Shown here one piece after another: positions 1 to 51,339 of a DNA stretch of 51,339 bases. How positions within the stretch are numbered: the stretch's first letter is position 1; each line of letters opens with the position of its first letter. The notes beneath the pieces are model-generated. The model searched no databases. It was not told the DNA's origin and saw only the letters and a program-made list of their open reading frames with translations. Position numbers and translations under genes: made by a program. This DNA comes from Alphaproteobacteria bacterium (lineage in GTDB: Bacteria; Pseudomonadota; Alphaproteobacteria; Rhizobiales; JAKIUO01): assembly GCA_024279115.1 (NCBI GenBank), contig JAJRRW010000141.1, forward strand, positions 1 to 51,339, read 5' to 3'.

Positions 1-44
1 CAAATCGGACCAAGCCAGCAAATCGGACCAAGCCAACAAATCGG
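1..44 (+). repeat. 18-bp tandem repeat (2.4 copies, caaatcggaccaagccaR), in frame with moaA
   Basis: caaatcggaccaagccag / caaatcggaccaagccaa / caaatcgg read directly; translates as [15 protein letters not shown]; may continue left of the window. Confidence 0.9.
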
Positions 45-1041
45 CGCTGATTTAATTGATCCGTTTGGCCGTGCTGTCACTTATCTAAGAGTTTCAGTCA
101 CAGACCGTTGTGATTTTCGTTGTTCTTATTGCATGGCGGAAAACATGACCTTTCTTCCACGCAAGGACCTTTTGAGCCTCGAAGAGCTCGACCGCATCTG
201 CTCTTGTTTTGTTGGCAAGGGGGTCAAAAAGCTGCGTTTGACCGGCGGAGAGCCTCTGGTGCGCCGCAATATCATGTGGCTGGTGAAGCGATTGTCCCGC
301 CACCTTGAGAGCGGCAAGCTGGAGGAGCTGACCCTCACCACCAATGGCAGTCAGCTGGCCAAATATGCCAAGGAGCTGGCCGCTTGCGGGGTGCGCCGTG
401 TCAATATCTCTCTTGATACACTTGATCGCGTGAAGTTTCACGAGATTACCCGCCGCGATCATTTTGACAAAGTCATGCGCGGAATAGATGCCGCGCAACA
501 AGCTGGCCTGCGGGTCAAGATCAATATGGTTGCACTGAAAAACCTCAACGAGCATGAAATTATCACCATGACCCGCTGGTGTCATGAACGCGGTATGGAG
601 CTGACCTTGATTGAGACCATGCCGATGGGGGAGATTGACGGGGAGCGCTATGACAATTATCTGCCGCTGTCAGCGGTCAAGGAGCGGCTGCGTGAAAACT
701 GGACCCTGACGCCCATCGACTATCGAACAGGGGGGCCTTCGCGTTATTATGAGGTCGAACAAACCGGTGGCACGCTGGGCTTTATCACGCCGCTTAGCCA
801 CAAGTTTTGCGAAAGTTGCAACCGGGTGCGACTGACCTGCACCGGTATCTTGTATATGTGTCTGGGGCAGGATGACGCCAAGGATCTGCTGACCCCGTTG
901 CGGTCTTCGCCTCATGATCTGGCCCTGCGCGCAGCGATCGACGAAGCCATCTCGCGCAAACCCGAGGGCCATGATTTTCATATTGATCGCCGTGATCAAA
1001 AACCGGCGGTGGCCCGTCATATGAGTGTGACAGGTGGCTAG
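1..1041 (+). CDS. moaA: GTP 3',8-cyclase MoaA (molybdenum/tungsten cofactor biosynthesis), 5' end outside window
   Basis: Frame 1 is open from base 1: ...[34 protein letters not shown] (CxxxCxxC radical SAM motif); C-terminal cluster motif [20 protein letters not shown]-terminal GG. Confidence 0.95.
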
Positions 1042-1074
1042 CAAACAGCAATAACAAGTAGAGTAAAAGTTGGT

Positions 1075-1956
1075 ATGGATGAATTCGCGCTCAGACCCGA
1101 TCCACTGGATAAAAACCTCTCGGTTGATGTGGAGGGGTTTGATCAAAACGGTCACAGCGTGACAACCACGGTTGTTGCCGAGCGGCCGCTCACCTTGTTC
1201 CTGAACGCGCAGGAAATCGTCACCATGATGACCATCGGCGATTATCCCGATCTGTTGGCGGTTGGCTATCTGCTCAATCAAAACATGCTCAAAGCAGATG
1301 ATGAGATCACAGCGATTGAACATGACAAAGACCTTGGCGCGATTGTTGTGCGCACAAAACGCAAAACCAATTACGAAGAAAAGCTGAAGAAAAAAACCCA
1401 GACCTCGGGCTGTGCGCAGGGCACCGTGTTTGGGGACCTGATGGAAGAATTTGAAGATGTGCGTCTGAACGCGCAGGCGCAGGTCCGCACCTCCTGGCTG
1501 TATGAGCTGCAAAATAAGATCAATCGCTGCCCCTCATTATATCTGAGCGCGGGAGCGATCCACGGCTGCGTCCTTTGTCGTGAGGACAAGCCTCTTTTAT
1601 ATGTCGAAGATGTAGGGCGCCATAATGCGGTGGATAAAATCGCTGGCTATATGTTTCTCAACAAGGTGGAGCCTCATGACAAGCTGTTTTATACGACCGG
1701 GCGACTGACCAGCGAGATGGTCATCAAAACCGTTAAAATGGGTATACCCGTGCTGCTGTCGCGCTCTGGTTTTACGGCTTGGGGGGTTGATCTGGCACGC
1801 CAGTCCCGGCTCACCCTGATTGGCCGCCTGCGGGGGGCAAGGTTTATCGCACTGGCTGGCAAAAACCGCCTGATCTATGATTTGCAGCCATCGAAAATGC
1901 CGCGCGAGCCTGCCAAACATCAACGAAAAGCGGGGCAGACAGATGGTGGTTGCTGA
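1075..1956 (+). CDS. fdhD: FdhD family formate dehydrogenase accessory sulfurtransferase
   Basis: LLYVEDVGRHNAVDKIAGYMFLNK, FYTTGRLTSEMVIKTVKMGIPVLLSRSG are FdhD signatures; variant TSGCAQGTVFGD motif. Confidence 0.92.
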   Translation: MDEFALRPDPLDKNLSVDVEGFDQNGHSVTTTVVAERPLTLFLNAQEIVTMMTIGDYPDLLAVGYLLNQNMLKADDEITAIEHDKDLGAIVVRTKRKTNYEEKLKKKTQTSGCAQGTVFGDLMEEFEDVRLNAQAQVRTSWLYELQNKINRCPSLYLSAGAIHGCVLCREDKPLLYVEDVGRHNAVDKIAGYMFLNKVEPHDKLFYTTGRLTSEMVIKTVKMGIPVLLSRSGFTAWGVDLARQSRLTLIGRLRGARFIALAGKNRLIYDLQPSKMPREPAKHQRKAGQTDGGC

Positions 1957-2001
1957 TAGGCCTGGCCAGGCTGATTGGAATAGAAAGAGAGTGCGGGCTT
2001 T

Positions 2002-2631
2002 ATGACCCCCCCAAGTAAACAGACCGTCGGTATTGTGCTGGCTGGCGGGCAGGCGCGGCGCATGGGTGGCGGTGATAAATGTCTGTTGGAGATCGGCGGT
2101 CAGAGTTTGCTGGCCCGCGCCATCGAGCGGCTTTCCCCACAAGTCGCCAGTCTTGTCATCAATGCCAATGGCGAAGAAGGGCGCTTCGCCGCCTTTGAGC
2201 ACCCCGTCGTAAAAGATGTCATCGAGGGGTTTGTGGGACCACTGGCCGGGATTTTGACCGGTATGCGCTGGGCGCAAGAAAACGCACCTGGCTCGCCCTA
2301 TATCATCACGGTGGCCTCGGATACACCGTTTTTCCCCCATGATCTGACCAGCAAACTTGCGCGCGCGGTCGGCGAGGAAGAGGCGATGATTGTCCTTGCC
2401 GCTTCCAACGGGCGCGTGCATCCGGTATTTGGCTTGTGGCCTGTGGCGCTGGCCGATGATCTGGAACAAGCACTGCTTTTGGGGGTGCGAAAAATCCTCG
2501 ATTGGACGGATAGGCACAAAATGGTCGAGGTGGTTTTTGAGTCTGTCGATGCCGGCATGGATCCGTGTTTTAATGTCAACCGACCAGAGGATCTGGCCCG
2601 GGCCGAATTGATCGCGGAGAAGGTGGAATGA
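2002..2631 (+). CDS. mobA: Molybdenum cofactor guanylyltransferase MobA
   Basis: GIVLAGGQARRMGGGDKCLLEIGG nucleotidyltransferase motif; VASDTPFFP; adjacent to mobB. Confidence 0.93.
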   Translation: MTPPSKQTVGIVLAGGQARRMGGGDKCLLEIGGQSLLARAIERLSPQVASLVINANGEEGRFAAFEHPVVKDVIEGFVGPLAGILTGMRWAQENAPGSPYIITVASDTPFFPHDLTSKLARAVGEEEAMIVLAASNGRVHPVFGLWPVALADDLEQALLLGVRKILDWTDRHKMVEVVFESVDAGMDPCFNVNRPEDLARAELIAEKVE

Positions 2632-3152
2632 GCGAGCCTCGATTGATCGGTATTGTGGGATGGAAAAATTCAGGCAAGCCAACATTGGTGGCGCGTCTTG
2701 TTGAAGAGTTTTGCGCACGCGGGCTGACGGTTTCAGCGATTAAGCACGCTCACAACCAGTTTGATATTGATCATACAGGGCGCGATTCATGCCAGATGCG
2801 CGAGGCAGGAGCCTATCAGATTGCGCTGGTCTCACAGCGGCGCTGGGCCTTGATGACCGAGTTGCGCGGTGAGGATCCACCAACGCTTGCTCAAACCATC
2901 GACAGTCTGGACCCTTGTGACCTCATTCTGGTAGAAGGCTATAAAAATGAGCGGCACAAAAAGATTGAAGTGCGGGGAGACACCTCCCTCAATCAACAGG
3001 CCTTGGCCCCCGGCGACCCCTCAATCATTGCGGTGGCGACCTGCTCGGGCGCCGCTGAAGATGAGCTTCCCTGCTTTGATCGCAATTGCGTTACGCAGAT
3101 CGCCGACTTTATCGCAGAAATTTGCGAACTGGATCTGCTCGCGGTAAAGTAG
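2628..3152 (+). CDS. mobB: Molybdopterin-guanine dinucleotide biosynthesis protein MobB
   Basis: LIGIVGWKNSGKPTLVARLVEEF...IKHAHNQFDIDHTGRDSCQMREAGA; 4-bp overlap with mobA. Confidence 0.92.
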   Translation: MSEPRLIGIVGWKNSGKPTLVARLVEEFCARGLTVSAIKHAHNQFDIDHTGRDSCQMREAGAYQIALVSQRRWALMTELRGEDPPTLAQTIDSLDPCDLILVEGYKNERHKKIEVRGDTSLNQQALAPGDPSIIAVATCSGAAEDELPCFDRNCVTQIADFIAEICELDLLAVK

Positions 3153-3163
3153 CAGGTAATGCT

Positions 3164-3850
3164 TCAGGATGTTTTGAGTGGTTTTACGACAAGATTAGCT
3201 TGCGTTTTGGCGTCAATAGATACGGCCACGGGCCTTTCGCCCTGTTCGTCCCGGTCGAGTTTATCGAGTTGGTTTTGGTCATCAACTATTTCGGCGATGG
3301 CGTCGTCTTCGCCATTCTCCTGGCCGTTCTCTTGGCCGTCGTCAGGCGTTGCGGTTTCTACCTCCTGGTCGCTCTCTAGCTGCTCTTCTTCCTTCGCAGT
3401 CATATAGCCCTTGCCGACATTCCAGGCAGATTCTATGCCTTTGGTGATGACGGCGGCATCGGTAAAATCTTCATCATAATCATTGAGACCATCAAGATTC
3501 GCGAAGACAGGATCGGAATTCCACAGGGCGCGCAGGGCACGCCTCTTGACCATTTCGGGAACATTATTGGCCATGAAGCGGGTGTAATCGCTGTCATAGT
3601 CAAGCGCTTCGAAATCCACATCGGCAAAATTCTCGGCGTCGCTTTCGCTTTCTGAATGCGAGGATGTTTGCGGCTCCAGGTTCTTTTCATCTGGATTGTC
3701 GCCAAGGTCATCTGGGGCCGCTGATGGCGGGTCTGGTTCAGGGGCGCTGGATAAGGCGGCAGCTTCAATCGGTAATTTGCCTTCTTGCACCAGCAATTTT
3801 CTGTGTGACCAGCGGGACAGGGGACTGTCAGTTTTTTTCGTCGTCATCAT
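3164..3850 (-). CDS. DUF3306 domain-containing protein
   Basis: MMTTKKTDSPLSRWSHRKLLVQ... N-terminal signature and acidic C-terminus; next to DUF3305 gene; internal ATG chosen within the longer ORF. Confidence 0.75.
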   Translation of the reverse strand: MMTTKKTDSPLSRWSHRKLLVQEGKLPIEAAALSSAPEPDPPSAAPDDLGDNPDEKNLEPQTSSHSESESDAENFADVDFEALDYDSDYTRFMANNVPEMVKRRALRALWNSDPVFANLDGLNDYDEDFTDAAVITKGIESAWNVGKGYMTAKEEEQLESDQEVETATPDDGQENGQENGEDDAIAEIVDDQNQLDKLDRDEQGERPVAVSIDAKTQANLVVKPLKTS

Positions 3851-4382
3851 TGATGCTCCCGCGTGCGCGCTGTCTGGTTTCAAAGATCGGCTCCTGGCCA
3901 AATTTATGTTCCTCAACATCGAGCTTGTCGCGCTTGCGCTTGCGAAATGTCTCGTCATGATGGTGCTTGGCGGTAAAGCTTTTCAGCTGATCAACAAGCG
4001 CCGCTGGCATCGGCAATCGCTCGACAATATCCTCTCCTGTGTCGAGATAGTCCGCCGCCTCATAGGGCGACGCGGTGACCAGATGGACATCGAGCGGGAC
4101 ATCTTCCAGACTGTCATCATTTTCGCGCAAAACCACATAGATAGAGGGTTCTGGATCATTGAGATTGGCCATGTAAGCCGCTGTTTCGCCGCGAAACAAT
4201 TGCAACTTGGCGGAGACGATATAGTGGGTGGAGTTTTCACTGCTAGAAAGTTCTTTCCAGTTGATATTGGCGGGGAATTGAAGAGCAATGCCATTGGCCT
4301 TCCAGATATGGTCGACCCAGGGATTGTCGAAGGCCTCTTTGGCCATAATGACGCCGATTGGTATTGTTTTTGAGCGTTCCAT
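3828..4382 (-). CDS. DUF3305 domain-containing protein
   Basis: MERSKTIPIGVIMAKEAFDNPWVDHIWKANGIAL; start preceded by ggagag; overlaps DUF3306 gene. Confidence 0.78.
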   Translation of the reverse strand: MERSKTIPIGVIMAKEAFDNPWVDHIWKANGIALQFPANINWKELSSSENSTHYIVSAKLQLFRGETAAYMANLNDPEPSIYVVLRENDDSLEDVPLDVHLVTASPYEAADYLDTGEDIVERLPMPAALVDQLKSFTAKHHHDETFRKRKRDKLDVEEHKFGQEPIFETRQRARGSINDDDEKN

Positions 4383-4491
4383 TATACTACCATCTCTCCA
4401 ATCGCTATGATAAGTTAGACTTGAAACTACTTTGTAAATCCTACGAAAATACAGGGCAAGGCACAAGGGTAATACAACAAGGACACCTAAA

Positions 4492-6549
4492 ATGACGACC
4501 AAAAAGCTCGCAAGAAAGCTGCTCATTTGTGATTGTGATCAGACCATGCCGCTCAATGGTGCCAAGCTGTCCTTGGCGCTTGGCTTGCCAGATAACTTGT
4601 TTGTCAACTCCTCCTTGTGTCGTTCGCAAATCGATAATTTTCGCGGCGCTCTTTGCAAAAATGAGCGTTTGCTGGTGGCCTGTACGCAAGAAGCACCATT
4701 GTTTCATGAAATTGCCAGCGACCAGGAGGATGGCTGCGGCGCAGAAAATGTCAGCTTCGTCAATATTCGCGAATTGGCGGGGTGGTCGGATGAGGCTGAC
4801 AAGGCGCAGCCTAAAATGGTCGCGCTGCTTCAAACCAGTGATTTGCCATCAAGTCCTGCCAGATTGATGACCCTGCGCTCAAGCGGCCATTGCCTGGTTT
4901 ATGGCAGGGGCCAGATCGCCTATGATACCGCGCTCAAATTATCGCAGCGCTTGAGTGTCACTCTCATTCTTGTTGACGCGGATGATTTGATGCTGCCCTC
5001 GACCAATCTGTTTCCCATGGCCATCGGCAAAATCGAAAAGCTGCAAGGAGCGCTTGGCGGTTTCGAGATAACCATCGCCGATTATGCTACATCTTCTCCC
5101 TCCTCGCGTGCCGTGGCGTCCTTTGGCAAGGAGCGCACCAGAATGGAACTTTCGTGCGATGTTGTTTTTGATCTCTCAAAGGGAGTGCCTTTGATCACCA
5201 GCGCGGTGCCGCGCGATGGCTATGTGCGAGCCGACCCGGAGCAGGCCGGTGAACTGGCAAGTTCAATGTATGACATCGCCGATTTTGTCGGAGAATTCGA
5301 AAAGCCGATCTATGTCGACTATGAGAAAGGTATTTGCGCCCATGGACGAAGCGGCAAGGTGGGGTGTACAAAATGCCTCGATCATTGTCCCGCATCGGCC
5401 ATAAGTTCTGCGGGCGATTTTGTACATATTGATAGTGCGGTCTGCGGCGGCTGCGGAAATTGCCATGCCTTGTGCCCCACCGGTGCCATTCAATATACCT
5501 ATCCCCGGCTTGATGAGCTTGTCACCCGTCTTCAGAAATTGCTGACGGCTTATCGGCACGCCAAGGGAAGCAACCCTGTGGTGCTTTTTTGTGATGAAGC
5601 CCATGGCCTGCCATTAATTGCTGCCCTGTCGCGCTATGGCAAAGGATTGCCAGCCAATGTGCTGCCGGTCTCCCTGCATTCCGTGCTGGCGCTTGGTCAT
5701 GAAACATTATTGGCCGCATTTGCGGCGGGGGCCGCTCATGTATCTGTGTTGGTGCCACCAGCGCGGCGCCAGGAGCTTGGCGCTCTGAATGATCAGCTGG
5801 GCCTTTGCAATAGGGTTTTGGAACAGCTTGATTTCGTGGACAGTCCGCAAGGTGGGTTGCAGGCCGAGATGTTGATCGAACAAGACCCGTTCGCGCTGGA
5901 AACCGCTTTATATGAGTTGCCAGCCAGAAAGCCGATTGGCGCCAATTCGTTCACCGCGACCGGCAGCAAACGCGACATCGCCCATATGGCTTTCAGCGCC
6001 CTGTTTGAGGCATCTTCACTGGCCAATGAGCAAATCGACCTGCCAGACGGTGCCCCCTATGGCATTGTGCGGGTTGATAGTGCGAGTTGCACCTTGTGTC
6101 TGGCCTGCGTTGGCAGTTGTCCGGCCCATGCGCTGCTTGATGGAACAGAACATCCTCAATTGCGGTTCCATGAGCGAAATTGCGTGCAGTGTGGCTTGTG
6201 TGCGGCGACATGCCCGGAAAGCGCCATCACGCTTGAGCCGCGCTATAATTTTTCACAACATGTGCAATCAGCCATTGTTCTTCACGAGGACGAGCCGTTT
6301 GAGTGCCTCCGCTGCAACAAGCCATTTGGCTCCAGACAGGCCATTTTGCGGGTCTCGTCTATTCTGGCTGGCAAAAACCCGATGTTGCAAACCGGCCCCC
6401 AGCTCGACTTGCTGAAAATGTGCGATGATTGCCGGGTGATTGCGCAAACCGAAATCAGCGATAACCCCATGGCCATGGGAGAGGTGCCACAGGTGCGTAC
6501 AACCGAGGATTATCTGAATGGTGGGAAACCTGACGGGGACGAAAAGTGA
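4492..6549 (+). CDS. Multi-cluster 4Fe-4S binding protein (685 aa) of the DUF3305/DUF3306-associated type
   Basis: Several CxxCxxCxxxCP motifs: CGGCGNCHALCPTGAI, CTLCLACVGSCPAHAL, CVQCGLCAATCPESAI; divergent from DUF3305 gene. Confidence 0.85.
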   Translation: MTTKKLARKLLICDCDQTMPLNGAKLSLALGLPDNLFVNSSLCRSQIDNFRGALCKNERLLVACTQEAPLFHEIASDQEDGCGAENVSFVNIRELAGWSDEADKAQPKMVALLQTSDLPSSPARLMTLRSSGHCLVYGRGQIAYDTALKLSQRLSVTLILVDADDLMLPSTNLFPMAIGKIEKLQGALGGFEITIADYATSSPSSRAVASFGKERTRMELSCDVVFDLSKGVPLITSAVPRDGYVRADPEQAGELASSMYDIADFVGEFEKPIYVDYEKGICAHGRSGKVGCTKCLDHCPASAISSAGDFVHIDSAVCGGCGNCHALCPTGAIQYTYPRLDELVTRLQKLLTAYRHAKGSNPVVLFCDEAHGLPLIAALSRYGKGLPANVLPVSLHSVLALGHETLLAAFAAGAAHVSVLVPPARRQELGALNDQLGLCNRVLEQLDFVDSPQGGLQAEMLIEQDPFALETALYELPARKPIGANSFTATGSKRDIAHMAFSALFEASSLANEQIDLPDGAPYGIVRVDSASCTLCLACVGSCPAHALLDGTEHPQLRFHERNCVQCGLCAATCPESAITLEPRYNFSQHVQSAIVLHEDEPFECLRCNKPFGSRQAILRVSSILAGKNPMLQTGPQLDLLKMCDDCRVIAQTEISDNPMAMGEVPQVRTTEDYLNGGKPDGDEK

Positions 6550-6624
6550 GGGTGGTTCTAGCGCACCATGCTTGTTTGATGATTTTCATGTCTCATCTGT
6601 AAAGATGGAGCCGTATAGTAACAT

Positions 6625-6728
6625 GACCGCTCGCCGGGCTTGCCCTGGGGTCCAGGGGCCACGCTTCTTGCTCTTTCCATGGTTTACCACCCGCTGCCCT
6701 GGATCCCGGGGCAAGCCCGGGAAGCGTC
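6625..6728. repeat. ~104-bp imperfect inverted repeat / GC-rich palindromic element
   Basis: Arm gaccgctcgccgggcttgccctggggtccaggg pairs with ccctggatcccggggcaagcccgggaagcgtc around a ~40-nt loop. Confidence 0.8.
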
Positions 6729-6783
6729 AGGGGTAGGGGGGGGAACAAATTGCGATACCTATCAATTCAAGAGAGGCAGACCA

Positions 6784-7527
6784 CTAGTACAAATCGCTGA
6801 ACAATTTGAATTGATTGATCAAAAAAGTGGTTTTGATCTTGCCGCCTGGCAGTTCGATGAGCAGATTTCCGCCATCGTCGATGCCCGCTGGTTTGCCTGT
6901 GAGGACGTCATTATTGAGTTCGAACTGGCAAGCGGCGTTGGCTGGCTGAAGGCGCAAGCCCCACATTCTTTGATAGTTTGAAAGACCGTCATTCTGCCAG
7001 CCATCAATGGCGGCAAGAAGGTGCCGGCACAAGGTCTCAATCAGCTCGTTTGAGGTGAGGTTGGGGCAGCCTTCTTCGTCAAGAGTGGTCATCTCGGGGT
7101 TTGCACCTGGTTCGTCATGGTCTGGATCATGACGCAGGCGAATGGAAAAGCCGATCACCAGCCGGTCTGGAACATCATCAGCCGCCAGCGAGCTGATGGC
7201 CGCGCGGGTCCTGGCAATCTTGCCGCCATTGGCTCGCACCTGTGAGGGCCAGTCATAGGTGATGGCAACTTTTGGTGGAGCGAGTGTGGCCAGGCAGTTG
7301 CCCAAAGCATCCATGACAACAGGCAATATCTGGCAGGCTTTGGCGGGTTTGTCTTCGGGTTCAAGCACAATGGCCAGTTCGACGAGAAAATCATCTACCC
7401 GCCAGAAAATATCCCCGGCACACGCTTTTTGTTGTGCGGCCAGCTGACACGCTGTTTCAAAACTGTCTTCTTCCAGCAATAAGGCGTGCCCGGTAAGTAA
7501 GGAGGGGAATGTTGGAAAAGAGGACAT
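6784..7527 (-). CDS. Biotin/lipoate--protein ligase-like, DUF4444 family protein
   Basis: LLLEEDSFETACQLAAQQKACAGDIFWRVDDFLVELAIVLEPEDKPAKACQILPVVMDALGN family-like pattern; located with DUF6494 and DUF3305/3306 genes. Confidence 0.7.
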   Translation of the reverse strand: MSSFPTFPSLLTGHALLLEEDSFETACQLAAQQKACAGDIFWRVDDFLVELAIVLEPEDKPAKACQILPVVMDALGNCLATLAPPKVAITYDWPSQVRANGGKIARTRAAISSLAADDVPDRLVIGFSIRLRHDPDHDEPGANPEMTTLDEEGCPNLTSNELIETLCRHLLAAIDGWQNDGLSNYQRMWGLRLQPANAACQFELNNDVLTGKPAGIDDGGNLLIELPGGKIKTTFLINQFKLFSDLY

Positions 7528-7593
7528 GGGTGATACAGGTCGTTTCGCTTTGTGGTTGGTCCAGGGCCGGCAACAGCCCTGGAAAATATTGGT

Positions 7594-7788
7594 TCAAGAC
7601 AGCTCAATCTTTCCTTCAATGACGTGATTGAGATCTGTCCCCTCTGCCGTGAGTACCATTTTCAGTTTCAAAGAACCGTCCTGCTCATCGCCAAGGGCAT
7701 TGATGGTCTGTTCGATCTGTTTTTGCGATGTGACCCCAACCTGCTTGAGAAATTTACGGATCGCCATGTTCAGTCTGTCTTCATCCAT
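7594..7788 (-). CDS. DUF6494 family small protein
   Basis: MDEDRLNMAIRKFLKQVGVTSQKQIEQTINAL...GTDLNHVIEGKIELS; internal ATG chosen. Confidence 0.7.
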   Translation of the reverse strand: MDEDRLNMAIRKFLKQVGVTSQKQIEQTINALGDEQDGSLKLKMVLTAEGTDLNHVIEGKIELS

Positions 7789-8021
7789 GATGCACTCTCC
7801 TTGATGGTATAATGGTTCACCTTGTTTATAGGTTTGTTTCAACAAGGTTTCAATTCCAATGGCCCTGTTTTGATGTCTTGCGGGTGTCTGGAACAAGATT
7901 TATCGCTTGGCCTATCCCTGCGATGGTCGAAACCTTTGTTGTAACAAGGTGTTTACGCAGTATGCGCTTTGGATGCAAAGACGGCAAGTTGAAGCATTGC
8001 TGGTGATAAAATAGGCTATAC

Positions 8022-8039
8022 ACAGCTTTTAAAAGCTGT
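8022..8039. promoter_or_regulatory. Perfect 18-bp palindrome upstream of tupB (candidate operator)
   Basis: acagcttttaaaagctgt equals its own reverse complement; ends 37 nt before the tupB start. Confidence 0.45.
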
Positions 8040-8076
8040 AATATCAAGGCATATCAGTCCAGTATAGGGAGCGGCT

Positions 8077-8784
8077 GTGGGAGATTTTACACAAGCATTT
8101 CAGATAGCCTTCGACTTGCTCTGGTCAATGGACAAGGAGCTGTATTCGATTGTCTATCTCTCCTTGAAGGTTTCCATCAGCGCCGTTCTTATCTCTTGTG
8201 CCCTTGGTTTTGTGATTGGTGCGGCGCTGACCGTTTTTCGGTTTCCGGGACGACGGGCGTTGCTCATTTTATTCAATGCCTTGATGGGATTGCCGCCGGT
8301 TGTGGTTGGCTTGATGGTCTATATGGTTCTGTCGCGCTCGGGCCCGCTTGGCGTGCTTGGTTTGCTGTATACGCCAACGGCGATGATTATTGCTCAAACG
8401 GTGTTGATTACCCCCTTGGTCGCGGCCCTTTCGGCGCAGGTATTGCAAGAATTGCATCAAGAATATGACGAGTTTTTCCGGTCGCTACAGCTTTCTGCGC
8501 GCGACAAACTGTTTACTCTTTTGTGGGAGGGGCGTTTTGGCTTGGTGACGGTGGGGCTGGCGGGATTTGGTCGCGCCATATCAGAAGTGGGGGCCGTTAT
8601 GATTGTGGGCGGCAATATCAATCATCTGACCCGCATCATGACCACCGCGATTGCGCTTGAGACCTCCAAAGGCACGCTGGCGCTGGCATTGGCGCTGGGC
8701 ATAATCCTGATCGTTATATCCTTGCTGGTTAATACCTCCGTTGCGCTGGTGCGCTCCAAAGCCAAAGAAGTGATCTATGCTTGA
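8077..8784 (+). CDS. tupB: Tungstate ABC transporter permease (TupB-like)
   Basis: Integral membrane permease with EFFRSLQLSARDKLFTLLWEGRFGLVTVGLAGFGRAISEVGAVMIVGGNI; followed by ATPase and TupA-type binding protein; GTG start. Confidence 0.88.
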   Translation: MGDFTQAFQIAFDLLWSMDKELYSIVYLSLKVSISAVLISCALGFVIGAALTVFRFPGRRALLILFNALMGLPPVVVGLMVYMVLSRSGPLGVLGLLYTPTAMIIAQTVLITPLVAALSAQVLQELHQEYDEFFRSLQLSARDKLFTLLWEGRFGLVTVGLAGFGRAISEVGAVMIVGGNINHLTRIMTTAIALETSKGTLALALALGIILIVISLLVNTSVALVRSKAKEVIYA

Positions 8785-9558
8785 GCAACCAAACAGAGCG
8801 CCAAAAAGTGCCGCAAAACGCCGATGCAAGCCCATGCATTTTGAAAATGTGGTGCTAAAAATCAACGGCATTGAGCTTATTCAGCACATTAATTGCACCT
8901 TGCAGGCAACTGGAAAGACCATTGTGCTAGGCCCAAATGGTGCTGGCAAAAGTCTGTTTTTGCGCTTGATGAGCGGGCTGATGGAACCAACCAGCGGCTC
9001 GATCACCGGCGGGCTTGAGGAGCAGGGCAGCTTAGCGCATCTGGATCAGCTGTCAGGGACGCCGTGCATGTCTTTGGTCTTTCAAAACCCGGTGATGTTG
9101 CGACGTACGGCGTTTGAAAATATCGCTTTCGTCTTGCGCCATCACCGCGTCGCCAGGCATGAAATTGCCGCCAAAGTCGATGCTGCGCTGGCGATTGCCA
9201 GGCTTCAGACAAGGGGGCAGGTTCCCGCGCGGCGCCTGTCTGGAGGAGAGCAGCAGCGTCTGGCACTGGCGCGCACCCTGATTGTCAATCCCCACGCCTT
9301 GCTCTTGGATGAGCCAACGGCAAGCCTTGACCCCTTGTCCACCTCCATCGTCGAAGATATGATCGAGCAGGCAGATCAAATGGGTACGAAAATAGTACTT
9401 GTGACCCATGATATTAAGCAGGCCAAGCGCATGGCGGATGATATTTTGTTCATCCATCTGGGCGAAGTGCTGGCCCACAAATCAAAACGGGCCTTTTCAA
9501 AGACCCGGGAAGCAAGCAGGCGCAGGCCTATCTCGATGGCCGCGTACCAGAGGAATAA
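8777..9558 (+). CDS. tupC: Tungstate ABC transporter ATP-binding protein (TupC-like); apparent 1-nt frameshift near the 3' end
   Basis: Walker A GPNGAGKSLF, LSGGEQQRLALART, Walker B LLLDEPTASLD. As read, the ORF ends at 9613 with an atypical tail; adding one A at 9484-9487 gives ...TGLFKDPGSKQAQAYLDGRVPEE* ending at 9558. Confidence 0.85.
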
Positions 9559-9584
9559 AGTGTTGACAAAAGGAGCCTTAAAAA

Positions 9585-9884
9585 TTGGACAAGCAAACTC
9601 AAACAGAAATTGAAGCCGCCGCCTTTCGGGGACTGGTAGAGCATTTGCGCAAGCGCACCGATGTGCAAAATATTGACCTGATGATCCTGGCGGGGTTCTG
9701 CCGGAACTGCCTTGCCAAATGGGTCAAGAAGGGAGCCGCCGAGAACGGGCTTGAAATGGACTACGACCAGGCGCGCCAATTCGTCTATGGTATGCCCTAT
9801 GAGGACTATAAGCATAAATATCAAAAGGATGCGACGCCAGAACAACGAGCAGCCTATGAAAAAGCCGATAAGGCGGTCATTTAG
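9585..9884 (+). CDS. DUF1244 family protein
   Basis: MILAGFCRNCLAKWVKKGAAENGLEMDYDQARQFVYGMPYEDYKHKYQ; TTG start with aaaggag upstream. Confidence 0.85.
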   Translation: MDKQTQTEIEAAAFRGLVEHLRKRTDVQNIDLMILAGFCRNCLAKWVKKGAAENGLEMDYDQARQFVYGMPYEDYKHKYQKDATPEQRAAYEKADKAVI

Positions 9885-9903
9885 GAAAATTGGAAATACC
9901 AAA

Positions 9904-10743
9904 ATGAAGAGAAGAATGTTCGGCTTTGTGAGTGTCTTTGTGGGAGCTTGCCTGTCAGTGTTGCCCATTGCGCAGGCAACGGACGATCAATCTATAATCG
10001 TGCAATCCACAACCTCGACGCAAAATTCGGGTTTGTTTGATGTCATTTTGCCTTTGTTTAAAAAACACTCGGGGATCACCGTGCATGTGGTGGCGGTTGG
10101 CACCGGGCAGGCTCTCAAAAACGGCCGCAATGGCGATGGAGATGTGCTGCTGGTGCATGCCAAGTCCGCCGAGCAGACCTTCGTCAAAGAGGGCTATGGC
10201 GTCAAGCGCTTCGATGTCATGTATAATGATTTTGTGATCGTTGGCCCGCGCCAGGACCCCGCCGGGCTGGCGCGAGAACAAGACATTGTCAAAGCTTTGC
10301 GAAAAATCGCTTCGACCAAAGCGGCCTTTGCTTCTCGAGGTGATGATAGCGGCACCAATACAAAAGAGCTGCAACTTTGGAAACTGGCCGGTATTGATGT
10401 CAGTAAAAGCAGTGGCAGCTGGTATCGCGAAACCGGTTCTGGCATGGGGGCGACGCTCAATCTGGCCGCTGGCATGAACGCCTATACGCTTAGCGATCGC
10501 GCCACATGGATTGCCTTTGAAAACAAGGGGACCCTTGAAATCTTGAGCGAGGGCGATAAGCGATTGTTCAACCAGTATGGCGTGATGCTGATCAATCCAA
10601 AAAGACACAAGCATGTGAAACAGGCACAAGGGCAGGCCTTTATTGGCTGGTTGACCGGGCCACGGGGGCAGGCGGCGATTGCCTCTTATAAACGAAAGGG
10701 CAAGCAACTGTTCTTTCCAAATGCGGCAACCATGACCCATTAG
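9904..10743 (+). CDS. tupA: Tungstate ABC transporter substrate-binding protein (TupA-like)
   Basis: Signal peptide then IIVQSTTSTQNSGLFDVILPLFKKHSGITVHVVAVGTGQALKNGRNGDGDVLLVHAK; TTSTxxSGL is a TupA-type oxyanion-binding motif. Confidence 0.9.
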   Translation: MKRRMFGFVSVFVGACLSVLPIAQATDDQSIIVQSTTSTQNSGLFDVILPLFKKHSGITVHVVAVGTGQALKNGRNGDGDVLLVHAKSAEQTFVKEGYGVKRFDVMYNDFVIVGPRQDPAGLAREQDIVKALRKIASTKAAFASRGDDSGTNTKELQLWKLAGIDVSKSSGSWYRETGSGMGATLNLAAGMNAYTLSDRATWIAFENKGTLEILSEGDKRLFNQYGVMLINPKRHKHVKQAQGQAFIGWLTGPRGQAAIASYKRKGKQLFFPNAATMTH

Positions 10744-10807
10744 AAGCGTGCTCCATTAGAAACCATCCCCCGTCAAAATTGATTGGCACGCCGCGAGATC
10801 AACTCCT

Positions 10808-12078
10808 ATGAACAACAAAAACCTCAATGATTGCTTTGCCCATGATGGCGCCATGCTCACCCATGAGCAGGCCTTGGAAAAACTGACCACGGGGCTGTCG
10901 CCAATTGAGGAGACGCGCTCCATGGCCCTTGACGATGCGATGGGATTGGTGCTGGCGCAGCCAGTTGTTGCGCCAAGGAATATCCCCGCCCATACCAATA
11001 GCGCCGTGGATGGCTATGGCTTTTCGTTTGCCGATTATGATCCAAAAGCCGGGTCACAGTTTGCGGTCACCGGCACGATGGCGGCTGGGGCTCCGCTTGA
11101 GGGGGAGGTTGTATCCAATAGCGCTATTCGCATTTTCACGGGGGCAGCCATGCCGCAGGGGTTGGAGAGCGTTGTCATGCAAGAAGATGTGGCGCTTTTG
11201 TCCAGCGCCCACGGGGAGCAGGTTAAGATACCAGCGGGCCTGAAGTGCGGGGCCAATGTTCGTCTGGCAGGTGAGGATGTGCGAGCAGGGGCAACCGTGC
11301 TGACTGCCAACAGGCGCTTGTCTCCTCAAGATCTGGCCGCCATTGCCTCAACCGGGGCCAGCAAAATTGCCTGTTATCGCCCGCTCAAGGTCGCCATCTT
11401 TTCAACCGGTGATGAGGTCATTCGCCCCGGCGCGCCCTTCGAGCATGGCAAAGTCTATGACAGCAATGCCGCCATGCTGCGCGGCCTGATCTGTAAAATG
11501 GGGGCCTCGTGCGACGATCTTGGCGTGCTGCCCGACGACGAAAAACTCATCGAAGAGGCCCTGGCGGGCGCCGCGCAAAGCCATGACATCTTGTTGACGT
11601 CGGGGGGCGTCAGCGTTGGCGAACTGGATTTCGTGCTCAAGGCTCTGCACAAGCTTGGCTCTGTGCATCTTTGGAAAATTGCCATCAAGCCGGGCCGCCC
11701 CATGAGCTTTGGTCAGATCGGTAATTGTTTGATGCTGGGTTTGCCCGGCAATCCCGTTGCCGCGTTTTTGTGTTTTTTACTCTATGCGCAACCGGTGCTG
11801 AGCGTGCTGTCTGGACAACAATGGCAATCGCCAACGCGCTACAAGGTTCGGGCCGGATTTTCCATGCGCAAAAAACCGGGGCGCAGAGAGTTTTTGCGCG
11901 GCGTATTGGATCACGGCGATGACGGCATGTTGCAGGTCAAAAATATGCCCGCGATGGTTCGGGGCTAATCTCCTCCTTGACGCAAGCCGATGGCTTTATC
12001 GAGCTGGCTGAACAGGTCGTTGAGGTAAAATCAGGTGAGTTGGTTGACTTTATTCCCTTTGGCAGTTTTGGTCTTTGA
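10808..12078 (+). CDS. moeA: Molybdopterin molybdenumtransferase MoeA, copy 1; apparent frameshift near 11939-11943
   Basis: VDGYGFSFADYD, FTGAAMPQG, IFSTGDEV, TSGGVSVGE, GLPGNPVAAF. As read the ORF stops at 11968; adding one A to the AAAAA run gives ...VKKYARDGSGLISSLTQADGFIELAEQVVEVKSGELVDFIPFGSFGL*, a normal MoeA C-terminus. Confidence 0.88.
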
Positions 12079-12109
12079 TGTGACACAAAAAGAGAGCGGA
12101 CAAAAAAAC

Positions 12110-13327
12110 ATGCAGCATAAGCTTACCCCTCTTGAGGAGGTGCTTGAACTTCTTGAGCAAAGTGCCCAGCCACTCGTTGAGCGTGAAATGGTCTCTCTGG
12201 GGGAGGCCGATGGCCGCGTGCTTGCGCAAGATCTCGTTTCGCCGTTCGATGTCCCAGCTTTTGACAATAGCCGCATGGATGGCTATGCGGTACGCGCCGA
12301 TGATTGTCACTCTGCCTTGCCGATTTCACAGATCATTGCTGCTGGCAGTGAGGCCGCGCCGCTGGCAAAAGGTACGGCGGCTCGTATTTTTACCGGCGCG
12401 ATTTTGCCCCGGGGTGCCGATAGTGTGGTGATGCAGGAAAACACCCAATCAGATGGTAAAACCGTCAGCTTCACGCAGCCCGTTGAGCCTCATCAATTTA
12501 TTGGACGGCGCGGCGAAGACATCAGGCAGGGGCAGGTGGTGCTGAAGGCAGGACACCGATTGCTGCCGCAAGATGTGGGCTTGGCGGCCTCGATGGGGGC
12601 TGGTGCATTATCGGTTATCAGGCGACCGCGTGTGGCCATTTTTTCAACAGGCGATGAGTTGAAAGAACCTGGCGAACCGCTTTTAAGTGGACAGATTTAT
12701 AATTCCAATCGCTATCAGCTGGGAGCGCTGATTAAGCGGTCTGGAGGCGAATTGATGGATTTTGGCATTGTGGCGGATGATCTGGAACAAACGCAGGCAA
12801 AACTGCTGGAGGCTGCGCAAAGCGCCGATATGGTGCTGACCAGCGGCGGGGTCTCGGTTGGCGAGAAAGATTATTTGCGCGAAGCCCTCGACAAGGTTGG
12901 CGAACTCAATCTGTGGCGCATCAATATCAAACCCGGCAAGCCTGTGGTTTTTGGTCATCTAAACACCAGCAGCGCAAAACAGACCCCCTATATGGGACTT
13001 CCCGGCAATCCGGTTTCGGTGTTTGTGACCTATTTGATGCTGGCACAACCTTTTTTGCTGAAATTGGCCGGGGCCAAGGTCACGCAGATGCAAGATATTA
13101 CGGTTGTCGCCGGGTTTGATCAGCCCCGCGCCCAGTCGCGGCGGCAATTTTTGCGCTGTCGTGTGGAGGTGCAAGACGGGCAAATGACAGCCATCCCCTA
13201 TGATAATCAATCCTCCGCCGTTTTAACTTCTGTGAGCCAGTCAAACGGGCTTGCAGTTGTCGAGGAAGACAGCACGGTCAAGAAGGGCGATTTACTGCCC
13301 TTTTATCCCTATGAGGGATTGCTTTAA
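12110..13327 (+). CDS. moeA: Molybdopterin molybdenumtransferase MoeA, copy 2
   Basis: FDNSRMDGYAVRADD, FTGAILPRGADSVVMQE, IFSTGDEL, TSGGVSVGEKDY, GLPGNPVSVFVTY. Confidence 0.92.
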   Translation: MQHKLTPLEEVLELLEQSAQPLVEREMVSLGEADGRVLAQDLVSPFDVPAFDNSRMDGYAVRADDCHSALPISQIIAAGSEAAPLAKGTAARIFTGAILPRGADSVVMQENTQSDGKTVSFTQPVEPHQFIGRRGEDIRQGQVVLKAGHRLLPQDVGLAASMGAGALSVIRRPRVAIFSTGDELKEPGEPLLSGQIYNSNRYQLGALIKRSGGELMDFGIVADDLEQTQAKLLEAAQSADMVLTSGGVSVGEKDYLREALDKVGELNLWRINIKPGKPVVFGHLNTSSAKQTPYMGLPGNPVSVFVTYLMLAQPFLLKLAGAKVTQMQDITVVAGFDQPRAQSRRQFLRCRVEVQDGQMTAIPYDNQSSAVLTSVSQSNGLAVVEEDSTVKKGDLLPFYPYEGLL

Positions 13328-13335
13328 GATCGCTT

Positions 13336-13629
13336 TTAGCCGCCGCCTCGATGAAAGGCGCGCTCAAAGCTTTGCATGAAACCTTGGCGTTGTTGCTCGC
13401 TCGCATCACCAAACTCAATGGTCACATGCCATCGTTCGAGTTTGAGGGTCGGGCCAAGGGCGAGGGCGGGCAGGGGATCCAGGGTCAGGCTGACCTGCGT
13501 ATCGCCGCAAATCGCTCGGATATGATTGCCATCAATGGTCGAACTCATGTCCCGCAAGGCGGTTTTTAAATTGCGAAAAAATTCGGCGCGGGTGGTGGTC
13601 ATGTCCAGGTGTATTTTGGCGGCTGTCAT
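13336..13629 (-). CDS. Uncharacterised 97-aa protein ending in Arg-Gly-Gly-Gly, antisense within the moeA-aor locus
   Basis: ORF ...WHVTIEFGDASEQQRQGFMQSFERAFHRGGG*; 6-nt gap to the upstream MoaD-like gene on the same strand. Confidence 0.6.
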   Translation of the reverse strand: MTAAKIHLDMTTTRAEFFRNLKTALRDMSSTIDGNHIRAICGDTQVSLTLDPLPALALGPTLKLERWHVTIEFGDASEQQRQGFMQSFERAFHRGGG

Positions 13630-13635
13630 GGCCCC

Positions 13636-13890
13636 CTATCCCCCGGCGATCGGGGGCCACACGGCCAGGGTATCCCCTTTGGCAAGGGACTGACTGTCGC
13701 GTTGTTCGGGGTGAATGAACAGACCGTTGACCAGGACCAGATGACAATGTTCCAACGGCACACGCAACTCCCTCAAGACCGAATTGACGGTGGCGTCCAT
13801 GGGGCAATCATACGGAGCTGCTCCCTTGACACCTGGCTGCGGCATGAATTCGGTAAGATGGGCAAATAATTTGACCTTGATTTGATGCAT
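13636..13890 (-). CDS. MoaD/ThiS-like ubiquitin-fold sulfur-carrier protein
   Basis: IKVKLFAHLTEFMP...LVLVNGLFIHPEQRDSQSLAKGDTLAVWPPIAGG* with the typical C-terminal GG. Confidence 0.82.
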   Translation of the reverse strand: MHQIKVKLFAHLTEFMPQPGVKGAAPYDCPMDATVNSVLRELRVPLEHCHLVLVNGLFIHPEQRDSQSLAKGDTLAVWPPIAGG

Positions 13891-13916
13891 GGTTTGTCCT
13901 TTGCAAAACCTGTTCG

Positions 13917-13989
13917 TTAGTGTCGATAAACGGCGCCCCTATGTCAATGCACATCGGGTTTATCTCATTCAAATATCGCGATACACTAA
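13917..13989. promoter_or_regulatory. Divergent intergenic region with inverted TTAGTGT/ACACTAA pair and TATCGCGATA palindrome
   Basis: ttagtgt at 13917-13923, acactaa at 13983-13989, tatcgcgata at 13974-13983, between the MoaD-like gene and the aorA-like gene. Confidence 0.35.
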
Positions 13990-14064
13990 AGCGATGAATT
14001 ACCTGCAACAATTACTTTTCTATGCTTGAAATATCTTGTAGGCTTCGTTCAGTCTCTTCATATA

Positions 14065-14577
14065 ATGAATGTCAGCAGATGGCTTGAGAGGAAGAAGCAA
14101 TTGCAAAAATCACTCCACATTAGCGCCGATGACTGCACCGGGTGCTATCAATGCGTCCTAGCCTGTTCCGATGCCCACGGTCACGATTTCAATCCAGTGA
14201 AATCTGTCATCCAGGTCTTCAGGTTTGAAGATGAGGGCCGTGATGTCCCTTATACCTGCACGCAATGCGATGAAGCCTGGTGTCAAAAATCCTGCCCCAC
14301 CGACGCCATTTCTGTCGATGCCAACGGAGCAAAAGTGGTTTCAGAGGCGTTATGTGTGGGCTGCAAAGTTTGCACCATTGCCTGCCCGTTTGGCACGATC
14401 AACTATAATGCTGACAGCGGTAAAGTCATCAAATGTGATCTGTGCGGCGGAGATCCTGCCTGCGTGAAGGCCTGTCCCACCAGCGCCATAACATTTGTCC
14501 ACTCCGACACGGCACAATTTAACAAGATGCGCGACTGGGCCGGAAAAACGGATGCTGGTTCGCAGCAGTCAACATAA
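14065..14577 (+). CDS. Four-cluster ferredoxin, AorA-like electron-transfer subunit
   Basis: CTGCYQCVLAC, CTQCDEAWCQKSCP, CVGCKVCTIACP, CDLCGGDPACVKACP; immediately upstream of the AOR gene. Start could also be TTG 14101. Confidence 0.87.
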   Translation: MNVSRWLERKKQLQKSLHISADDCTGCYQCVLACSDAHGHDFNPVKSVIQVFRFEDEGRDVPYTCTQCDEAWCQKSCPTDAISVDANGAKVVSEALCVGCKVCTIACPFGTINYNADSGKVIKCDLCGGDPACVKACPTSAITFVHSDTAQFNKMRDWAGKTDAGSQQST

Positions 14578-14595
14578 TTCACAAGGAATAGTAAT

Positions 14596-16443
14596 ATGGC
14601 TTGGACAGGAAAAATCCTCAGGGTCGATCTGACCGCTGGTACCTGCACACTGGAACCGTTGAATATGCAATGGGCGGGAGATTATCTCGGACAGCGTGGC
14701 TTGGCGACCAAATATCTGATGAGCGAAATCGACCCCAAGGTAGATCCGCTCTCTCCCGACAATAAAATGATCATGGCAACGGGGCCTTTGACGGGCACCA
14801 GCGCGTCCACCGGCGGTCGCTATTCAGTCATTACCAAGGGCGAGCTCACCGGGGCCATTGCCTGCTCGAACTCGGGTGGATTTTTCGGCAATGAAATGAA
14901 AAATGCCGGTTGGGACATGATTATCTTTGAGGGCAAGTCCGATAAGCTGGTCTATTTGCTGATCGAGAATGACCAGGCCACTTTGATGGATGCTGCCGAG
15001 TATAAAGGAGCTTCTTGCTGGGATACCGAAGAGGGTATCAAGTCCAAACATGGCGACCAGTTCATTCGCGTTGCCTCTATTGGCGGTGCCGGTGAAAATG
15101 GCGTCAAATATGCCTGTATCATCAATGATATGGACCGCGCTGCCGGGCGTTCTGGCGTTGGCACGGTGATGGGGTCGAAAAACCTCAAGGCTGTGGCGAT
15201 AAGAGGAACTCTTGGGGTCAAGGTCAAGGATCGCGAAAAATTTGCTGTCGCGGTTGCCGCTGGTAAAAAAGTACTGGCCGACAATCCGGTGACGGGTCAG
15301 GGGCTGCCAACTTATGGCACGCAGGTGCTGATGAATGTCATCAACGAATCAGGAGCTCTGCCGACCCGAAATCACAAGGATATTCAGTTCGAAGATGCCC
15401 ATGATATATCTGGCGAAGCCATGCACGAACCGCGCAAGTCTGACGGCAAACCAAATCTTGTCAGCAACGCAGCTTGTTTCGCGTGTACCATTGCCTGCCA
15501 ACGGGTCTCGACCATTGATCGCACCCATTATACCGTGAAAGACCGCCCCGAATATCATAAAGCCTCGGGCGGCCTTGAATATGAAGCCGCCTGGTCGCTT
15601 GGAGCCGCGTGCGGCGTCAATGATCTGGATGCCTTGACCTTTGCCAATTTTCTTTGCAACGAGCATGGCATTGATCCCATTACCTTTGGCGCCACATTGG
15701 CGGCTGCCATGGAACTCTATGAAATGGGGGTCATCAATGACGAAACCACAGGCGGGGTGAAGCTGACCTTTGGCAGCGCCGAGGCGTTGACGACCTTGGT
15801 GGAGCAGACTTGCAAAAGTGAAGGTTTTGGCGTCGAGCTTGGTCTTGGGTCAAAACGCCTGTGCGAAAAATATGGCAAACCCGAGCTGTCCATGGGCGTC
15901 AAGGGGCAGGAATTCCCCGCCTATGACGGACGTGGTATTCAGGGCATCGGTCTGGCTTATGCAACCTCCAATCGCGGTGCCTGCCATTTGCGCGGATATA
16001 CCATCGCTTCGGAAATTTTGGGTATTCCGGTGAAAACTGACCCGTTGGAAACAGAGGGCAAGGCGGGATTGGTGAAGGCGTTTCAAGATGCCACGGCCGC
16101 GTTTGATTCGGCAGGTATCTGTATTTTCTCGTCCTTTGCCTGGACGCTTGATGATGTGGCCCCGCAAATTGATGCGGCCTGTGAAGGGGATTGGTCTGCG
16201 GATCGGTTGCTGGAGCTGGGGGAGCGTATCTGGAATATGGAACGCCAGTTCAATCTGCAGGCCGGGTTTACCGGTGCCGATGATACTTTGCCGGCCCGCC
16301 TGTTGAAGGATGCCGCAACAACCGGCCCTGCCAAAGGCAAGGTTTCGGGCCTTGAAACCATGTTGCCAGAATATTATGAGCTGCGCGGCTGGTCACAAGA
16401 CGGGGTGCCAACGGCAGAAACGCTTAGCCGCTTTGGCCTGTAG
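14596..16443 (+). CDS. Tungsten-containing aldehyde ferredoxin oxidoreductase (AOR family; AorB-like)
   Basis: WTGKILRVDLTAGTCTLEPL, GPLTGTSASTGGRYSVITKG, GIGLAYATSNRGACHLRGYTIASEILGIP; cluster motif CFACTIAC. Confidence 0.95.
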   Translation: MAWTGKILRVDLTAGTCTLEPLNMQWAGDYLGQRGLATKYLMSEIDPKVDPLSPDNKMIMATGPLTGTSASTGGRYSVITKGELTGAIACSNSGGFFGNEMKNAGWDMIIFEGKSDKLVYLLIENDQATLMDAAEYKGASCWDTEEGIKSKHGDQFIRVASIGGAGENGVKYACIINDMDRAAGRSGVGTVMGSKNLKAVAIRGTLGVKVKDREKFAVAVAAGKKVLADNPVTGQGLPTYGTQVLMNVINESGALPTRNHKDIQFEDAHDISGEAMHEPRKSDGKPNLVSNAACFACTIACQRVSTIDRTHYTVKDRPEYHKASGGLEYEAAWSLGAACGVNDLDALTFANFLCNEHGIDPITFGATLAAAMELYEMGVINDETTGGVKLTFGSAEALTTLVEQTCKSEGFGVELGLGSKRLCEKYGKPELSMGVKGQEFPAYDGRGIQGIGLAYATSNRGACHLRGYTIASEILGIPVKTDPLETEGKAGLVKAFQDATAAFDSAGICIFSSFAWTLDDVAPQIDAACEGDWSADRLLELGERIWNMERQFNLQAGFTGADDTLPARLLKDAATTGPAKGKVSGLETMLPEYYELRGWSQDGVPTAETLSRFGL

Positions 16444-16487
16444 TTTCGAGGTCGCGCCATCGCAAAGTAACCTGGATTGAGAGCAAT

Positions 16488-17735
16488 ATGAAACAGGCAG
16501 ATTATGTCATCATTGGCGCTGGTCCGGCAGCGGTCGCCGCTGCCGAGACCTTGCGCAGCACGGATAAGAGCGGCTCGATCGCCATTATTTCTCGCGAGAA
16601 TATCTCGCCTTATTCGCGTATGGCGTTGCCCTATTTTCTCACTGGTCAAATCTCGCAAAAAGGCACCTATTTGCGAAAATCCAGCGATCATTACAAACAG
16701 CGAGATATCACGCTCTATCACGCCACGGTCACCAGTATCGATCCGCAAAACAAGCACCTTGAGCTGGCAAGTGGTGGCCGTATTACCTATGGCAAACTGT
16801 TGATTGCGACCGGCGCATCTCCGGTAAAACCGCCATTGCCCGGACTGGACCTGCCTGGTGTCCACAATTGCTGGACGCTTGATGACGCCAAGGCGATGGC
16901 TCAGCGGGCGGGCCCGGGAGCCAATATCGTGTTGATGGGGGCAGGGTTCATCGGCTGTATCATTCTGGAGGCCTTGATGTCGCGCGGCGCCACTCTCACA
17001 GTTGTTGAGGCCGGAAACCGTATGGTGCCTCGCATGATGAATGATGTAGCGGGCAATATGCTGAAAAGCTGGTGCGAACAAAAAGGCATGACCATTTTGA
17101 CCTCAACACGTGTGGTCAGTGTCGCGCAGGCCAAGGGCAAGCTTGAAGTGACGCTCGATAATGGCGCGAGCGATCTGGTTGATCTTGTGGTGGTGGCAAC
17201 TGGCGTTGCCGCTAGTGTGGATTTTGCCTGCGGCACAGATATGGAGATCGAAGACGGCATCAAGATTGATGAGCACATGCAGACAAGTATCAACGATATA
17301 TACGCGGCGGGAGATTGCGCGCAGGGTCGTGATTTTTCAACCGGCTTTTGGTCGGTGCATGCCATCCAGCCGACCGCCACCGAACATGGTCACATCGCCG
17401 CTCTCAATATGGCGGGGCAAGAGGCCGCATACAAAGGCAGCCTCAATATGAATGTGCTGGATACGGCGGGCCTGATCTCTTCATCCTTTGGCCAATGGCA
17501 AGGGGTCGAGGGGGGGCAAAGCGCCCAAAACCTTGATGCGGAGCGCTATCGCTATACGCATTTGTCCTTTGAGGGGGATCGGCTGATCGGTGCCCTGACC
17601 ATCGGCCAGACTGACAATATCGGCATCTTGCGTGGTCTCATCCAGTCCCGCACCAAGCTGGGTGTCTGGAAGGACCGCTTGCTGAAAAACCCCAACCGCA
17701 TCGCCCAAAGCTATATCGCCAGCACTTTGATGTAA
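16488..17735 (+). CDS. FAD-dependent NAD(P)H oxidoreductase, AorC-like subunit
   Basis: YVIIGAGPAAVAAAETLR (FAD Rossmann), LLIATGASPVKP, NIVLMGAGFIGCIILEAL (NAD Rossmann), IYAAGDCAQ; directly follows AOR. Confidence 0.88.
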   Translation: MKQADYVIIGAGPAAVAAAETLRSTDKSGSIAIISRENISPYSRMALPYFLTGQISQKGTYLRKSSDHYKQRDITLYHATVTSIDPQNKHLELASGGRITYGKLLIATGASPVKPPLPGLDLPGVHNCWTLDDAKAMAQRAGPGANIVLMGAGFIGCIILEALMSRGATLTVVEAGNRMVPRMMNDVAGNMLKSWCEQKGMTILTSTRVVSVAQAKGKLEVTLDNGASDLVDLVVVATGVAASVDFACGTDMEIEDGIKIDEHMQTSINDIYAAGDCAQGRDFSTGFWSVHAIQPTATEHGHIAALNMAGQEAAYKGSLNMNVLDTAGLISSSFGQWQGVEGGQSAQNLDAERYRYTHLSFEGDRLIGALTIGQTDNIGILRGLIQSRTKLGVWKDRLLKNPNRIAQSYIASTLM

Positions 17736-18217
17736 ATTTTTCTGGTAGGCCCCAAGGGGCTGGAGCCTCGCCCCACTGTTGCGGAGCCAATTACTGACCC
17801 TTGTTTCTGAGGAATGGTGGTGGCCTGCGCTGCGGATTTCCTGCAAATTACGCGAACAGCCCGCGGGTGTCTTTGATGGCCCTGTGCAGCCTGCTTGTCC
17901 ATCCATAATTTTGCTTGCAGACACTTTTGGAGACCGGGTTTGGATGGACGGTGTCTGCAATGATCGCATCTTTCTCGCAGCTCACCATCAAAAATTCCAT
18001 GAAGGGATTTTTTTTGGCTTTTCTCACTTGATGTGATGCCAGTCGATGACTGCTTGTTGCTGCATTTTGTGGGGGCCGGATTGATAAAGCTGGTGCCATT
18101 GCCAGGGAGAATTGGGCCGGGCTGGCGCACTCAAAGATCGCCTGATGGCGTTCACACGTGACGGTAAAATCTGCAACAAAGCGGACCGCTATCAGCGCAA
18201 TATTCTCTTTAGAGTGG

Positions 18218-18231
18218 TTGATCAATATCAA
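18218..18231. promoter_or_regulatory. FNR/ANR/DNR-type binding site, perfect TTGAT-N4-ATCAA
   Basis: ttgatcaatatcaa, about 68 nt upstream of the nearest ATG (18299) before nosR. Confidence 0.75.
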
Positions 18232-18321
18232 TGCAGCCAGTTCTTTGCTTCGCTATATTTCCAATAAAGCCATTTGGAATGACTTTACGAAGGAAGGCAT
18301 GTCTCAATTATTAGAAACATA

Positions 18322-20568
18322 TTGCACATCTTTTGTAGAGCAGCTGTCGCACTGGTTCTCAGTGTCAGTCCGGTTTTGTCCGGCGGTGGTGATCTGGCCA
18401 AATATCTGGCGAAAGTGCCCGCCTCTGAATTTTTCCCCAAAGCCGATGGATATGGCAAGGTCATGGCGGACAAGCCGGTTGTCCTGGTAAGCAAAAATAG
18501 CAAAACCATCGGTTACGTGTTTCTCAATACTGATTTTTCGGGATCAATCGGCTATTCGGGAAAACCGATTAAAATTTTAATCGGACTTGATATTCACGGG
18601 CGCATAGCTGGCGCAAAGCTGGTCAAACATACAGAGCCCATTGTGCTTGCCGGTATACCCGAAAAGAAAATAACAAATTTTATAGAAGCCTATAAGACGC
18701 TTGATACCGCCAAGATTGCCAGCGCCAGTTCTACTGATAATGCGCCACCTGCCGATATCGTGTCTGGTGCGACCGTCACGGTTTTGGTGATTGACGATTC
18801 TATCCGCCGCGCGTCTGTTCGTGTTGCGCGTTTATTGGGCCTTGCTGGGCTTAGTGTCGCTCACAAGAAAACGGCGACCGTCAAAAAGACCGTCAATCGC
18901 GCCATGCACGACATAAAAGACTGGGAGACCATGACGGGAGAGGGGTCTGTACGCCGGTTGAAGCTGTCGGTTGGTGATATCAATGCCGCATTTGCAAAAA
19001 CCGGAAACGCGATAGCGATAGATCGCCCGGAACCTGGCTCACCCGATGAGACCTTTATTGATTTGTATGTTGCCTCGCTTAGTGTGCCAGGGATCGCAAA
19101 GAGCCTCATTGGCGAGGCTGAATATGCGCATTTGCAAAAACGGCTAAAAGCGGGACGCGAGGCCTTTTTGGTGATGGGGAGCGGCCGATACTCGTTTAAA
19201 GGGTCGGGCTATGTGCGCGGCGGTATTTTTGACAGAATCGTGGTGATCCAGGGCGAAGAACCCATGCGTTTTCGCGACAAGGTGCACAAGCGTCTTGGCG
19301 AAGTCGTCGCCGCTGGTGCCCCCGATGTTAAAGAGGTCGGGGTGTTTATGACCCCCAAGGGAGCGAACTTTGACCCGGTTGAAACCTGGCGATTACAATT
19401 GCTTGTGCATCGGGCCATCGGGGCCATCAAAAAGGTTTTTGTCAATTTCAACCTATCCTATCAGTTGCCATCCAAATATGTGAGCGTGGAAAAAATTGCT
19501 CTCTCCAAGGGCCAGAAGGTCGTTGCGAACAAGACCCTCCATGTTGATGATGAAGACGAGGCAGCCAGAAACGCGCTGTGGCAGCGTATCTGGCAGCAAA
19601 AAACGGCAATGATTGTCATCCTTGTCCTGGCGATCAGCGTGTTGACCATCATGTTTTTCTTCCAGAATTTTCTGGTGGTCAATGAACGTTTGACCAACCG
19701 CTTTCGCATCGGCTTTCTTCTTTTTACATTATTTTGGATCGGCTTTTATGCACAGGCACAGCTCTCGGTGGTCAATGTACTGGTATTTGCCAACGCCTTG
19801 CTTGGCGAATTTCGCTGGCAGTTCTTTTTGTTAGAGCCATTGATCTTCATTTGGTGGTGTTCAGTGGCGGCTTCCATCTTGTTCTGGGGGCGGGGCGCCT
19901 TTTGTGGCTGGCTATGCCCGTTTGGGGCACTGCAAGAACTTTTGAACAAAGTCGCAAGGTGGCGGAACGTGCCGCAAATCACGCTGCCCTGGGGGCTGCA
20001 TGAGCGGTTGTGGCCGATCAAATATCTGATCTTCCTGGCGCTGCTTGGCTTGTCTGTCTACTCGCTGTCATTCGCCGAGCAGCTCGCCGAAATCGAGCCG
20101 TTCAAGACCGCCATTGTCCTGCGGTTTGATCGTTCCTGGCCATATATTTTATTTGTCGGCGTCCTGCTGGTTGCGGGTCTGTTTATCGAGCGATTTTATT
20201 GCCGCTATTTGTGTCCGCTTGGGGCGGCGCTGGCTATTCCGGCGCGCATCGCCATGTTTCACTGGCTGAAACGCTATCGTAACTGCGGCGATCCTTGTCA
20301 TCTATGTGCGCAGGACTGCATGGTCCAGGCGATCGATCCGCTGGGCGAAATCAACCCCAATGAATGTCTGCATTGCCTGCATTGCCAGACCATGTATTTC
20401 AACGAAAATGTTTGCCCTGTGGTTATTCAAAAAACCGCCAAGGCTCGCAAGGCCGGGAACGCGTCCAAGGGCAATCTGGATGGTAAAAATACCGCCACAA
20501 TCGACGAAGCAAAAACCCTGCTTCGCAAGCCCCGCCGCCTTGGCCGGGCCCGAACTATAGAAGACTAG
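18322..20568 (+). CDS. nosR: NosR regulatory/electron-transfer protein for N2O reductase (start uncertain)
   Basis: FMN-binding N-terminal region, six-TM region with CGWLCPFGALQELL and CRYLCPLGAALAIPARIAMF, CHLCAQDCMVQAIDPLGEINPNECLHCLHC; upstream of nosZ. ORF start is TTG; ATG 18299 is in another frame. Confidence 0.9.
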   Translation: MHIFCRAAVALVLSVSPVLSGGGDLAKYLAKVPASEFFPKADGYGKVMADKPVVLVSKNSKTIGYVFLNTDFSGSIGYSGKPIKILIGLDIHGRIAGAKLVKHTEPIVLAGIPEKKITNFIEAYKTLDTAKIASASSTDNAPPADIVSGATVTVLVIDDSIRRASVRVARLLGLAGLSVAHKKTATVKKTVNRAMHDIKDWETMTGEGSVRRLKLSVGDINAAFAKTGNAIAIDRPEPGSPDETFIDLYVASLSVPGIAKSLIGEAEYAHLQKRLKAGREAFLVMGSGRYSFKGSGYVRGGIFDRIVVIQGEEPMRFRDKVHKRLGEVVAAGAPDVKEVGVFMTPKGANFDPVETWRLQLLVHRAIGAIKKVFVNFNLSYQLPSKYVSVEKIALSKGQKVVANKTLHVDDEDEAARNALWQRIWQQKTAMIVILVLAISVLTIMFFFQNFLVVNERLTNRFRIGFLLFTLFWIGFYAQAQLSVVNVLVFANALLGEFRWQFFLLEPLIFIWWCSVAASILFWGRGAFCGWLCPFGALQELLNKVARWRNVPQITLPWGLHERLWPIKYLIFLALLGLSVYSLSFAEQLAEIEPFKTAIVLRFDRSWPYILFVGVLLVAGLFIERFYCRYLCPLGAALAIPARIAMFHWLKRYRNCGDPCHLCAQDCMVQAIDPLGEINPNECLHCLHCQTMYFNENVCPVVIQKTAKARKAGNASKGNLDGKNTATIDEAKTLLRKPRRLGRARTIED

Positions 20569-20624
20569 GGAAGTAAGGTCGAAGCCCGCGTTGGAAACAA
20601 TGCCATAATCAAAGGGATCAGAAA

Positions 20625-22556
20625 ATGAGCGACAATAAAAAAACAGATGACGTCAAGAAATTGAACGAAGTCAAAAAAACGGGAGTCTCAAGGCGTTTGT
20701 TACTTGGTGGCTCGGCTGCTGCTGCAGGTGCTGGCGTATTGGCGTTGAAGGCGGGATTGCCTTCAACCCCCGCACATGCGGCCAGCAAGACGGCTGTCGC
20801 TCCTGGTGATCTGGATGAATATTACGGATTCTGGAGCAGCGGACAGGCGGGCGAAGTGCGCATTATGGGCGTCCCCTCAATGCGAGAATTGATGCGTATT
20901 CCCGTGTTCAACAGATGTAGCGCTACCGGCTGGGGGCAGACCAATGAAAGCCTCAAAATTCTGACCGAAAATATGCTGCCGCACGAAAGGCAATATTGGC
21001 AGGACAAGGGCGGTATTCCCTTGAGCGGCGATCTCCATCATCCCCACATGTCGTTTACCAATGGGACCTATGACGGGCGCTATATTTTCGTCAATGACAC
21101 AGCCAATACCAGGGTGGCGCGTATACGTTGTGATATCATGAAGGTCGACAAGATCATATCGATCCCCAATGCTTCTGGCATTCACGGACTTCGACCGCAA
21201 AAATTCCCGCGCACCGGCTATGTTTTTGCCAATGGCGAGCACCGCGGTCCCCTGCCTAACGATGGCACGGTGTTGGATGACCCCAAGAATTATCACGCCG
21301 TTTTCACAGCGATTGACGGGGACACCATGAAGGTGGCCTGGCAGGTGATGGTGGATGGCAATCTGGACAATGTGGATGCTGATTATCAGGGAAAATATGC
21401 CGTCTCTTCTTGTTATAATTCAGAGGAAGGGGTCAATCTTGCAGGCATGACCTCCTCGGAACAAGATTGGGCTGTGGTGTTTGACATTGCTGCGATTGAA
21501 GCTGGCGTAAAGGCAGGTGATTTTAAAACCTATGATGGCGGCGTGCCCGTGCTTGATGGCCGCAAGGGATCAAAATACACGATCTATATCCCGATCTCGA
21601 ACTCACCTCATGGTGTCAACACGGCTCCCGATGGCCATCATATCGTCGTCAATGGCAAATTGTCGCCGACCGTCACTGTGCTTGATGTCCGCCTGTTTGC
21701 TGATGTGTTCTCAGGCAAGCTAAAGCCACGTGGTTGCGTTGTAGCTGAGCCCGAACTGGGTCTTGGGCCTTTGCATACTGCTTTTGACAATAAGGGCAAT
21801 GCTTACACCACCTTGTTCCTTGATAGTCAGGCGTGCAAGTGGAGCATCGAAAAAGCCAAGCAGCAATATGCCGGCAAGAAAGTCGATCCCATATTGCACA
21901 AGATCGATGTGCATTATCAACCAGGGCATAACCATACCTCTATGGGGGAGACCAACAAGGCGGACGGCAAATGGCTGGTGTCACTTAACAAGTTTTCAAA
22001 GGACCGGTATATTAATGTTGGGCCGTTAAAGCCCGAAAATGATCAATTGATCGATATTTCGGGCGATAAAATGAAACTTGTTCATGATGGTCCAACCTTT
22101 GCCGAGCCGCATGATTGCATTATTGTTCATCGCTCGGTGGTCAATCCAAGCCATATTTATGACCGCGCTGACCCGATGTTTGACGACCTCAAAAAAATGG
22201 CCAAGAAGGATGGCATTGGAAATCTGGAGGATGCGGAGCATGTGATCCGCGATGGCAACAAGGTGCGTGTGTACATGCATTCTGTAGCGCCGAATTTTTC
22301 ACTTGAGAAGTTCACCGTAAAGCAGGGCGACGAGGTAACTGTGATCGTCACCAATATTGATGATGTGAGTGATCTGACGCATGGCTTTACGCTCGACAGT
22401 CATGGGATCGCTTTTGAAATCGGGCCACAACAAAGCGCCTCGGCAACCTTCAAGGCGGACATGCCCGGCGTTCATTGGTTCTATTGCCAATGGTTCTGCC
22501 ATGCCCTTCATATGGAGATGCGTGGCCGGATGATCGTCGAACCAAAGGCCACTTAA
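20625..22556 (+). CDS. nosZ: Nitrous-oxide reductase NosZ, Tat-exported (clade I-like)
   Basis: Twin-arginine leader [15 protein letters not shown]; CuA motif [43 protein letters not shown]-like core. Confidence 0.97.
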
Positions 22557-22560
22557 ACCA

Positions 22561-23856
22561 ATGACCATGTTCTGGTTTACATCTGCAAAAATGCTCAAGG
22601 TGGGGGTCATCCTTGCCTTGGGCTTGCTGCTGGGTATGCCTAATGGATTGGCGGCAACGATCACTGTCGATCCGCGGGTTGATCGGTTGGTGCAGGTTAT
22701 GTCGGCTGCGTCCGCGCGGGACACATTAAGGCTCCTGCCTGGTATCCATGCAGGCCCGTTGGAAATAACCAAGCCCTTGTCGATCATTGGAGAAAAAGGC
22801 GCCATTATCAAAGGCAATGGCAAGGGGAGTACGATCACGATCAAGGCGTCCGGCGTGACTATAAAGGATGTTGTGGTCACGGGGTCCGGGCTGTTGCTGG
22901 AAACACAGGATTCGGGAATATTTATATCTGATACCGCCGTCAATACAAAAATTCTGGACAATAAAGTCGAGAACAACCTGATCGGCATCTATGTCTGGGG
23001 GGCTGTGAAATCACTGGTCAAGGGCAACAAGATATTGGGGCGGCGTGATCTGCGTATGAACGAGCGCGGCAATGGTATTCAGATATGGAATGCACCAGGC
23101 ACCATTATCGAGGATAACGCCATCCGCTATGGTCGCGATGGAATTTTCGTAAACACAAGTAAAAACAATATTTTTCGCGGCAACCGCTTCGAGGATCTTC
23201 GGATCGCCGTACACTATATGTACACCAATAACAGCCGGGTGATCGGCAATGTCTCGCGCGGCAATCATATCGGCTATGCCATTATGTATTCCAAGAATAT
23301 TGTGGTGGCCAATAATGTGTCGGAAAATGATCGCGACCGCGGTCTGTTGTTTAATTTTGCCAACAAGACACAGATCAAACAAAACATTGTCAAAGGCGGC
23401 AGCGATAAATGTGTCTTCATATACAACTCCAACAAGAACAGTTTTACCGGTAATATTTTTTCGCAATGCAATATCGGTGTGCATTTTACCGCCGGATCAG
23501 AGCGCAACATCATCTATGACAATGCCTTCATTGATAACCGGACACAGGTAAAATATGTCGGCACCCGCTGGCTGGACTGGTCCCACAAGGGGCGCGGAAA
23601 TTTTTGGAGCGATAATGCGGCCTTCGATCTGGACCGCAATGGGATAGCGGATGCGGCCTATCGCCCAAACGATCTGACAGACCAGATAATCTGGCGCTAT
23701 CCAATTGCTAAATTATTGACCAATAGCCCGGCGGTTCAGCTATTGAAATGGGCGCAATCGGCGTTTCCGGCCCTTCATCCAGGTGGCGTCATAGATACGG
23801 CGCCTTTAATGGCACCGCCTGTCCCTACCATGCCAGTGAGGAGAGCAGGGTCATGA
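22561..23856 (+). CDS. nosD: NosD periplasmic copper-site maturation protein (beta-helix)
   Basis: Right-handed beta-helix repeats; YMYTNNSRVIGNVSRGNHIGYAIMYSKNIVVANN; between nosZ and nosF. Confidence 0.93.
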   Translation: MTMFWFTSAKMLKVGVILALGLLLGMPNGLAATITVDPRVDRLVQVMSAASARDTLRLLPGIHAGPLEITKPLSIIGEKGAIIKGNGKGSTITIKASGVTIKDVVVTGSGLLLETQDSGIFISDTAVNTKILDNKVENNLIGIYVWGAVKSLVKGNKILGRRDLRMNERGNGIQIWNAPGTIIEDNAIRYGRDGIFVNTSKNNIFRGNRFEDLRIAVHYMYTNNSRVIGNVSRGNHIGYAIMYSKNIVVANNVSENDRDRGLLFNFANKTQIKQNIVKGGSDKCVFIYNSNKNSFTGNIFSQCNIGVHFTAGSERNIIYDNAFIDNRTQVKYVGTRWLDWSHKGRGNFWSDNAAFDLDRNGIADAAYRPNDLTDQIIWRYPIAKLLTNSPAVQLLKWAQSAFPALHPGGVIDTAPLMAPPVPTMPVRRAGS

Positions 23857-24778
23857 TGGAAAACCAGCGCATTAGCATTTCTCTAGCTGTCAAAAACTAT
23901 GAGGCGATCAAGGCGCTCAATGATGTCAGTTTTTCGGTTGATGCGGGGGAATGTGTGGCCCTTGTTGGCCCCAATGGAGCGGGCAAGAGTACGCTGTTTA
24001 AGCTGATCCTTGGTCTGATTCCCCTCACCAGCGGCCAGATCACGGTGCTGGGTCTGGAGCCGGGTAGTCCAGGGTTTGACACTATCAGGAAAAATATCGG
24101 TTTTTACCCGAGCAGGTTTTGTTTCAAGGCTCGTTGACCGGGCGCGAGACGCTGGTATTTTATTCGCGTCTGAAGGGGCAAAATACGGTTCGGATTGATG
24201 ATCTGTTTCAAACGGTCGAGTTGGTTGAGGCGGCGGATCGGCGCGTTGCCACCTATTCCAAAGGGATGCGCCAACGGCTTGGTCTGGCGCAAGCGCTGAT
24301 TGGCCAGCCAGACATCTTGATCCTTGATGAACCGACTTCAGGTCTTGATCCCGCATCGCGCCAAAATTTCTTCGAGATCATCGAGGGCGTCAAAAATACC
24401 GGCGCGGCTATTCTCATGTCGTCTCATGCGCTGACGGAACTGGAGGCGCGCACAGACCGTGTGGCTATTCTAAACCATGGCAAGCTTGCCGCCTTTGGGA
24501 CCATCATTGAACTAAAACAGGCGCTTTCCTTGTCTTCAAGAATAAAGATCAAGGCGGCTCATTCGAATATGGAAGAATTGTCACAGCAATTTTCAGACCG
24601 CTATAGCGCGGATAAATTTGCCAATGGTGTGGCCGTTCTGGAATGTCGGGAAGACCAAAAAATGTCGCTGCTCAAAGATCTTATGGGTAGCAATATTGCG
24701 CTTGAGTCCATCCAGATTGTCGAACCCACCCTGGAGCATGTTTTTTCGGCCTATACCTCAAGGGAAAAAAGCCAATGA
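23853..24778 (+). CDS. nosF: NosF ABC transporter ATP-binding protein; apparent 1-nt frameshift at 24101-24105
   Basis: GPNGAGKSTLFKLILG in the first frame, LILDEPTSGLDPASRQ in the second. Adding one T gives KNIGFLPEQVLFQGSLTGRETLVFYSRLKG. Confidence 0.9.
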
Positions 24779-25608
24779 ACCAGATCATGACCATTGCTGG
24801 CAAGGAAATCCGCGACGGCATGCGCAATCGCTGGGTGGTTGTGGTGACATTGCTGATGGCCGGTCTGGCGCTGATCTTGTCGCTATTGGGCAGCACTCCA
24901 ACCGGCACCACCAAGATAAGCACGCTGGCGGTGACCATTGTCAGCCTGTCATCGCTCAGTATTTTCTTCATTCCGCTGATTGCCTTGTTGCTGTCGTATG
25001 ACAGCATAGTGGGGGAAAGTGAGCGCGGCACCTTATTGCTCCTGCTTGCCTATCCCGTGGCACGCTGGCAGGTGGTCGTGGGCAAATTTACAGGCCATCT
25101 GACCTTGCTTTCAGCGGCCATTATTCTTGGCTATGGCGCCGCTGGAGTGGCTATTGTGGCGAGCGGTGAGAATGGCGAGATGAGCGAGGCGTGGGGCGGC
25201 TTTGTTGGTCTGCTGGGCTCCTCGGTTCTGCTGGGCGGCGTGTTTTTGGCCATTGGGCTGGCGATCAGTGCCGGGGTGCGTGAACGCGGCACCGCTGCCG
25301 CTGTTTGTGTCGCCATATGGCTGTTATTCGTGCTTGTTTACGATATGGGATTGCTGGCGGTTCTGGCAGCCGACAGCCAGCAGGTTCTTGGCGAACAACT
25401 GGTGACCGGATTATTGCTTGCCAACCCTACAGATGCTTATCGCATGCTCAATCTTATTGGCAATACTGAGGTCTCTCTTTTGTCGGGAATGGCCAGCCTG
25501 AGCGCGGCGCGCGACGTGTCCGTTTATGTGCTGGTGGGATTGTTGATTGGATGGTCGCTCCTGCCTATTGGTGCCGCATGTCTATTGTTTCAAAGGAGGC
25601 CATTATGA
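24775..25608 (+). CDS. nosY: NosY ABC-2 type permease
   Basis: MTIAGKEIRDGMRNRWVV, YDSIVGESERGTLLLLLAYPVARWQVVVGKF; ATGA overlap with nosF. Confidence 0.93.
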   Translation: MNQIMTIAGKEIRDGMRNRWVVVVTLLMAGLALILSLLGSTPTGTTKISTLAVTIVSLSSLSIFFIPLIALLLSYDSIVGESERGTLLLLLAYPVARWQVVVGKFTGHLTLLSAAIILGYGAAGVAIVASGENGEMSEAWGGFVGLLGSSVLLGGVFLAIGLAISAGVRERGTAAAVCVAIWLLFVLVYDMGLLAVLAADSQQVLGEQLVTGLLLANPTDAYRMLNLIGNTEVSLLSGMASLSAARDVSVYVLVGLLIGWSLLPIGAACLLFQRRPL

Positions 25609-26156
25609 TTTCGAAGACATTTTATGCTCTGTCGCTTTCGTTCGTCAGCCTGTTTTTGCTGACGGCGTGCAAAGACGAGGCGGTGATCCCCCAGGCGGTT
25701 GAATTGACGCGTGAAGCAAACGGTAATTATTGCGCGATGATCATTGTCGATCACCCGGGACCAAAAGCGCAAGTGCATGAAAAAGACAAGGAGGCGCCTT
25801 TGTGGTTCTCATCAGTTCGTGATGCGCTTGCCTATCTTAAGCTGCCTGGCGAAGCGCAAAATGTCCTGGTCTTTTATGTCCATGATATGGGCAAGGCCCA
25901 AAGCTGGGAAAAGCCCCAGAATGACGGCATCTGGATCAAGGCAAACGAGGCTGTATATGTGATTGAAAGCACGCGGCGCGGCGGCATGGGGACACGTGAA
26001 ACCGTGCCTTTTGCAAAGCGTTTGGCAGCCGAGCAGTTTGTCAAAAAATTTGGCGGTCGCATCGTCGCCTATGGCGACATACCCAATGATTATATTTTGG
26101 GTGATGATGGAGACTATAGCGATCAAAAACAAGTTAAGCGCGGCTCGCAGGGCTAA
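25605..26156 (+). CDS. nosL: NosL copper-binding lipoprotein
   Basis: Lipobox LLTAC at N-terminus; YCAMIIVDHPGPKAQV; overlaps nosY end. Confidence 0.92.
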   Translation: MISKTFYALSLSFVSLFLLTACKDEAVIPQAVELTREANGNYCAMIIVDHPGPKAQVHEKDKEAPLWFSSVRDALAYLKLPGEAQNVLVFYVHDMGKAQSWEKPQNDGIWIKANEAVYVIESTRRGGMGTRETVPFAKRLAAEQFVKKFGGRIVAYGDIPNDYILGDDGDYSDQKQVKRGSQG

Positions 26157-26171
26157 GGAAAGGAACAGGTT

Positions 26172-27179
26172 TTGGTGCAGAAAATTTCACGCCGAAGAAT
26201 GATCACCATAGCAGCATGCGCGGCTGGGGCTGCAATGATGGGTGGCTCATATGGCTCATATGCTGCTGCAAGAAATACCGCCCGCCGCCCGCTAGTGTGG
26301 CGGGGACTGGCGCTTGGAGTAGACGCCCGTATTGTCCTTTATCATGAGGACGAGAGGATGGCGCTTGCCATTCTTGAACAGTGCCGCGCGGAGATAAACC
26401 GCCTTGAGCAGCTGTTCAGCCTCTATCGGGTCAATAGCTTGATCAATCAGCTCAATCGGGAGGGCCGGCTTGCCAGTCCAGCATTCGAGATGCTGGAGCT
26501 ATTGTCATTGGCACAGAGCATTTCCAAGCAAACAAACGGCGCTTTTGATATCACCGTGCAACCTGTGTGGCAGTTGTATGCCAAACATTTTGCAGACCAC
26601 GGCCCGCACGCCACGGGACCCGATCGTAAAGCCATTCGCGATGTGCTTGCGCTGGTCGACTATCGCAAAATCGGGTTGTCTGAGAAAGCGATAATATTGA
26701 ACAACAAAGGCATGGGAATTACCCTGAACGGTATCGCGCAAGGCTATATAACGGACCGTATTGCCAGCCTTTTGCGGCAATACGGATGCAGCAATGTGCT
26801 GATCGATCTGGGCGAGATCTATGGCATGGGCCAGAAACCGACTGGCGATCCCTGGACCGTGAACATTACTGACCCTGCTGGTAAAACGATGGCGAGGAAA
26901 CCAATGCCGCTCGAAAACCGGGCCATGGCGACATCGGGTGGTTATGGAACCTTGTTCTCCAGCAACGGCCAATATCACCATCTGTTCGCCCCTCGAACGG
27001 CCACAAGCACAAAAAAATACACATCCGTTACGGTAATTGCCAGCAACGCCGCGACCGCTGATGCCCTTTCAACGGCGTTTTCGGCTATGCCGCTCCATGA
27101 TATCAAAGGGACCCTGCGCCATTTCGCAGACGCATCGGCGATCATCATCCTGGCCAATGACGAGATCCTGGAGCTGTGA
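26172..27179 (+). CDS. nosX: NosX, ApbE-like FAD:protein FMN transferase
   Basis: ALGVDARIVLYHEDERMALAILEQCRAEINRLEQLFSLYR...SLINQLNR; GITLNGIAQGYITDRI; downstream of nosL. Confidence 0.92.
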   Translation: MVQKISRRRMITIAACAAGAAMMGGSYGSYAAARNTARRPLVWRGLALGVDARIVLYHEDERMALAILEQCRAEINRLEQLFSLYRVNSLINQLNREGRLASPAFEMLELLSLAQSISKQTNGAFDITVQPVWQLYAKHFADHGPHATGPDRKAIRDVLALVDYRKIGLSEKAIILNNKGMGITLNGIAQGYITDRIASLLRQYGCSNVLIDLGEIYGMGQKPTGDPWTVNITDPAGKTMARKPMPLENRAMATSGGYGTLFSSNGQYHHLFAPRTATSTKKYTSVTVIASNAATADALSTAFSAMPLHDIKGTLRHFADASAIIILANDEILEL

Positions 27180-27388
27180 TGCGTGCGCTGTCGCTTGTCA
27201 CCTGTTCGCCACTTGCTTTGTCTTTATTGTCAAAGCATAAAAACTGATCTGCGCCCCAGCGTCGCTTCAATCTGTTGAAGATGAATGAAGGGCCGGTATG
27301 TCAGGAATAAGTGCCGCGATATGGTGGTGATCTATATGGACACGACACCCAGATGTGATTTTGATGACTGTTGTGTAGGGAGTTTCCG

Positions 27389-27464
<76 letters not shown>

Positions 27465-27566
27465 CTAGGACAGGGCCGATATTCGCCCTTGTTGGATGGA
27501 AGAAAAAATCTAACATTGAGAGAGGGGCAAGTCCAGTCCACAGATGCTGTTCTCGCCCCGCCTCGG

Positions 27567-28874
27567 CTAGCTTTGATCAAATACGCGAGCAAAGATCGTA
27601 TCGACATGTTTGGTATGGTAGCCAAGGTCGAACTTGTCTTCCAGTTCGCTAAGTGACAAGGCGTCCATGACATCGCTATCGGCTTTTAATTCGGTCAGAA
27701 AATCCTTTTGCTGCTCCCATACTTTCATGGCGTTGCGTTGCACGATGCTATAGGCGCTTTCGCGCGATACCCCTGCCTGGGTGAGCGCCAGCAGGACGCG
27801 CTGCGAATGCATGAGCCCGCCTAGCTTATCCATGTTCTCTTGCATGCGGCCAGGATAAACAATGAGCTTTTCAATGACGCCAGACAAGCGCGTCAGGGCG
27901 AAATCCAACGTGATTGTGGCATCGGGGCCGATCATACGCTCAACGGAGGAGTGAGAAATATCGCGTTCATGCCACAAGGCGACATTTTCCATGGCCGGCA
28001 GGGCATAGGCACGTACCATGCGCGCCAGGCCAGTGAGGTTTTCAGTGAGGATCGGATTGCGCTTGTGGGGCATGGCGCTTGAGCCTTTTTGCCCGGGCGA
28101 AAAATATTCCTCGACTTCCAGAACCTCGGTGCGTTGAAGATGGCGGATCTCGACCGACAGACGTTCAACAGAGCTGGCAATAACGCCAAGGGTGGCAAAG
28201 AACATGGCGTGACGATCGCGCGGGATCACCTGGGTGGAGACCGGCTCGACGCTTAGTCCCATTTTTTGCGCCACATGAGCTTCCACCTGCGGATCAATAT
28301 TGGCAAAGGTGCCAACGGCGCCCGAGATGGCGCAAGTGGCAATCTCTTCTCTTGCCAGGATCAGGCGTTTTTTGGCGCGATCAAACTCGGCATAGGCGGT
28401 GGCCATTTTCAGGCCAAAAGTGATGGGTTCGGCGTGAATAGCATGAGAGCGCCCGATGCATACAGCGTTCTTATATTCATAGGCGCGTTCTTTGAGAGCC
28501 GCCAGCAGCCGGTCGAGATCGGCAATCATCAGATCGGCGGCCTTGGTGAGCTGCACGTTAAAGCAGGTATCAAGCACATCCGAGGAGGTCATGCCTTGAT
28601 GGATGAAACGGGCCTCATCGCCAACAATGTCTGACAGATGGGTCAAAAAAGCGATCACATCATGTTTGACCTCGCGTTCGATTTCGTCAATGCGGTCAAT
28701 GTCGAAGGTGGCGCTGCCGCCTTTTTCCCAGATCACTTTGGCAGCTTCGATCGGGATCACTCCCATATCGGCCAGGGCATCAGCAGCGTGGGCCTCAATT
28801 TCGAACCAGATGCGGAATTTGCTTTCAGGAGACCAGATGTCTGTCATCTCTTTACGGGAATAGCGGGGGATCAT
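27567..28874 (-). CDS. purB: Adenylosuccinate lyase
   Basis: MIPRYSRKEMTDIWSPESKFRIWFEIE; GSSAMPHKRNPILTENLTGLARMVR signature. Confidence 0.96.
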   Translation of the reverse strand: MIPRYSRKEMTDIWSPESKFRIWFEIEAHAADALADMGVIPIEAAKVIWEKGGSATFDIDRIDEIEREVKHDVIAFLTHLSDIVGDEARFIHQGMTSSDVLDTCFNVQLTKAADLMIADLDRLLAALKERAYEYKNAVCIGRSHAIHAEPITFGLKMATAYAEFDRAKKRLILAREEIATCAISGAVGTFANIDPQVEAHVAQKMGLSVEPVSTQVIPRDRHAMFFATLGVIASSVERLSVEIRHLQRTEVLEVEEYFSPGQKGSSAMPHKRNPILTENLTGLARMVRAYALPAMENVALWHERDISHSSVERMIGPDATITLDFALTRLSGVIEKLIVYPGRMQENMDKLGGLMHSQRVLLALTQAGVSRESAYSIVQRNAMKVWEQQKDFLTELKADSDVMDALSLSELEDKFDLGYHTKHVDTIFARVFDQS

Positions 28875-29246
28875 GAGCCAACTCTTTTTATGGTTGAGGC
28901 CGGTGGGGGCGGTTAAGGGAACAAGGAACGCATTGATCTGTTAAACAAAACCAGCAAGCGACAGAAAACCAAGGGCTGGCAATTGCGTGGACAGATGTTC
29001 TTTAGCAAACCCGTCTGCAAGTTTCAAACCCAGCAGTGAATTAAAAACCATAAGTCGAGCAAAACGGGCGCTGGCCTTGAAGGGGGGGGTATTGCGCCCC
29101 GCCCGGCAATCAAAGCGGTGCTATAGCAGTGACAATGGCGCGCCGGTCGGGGTATTTGACGATTTCAATATGGCGGGAGGCGCGCGCAATATTGGCCATG
29201 GCAGCCACAAGGTTTTGCGGTTTTTGATGGCTGTTCAATGAGGCGG

Positions 29247-29280
29247 TCAATCGGGCCTTCAATCGGGCCTTCAATGGGGG
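29247..29280 (+). repeat. 12-bp tandem repeat (tcaatcgggcct x2 plus partial third copy)
   Basis: tcaatcgggcct tcaatcgggcct tcaatggggg read directly. Confidence 0.85.
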
Positions 29281-29626
29281 GGCAAAAATAGATGCAGTAA
29301 AACACGAATATTTTCAGTATCGATTGATTTTGCGATGGAAATTCGATTATGGTCAGGATAATAATGACTTGATGGGAGTTACGTTAATTTCTGCAATGGG
29401 ACTGTTGGGCCTCTTGCGAACTTGCACTATGATACCGCGAAATATAAGAGGTTCTTTGCTGGGCGTCTTGATGTTTGACCATCGTGATTGTGAAAAGTGA
29501 AGGCCCTGGCCATTGAGCAAGCAGCTTTAACAGTATATCGTTGCTAAAGAGCGTTGAAATGATTTGATCGCAAAAGCCGTGCAGGTGTTTTACAGCTGTA
29601 ACACGGCACAAATCAGAAATGGAATT

Positions 29627-32044
29627 ATGGACGAGCATAAAACACCACGCGCTGATGGCCAACAAGACCAGGGTAATCCACCAGTAGTCCAGCGCGAACT
29701 CGAACAGCAATCGGTTGATCGCTCTCCCCCACAACCTGACCTCTTGTCTGGTGAAAATACGGGACTGGGCCTTGGGCTTGGTCTTGAGCGGATTGGTTCA
29801 GTGGCGATCACACGGCCCTGGCTTTGGCTGCTGGTTATGTTGATTATCTCTTTGATCGCGAGCTTTGGTCTGACCCGATTAAATGTTGATGACAGTCTGA
29901 CGGAGCTGTTTCGTTCAGATTCGCTCGAATTCAAAAAATATGAAGTCCTGACCAAGCGTTTTCCCGCCAGCGAATATGATGTGCTCATAGTGGTCGAGCA
30001 TCCTGATCTGTTGACGCCCGATCGGATAGAGCGTTTGCGCGAGATCACCCTTGAGCTCGATTTTGTGGCAGCCAATCAAGGTATTATTTCCATTTTTTCG
30101 GCCCGTGAACCGCCCAGCGACAAGCCGATACCGGCGCCCTTGATCCCGGCTGAAATTCCCCAGGGAGAAAAATTTGAAACGCTCAAGCAGCGTATTTTGA
30201 CCGATGAGATCGTTGGCGGCAAAATGATCTCCAAGGATGGCACATTGGCGCTTATTGTCATGGCGCTTAACCGAGAAGCGGTGATCAAAGAGGGGCTGAA
30301 AAAAATCGTTGCCAGCATCAGAACCGCTGTCGATGAACAGGTGAGCGGGACCCAGATGAAAGCGACGCTTTCGGGGCCCCCGGTGATACAATTGGAAATT
30401 CGCAATGCCGTGCTGGCCGACAGGATTATCTATAATAGTCTGGGCTTCATTCTTGGTACCATTGTCTGCTTGTTGTTTTTCCGCTCAATCGCTTTGACAT
30501 TGATCACCATTGCGGCGCCTGCCATGGCTATTTTATGGTCGCTGGGTGCTCTGGGTCTGGTCGGTATCGAGCTGAACCTGTTTTTGAATGTCATCACGCC
30601 ATTGATTATGGTAATCGCCTATTCCGATGCCACCCATATGATGTTTGTCATTCGCCGCCATTTGCGATTGGGATATAACAGGGTTGAGGCGGTTAAACAG
30701 GCGATTTATGAAGTGGGACCAGCCTGCGTTTTAACGTCCTTTACCACCGCTGTGGCTCTGTCGTCACTGATCTTTGCAAGTTCGGCGCTGATCAGGACTT
30801 TCGGGATCGTTGCCGCGTTCTCGACGATCATTTCCTTCCTTGCGGTGATTATATTGGTGCCGGTGCTAAGCGTGCTGCTTTTGCGCAATGAAGCCCAGTA
30901 CACCAAGCCCCGGAAACAAAGCGTCAGCTTTGGCAGGCTGCTTTCGAGTGGGGCGTCCTGGGTGGGGGATAGTGTGCGCAAGCATGCTGGGACCTATGCG
31001 CTGATTGGCTACCTGTTGACCATCATTTTCGGTGCCGCCTATCTCTCGCTTGAACCCCGCTACCGCCTGGCCGATCAGGTGCCGGACCGGGAAGAGGCGA
31101 TTGCGGCGTCCGGGGCTCTTGATGATAAGCTCACCGGCGCCAACCCGGTCCATATCATGATTGAGCTTGGCGAGGGCAAGCGGCTATATAGCCGCGAAAC
31201 GCTGGGACTGATTGCCGAAGCGCAAAAGATCATGGAAAAATCACCGGATATGGGCAATATCTGGTCGCTTGAGGTGTTGCGTCGCTGGTTGATTGATAAA
31301 GGTGAAATCGATGCCGAGACCTTGAAAAAATATGTCGATGTGCTGCCCAAAACGCTGACCCGGCGGTTTATTTCGGAAGACGAGAAAACGGTGCTGATTA
31401 CCGGCCGGATGCCGGATCTCAACGCCGCCAACCTGTTGCCGGTTGTCGATAAAATCGACAAGCAGTTGCGCTTGTTGCGTATTGCTCATGCCGATTACGA
31501 ACTCTCCGTGACAGGACTTCCAGCCATCGCAGCTCGCAATAGCGCGCAAATGATCGGCGAGCTGGGGTTTGGCCTGATGTCAACGATCGCCATTGTCGTG
31601 GCGTTGATCGCTGTGGTGTTTAGGTCGTTCTATGCGGCGCTCGCCAGTATCATCCCCAATCTGTTCCCGATATTTACGGCAGGTTTTGTCCTTTATCTAT
31701 CAGGATATGGTTTGCAGTTTTCGTCAGCTGTTGCGTTGACGGTGGCCTTTGGTCTGGCGGTCAATGATACCATCCACTTTTTACATCGATTGCATCTGGA
31801 GCGACAAAACGGTCATAAGGACTCTGTGACCCGCACCGTCAAGCTGATGGGGCCGGTCTTGATGCTGACAACGATTGTGCTGGTACTGGGCCTGGCTGTC
31901 ACCGCTTTTTCGGGGCTGCCTAGCTTGCGCATGTTTGGCTGGCTATCGGCGATAACCCTGATTGCTGCTTTTTTTGGCGATATTGTTCTCTTGCCCGCCT
32001 ATTACAATCTTGAAAAGCGCATCACTGGCAGAGGGGATGATTAA
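29627..32044 (+). CDS. RND/MMPL family transporter (ORF may start at 29564)
   Basis: Two repeats with SSD-type TM blocks: NLFLNVITPLIMVIAYSDATHMMFVIRRHL and SSAVALTVAFGLAVNDTIHFLHRLH. Confidence 0.88.
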   Translation: MDEHKTPRADGQQDQGNPPVVQRELEQQSVDRSPPQPDLLSGENTGLGLGLGLERIGSVAITRPWLWLLVMLIISLIASFGLTRLNVDDSLTELFRSDSLEFKKYEVLTKRFPASEYDVLIVVEHPDLLTPDRIERLREITLELDFVAANQGIISIFSAREPPSDKPIPAPLIPAEIPQGEKFETLKQRILTDEIVGGKMISKDGTLALIVMALNREAVIKEGLKKIVASIRTAVDEQVSGTQMKATLSGPPVIQLEIRNAVLADRIIYNSLGFILGTIVCLLFFRSIALTLITIAAPAMAILWSLGALGLVGIELNLFLNVITPLIMVIAYSDATHMMFVIRRHLRLGYNRVEAVKQAIYEVGPACVLTSFTTAVALSSLIFASSALIRTFGIVAAFSTIISFLAVIILVPVLSVLLLRNEAQYTKPRKQSVSFGRLLSSGASWVGDSVRKHAGTYALIGYLLTIIFGAAYLSLEPRYRLADQVPDREEAIAASGALDDKLTGANPVHIMIELGEGKRLYSRETLGLIAEAQKIMEKSPDMGNIWSLEVLRRWLIDKGEIDAETLKKYVDVLPKTLTRRFISEDEKTVLITGRMPDLNAANLLPVVDKIDKQLRLLRIAHADYELSVTGLPAIAARNSAQMIGELGFGLMSTIAIVVALIAVVFRSFYAALASIIPNLFPIFTAGFVLYLSGYGLQFSSAVALTVAFGLAVNDTIHFLHRLHLERQNGHKDSVTRTVKLMGPVLMLTTIVLVLGLAVTAFSGLPSLRMFGWLSAITLIAAFFGDIVLLPAYYNLEKRITGRGDD

Positions 32045-32185
32045 AGGCCTCTGATCGACAAGAAAACGACATAACACAAACAGACCGTAAAAATGATGAT
32101 GATCATGCTTGCGTCGTCGCGTAAAAGCTGTGAATAACAAGTTTAGATCTTTCCAATTTAACATAGGTGCATTACATCAACGCCG

Positions 32186-35100
32186 ATGCCCAAAAGAACA
32201 GACATAAAAACCATCCTGATCATCGGGGCAGGTCCAATCGTGATTGGGCAAGCTTGCGAATTTGATTATTCGGGTACCCAGGCCTGCCGGGCGCTCAAAG
32301 ATGATGGCTATCGCGTCGTGTTGGTGAACTCCAACCCCGCCACTATTATGACCGACCCGGAGCTGGCCGACGCCACCTATATCGAGCCGATCACCCCTGA
32401 AATTGTGGCGATGGTGATTGAGAAAGAACGTCCCGACGCGCTGTTGCCGACCATGGGGGGGCAAACAGCCCTCAATACGGCTTTGTCGCTGGAGCGCGAT
32501 GGTATTTTGGAGCAATATGGGGTCGAATTGATCGGTGCCAAGGCGCATGTCATTGACAAGGCGGAAGATCGGGATTTGTTCCGCCAGGCGATGGATAAAA
32601 TCGGCCTGGAAACCCCGCGCTCCATGCTTGCTCATAATCTCACCGAGGCCATCGAAGCGCTGGAATTTATTGGTTTGCCTGCCATCATGCGTCCCTCATT
32701 TACAATGGGCGGCACTGGAGGCGGCGTTGCGTATAACCGCGAGGAATATCTGGAAATCATCGAGCGCGGTATCGATGCATCCCCTACCAATGAGGTGCTT
32801 GTTGAAGAAAGCATTATAGGCTGGAAAGAATATGAAATGGAGGTCGTTCGCGACAAGGATGATAATTGTATTATCATCTGCTCCATCGAAAATGTTGACC
32901 CCATGGGGGTTCATACTGGTGACAGTATAACGGTCGCCCCGGCCCTGACGCTGTCTGATAAAGAATATCAAATCATGCGCAACGCGTCGATTGCGGTGTT
33001 GCGGGAAATCGGCGTCGAAACCGGTGGCTCCAATGTGCAATTTGCCGTCAATCCTGCCGATGGCCGCCTGATCGTTATTGAAATGAACCCGCGGGTCTCG
33101 CGCTCCTCTGCATTGGCCTCAAAAGCCACAGGGTTCCCGATTGCCAAGGTGGCGACAAAACTGGCGGTTGGCTATACGCTGGACGAGCTTAAAAATGAAA
33201 TTACCGGTGGCGCCACTCCAGCCAGTTTTGAACCGACCATCGATTATGTGGTGACAAAAATCCCGCGCTTTGCGTTTGAGAAATTTCCCGGCGCTGAATC
33301 CGTTTTAAGTACCGCCATGAAGTCTGTTGGTGAGGTCATGGCGATTGGCCGGACTTTTACAGAAAGCCTGCAAAAGGCATTGCGCTCGCTTGAAACGGAT
33401 CTTGACGGGCTCGATGAAATAGAATTTGAGGGTCTGGGGCAGGGGGATGACAAGAATGTCATTCGCTCGCTTTTGTCCAAGGCTACGCCAGACCGGCTGG
33501 TAAATGTGGCGCAGGCTCTTCGTCACGGGGTCAGCCATGAGCGCATTTTTGATCTGTGCCGCATCGATCCTTGGTTTATTGACCGATTGCAAGAGGTGGT
33601 CGATCTGGAACGTCAGGTCGAGGCTCACGGGTTGCCCCAAAGCGCAGAGCTGTGTGCCAATTTGAAATCCTACGGATTTTCTGACCGACGGCTGGCCATC
33701 CTTGCCGGACTGGATGCCAAAACCGTGCGTCAGCAACGCTTGGAGCTGGGCATCAGGCCGGTGTTCAAACGCATCGACAGTTGTGCCGCCGAATTTGCCT
33801 CCCCAACCGCCTATATGTATTCGACCTATGAGCGCCCCTTGCTTGAGGAGCCCATTTGTGAAGCGCGTCCCAGCGACAAGGAAAAGGTGATCATTCTTGG
33901 CGGCGGACTCAACCGTATCGGACAGGGCATCGAATTTGACTATTGTTGCTGTCATGCGGCCTTTGCCCTGCAAGATGCGGGCATCGAGACCATCATGGTC
34001 AATTGCAACCCCGAAACCGTCTCGACAGATTATGACACCTCGGATCGCTTGTATTTTGAACCTTTGAGCGAAGAAGATGTTCTGGAAATCATTCACAAGG
34101 AACAGCAAAACGGCACCCTGAAGGGGATCATTGTGCAGCTTGGAGGGCAGACGCCGTTGAAGCTGGCAGCGGCTCTGGAGCGCGAAAACATACCTATTCT
34201 GGGCACGGAGCCCGACGCGATTGATCTCGCCGAGGATCGTGATCGCTTTAAGGAGCTGGTGGACAAGCTGGGTCTCAAACAGCCAAATAACGGCATTGCT
34301 CACACAGAAGACGAGGCCCGCGAAATTGCCAGACGGATCGGCTTTCCCGTGGTCATTCGGCCCTCTTATGTGCTTGGCGGGCGGGCCATGGAAATTGTCC
34401 ATGATGAGCAGCAGCTCGATCGCTATATAGCTGAAGCCGTCAATGTTTCCGGCGATAGCCCGGTGCTGATCGACAGTTTTTTGCGCGATGCCATCGAGGT
34501 GGATGTGGATGCCATATGTGACGAACATGATATTTTCGTCAGCGGCATCATGCAGCATATTGAAGAAGCTGGTATTCATTCGGGGGATAGCGCTTGTTCA
34601 TTGCCGCCCTATTCACTTGATGATGATATTTTGCAAGAATTGCACCGGCAAACCGGTGCGCTGGCCCGCGCCTTGCGCGTCAAAGGGCTGATGAATGTGC
34701 AATTTGCCATTAAAGATCGCGATATTTATCTTATCGAGGTCAATCCAAGGGCTTCACGGACCGTTCCCTTCGTTGCCAAGGTGATCGGCATGCCATTGGC
34801 TGGCATTGCCACCAAGGTGATGGCCGGGACGCCGTTAGCGCAGCTTGAACTAAAGACCCCCGAATATGATCATATTGCCGTCAAGGAAGCGGTTTTCCCG
34901 TTTGATCGTTTTCCAGGGGTTGATCCGGTGCTTGGCCCTGAAATGCGCTCGACAGGTGAAGTCATGGGCATAGATCGTGATTTTGCCCTGGCTTTTGCCA
35001 AAAGTCAGCTAGGGGCAGGAGCCACTTTGCCACTCAAAGGGACTGTCTTTGTATCGGTACGCGATGTGGACAAGGAGCGGGTGATCGGCTCGGTTCGTCA

Positions 35101-35446
35101 TTTGGTCAAATTGGGGTTCAAGGTCATTGCAACGGGCGGTACACAGCGCTACCTGGTGGAAAACGGGCTCGAATGTGAGCGTGTTTTCAAGGTCCATGAG
35201 GGGCGCCCAAATATCGTTGATGCGATCAAAAATGGTGAAGTCGATATGGTCATCAATACCACAGAAGGGGCCAAAGCGCACTCCGATAGTGCCTCGATCA
35301 GGCGAACGGCCTTGCTTCATCATGTTCCTTACTATACAACCATCGCCGGGGTGAACGCTGTAACCAAAGCAATACAGGCTTTGAAGGACGAGCGATTGGA
35401 TGTGGTGCCTATTCAGGACTACACGGTTTCCCCCCCATTGGTATGA
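32186..35446 (+). CDS. carB: Carbamoyl-phosphate synthase large subunit
   Basis: [62 protein letters not shown]; 1086 aa with duplicated ATP-grasp halves. Confidence 0.98.
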
Positions 35447-35517
35447 CCGCGTAGTTTCAGTGTGGCGAGCAGCAATGCTTTGTAATCTCATGTAAATGAC
35501 AAAGAGTTAAATAGAGA

Positions 35518-35533
35518 GGTGAGAATTCTCACC
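35518..35533. promoter_or_regulatory. Perfect 16-bp palindrome in the greA leader
   Basis: ggtgagaattctcacc, 17 nt upstream of greA ATG. Confidence 0.4.
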
Positions 35534-35550
35534 GCGGGAGGAAAGATATT

Positions 35551-36030
35551 ATGTCAATCGATAAAGTCCCGATGACACCTGAAGGTCACGCGGCGCTTGA
35601 AAAAGAAGCCAAACACCTGAAATCCGTCGAGCGCCCTCGGATCATCAAGGCGATCGCCGAAGCGCGGGCTCATGGTGATCTATCGGAAAATGCCGAATAT
35701 CATGCGGCCAAGGAACAGCAAGGCATGACCGAAGCCCGGGTTAAGGAGCTGGAGAGCACTTTATCGCGTGCCGAGATCATAGACATCTCTTCGATGGCCA
35801 GCGACAAGATCAAGTTTGGTGCCACCGTGACGATAGTCGATGAGGATACGGATGAGGAAATCCGCTATCAATTGGTCGGGGATTATGAATCTGACGCCAA
35901 AAATGGCAAAATATCCGTTAGTTCCCCGGTTGCCAGAGCTTTGATGGGCAAGGAAGTCGGTGATTCGACAGAAGTCGCGACGCCTGGAGGCGGGCGCTAT
36001 TTCGAGATCTTGAAAATAGAATATCTCTAA
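35551..36030 (+). CDS. greA: Transcription elongation factor GreA
   Basis: [52 protein letters not shown]. Confidence 0.97.
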
Positions 36031-36085
36031 AGAGCGGTTTGCTCGATATTGTTAGCCGATTGGTGGCTCAAAAACCTGACAAAAT

Positions 36086-36123
36086 AAAAGGCTGCCCGGT
36101 GATCCATCACCGGGCAGCCTTTT
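36086..36123. terminator. Bidirectional intrinsic terminator between greA and rpmE
   Basis: aaaaggctgcccggtgat-cc-atcaccgggcagcctttt, 18-bp perfect stem with A/T flanks, between convergent genes. Confidence 0.93.
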
Positions 36124-36145
36124 GATTTTTCGTTGACTGGTCATT

Positions 36146-36367
36146 TTAACCAAGAAAGCCGTCAAATTTGGCTTTAAAACGCGACAGACGACCACCACGG
36201 TCGGTAAGATGTTGTCCACCACCAGTCCAGGCCGGATGCGTATTGGTGTCAATGTCGAGCTTCAACTCGTCATTTTCCTTGCCAAAGGTGGAATAGGTCT
36301 CAAATGTCGAGCCGTCGGTCATGACCACGGTGATTTTATGGTATTCTGGGTGTAGTTCTTTTTTCAT
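36146..36367 (-). CDS. rpmE: 50S ribosomal protein L31
   Basis: [30 protein letters not shown]...[14 protein letters not shown]. Confidence 0.95.
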
Positions 36368-36517
36368 AGTGTCCTCATCGTGGGATGATCTGGCGGCCTT
36401 TGGCAAAATTGCACAAATGCCCACCATTGGAATGTCAAGCGGATCTTATATCCTATCTGGTGACGACAGACAAGTGTCAAAACCCCAAATAATAGATCGT
36501 CAGCGCGAATATTTGGC

Positions 36518-37234
36518 CTAAGCGGAAATCACCGCCAATCTGTTTCTCAGCTTGATGGCGGTTGTTGACAAGGCGCAGTCATAGGCGATTACCTCGACCC
36601 CCCTTTGGCGGGCCTTTTGGAAGGTCTCAAAATAGACGGGATCTTTGTCGGCGGCGATGGAAAACCGGGTGGCGTCATCCCTTTGAATGATATAGAACAT
36701 CACGGCCCGGTGTCCCTTTGCCACCATATCGGATAGTTCCTCTAAATGTTTGGCACCCCGCTTGGTCACCGAATCGGGAAATTCGGCCAATCCCTCGTGG
36801 CGCAATAAATGCACATTTTTGACTTCTATGTAGCACCGCTGCTGGCTATCCTTCGACGCCAGAATATCAATGCGGCTGTTTTTGCCATAGGGCACCTCTC
36901 GCTTGAGGTCATCATAGCCCGTTAGTTCCTCGACTTTTCCCGCTTCGATGGCCTCAAATGCCAGCTTGTTGGGGTGCATGGTGTTGATGCCGACAAGCGC
37001 CTGTTTGCCATGCAATTCAATTTCGGCAAGCTCCCAGCTATAGGCAAGTTTACGTTTGGGATTGTCGCTTTTCGACAGCCAGACATGTATGCCGGGCTGA
37101 TTGAGCCCCAGCATGGCACCCGGGTTGGCGCAGTGGGCGGTAACTTCGTCGCCATTGGCCAGTACGACATCTGCTAAAAAGCGTTTGTAGCGCTTGATCA
37201 ATGTGGCGGGGATCAGGGACTGGTTGAAGTTCAT
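36518..37234 (-). CDS. sfsA: Sugar fermentation stimulation protein SfsA homolog
   Basis: LIKRYKRFLADVVLANGDEVTAHCANPGAMLGL...YIEVKNVHLLRHEGLAEFPDSVTKRGAKHLEEL. Confidence 0.95.
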   Translation of the reverse strand: MNFNQSLIPATLIKRYKRFLADVVLANGDEVTAHCANPGAMLGLNQPGIHVWLSKSDNPKRKLAYSWELAEIELHGKQALVGINTMHPNKLAFEAIEAGKVEELTGYDDLKREVPYGKNSRIDILASKDSQQRCYIEVKNVHLLRHEGLAEFPDSVTKRGAKHLEELSDMVAKGHRAVMFYIIQRDDATRFSIAADKDPVYFETFQKARQRGVEVIAYDCALSTTAIKLRNRLAVISA

Positions 37235-38400
37235 CGGCTGTTGATCCACGGTTTAAGGCGTTTGATCGCTTCTTGCATATCCTTGAGCGAGCGGGCATAG
37301 GAAAAGCGCAAAAAATGGTGTCCGCGGGCCGCATCAAAATCTTGCCCCGGCGTCACGGCAACTCCGGTTTGTTCGAGGATCAAACGGGCAAAGCTTTGGC
37401 TGTCATCGGTGAGGTGGCTAATATCGGCATATAGATAAAAGGCTCCGTCAGCTGGCAATATTTTGGTAAAACCGGCTGCTGGCAGTTCGTTGAGCAGAAA
37501 ATCACGATTTATCTCATAGGCATTTTTATAGTTTTCCAGCTCATCAATGCAATCAAACGCCTCGATGGCCGCCAGTTGCGAAAGCGTTGGCGCATTGATG
37601 TAAAGATTTTGCTGTAACCGCTCGATCGGCCTGACCAGATAATCGGGCACCACCATCCAGCCAATCCGCCATCCGGTCATCGAAAAATATTTCGAAAAGC
37701 TGTTAATGGCGATGGCGTCCTTATTATAGGCAAGGGCGGTTGGGGCGGGCGCTCCATAGGTCAGGCCATGATAGATTTCATCAGAAATAAAGCTGATATT
37801 GTTGCTGGCGCAATGAGTGGCAAGTTTTTGCAAGGAAGGCGCGTCGAGCATTGTTCCCGTTGGATTGGCGGGAGAGGCCAAAAGGAGGCCCTCAAGGGCG
37901 CCATGTTTTGCCGATACATCCTGCAGGTGAGAGACGGTTGGAAACCAGCGTGATTGTCCACTGGTCTCAATAAACACCGGATTGATGTCGAGGGCGCGTA
38001 ATATATGCGGATAGCAAGGGTAGCCTGGCACCGGCAGAGCCACATGGGCCCCTTTGTCGAACAGCGACAAAAAGGCCAGCACGAAGCCTGCCGAACTGCC
38101 GGTCGTAACCATAATGCGGTGCGGTGAAATCGTCAGATTATAGCGGTCTTGATAATGGCGTGAAATGCGCTCACGCAGCTCTGGCAGGCCCTTGGCGTCG
38201 GTGTATCCAAGGCGGTCATGATCAAGAGCGCTATGAGCCGCCGCGATGACTTTGGCGGGGGCTTTGGTCGATGGCTGGCCCCCCTCCATGTGAATGATAT
38301 GCTCGCCCAAAGCTGCTTTTTCATTGGCCGCTCTCATCATGTCCATGACGATAAAGGGCGGGATGTCGGAGCGGGTGGCAATTCTGGGCTGGGATCTCAA
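37231..38400 (-). CDS. PLP-dependent class I/II aminotransferase
   Basis: GQPSTKAPAKV, LYINAPTLSQLAAIEAF, FSKYFSMTGWRIGWMVVPD (Schiff-base Lys region). Confidence 0.92.
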   Translation of the reverse strand: MRSQPRIATRSDIPPFIVMDMMRAANEKAALGEHIIHMEGGQPSTKAPAKVIAAAHSALDHDRLGYTDAKGLPELRERISRHYQDRYNLTISPHRIMVTTGSSAGFVLAFLSLFDKGAHVALPVPGYPCYPHILRALDINPVFIETSGQSRWFPTVSHLQDVSAKHGALEGLLLASPANPTGTMLDAPSLQKLATHCASNNISFISDEIYHGLTYGAPAPTALAYNKDAIAINSFSKYFSMTGWRIGWMVVPDYLVRPIERLQQNLYINAPTLSQLAAIEAFDCIDELENYKNAYEINRDFLLNELPAAGFTKILPADGAFYLYADISHLTDDSQSFARLILEQTGVAVTPGQDFDAARGHHFLRFSYARSLKDMQEAIKRLKPWINSR

Positions 38401-38694
38401 GTCAAATGTCCTGTCGCTGTAGAATTCACTGCGTTAAGTAAATTGATTCATATCAGTAATTGAGCCTCAATTGCATGCGCTCGGGTCTTGATATTGCCCT
38501 ATTGGGCAGGTCTGATCTGTTGAAACAATCAATCTACGCAAATATTGCTGTTTCGTTTGGTTGACCTTTGCGTGGTTGAACCATAAATCTGTTGCAGAGG
38601 TAAAGGGCGTTTGCAAATAGAATTGATTTTTCCGTGACGATCCCTCACTGCGAGGTAGAGTTAAAAAAACAACCAGACTGCAACGATCAAAGGT

Positions 38695-40083
38695 GTGGGA
38701 CCGTTTATGCGCTTCATTCAAGACATGCGAAAATTGAACAGCTTGCTGGTGCCCCTGTTGGCGGTTGTGCTTGTGATGGTTTCGGTACTTGTCAGCACGG
38801 CGCAGGCCCGGGGTCTGATCCGTGATACGGAAGCCGAGAACCTGATGCGGGACTATGCGCGGCCTATCTTCAAGGCTGCGGGCCTGTATAGTCAAAATGT
38901 CAAGATCCATATTGTGGCGGATCATGCCTTTAACGCCTTTGTGGTGGATGGGCAGAACATGTTTATCCATATCGGTGCCATCACCAACTCAAAGACGCCC
39001 ACCCAGTTGATTGGTGTGATTGCTCATGAAACCGGCCATATCACCGGTGGCCATCTGGCCAGATTTCGCTCCCAGCTCAAAAAAGCCCAGTCGGCCAGCC
39101 TGATGCTGCAAATATTGAGCATTGCGGCGATGATTGGCGGCGCGGCGGCTGGAAGTGATATTGGACAGGCCGGTGGCGCCGCGTTGATGGGGGGCAACAC
39201 GATCATTCAAAAGAATATTCTGGCCTATCGCCGGGTCGAAGAAAGTTCCGCAGATCGCGCCGCTGTGACGTTTTTGAACGGCACACATCAATCCGCCAGG
39301 GGCATGCTGAAAACGTTTGAATTTTTTGCCGATCAGGGTCTGGCTTCTTTGCGGCAAGTCGCCCCCTATCTGCAAAGCCATCCCATGCCGCGCCAGCGCC
39401 TTGCGCAATTACGCGATATTGCCCGCGCCAGCCCCTATTTTAATGCGCTCGATCGCCCCGCGCTGCAAAGACGTCACGAAATGGTGAAGGCCAAACTGAT
39501 CGGTTTTCTTGACAATCCAGCGACCGTGTTCAATCTGTACAACAAGCACAACAACAGCTTGCCAGCGCGCTATGCCAGAGCCATCGCCTCCTATCGACGT
39601 GGAGGGTTGAAGTCGTTTTTGCCCCGAATTAATGCCTTGATTGCAGAACAGCCAGACAATGCCTATTTTTACGAGATCAAAGGGCAGTTTTTGTTCGAAG
39701 GAGGTCGGTCAACGACGGCCATCAAGCCCTTGCGCAAGGCTGTCAGCCTGGCACCGCGCGCTTCTTTGATCCGCGTTTTGCTGGCCCAGGCTTTGTTGGG
39801 AAGCAATGATGACATGCTTGTTGACGAGGCAATCAGGCATTTGCGCAAGGCCCTGGGGCGGGAAGATAAATATTCTGTTGGCTATCGGCAATTGGCCAAT
39901 GCGTATGCCAGGAAAAAGAAAATATCCAGAGCAGAAGTCGCGTCAGCTCAGGCCTATTTTTATGAAGGACGGTTGAAATTGGCCAAACAGCAGGCCAAGA
40001 GGGCAAAAAAGAAATTGAAAAATGGTAGCGCCCAGTGGTTGATTGCTGATGATATATTAAAATTTCGACGTCCGCGCCGATGA
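38695..40083 (+). CDS. M48 family metalloprotease with TPR region (BepA-like)
   Basis: FVVDGQNMFIHIGAITNSKTPTQLIGVIAHETGHITGGHLAR (HExxH). Confidence 0.92.
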   Translation: MGPFMRFIQDMRKLNSLLVPLLAVVLVMVSVLVSTAQARGLIRDTEAENLMRDYARPIFKAAGLYSQNVKIHIVADHAFNAFVVDGQNMFIHIGAITNSKTPTQLIGVIAHETGHITGGHLARFRSQLKKAQSASLMLQILSIAAMIGGAAAGSDIGQAGGAALMGGNTIIQKNILAYRRVEESSADRAAVTFLNGTHQSARGMLKTFEFFADQGLASLRQVAPYLQSHPMPRQRLAQLRDIARASPYFNALDRPALQRRHEMVKAKLIGFLDNPATVFNLYNKHNNSLPARYARAIASYRRGGLKSFLPRINALIAEQPDNAYFYEIKGQFLFEGGRSTTAIKPLRKAVSLAPRASLIRVLLAQALLGSNDDMLVDEAIRHLRKALGREDKYSVGYRQLANAYARKKKISRAEVASAQAYFYEGRLKLAKQQAKRAKKKLKNGSAQWLIADDILKFRRPRR

Positions 40084-40207
40084 GCTGGTCGTGCTGATTT
40101 TTGCGGTTTGTCTTGAGATCGCTTGTAGAGAAGATATATAGAATATGATTTTATTTATTGAAGCACCGGATGCAGATCGTTGCTTTGAACCTGATGAGGA
40201 GTGAAGT

Positions 40208-41065
40208 TTGATGGGTATGAGATTGATGGTAAGATATATGGCGATTGGCCTTACTGGCCTGTTGCTGGCATCATGTGCTGAAGAGGTCGGTACCAAAAAA
40301 GCCGAAACCAGCGGCGCTGCGGGCACCACGGTGGAAAAGGTCGCCAATGCGGTTGCGGATAGAATGGGCACCTCCAAGGAATTTTCCAGCGATCAGGAAG
40401 AGGCCATTGCAAGGATCGTTCGCAAGACCCTGGTCTCTCGACCCGAAATCATCCAAGAGGCCATTGTCGCCTTGCAGCAAAAAGAAAAAGCACAAGAAGA
40501 GCAGCGTAAAATTTCCGCACTCTCCGATAATGCGGATATGCTGTTTCGTTCGAAATTTGATCCCGTAGAAGGCAATCCCAAGGGAGACGTAACGGTGGTC
40601 GAATTTTTCGATTACAATTGCCCCTATTGCCGCAAGGGATTTAAAACCCTCGAAAAAGTGATGGAAGAGGACAAAAATCTTCGTGTGGTGTTTAAGCAAT
40701 TTCCAATTTTTGGCAATGCTTCATTGACTGCGGCGCGAGCGGCCCTTGCTTCAAAGAAACAGGGAAAATATTTCGCCTACCATAAAGCATTGCTCGAAGC
40801 GGATGGACGGATAACCGATCTGTCGGTATTTACGATTGCTCAAAAGGTTGGACTTGATATTGATCGCTTGAAAAATGACATGGAAGACGCAGATGTTGCC
40901 AAGTCAATTGCCGAAACAAAAGGCCTGGCCAATCGTCTTGGCATTAACGGAACGCCCGCTTATTATGTTGGCGATAAATTTATTGGCGGCGTGCCACCAA
41001 ATCTTGCCGAAGTGATGAAAAACTATGCGTCGGATATCCGCAAGAATGGTTGCGAAATCTGCTAA
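40208..41065 (+). CDS. DsbA family thiol:disulfide protein (lipoprotein-like leader)
   Basis: VVEFFDYNCPYCRKGFKTLEKVM; GINGTPAYYVGDKFIGG; lipobox-like LLASC. Confidence 0.92.
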   Translation: MMGMRLMVRYMAIGLTGLLLASCAEEVGTKKAETSGAAGTTVEKVANAVADRMGTSKEFSSDQEEAIARIVRKTLVSRPEIIQEAIVALQQKEKAQEEQRKISALSDNADMLFRSKFDPVEGNPKGDVTVVEFFDYNCPYCRKGFKTLEKVMEEDKNLRVVFKQFPIFGNASLTAARAALASKKQGKYFAYHKALLEADGRITDLSVFTIAQKVGLDIDRLKNDMEDADVAKSIAETKGLANRLGINGTPAYYVGDKFIGGVPPNLAEVMKNYASDIRKNGCEIC

Positions 41066-41147
41066 TTTCGTCTTGTTGACAGATACAGACATCGAGTGGC
41101 AGGGCGACCATATTCTGCCACTTGAGTTTGAATAGTAAGGCATCTGG

Positions 41148-41549
41148 ATGAGAATGACCGTGAACAAATGTCGGAGCGTTATGGCTGTCGCAGGGCTGTT
41201 AGTGGCTGCTATTGGGCTAACCGTTACGCCCGTGACTGCCGAAAAAATAAAAAATAATGTCGCGGTTTTCGCCGCCCTTGATAAAGTTTCGGCACGCATC
41301 TCCCATTTGGAAGTGCCGCTGAATACCACCGTCGAATTTGGCGCCTTGCGGATCACGCCCAGAACCTGTTTTACGCGCCCTCCCACAGAAACGCCTCACA
41401 CAACGGCCTTTGTGGAAGTGCAAGAGGTGAAGCTGAATAAAGCCAAAGAACCCTTGTTTATGGGCTGGATGTTTGCCGAAAGCCCCGGTATTCACGGGGT
41501 TGAACATCCCGTGTTCGATGTCTGGCTGACAAGTTGCAAAACCTTGTGA
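41148..41549 (+). CDS. DUF2155 domain-containing protein
   Basis: AVFAALDKVSARISHLEVPLNTTVEFGALRITPRTCFTRPPTETPHTTAFVEV...GWMFAESPGIHGVEHPVFDVWLTSC. Confidence 0.88.
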   Translation: MRMTVNKCRSVMAVAGLLVAAIGLTVTPVTAEKIKNNVAVFAALDKVSARISHLEVPLNTTVEFGALRITPRTCFTRPPTETPHTTAFVEVQEVKLNKAKEPLFMGWMFAESPGIHGVEHPVFDVWLTSCKTL

Positions 41550-42265
41550 ACAGATAGCTGCTTGGGCTCTTGCAGAAAATCGGCTGGTTTCGCCAGTGCA
41601 TCATTGAGTTTCTTGCGATAGTCTTTTTGATCAATTTCGATACCGCCAAGGCTTCGCAGATGATCGGTTAAAAACTGGGTGTCGAGCAGTGAAAAACCGC
41701 AATGATTGAGACGGGCAACAAGATGTGACAGGGCAACCTTGCTGGCATCTCGTTCAAATGAAAACATACTCTCTCCAAAAAAAGCGCCGCCAATATGCAC
41801 GCCGTAAAGCCCGCCGACCAGCTTGCCATTGAGCCAGGTTTCAACCGTGTGACAATGGCCTTGCTCAAAAAGCTCATGATAGAGTTTGCGAATAGGTTTA
41901 TTGATCCAGGTGCTGATGCGCCCGGCCTTTGCGGAGCTACAGCCTTCAATCACACCTTCAAAATCACTATTGATGTGGATTTCAAATTTTTCTTTTTGCA
42001 AGAGGCGCTTGAGACTTTTGGACAGGTGAAACCCATCAAGCGGAATGATCCCGCGATCGGTTGGTTCGATCCAGAACAGCGTTTCATCATCGGCGTCCTC
42101 ACCCATGGGAAAAGAGCCGTTTGCATAGGCATCAAGAAGAATATCCGTTGTCAGTTCACTGATTTCAGCACAGGTATAGATTGCAATCTCCCTGACCTGT
42201 CGATGGTGTCGTTGCACAGACCTTGAGACTATGACCTGGGGATTTTCCGCTTCAGGCTGACTCAA
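41492..42265 (-). CDS. aat: Leucyl/phenylalanyl-tRNA--protein transferase
   Basis: DILLDAYANGSFPMGEDADDETLFWIEPTDRGIIPLDGFHLSKSLKR...VGGLYGVHIGGAFFGESMFS. Confidence 0.96.
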   Translation of the reverse strand: MSQPEAENPQVIVSRSVQRHHRQVREIAIYTCAEISELTTDILLDAYANGSFPMGEDADDETLFWIEPTDRGIIPLDGFHLSKSLKRLLQKEKFEIHINSDFEGVIEGCSSAKAGRISTWINKPIRKLYHELFEQGHCHTVETWLNGKLVGGLYGVHIGGAFFGESMFSFERDASKVALSHLVARLNHCGFSLLDTQFLTDHLRSLGGIEIDQKDYRKKLNDALAKPADFLQEPKQLSVHKVLQLVSQTSNTGCSTP

Positions 42266-42337
42266 TGAAAGTCCTTGGCTCTTTGTTTTATCGGGCGTTC
42301 TATCGGAAAACCGATCGCCACTTTGCTGGGAACCAGT

Positions 42338-43678
42338 CTAGGGCTTTTCGAGATATTTTTCCAGCCAATGAATGTCGTATAGTCCATTGACGATGTCCTG
42401 CTCGTTGATGAGAGCCGAGAACAAGGGAATGGTGGTCTCGATACCGTCAATGACAAATTCGTTCAAGGAGCGTTTCAGCCTCATCATACATTCATTGCGG
42501 TTCTTGCCGTGCACAATCAGCTTGCCGATCAGGCTGTCATAATAGGCCGGGATGGTATATCCGGCATAGACCCCGGAATCGACCCTGACGCCAAGGCCGC
42601 CGGGAGGATGAAAATAGGAGATGGTGCCAGGGGATGGCATAAAGGTCGAGGGATTTTCGGCGGTGATCCGGCATTCGATGGAATGACCGCTAATACGTAC
42701 TTCTTCTTGCGACAGGCTAAGCGGTGCCCCAGAAGCGATACGGATTTGCTCAATGACGATATCAACGCCGGTCACCATCTCTGTGACGGGATGCTCGACC
42801 TGCAATCTGGTGTTCATCTCGATGAAGTAAAATTTGCCATCTTCATAGAGAAATTCGATGGTGCCAACGCCCTCATATTTAAGTTCGGCAATCGCGTTGG
42901 CAACGATCATGCCGATCTCTTCGCGTTGCTCATTGTTAAGAGCGGGGGAAGGGGCTTCTTCCCAGACCTTTTGATGGCGGCGTTGCAGTGAGCAATCACG
43001 TTCGCCAAGATGAATGGCATTGCCGTGACCATCGCCGATAACCTGAACTTCGATATGACGGGGCGTGCCAAGATATTTTTCCAGATACATGGTGTCATCA
43101 CCAAAGGCGGCTTTTGATTCGGCCCTTGCCGTGGCCAAAGACATCGAAAGCTGATCTTCGGAAGTGGCAACCTTCATGCCGCGTCCCCCGCCACCAGCCG
43201 AGGCCTTGATAATAACCGGATAGCCGATTTCCTTGGCGACTTTCATGGCTTGCTTATCGCTCGTCACTCCACCTTCAGAACCTGGCACAACCGGGATACC
43301 AAGACGTTTGGCGGTTCTCTTTGCCTCGATCTTGTCTCCCATGAGGCGGATATGTTCGGCGCTTGGGCCAATAAAAGTGATGCCGTGCTCATGCAATATA
43401 TCGGCGAAACGAGCATTTTCAGACAAAAATCCGTAGCCTGGATGGAGGGCATCGGCGCCGGATATTTCGCAAGCGGCCAACAGGGCGGGGATTTTCAGAT
43501 AGCTCTCACTCGCCGATGGCGGACCAATGCAAACACTCTCATCTGCCAGCTTGACATGCATGGCATCGGCATCGGCTGTTGAGTGAACGGCAACGGTTGC
43601 AATGCCCAGTTCTTTGCATGCGCGTAGAATACGAAGGGCGATTTCACCGCGATTGGCAATTAGTACCTTGTCAAACAT
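42338..43678 (-). CDS. accC: Acetyl-CoA carboxylase biotin carboxylase subunit
   Basis: [53 protein letters not shown]. Confidence 0.97.
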
Positions 43679-43745
43679 GAAGTTTCCTTGATTGCGCCCC
43701 TCTGGGTACGCATGGCAATTGACCAGCAAACTGGTCGCGGAGAAT

Positions 43746-44231
43746 TTACTCGATAATCAAAAGCGGCTCGCCGAATTCAACCGGTTGTTGATCTTCGATC
43801 AAAATGCTGGTGATTTTGCCACTGCGCGGTGCCGGGATGTGGTTCATGGTCTTCATGGCCTCGACAATCATCAATGTCTGGCCTTCCATAACCTGTTGTC
43901 CCACTTTGATAAAAGGATCGGCTCCAGGTTCTGGTGACAGATAAACCGTCCCGACCATTGGCGAGGGGACGGCCCCTGGGTGCGCCGTTTCTTCGACAGA
44001 CACGGTATTTAGAGGGGCGCTGCTGGCGCTCATAACCGGGGCGGCGCTGATCGCTGGCTGCCCCATGCCGCTCATAGCATTGCGGGCGACGCGAATGCGC
44101 AGGTCGGGTTTCTCAATCTCAATCTCGTTGAGGCCGGTTTCGGTCAATAACTCGGCCAGCTCACGTATGAGTTCGCGATCAAGGCTCTTGCCTGATTTGG
44201 ATGTGCTTGCTTTTGCCATTCCTTGCTTCAT
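43746..44231 (-). CDS. accB: Acetyl-CoA carboxylase biotin carboxyl carrier protein
   Basis: [30 protein letters not shown]; biotin site [11 protein letters not shown]. Confidence 0.96.
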
Positions 44232-44271
44232 GCTCCCGTTCGTTTGCCTGCTCGTTTTACGATATGTGGTT

Positions 44272-44709
44272 TTATGAAATGCTGTCGTTAAGCGCCAGCA
44301 GTGCCAAATCATACCCTTTTGCCCCAAGACCGCTGATTATACCCAGCGATGCTTTGGAGACATAGGAGTGGTGGCGAAAGTCCTCACGTTTGAAAATATT
44401 CGATAAATGCACCTCTATGCAATCACTTTCGACCGCCATCAAGGCGTCCATCAAAGCGATGGAGGTATGGGTGTAGGCCCCCGCATTGAGAATGATTGCG
44501 GCGTTTTTTGCACCAGCCTCATGCACCCAGTCGACGAGATCGCCTTCTTGATTGGTTTGGCGAAAATCGACCTCTATGCCAAGACCCTTGGCGAGTTTTT
44601 TTAGACGGATTTCAATATCATCAAGTTTCAAGACGCCGTAAATCTCGGGCTCCCGGGTGCCCAGGAGGTTAAGATTGGGGCCATTGAGGACAAAAATCTG
44701 CTTGCTCAT
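44272..44709 (-). CDS. aroQ: Type II 3-dehydroquinate dehydratase
   Basis: [60 protein letters not shown]. Confidence 0.97.
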
Positions 44710-44890
44710 GGGATTATGGTTCGGTTCTGCTGAATTCAAGAAAAAGAGAGTTATGTAACCAGGTCACCAAAAAAAACCTCTATCGAAAATACTGACGCTG
44801 TTTCTAACAGTTTTTGACTGATGACGCAAAGGCATATGGCGCAAGTGATGAACGGCTTGATCTTTACCAATTCATCGATCAGTCCGGCGC

Positions 44891-45289
44891 TTATTCAGGC
44901 CGCCATGGCTCATAGTTTTGCGGCGCACTCTTGGAGGTGGCACCTGCAAGCAGCGAGCCTTGTGGACGATAAGCTTTGCGCGTTCCCGTATAATTTGGAG
45001 AATGTCTTTTTTGCCAGTGCCTGGGCTGGTAGTTCTCTTTGTTGGGGAGCTGATCAACGGTATAATGCAGCCAGCCATGCCAGTCGGCGGGTACCGTTGA
45101 GGCTTCAGCCAATCCATTATAAGTGACCCAGCGGCGCGGAATACCCAAAGGGCCAACGCCTTTGCGTTGAATATAATAGCGATTGCCAAACTCGTCTTCG
45201 CCAACCAGCTTGCCCTTGCGAAGGGTGAAAAACCGGGTTCCCCACGTATTGCCATTCCACCAGGTAAAGGCTTCGTTGAACAGTCCCAT
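44891..45289 (-). CDS. NADH:ubiquinone oxidoreductase NDUFA12-family subunit
   Basis: FTWWNGNTWGTRFFTLRKGKLVGEDEFGNRYYIQRKG...PRRWVTYNGLAEASTVPADWHGWLHYT. Confidence 0.93.
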   Translation of the reverse strand: MGLFNEAFTWWNGNTWGTRFFTLRKGKLVGEDEFGNRYYIQRKGVGPLGIPRRWVTYNGLAEASTVPADWHGWLHYTVDQLPNKENYQPRHWQKRHSPNYTGTRKAYRPQGSLLAGATSKSAPQNYEPWRPE

Positions 45290-45518
45290 ATGCGCCGATC
45301 CTTGTCCATTTTGTGCGAGATTAAGGCTCGCTCACAGATTGGCGTGACTATGGCAGTATTGATTTGGTGTGTCCAGCTTTCCCGTAGGCCATATCGGGTG
45401 AATTCAGGCGTTGTGAAGCGCCGTGCCATCAACTGATTTGAATTCTTACAAAATAGTGCTAGCTTCGTAGCTTGTTGCGCAATGCAACGCTTTTAATTGA
45501 AAGATGTGAGGATAGAGA

Positions 45519-47324
45519 GTGGCGGTCAAAGCCCGAAAACGTGCTGGAAAAACAGCCAATAGAAAAGGTGGGAGCAACCGCTCAATCGGTCCCCTCAAAT
45601 CTTTAAAACCGTATTTGTTACGTCACAAGCCGATGGTCATCGGGGCGCTGATCGCCCTTGTTGTCGCCGCTTTTGCAACATTGGCTGTGCCCATCGGGGT
45701 GCGGCGCATGATTGATGCCGGATTTTCCGCGTCTCATTCGCAAACCATCAATACCTATTTTATGGCCATGTTTGCAGTCGGTCTTGTGCTCGCTCTGGCC
45801 AGCGCGGTGCGCTTTTATTTTGTCAGTTGGCTGGGAGAGCGAATCGTTGCTGATCTGCGCACCGATGTGTTCAAGCGCCTCGCCACCCTAAGCCCCTCTT
45901 TTTACGATGTGACCCATTCCGGGGAGGTGATGTCCCGCCTCACCGCAGATACCACACAGATTAAAAGTGCCGTGGGAAGTTCAGCATCGCAAGCCCTGCG
46001 AAATTTGATCATGACCATCGGGGCCATCATCATGATGTTTGTCACCAGTCCCAAACTGGCAGGTCTGGTGATATTGGCGATCCCGCTGATCGTTGTGCCA
46101 CTGGTGGGCCTTGGGCGTTCTGTGCGGTCATTATCGCGCACGGCGCAAGATACTCTGGCCGTCTCTTCCTCGGTGGCAGCTGAAAACCTGTCGTCTATTC
46201 GCACGATGCAGGCCAACAGTTTTGAAAAATCGGTAACAAGAAGATTTTCCGACGCCGTCGATAAAAGTTTTGAAGCGGCCAGGGTGCGTATGAAAGCACG
46301 TGCCGGCCTGACCGCTATTGCCATCTTTTTGGTGTTTGCCAGCATTATCGGCATTTTGTGGTATGGCGCCCAGGATGTTCTGGCGGGCACTATGAGCGGC
46401 GGCACGCTTGGCCAATTCGTGCTCTACTCGGCGATTGCCGCTGGATCGCTTGGCGGTTTGAGCGAGGTTTGGGGGGAAGTGCAAGAGACGGCGGGAGCAG
46501 CGGAGCGTCTGGCAGAGATTTTAAAGACCAGCTCTGACGTCAAAGATCCGCAAAATCCAGAACGCTTTAAAAAAGACAAAACGGGGCATATTTCCTTTAA
46601 AGAGGTGCAGTTTGCCTATCCGACCCGCGCCGATACAAAGGCACTTGACGGGGTGTCGTTCGACGTCAAGCCTGGCGAAACGGTGGCCATTGTCGGATCT
46701 TCGGGGTCAGGAAAAAGTACGGTGTTCAACCTGATCTTGCGGTTTTATGATGCTGACAAAGGCTCGGTGTCCATTGATGGATGCAAGGTTGATGCGGTCA
46801 CTTTAAGTGATTTGCGGGCGCGCATTGCGCTGGTTCCCCAAGATATTGCCCTGTTCGCCGATACGGTGGCCGCCAATATTGCCTATGGCACGGACGGGGC
46901 CACCAGAGAAGAGATCGTAAAGGCTGCCAAAGCCGCCTACGCTCATGACTTTATCAGCGAACTTGATCGCGGCTATGACACGCCGCTTGGCGAACATGGG
47001 GCAACCTTGTCTGGAGGCCAGCGCCAGCGCATAGCTATCGCGCGCGCGGTCTTGCGCGACGCGCCTATTTTATTGCTGGATGAAGCAACAAGCGCCCTTG
47101 ATACGGCGAGCGAGCGAGAAGTTCAGACGGCGCTGGAGGCCTTGAAAGAGGGGCGGACCACGCTGATAATCGCCCATCGTTTGTCGACGGTACAAGATGC
47201 TGACCGGATTCTGGTGATTGACAAGGGGCATGTCAGTGAGGAGGGGACGCACTCGAGCCTTATTGATCGTGGTGGTCTTTACAAGGAACTGGCTGATCTC
47301 CAACTTGCAGGGTCACCAGCATAG
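45519..47324 (+). CDS. ABC transporter, fused transmembrane/ATPase exporter
   Basis: TM domain then VAIVGSSGSGKSTVFNLILRFYD, LSGGQRQRIAIARAVLRDAPILLLDEATSALD. Confidence 0.95.
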   Translation: MAVKARKRAGKTANRKGGSNRSIGPLKSLKPYLLRHKPMVIGALIALVVAAFATLAVPIGVRRMIDAGFSASHSQTINTYFMAMFAVGLVLALASAVRFYFVSWLGERIVADLRTDVFKRLATLSPSFYDVTHSGEVMSRLTADTTQIKSAVGSSASQALRNLIMTIGAIIMMFVTSPKLAGLVILAIPLIVVPLVGLGRSVRSLSRTAQDTLAVSSSVAAENLSSIRTMQANSFEKSVTRRFSDAVDKSFEAARVRMKARAGLTAIAIFLVFASIIGILWYGAQDVLAGTMSGGTLGQFVLYSAIAAGSLGGLSEVWGEVQETAGAAERLAEILKTSSDVKDPQNPERFKKDKTGHISFKEVQFAYPTRADTKALDGVSFDVKPGETVAIVGSSGSGKSTVFNLILRFYDADKGSVSIDGCKVDAVTLSDLRARIALVPQDIALFADTVAANIAYGTDGATREEIVKAAKAAYAHDFISELDRGYDTPLGEHGATLSGGQRQRIAIARAVLRDAPILLLDEATSALDTASEREVQTALEALKEGRTTLIIAHRLSTVQDADRILVIDKGHVSEEGTHSSLIDRGGLYKELADLQLAGSPA

Positions 47325-47412
47325 GCGGGTCTGGCAACGGATCACGAATTGTTTATTGGTCAATAATTGGGGTTGAAAGCTAAGCTGGTGCATCGTTTTC
47401 AACACAAGGTGT

Positions 47413-47982
47413 TTGATCGTCATGCGTATGTCAGGCCGCTTTTTTCTGCTCTCTATCTTTTTTGTGACGTCGCTTTCAGCGCCAACGCTCGCCACAAACA
47501 TTCCTGCAAACATGTCTCAAACAGCCCCCGAATGGGAAATATCGGAATGGATCAATTCCAAAGGCTTCAAGCTGTCGGAGCTGAGGGGCAAGGTGGTTGT
47601 GATCGATTTCTTCCAGCTCTGGTGTCCTGGGTGCAATAGCTTTTCCATTCCTCTTATGCACAAGTGGGAACAAAAATATGCGGACCAGGCGAAAGCTGGA
47701 GATATCCAATTTGTGAGTATTCACACGGTTTTTGAGGGCCATAGCTATCAAAACCCGGCGCGCCTCAAAAAATATCTGAAAGAAAAACAAATTGAGCACC
47801 CAGTGGGGGTAGATCAACAACAAAAGGGCCACTATGTGCCCGTGACGATGCGCCGGTTCAATACCAAAGGGACGCCAGAGATTGCCATTATCGACAAGCA
47901 GGGCCGTATCCGTTTTCAGCGCTTTGGGTCATTTGATGTACCAGCCTCCGAACAATTGATTGATCAATTGCTGAGCGAATAG
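47413..47982 (+). CDS. TlpA-like thioredoxin-fold disulfide protein
   Basis: KGFKLSELRGKVVVIDFFQLWCPGCNSFSIPLM; GTPEIAIIDKQGRIRF; signal peptide. Confidence 0.85.
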   Translation: MIVMRMSGRFFLLSIFFVTSLSAPTLATNIPANMSQTAPEWEISEWINSKGFKLSELRGKVVVIDFFQLWCPGCNSFSIPLMHKWEQKYADQAKAGDIQFVSIHTVFEGHSYQNPARLKKYLKEKQIEHPVGVDQQQKGHYVPVTMRRFNTKGTPEIAIIDKQGRIRFQRFGSFDVPASEQLIDQLLSE

Positions 47983-47991
47983 GGGGGCTTT

Positions 47992-49026
47992 TTATTGATT
48001 GGTCAATTTAAGCTCGATACGCCGGTTGCGGCGATGAATTTCTGGATCGTCGCCCAGCGCGAGAGGCCGAAATTCCGCGAAGCCAGCGGCCATCAGTCTT
48101 GATGGTTTCACCCCTTGCGAGGTGAAGTAGCGTACCACCGACAGGGCTCTTGCCGATGAAAGTTCCCAGTTGCTTGGGAATTGAGGGGTTTGAATGGGGG
48201 TCGCATCAGTATGACCGTCAACGCGCAAAATCCAGTTGATCTCCTCGGGGATCTCGCCTTCCAGAGAAACAAGTGCCTGCGCAAATTGATTGAGCTGGAT
48301 AGCTGCCAGCGGATTGAGTTCTGCGGAACCCGCCGAAAACAGCACTTCTGACTGGAATACGAACCGATCACCCACCACACGAATATCGTCGCGATCGCCC
48401 AACACCTGCCGCAAGCGTCCAAAAAATTCTGAGCGATAGCGCGACAATTCCTGAACCTTGCGGGCCAGCGCAATATTCAGACGTTTACCCAGATCGGCGA
48501 TCCGCGTTTTGTTTTTGTTTTCTCGTGCCTGAGCCGCATCAAGGGAGGCGTTGATCGCCGCCAACTGTCGCCGCAGGGCAGCCATTTGATGATTGAGCAA
48601 TTCGACTTTTGCGAGGGCGCCTGTGCTGATTTTCTTTTGATCTTCAAGAGAGCTGGAAAGGCCAGACACTTTGGCATTGGCGCTTTTCGATCGGCCGCTT
48701 TCAATGCCAATGAGACCTTGCAAGCGTGATTTTTCCCCGTCTGAAGCTGACAGCGACGCTGAGAGAGAGGCGATATTGTCTTCCAGTTTTTGTTGTTTGG
48801 TTTGCTCAAGGGACAAGAGTTCAGTGAGCTGGGTGATTTGCCGGGTCAGGCGTTGCAGGGCGGTGTCCTTGCCGCTGACTTCTTGCGAAACGAAGAAATT
48901 GGTCAGCATGAAAACCGACAGCAGGAATGTCATGACCAGCAACAAGGTGGCCATTGCATCGACAAAGCCGGGCCAGTAATCGGCACTATTATTCGAACGG
49001 CGATTTGATCGCGCATGGGAAGGCAT
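47992..49026 (-). CDS. MotB/OmpA-type peptidoglycan-binding protein
   Basis: N-terminal plug/TM DYWPGFVDAMATLLLVMTFLLSVFML; C-terminal VDGHTDATPIQ...NWELSSARALSVVRYFTSQGVKPSRLMAAGFAEFRP. Confidence 0.92.
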   Translation of the reverse strand: MPSHARSNRRSNNSADYWPGFVDAMATLLLVMTFLLSVFMLTNFFVSQEVSGKDTALQRLTRQITQLTELLSLEQTKQQKLEDNIASLSASLSASDGEKSRLQGLIGIESGRSKSANAKVSGLSSSLEDQKKISTGALAKVELLNHQMAALRRQLAAINASLDAAQARENKNKTRIADLGKRLNIALARKVQELSRYRSEFFGRLRQVLGDRDDIRVVGDRFVFQSEVLFSAGSAELNPLAAIQLNQFAQALVSLEGEIPEEINWILRVDGHTDATPIQTPQFPSNWELSSARALSVVRYFTSQGVKPSRLMAAGFAEFRPLALGDDPEIHRRNRRIELKLTNQ

Positions 49027-49029
49027 GAT

Positions 49030-50046
49030 CTATCTCCTGAAAGGTCCAGGTGGCTGACCACTAATGGTTTTGAGAGCCGAGGCAATGTCTGATTGTTGAT
49101 TGGCCTGCTCGTCCATCCATTCGCGAACCACTTGTTGTTCGGCGCGCATTTGCTTTACCAGCCCGTCAATACCGTTGGCCAGCTCTCGTACACCGCCGTC
49201 TGCGCCTCTGGCACCGCCGCCTTGTTGCAGGTTTTGAGTGAGCAAGGCGATGCTGCGTTGTAATTCTTGCACGGCATAACCGATGTGAGACGCTTCGGAA
49301 CCAGAACCCGTATCAGATTCGCCAAGCGTCGTGATGGTGGCTAACCAGTCTTCAAGTTCGTTATAAAAACGGTTTTGGGCATGGGAGGCCTGAAGATCAA
49401 GAAAACCCAGGATCAACGAGCCGGCGAGGCCGAACAAAGAGGAGCTAAAAGCGGTGCCCATTCCCGATAGCGGCGCTTTGAGGCCCGAAATCAAATCTTC
49501 CAGTCCACTTAGATTATCCCCGCCAGTTGGTAGCGAACCAATGGTCTTGCCAACTGAATTAATGGTTTCGAGCAGCCCCCAGAAGGTGCCAAGCAGTCCC
49601 AAGAAGACCAACAGGCCGATCAAATAGCGTGAGGTGTCGCGCGCTTCGTCAAGCCGAGAGCCGACAGAATCCAGAATGGAGCGCATGGAGCCTGTCGTAA
49701 GGGCGATCGAGCCGGGGCGGTCGCCGAGCAGTTTGACCATGGGCGACAACAGCACCGGTGGTTTTCGTTGGGACTTGGTAATATCAGACAGGCGAAAATG
49801 ATTGACCCAGTTTATTTCTGGATAAAGCCGGATGATTTGCCGAAAGGAATAGATCATACCAAACAGCAAAACACCGCCAATCAGACCATTGAGGCCTGGA
49901 TTGGCCATAAAAGCCCGAAATATTTGTGAATAGAGAAGCAGGCCGAGAAATCCACAGGCCATCAGGAACAGGAACATCCAGCGCAGAAATACAGACGGTT
50001 TGGTCAGTGAATTCTGATAGTGCATTTCAACCATCTTTTCACACAT
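49030..50046 (-). CDS. MotA/TolQ/ExbB-type proton channel family protein
   Basis: ARDTSRYLIGLLVFLGLLGTFWGLLETINSVGKTI...LISGLKAPLSGMGTAFSSSLFGLAGSLILGFLDLQ. Confidence 0.9.
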   Translation of the reverse strand: MCEKMVEMHYQNSLTKPSVFLRWMFLFLMACGFLGLLLYSQIFRAFMANPGLNGLIGGVLLFGMIYSFRQIIRLYPEINWVNHFRLSDITKSQRKPPVLLSPMVKLLGDRPGSIALTTGSMRSILDSVGSRLDEARDTSRYLIGLLVFLGLLGTFWGLLETINSVGKTIGSLPTGGDNLSGLEDLISGLKAPLSGMGTAFSSSLFGLAGSLILGFLDLQASHAQNRFYNELEDWLATITTLGESDTGSGSEASHIGYAVQELQRSIALLTQNLQQGGGARGADGGVRELANGIDGLVKQMRAEQQVVREWMDEQANQQSDIASALKTISGQPPGPFRR

Positions 50047-50186
50047 CCCCCCAAAGGATTTTATTTATAAGGACCCAGATATTATCGATCCCGTTATGTC
50101 AGCCCAACCTACCGTAAACGGATATTGTGGCAGGATAAATGCAAATCTATTGCAAATTGGCGGCTTTTGCCAGACCAAACCACGAG

Positions 50187-50978
50187 CTATTGGCCAGGGC
50201 TGATGGTTTTTTGCAGTTCGTGCTGGATGGGAGCGGTGCCAGCGACGATGCTACCCTTGACGAGCATATCATGCCCGCCCTCGGCATCAGAGACCAGCCC
50301 ACCGGCTTCGCGCACCAGTACAATTCCGGCGGCCATATCCCACGCCTGAATGCCGCGCTCCCAATATCCATCGAAACGCCCGGCAGCCACCCAGGCCAGA
50401 TCAATAGCAGCCGATCCGGTGCGTCTGATGCCAACAACCGTTTGCATAACGTCGCGGCATTCTTGAATAAACACCTCTTTGCCGGATTTCCCGCGATGAG
50501 GAATACCGGTTACAACGACGGCATCTTCAAGTTTTTCGCGTCCCGCCACCCGGATCCGCCGATCATTGAGAAAAGCCCCGGAGCCTTTTTCCGCAGTATA
50601 CATTTCATCCATCACGGGATTGTAGATCAATCCGGCCACCAGCTTGCCATCGCGTTCAAGGGCAATTGATATGGCAAATTGCGGGATGCCGTGCAAATAA
50701 TTGGTGGTGCCGTCCAGCGGATCGACGATCCAGCGATGGGTTTTGTCCGAGCCCTCGACAATACCGCGCTCTTCCATCAGGAAATTATAGTGGGGGCGGG
50801 CGTGAGACAGTTCTTCATAAATGATTTTTTCGGCGCGATGGTCGGCGCGCGAGACAAAATCTGCGGGGCCCTTGGTGGCCACCTGCAAATGTTCGACTTC
50901 TCCAAAGTCACGTGACAGGGCGCGCCCGGCTTTGCGTGCGGCCTTGGTCATGACATTCATAAGCGCCGATGCTGGCAT
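50187..50978 (-). CDS. Inositol monophosphatase family protein
   Basis: DFVSRADHRAEKII; HRWIVDPLDGTTNYLHGIPQFAISIALERDGK; YWERGIQAWDMAAGIVLVREAGG. Confidence 0.95.
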   Translation of the reverse strand: MPASALMNVMTKAARKAGRALSRDFGEVEHLQVATKGPADFVSRADHRAEKIIYEELSHARPHYNFLMEERGIVEGSDKTHRWIVDPLDGTTNYLHGIPQFAISIALERDGKLVAGLIYNPVMDEMYTAEKGSGAFLNDRRIRVAGREKLEDAVVVTGIPHRGKSGKEVFIQECRDVMQTVVGIRRTGSAAIDLAWVAAGRFDGYWERGIQAWDMAAGIVLVREAGGLVSDAEGGHDMLVKGSIVAGTAPIQHELQKTISPGQ

Positions 50979-51147
50979 ATCTGTCCCCGGTTCTGATCTT
51001 GTAGCGATGTTTCAAAATAGTGCTCCCTGGACAAGCAAAGCGCCGATCCGGGGCCCAGGAGCAAAACGGGACAATCTCACAAGAAGATCCCGTCCAATGC
51101 ACCAGGTCCCGGGGCAGGTCCGGGAAGCTAAAGAGTTTTTCTGCTTC

Positions 51148-51339
51148 CTAGCCTATAATGGCGATATTGTCGATAAGCCTTGTGTGCCCAAGCATGGCAG
51201 CGATCAATAGTCGCGCCGGTTTGCCGTGCCATTGCTCCATCGGGGCGAGCGTATCGGCATCTCGCAACTCAAAATAATCCAGTTTAAAGCCTTTTTCGGC
51301 GAGCAAGCTCGAAGATTGTAGCGCGGCTTTATCCATGGA
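51148..51339 (-). CDS. panC: Pantothenate synthetase C-terminus, 5' part outside window
   Basis: [43 protein letters not shown]. Confidence 0.85.

Follow-up and report, generated by a model that had tools for sequence, protein, structure and literature searches.

The window, by which we mean the whole 51,339-nucleotide stretch of DNA analysed here, belongs to an alphaproteobacterial host assembly of 2.83 Mb in 145 contigs and contains a locus for a tungsten aldehyde oxidoreductase (AOR) with the following features.

8077..10743, + strand: tupB-tupC-tupA-like tungstate ABC transporter, with NF041773, NF041774 and NF041772 among its NCBIfam matches
10808..11968, + strand: moeA-1, matching MoeA_N and MoCF_biosynth
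12035..13327, + strand: moeA-2, molybdopterin molybdotransferase, matching MoeA_N, MoCF_biosynth and MoeA_C; tail-to-tail with aorE
13336..13629, - strand: 97-aa ORF, almost certainly aorE, a predicted DUF1952-like stand-alone domain with C-terminal RGGG (ends AFHRGGG)
13636..13890, - strand: aorD, AOR-linked MoaD-like sulfur carrier, 84 aa, ends WPPIAGG
14026..14577 (ORF), + strand: aorA, 4Fe-4S polyferredoxin subunit, matching Fer4 families
14596..16443, + strand: aorB, tungsten aldehyde oxidoreductase catalytic subunit, matching AFOR_N/AFOR_C
16488..17735, + strand: aorC, FAD/NAD(P)H oxidoreductase subunit, matching Pyr_redox_2 (4e-57)

The aorD-aorE pair lies on the opposite strand between moeA-2 and aorA, with 6 nt between the aorD stop and aorE. 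The tup-like transporter and the two moeA genes are found upstream, and aorA, aorB and aorC follow on the other strand. The ORF calls agree with an earlier sequence-only reading of this DNA in the coordinates, spacing and termini of the pair. The best PDB match of the aorB product is 8c0z, the AOR of A. aromaticum, with an E-value of 2.7e-300. The start codon of aorA is uncertain, and its coding sequence probably begins near 14101. All three tup NCBIfam matches score under their equivalog cut-offs, and the TupA model is the sole match for its own ORF. A DUF1244 protein (PF06844, 4.6e-35; 9585-9884) overlaps the listed start of the tupA-like ORF, so the true start of tupA is probably further downstream. 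As moeA-1 has no match to MoeA_C (domain IV) and the adjoining moeA-2 has one, each of the two copies near tup and aor could be specific for one metal, or the end of moeA-1 may be truncated or frameshifted. Directly behind aorC are nosR and a TAT-type nosZ (TIGR04244, 1083 bits; 18322-22556), and the AOR locus thus adjoins genes of nitrous-oxide respiration. A search for RNA families in the window found none apart from one tRNA.

The product of aorD was taken as MoaD-like by the sequence-only reading, and the assignment holds, with a PF02597 match of 34.1 bits (4.1e-08) against a cut-off of 22.5 in addition to the C-terminal GG. It scores under the NCBIfam MoaD equivalog cut-off and is therefore a divergent MoaD. 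Separate canonical MoaD-like, ThiS-like and MoaE genes are present elsewhere in the host genome.

No Pfam or NCBIfam model matches the 97-aa protein, as might be expected of a spurious ORF or decaying remnant. Three congeners, however, carry full-length homologues of 54-62% identity, all ending AFHRGGG, and across the four copies dN ranges from 0.08 to 0.41 and dS from 0.46 up to saturation. Nei-Gojobori dN/dS pairs against the window copy were 0.24/1.71, 0.24/1.25 and 0.41/2.95, indicating purifying selection with a dN/dS of ~0.14-0.19. All four copies have an uninterrupted coding frame, and their other frames are mostly broken. The 97-aa ORF is a real gene; a spurious origin is refuted by purifying selection, broad conservation and fixed gene order, and retains practically no probability. 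Purifying selection also gives indirect support for its translation.

Identity and distribution of the AorE family

A single-sequence contig search with the 97-aa protein returned no match. A four-sequence profile reached homologues across the order and class, and a 28-sequence profile reached further Pseudomonadota, one order with many AOR genomes that we name Burkholderiales from its AorB identities to A. aromaticum. In total, profile searches recovered 71 distinct homologous ORFs in Alphaproteobacteria and Burkholderiales, with weak profile matches containing internal stops counted as noise, and yielded no AorE homologue in plasmid collections. An apparent double AorE in one locus (L132) was rejected, as its second match was partial and lay ahead of the true start. 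In one genome (G167), two tandem aorE genes with the ends QRGG and RGGG reside behind moaD (L071 5581-6170), and a third, divergent copy ending RSGGG lies ~14 kb off (L071 19632-19964). Another genome (G457) has a second, solitary aorE-like ORF (L069 7755-8102) with no AOR or MoaD detected nearby.

The usual gene order in Alphaproteobacteria and Burkholderiales is aorA-aorB-aorC-moaD followed by the 97-aa gene family, with a MoaD gene immediately preceding 68 of 83 homologue ORFs on their own strand, a count that includes duplicates from re-fetched loci. Homologues are thus usually, not rarely, found beside AOR and MoaD genes, which bears out the earlier proposal of a dedicated MoaD with an AOR-linked partner. 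A. aromaticum has an operon aorABCDE in which aorD and aorE were named as putative maturation genes in 2019 (PMC6365974), and its AorE is WP_041646407 (PMC9295118). With AorB of A. aromaticum, taken from PDB 8c0z, as the query, relatives with an AorB 83-87% identical to it were found to carry aorABC-moaD and then the 97-aa gene family (L125-L128). Based on this operon position in close relatives of A. aromaticum, the 97-aa gene is almost certainly aorE. The sequence-only reading had offered it as the best candidate for an undescribed AOR maturation factor. A maturation role is indeed the published guess for aorE, and co-expression data back it (PMC9295118), but the gene is not undescribed, having almost certainly been the one named in 2019 (PMC6365974). 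The aorE gene family and its likely role are therefore already in the literature.

Of 199 genomes surveyed in the order, the first profile found aorE in 21, and every one of these also carries an A. aromaticum-class AorB (Fisher p = 5e-24, kinship ignored). Five genomes of the order have an AorB of this class without a first-profile aorE match, and the wider profile found aorE in four of these. In the AorB tree, the loci with AorE group in a single clade, to which A. aromaticum also belongs. A sister AorB class (55-57%) has aorABC and a MoaD ending PLKGG, without AorE. The two kinds of operon can also be told apart by their MoaD, which ends PP[IVL]AGG in 68/68 cases adjoining AorE (re-fetched duplicates counted) and PLKGG in all five operons without AorE. 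Within the clade, no AorE was found near the AORs of G943, G939, G1040, G961 and G013 although the flank was present, and in G013 (a genome 84% complete) it was not found elsewhere in the genome either.

Several loci depart from the usual layout. In six genomes of one family (f33; L072, L074, L075, L076, L077 and L078), aorE lies outside the AOR operon, and all six still carry an A. aromaticum-class AOR elsewhere; in L072 and L075 the gene is near homologues of cysI, cobM (cobalt-precorrin methyltransferase) and leuB and an OmpA-like gene, as assigned by reading. In L088 (4648-7627), a TRAP-type transporter, also assigned by reading, separates aorB from moaD, and no aorC was detected in the locus, an arrangement that suggests a different electron acceptor or a link to substrate uptake. 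An AOR of 50% identity on an Azospirillum plasmid (L120) is accompanied by MoaD, a membrane NuoL/NuoB-like complex and hypA, without aorC and aorE, and is possibly a different AOR-containing energy-converting complex.

C-terminal tail, predicted fold and the Thermus protein 1v8c

Conservation of the terminal glycines, a point raised by the sequence-only reading, was checked across the family, and -GG is the exact C-terminus in 71/71 homologues, with the tails RGGG (61), RAGG (4), KGGG (4), RGG (1) and SGGG (1). Over 31 representative AorE sequences, column identity averages 35%. The tail (R94, G95-G97) aside, the only near-invariant position in these representatives is M10, a Met that precedes the N-terminal helix. 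The same set shows no conservation of a catalytic Cys, His or acidic residue, and AorE is therefore unlikely to be an enzyme.

An AlphaFold2 model of AorE shows the order b-a-b-b-b-b-a, with a pLDDT of 80 from a single sequence and 86 from seven; the terminal GGG is disordered in the model, and the tail follows directly after a helix. The predicted fold is thus b-a-b4-a rather than beta-grasp, and comparison of the AorE and MoaD profiles gave an hhalign probability of 0.3%. Foldseek searches with the model returned KA1 domains, PYL receptors and 1v8c, the top match being the KA1 kinase domain 4yom. Chains A and B of 1v8c were matched with probabilities of 1.00 and 0.99 and TM scores of 0.59 and 0.52, respectively. 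Among the Foldseek matches listed, no beta-grasp protein was recognised except 1v8c, which also holds a DUF1952 domain. We take the KA1 domain, the PYL receptors and the 1v8c domain to share the TBP-like fold class, and DUF1952 (PF09189) to be the C-terminal domain of 1v8c. The glycine tail had been read as the hallmark of a ubiquitin-like protein, an expectation that the predicted fold and the profile comparison do not support; the structural check that had been proposed led instead to the DUF1952-type domain of 1v8c.

Additional support comes from profile searches. One AorE homologue passes the DUF1952 model (8e-05, 22.9 bits against a cut-off of 22) and aligns to 1v8c residues 110-154, this being the only relative to reach the gathering score; the window protein itself has no DUF1952 match. 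With hhalign, AorE matches 1v8c at a probability of 92% with the tail and 69% without it. A PDB profile search with 31 sequences ranked 1v8c first at an E-value of 0.5, which is not significant alone, and the search with 28 sequences did not find it. In the PDB, the 1v8c chain runs from a MoaD domain ending PPVAGG directly into GFERTFG and finishes with SRGGG. As no line is decisive alone, the link is carried by these several lines together with gene order, and on that footing we regard the DUF1952 domain of 1v8c, with strong confidence, as the best-supported known relative of AorE. Since it holds a MoaD and a DUF1952-like domain in one chain with the same tail, 1v8c looks like a fused form of aorD/aorE. 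The Amphi-Trp domain (PF20068) was also considered as the AorE fold and set aside, having one weak member match (E 0.016), and 1v8c emerged instead.

In-frame MoaD-AorE fusions were not found in Proteobacteria, nor was a copy of the Thermus 1v8c C-terminal domain found in plasmid collections. Neither MoaD nor AorE is annotated beside a Thermus plasmid AOR of 30% identity. In the literature searched, no paper on DUF1952 was found and three papers mention aorD/aorE; within that coverage, the AorE fold, the link to DUF1952 and the 1v8c fusion, the invariant tail and the confinement to one AorB clade appear to be new.

Proposed function and comparison with known systems

The making and insertion of tungsten-bis-molybdopterin in AOR-family enzymes are poorly understood, AORs are sought after for reducing acids with H2, and published work treats aorDE as a black box. 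Without aorDE, 4.5 U/mg was reported at 1.06 W per complex; with aorDE added jointly, 16 U/mg at 0.39 W; and with tungstate as well as aorDE, 85 U/mg at 1.52 W (PMC9295118 Table 1). Recalculated from these values, which look like single preparations and give a hint only, the activities are ~4, 41 and 56 U/mg per W, respectively. The higher activity per W with aorDE therefore favours a role in cofactor completion or hand-over, and aorDE jointly may raise cofactor quality rather than cofactor quantity. We infer that AorE, not AorD, is behind the published effect.

In our assessment, AorE probably works in a pair with AorD as a non-enzymatic factor in the maturation of AorB, a W-bis-molybdopterin enzyme. 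The body of AorE would dock on AorD or on an AorB/molybdopterin-synthase complex, and its small-residue tail would enter a narrow active-site channel of the partner, much as the GG tail of MoaD enters MoaE. Tail entry would then complete cofactor synthesis, or the hand-over of sulfur or cofactor, for AOR, and the flexible GGG tail would be the working part of the protein. Within this maturation-factor reading, we favour only tentatively a tail that acts as a non-covalent docking or transfer arm, and find it rather unlikely that the tail is itself activated and thiocarboxylated; roles without tail chemistry account for the rest.

The main rival holds that the terminal glycine makes AorE a second sulfur carrier, adenylated by an E1-like MoeB, thiocarboxylated and working in relay with AorD. 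The -GG terminus in every homologue and the MoaD partner are consistent with this, as is the Thermus fusion, in which the GG of MoaD is internal, leaving SRGGG as the sole free C-terminus of an uncut chain. A general precedent is bacterial cGAS, a non-ubiquitin protein that is activated via its C-terminal tail according to the portion of the source available (PMC10097602). However, AorE is predicted not to be beta-grasp, its tail directly follows a helix, the host genome already has canonical MoaD-like and MoaE genes, and no E1 gene was seen adjoining the aorD-aorE pair, so we consider a second carrier unlikely. Distinctly unlikely, too, is its most specific form, a relay from AorD to an AorE with a DUF1952 body and a thiocarboxylated C-terminal Gly, fused in Thermus so that the AorE domain carries the free tail; if true, bacterial tungsten enzymes would use two carriers in relay, one of them with a non-ubiquitin fold.

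AorE might instead act as a chaperone in the assembly of apo-AorB or the AorAB filament, the GGG serving only as a binding peptide with no sulfur or cofactor chemistry. Its confinement to one AorB clade and its lack of conserved catalytic residues speak for this, as does its absence from the purified A. aromaticum enzyme (PMC6365974), which would be expected of a chaperone. Yet AorE travels with MoaD rather than freely around aorAB, is fused to MoaD in Thermus, and belongs to an aorDE pair that alters activity per tungsten and not only amount (PMC9295118), which leaves this role doubtful. That AorE is a protein modifier, attached through its C-terminal Gly to AorB or some other target, is highly improbable: the terminal -GG and nothing else speaks for it, against a predicted non-ubiquitin fold and neighbourhoods in which, as far as they were read, no E2/E3, JAB protease or conjugation gene was noticed.

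With the preferred maturation-factor reading, tail conservation and fold together yield a specific, testable prediction on the finishing of the tungsten cofactor. AorE gains a predicted fold, a relative with a crystal structure in 1v8c, an invariant tail and a precise phylogenetic scope, and the results point to a possible function for DUF1952, a Pfam domain of unknown function.

In A. aromaticum, AorE likewise stands behind aorABC and a MoaD gene and is tied to the same AOR subfamily. In contrast to that aorABCDE order, the aorD-aorE pair of the window is divergent from aorABC, between moeA-2 and aorA. Both AorD and AorE of A. aromaticum were described in 2019 as resembling MoaD (PMC6365974), whereas the family studied here is not MoaD-like in predicted fold or profile, and the description of AorE is corrected accordingly. 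AOR-linked MoaD genes were proposed to serve tungsten cofactor synthesis by Iyer et al. in 2006, and their MoaD-AOR neighbourhood is the same as that found here; the accessible portion of that paper mentions neither the small gene paired with MoaD nor the C-terminal domain of the Thermus protein (PMC1779556). The sulfur carriers MoaD, ThiS, SAMP and Urm1 share with AorE an exposed C-terminal di- or tri-glycine, but these are beta-grasp proteins, and AorE has another predicted fold without profile similarity to them. A further likeness is to 1v8c, the MoaD related protein of T. thermophilus, which resembles AorE in predicted fold, in a G-x-L-x-[LI]-P core motif and in its SRGGG end, and in which the DUF1952 domain comes right behind a MoaD domain ending PPVAGG, as AorE comes behind AorD; the Thermus protein is one fused chain, whereas the window encodes the two parts as separate genes.
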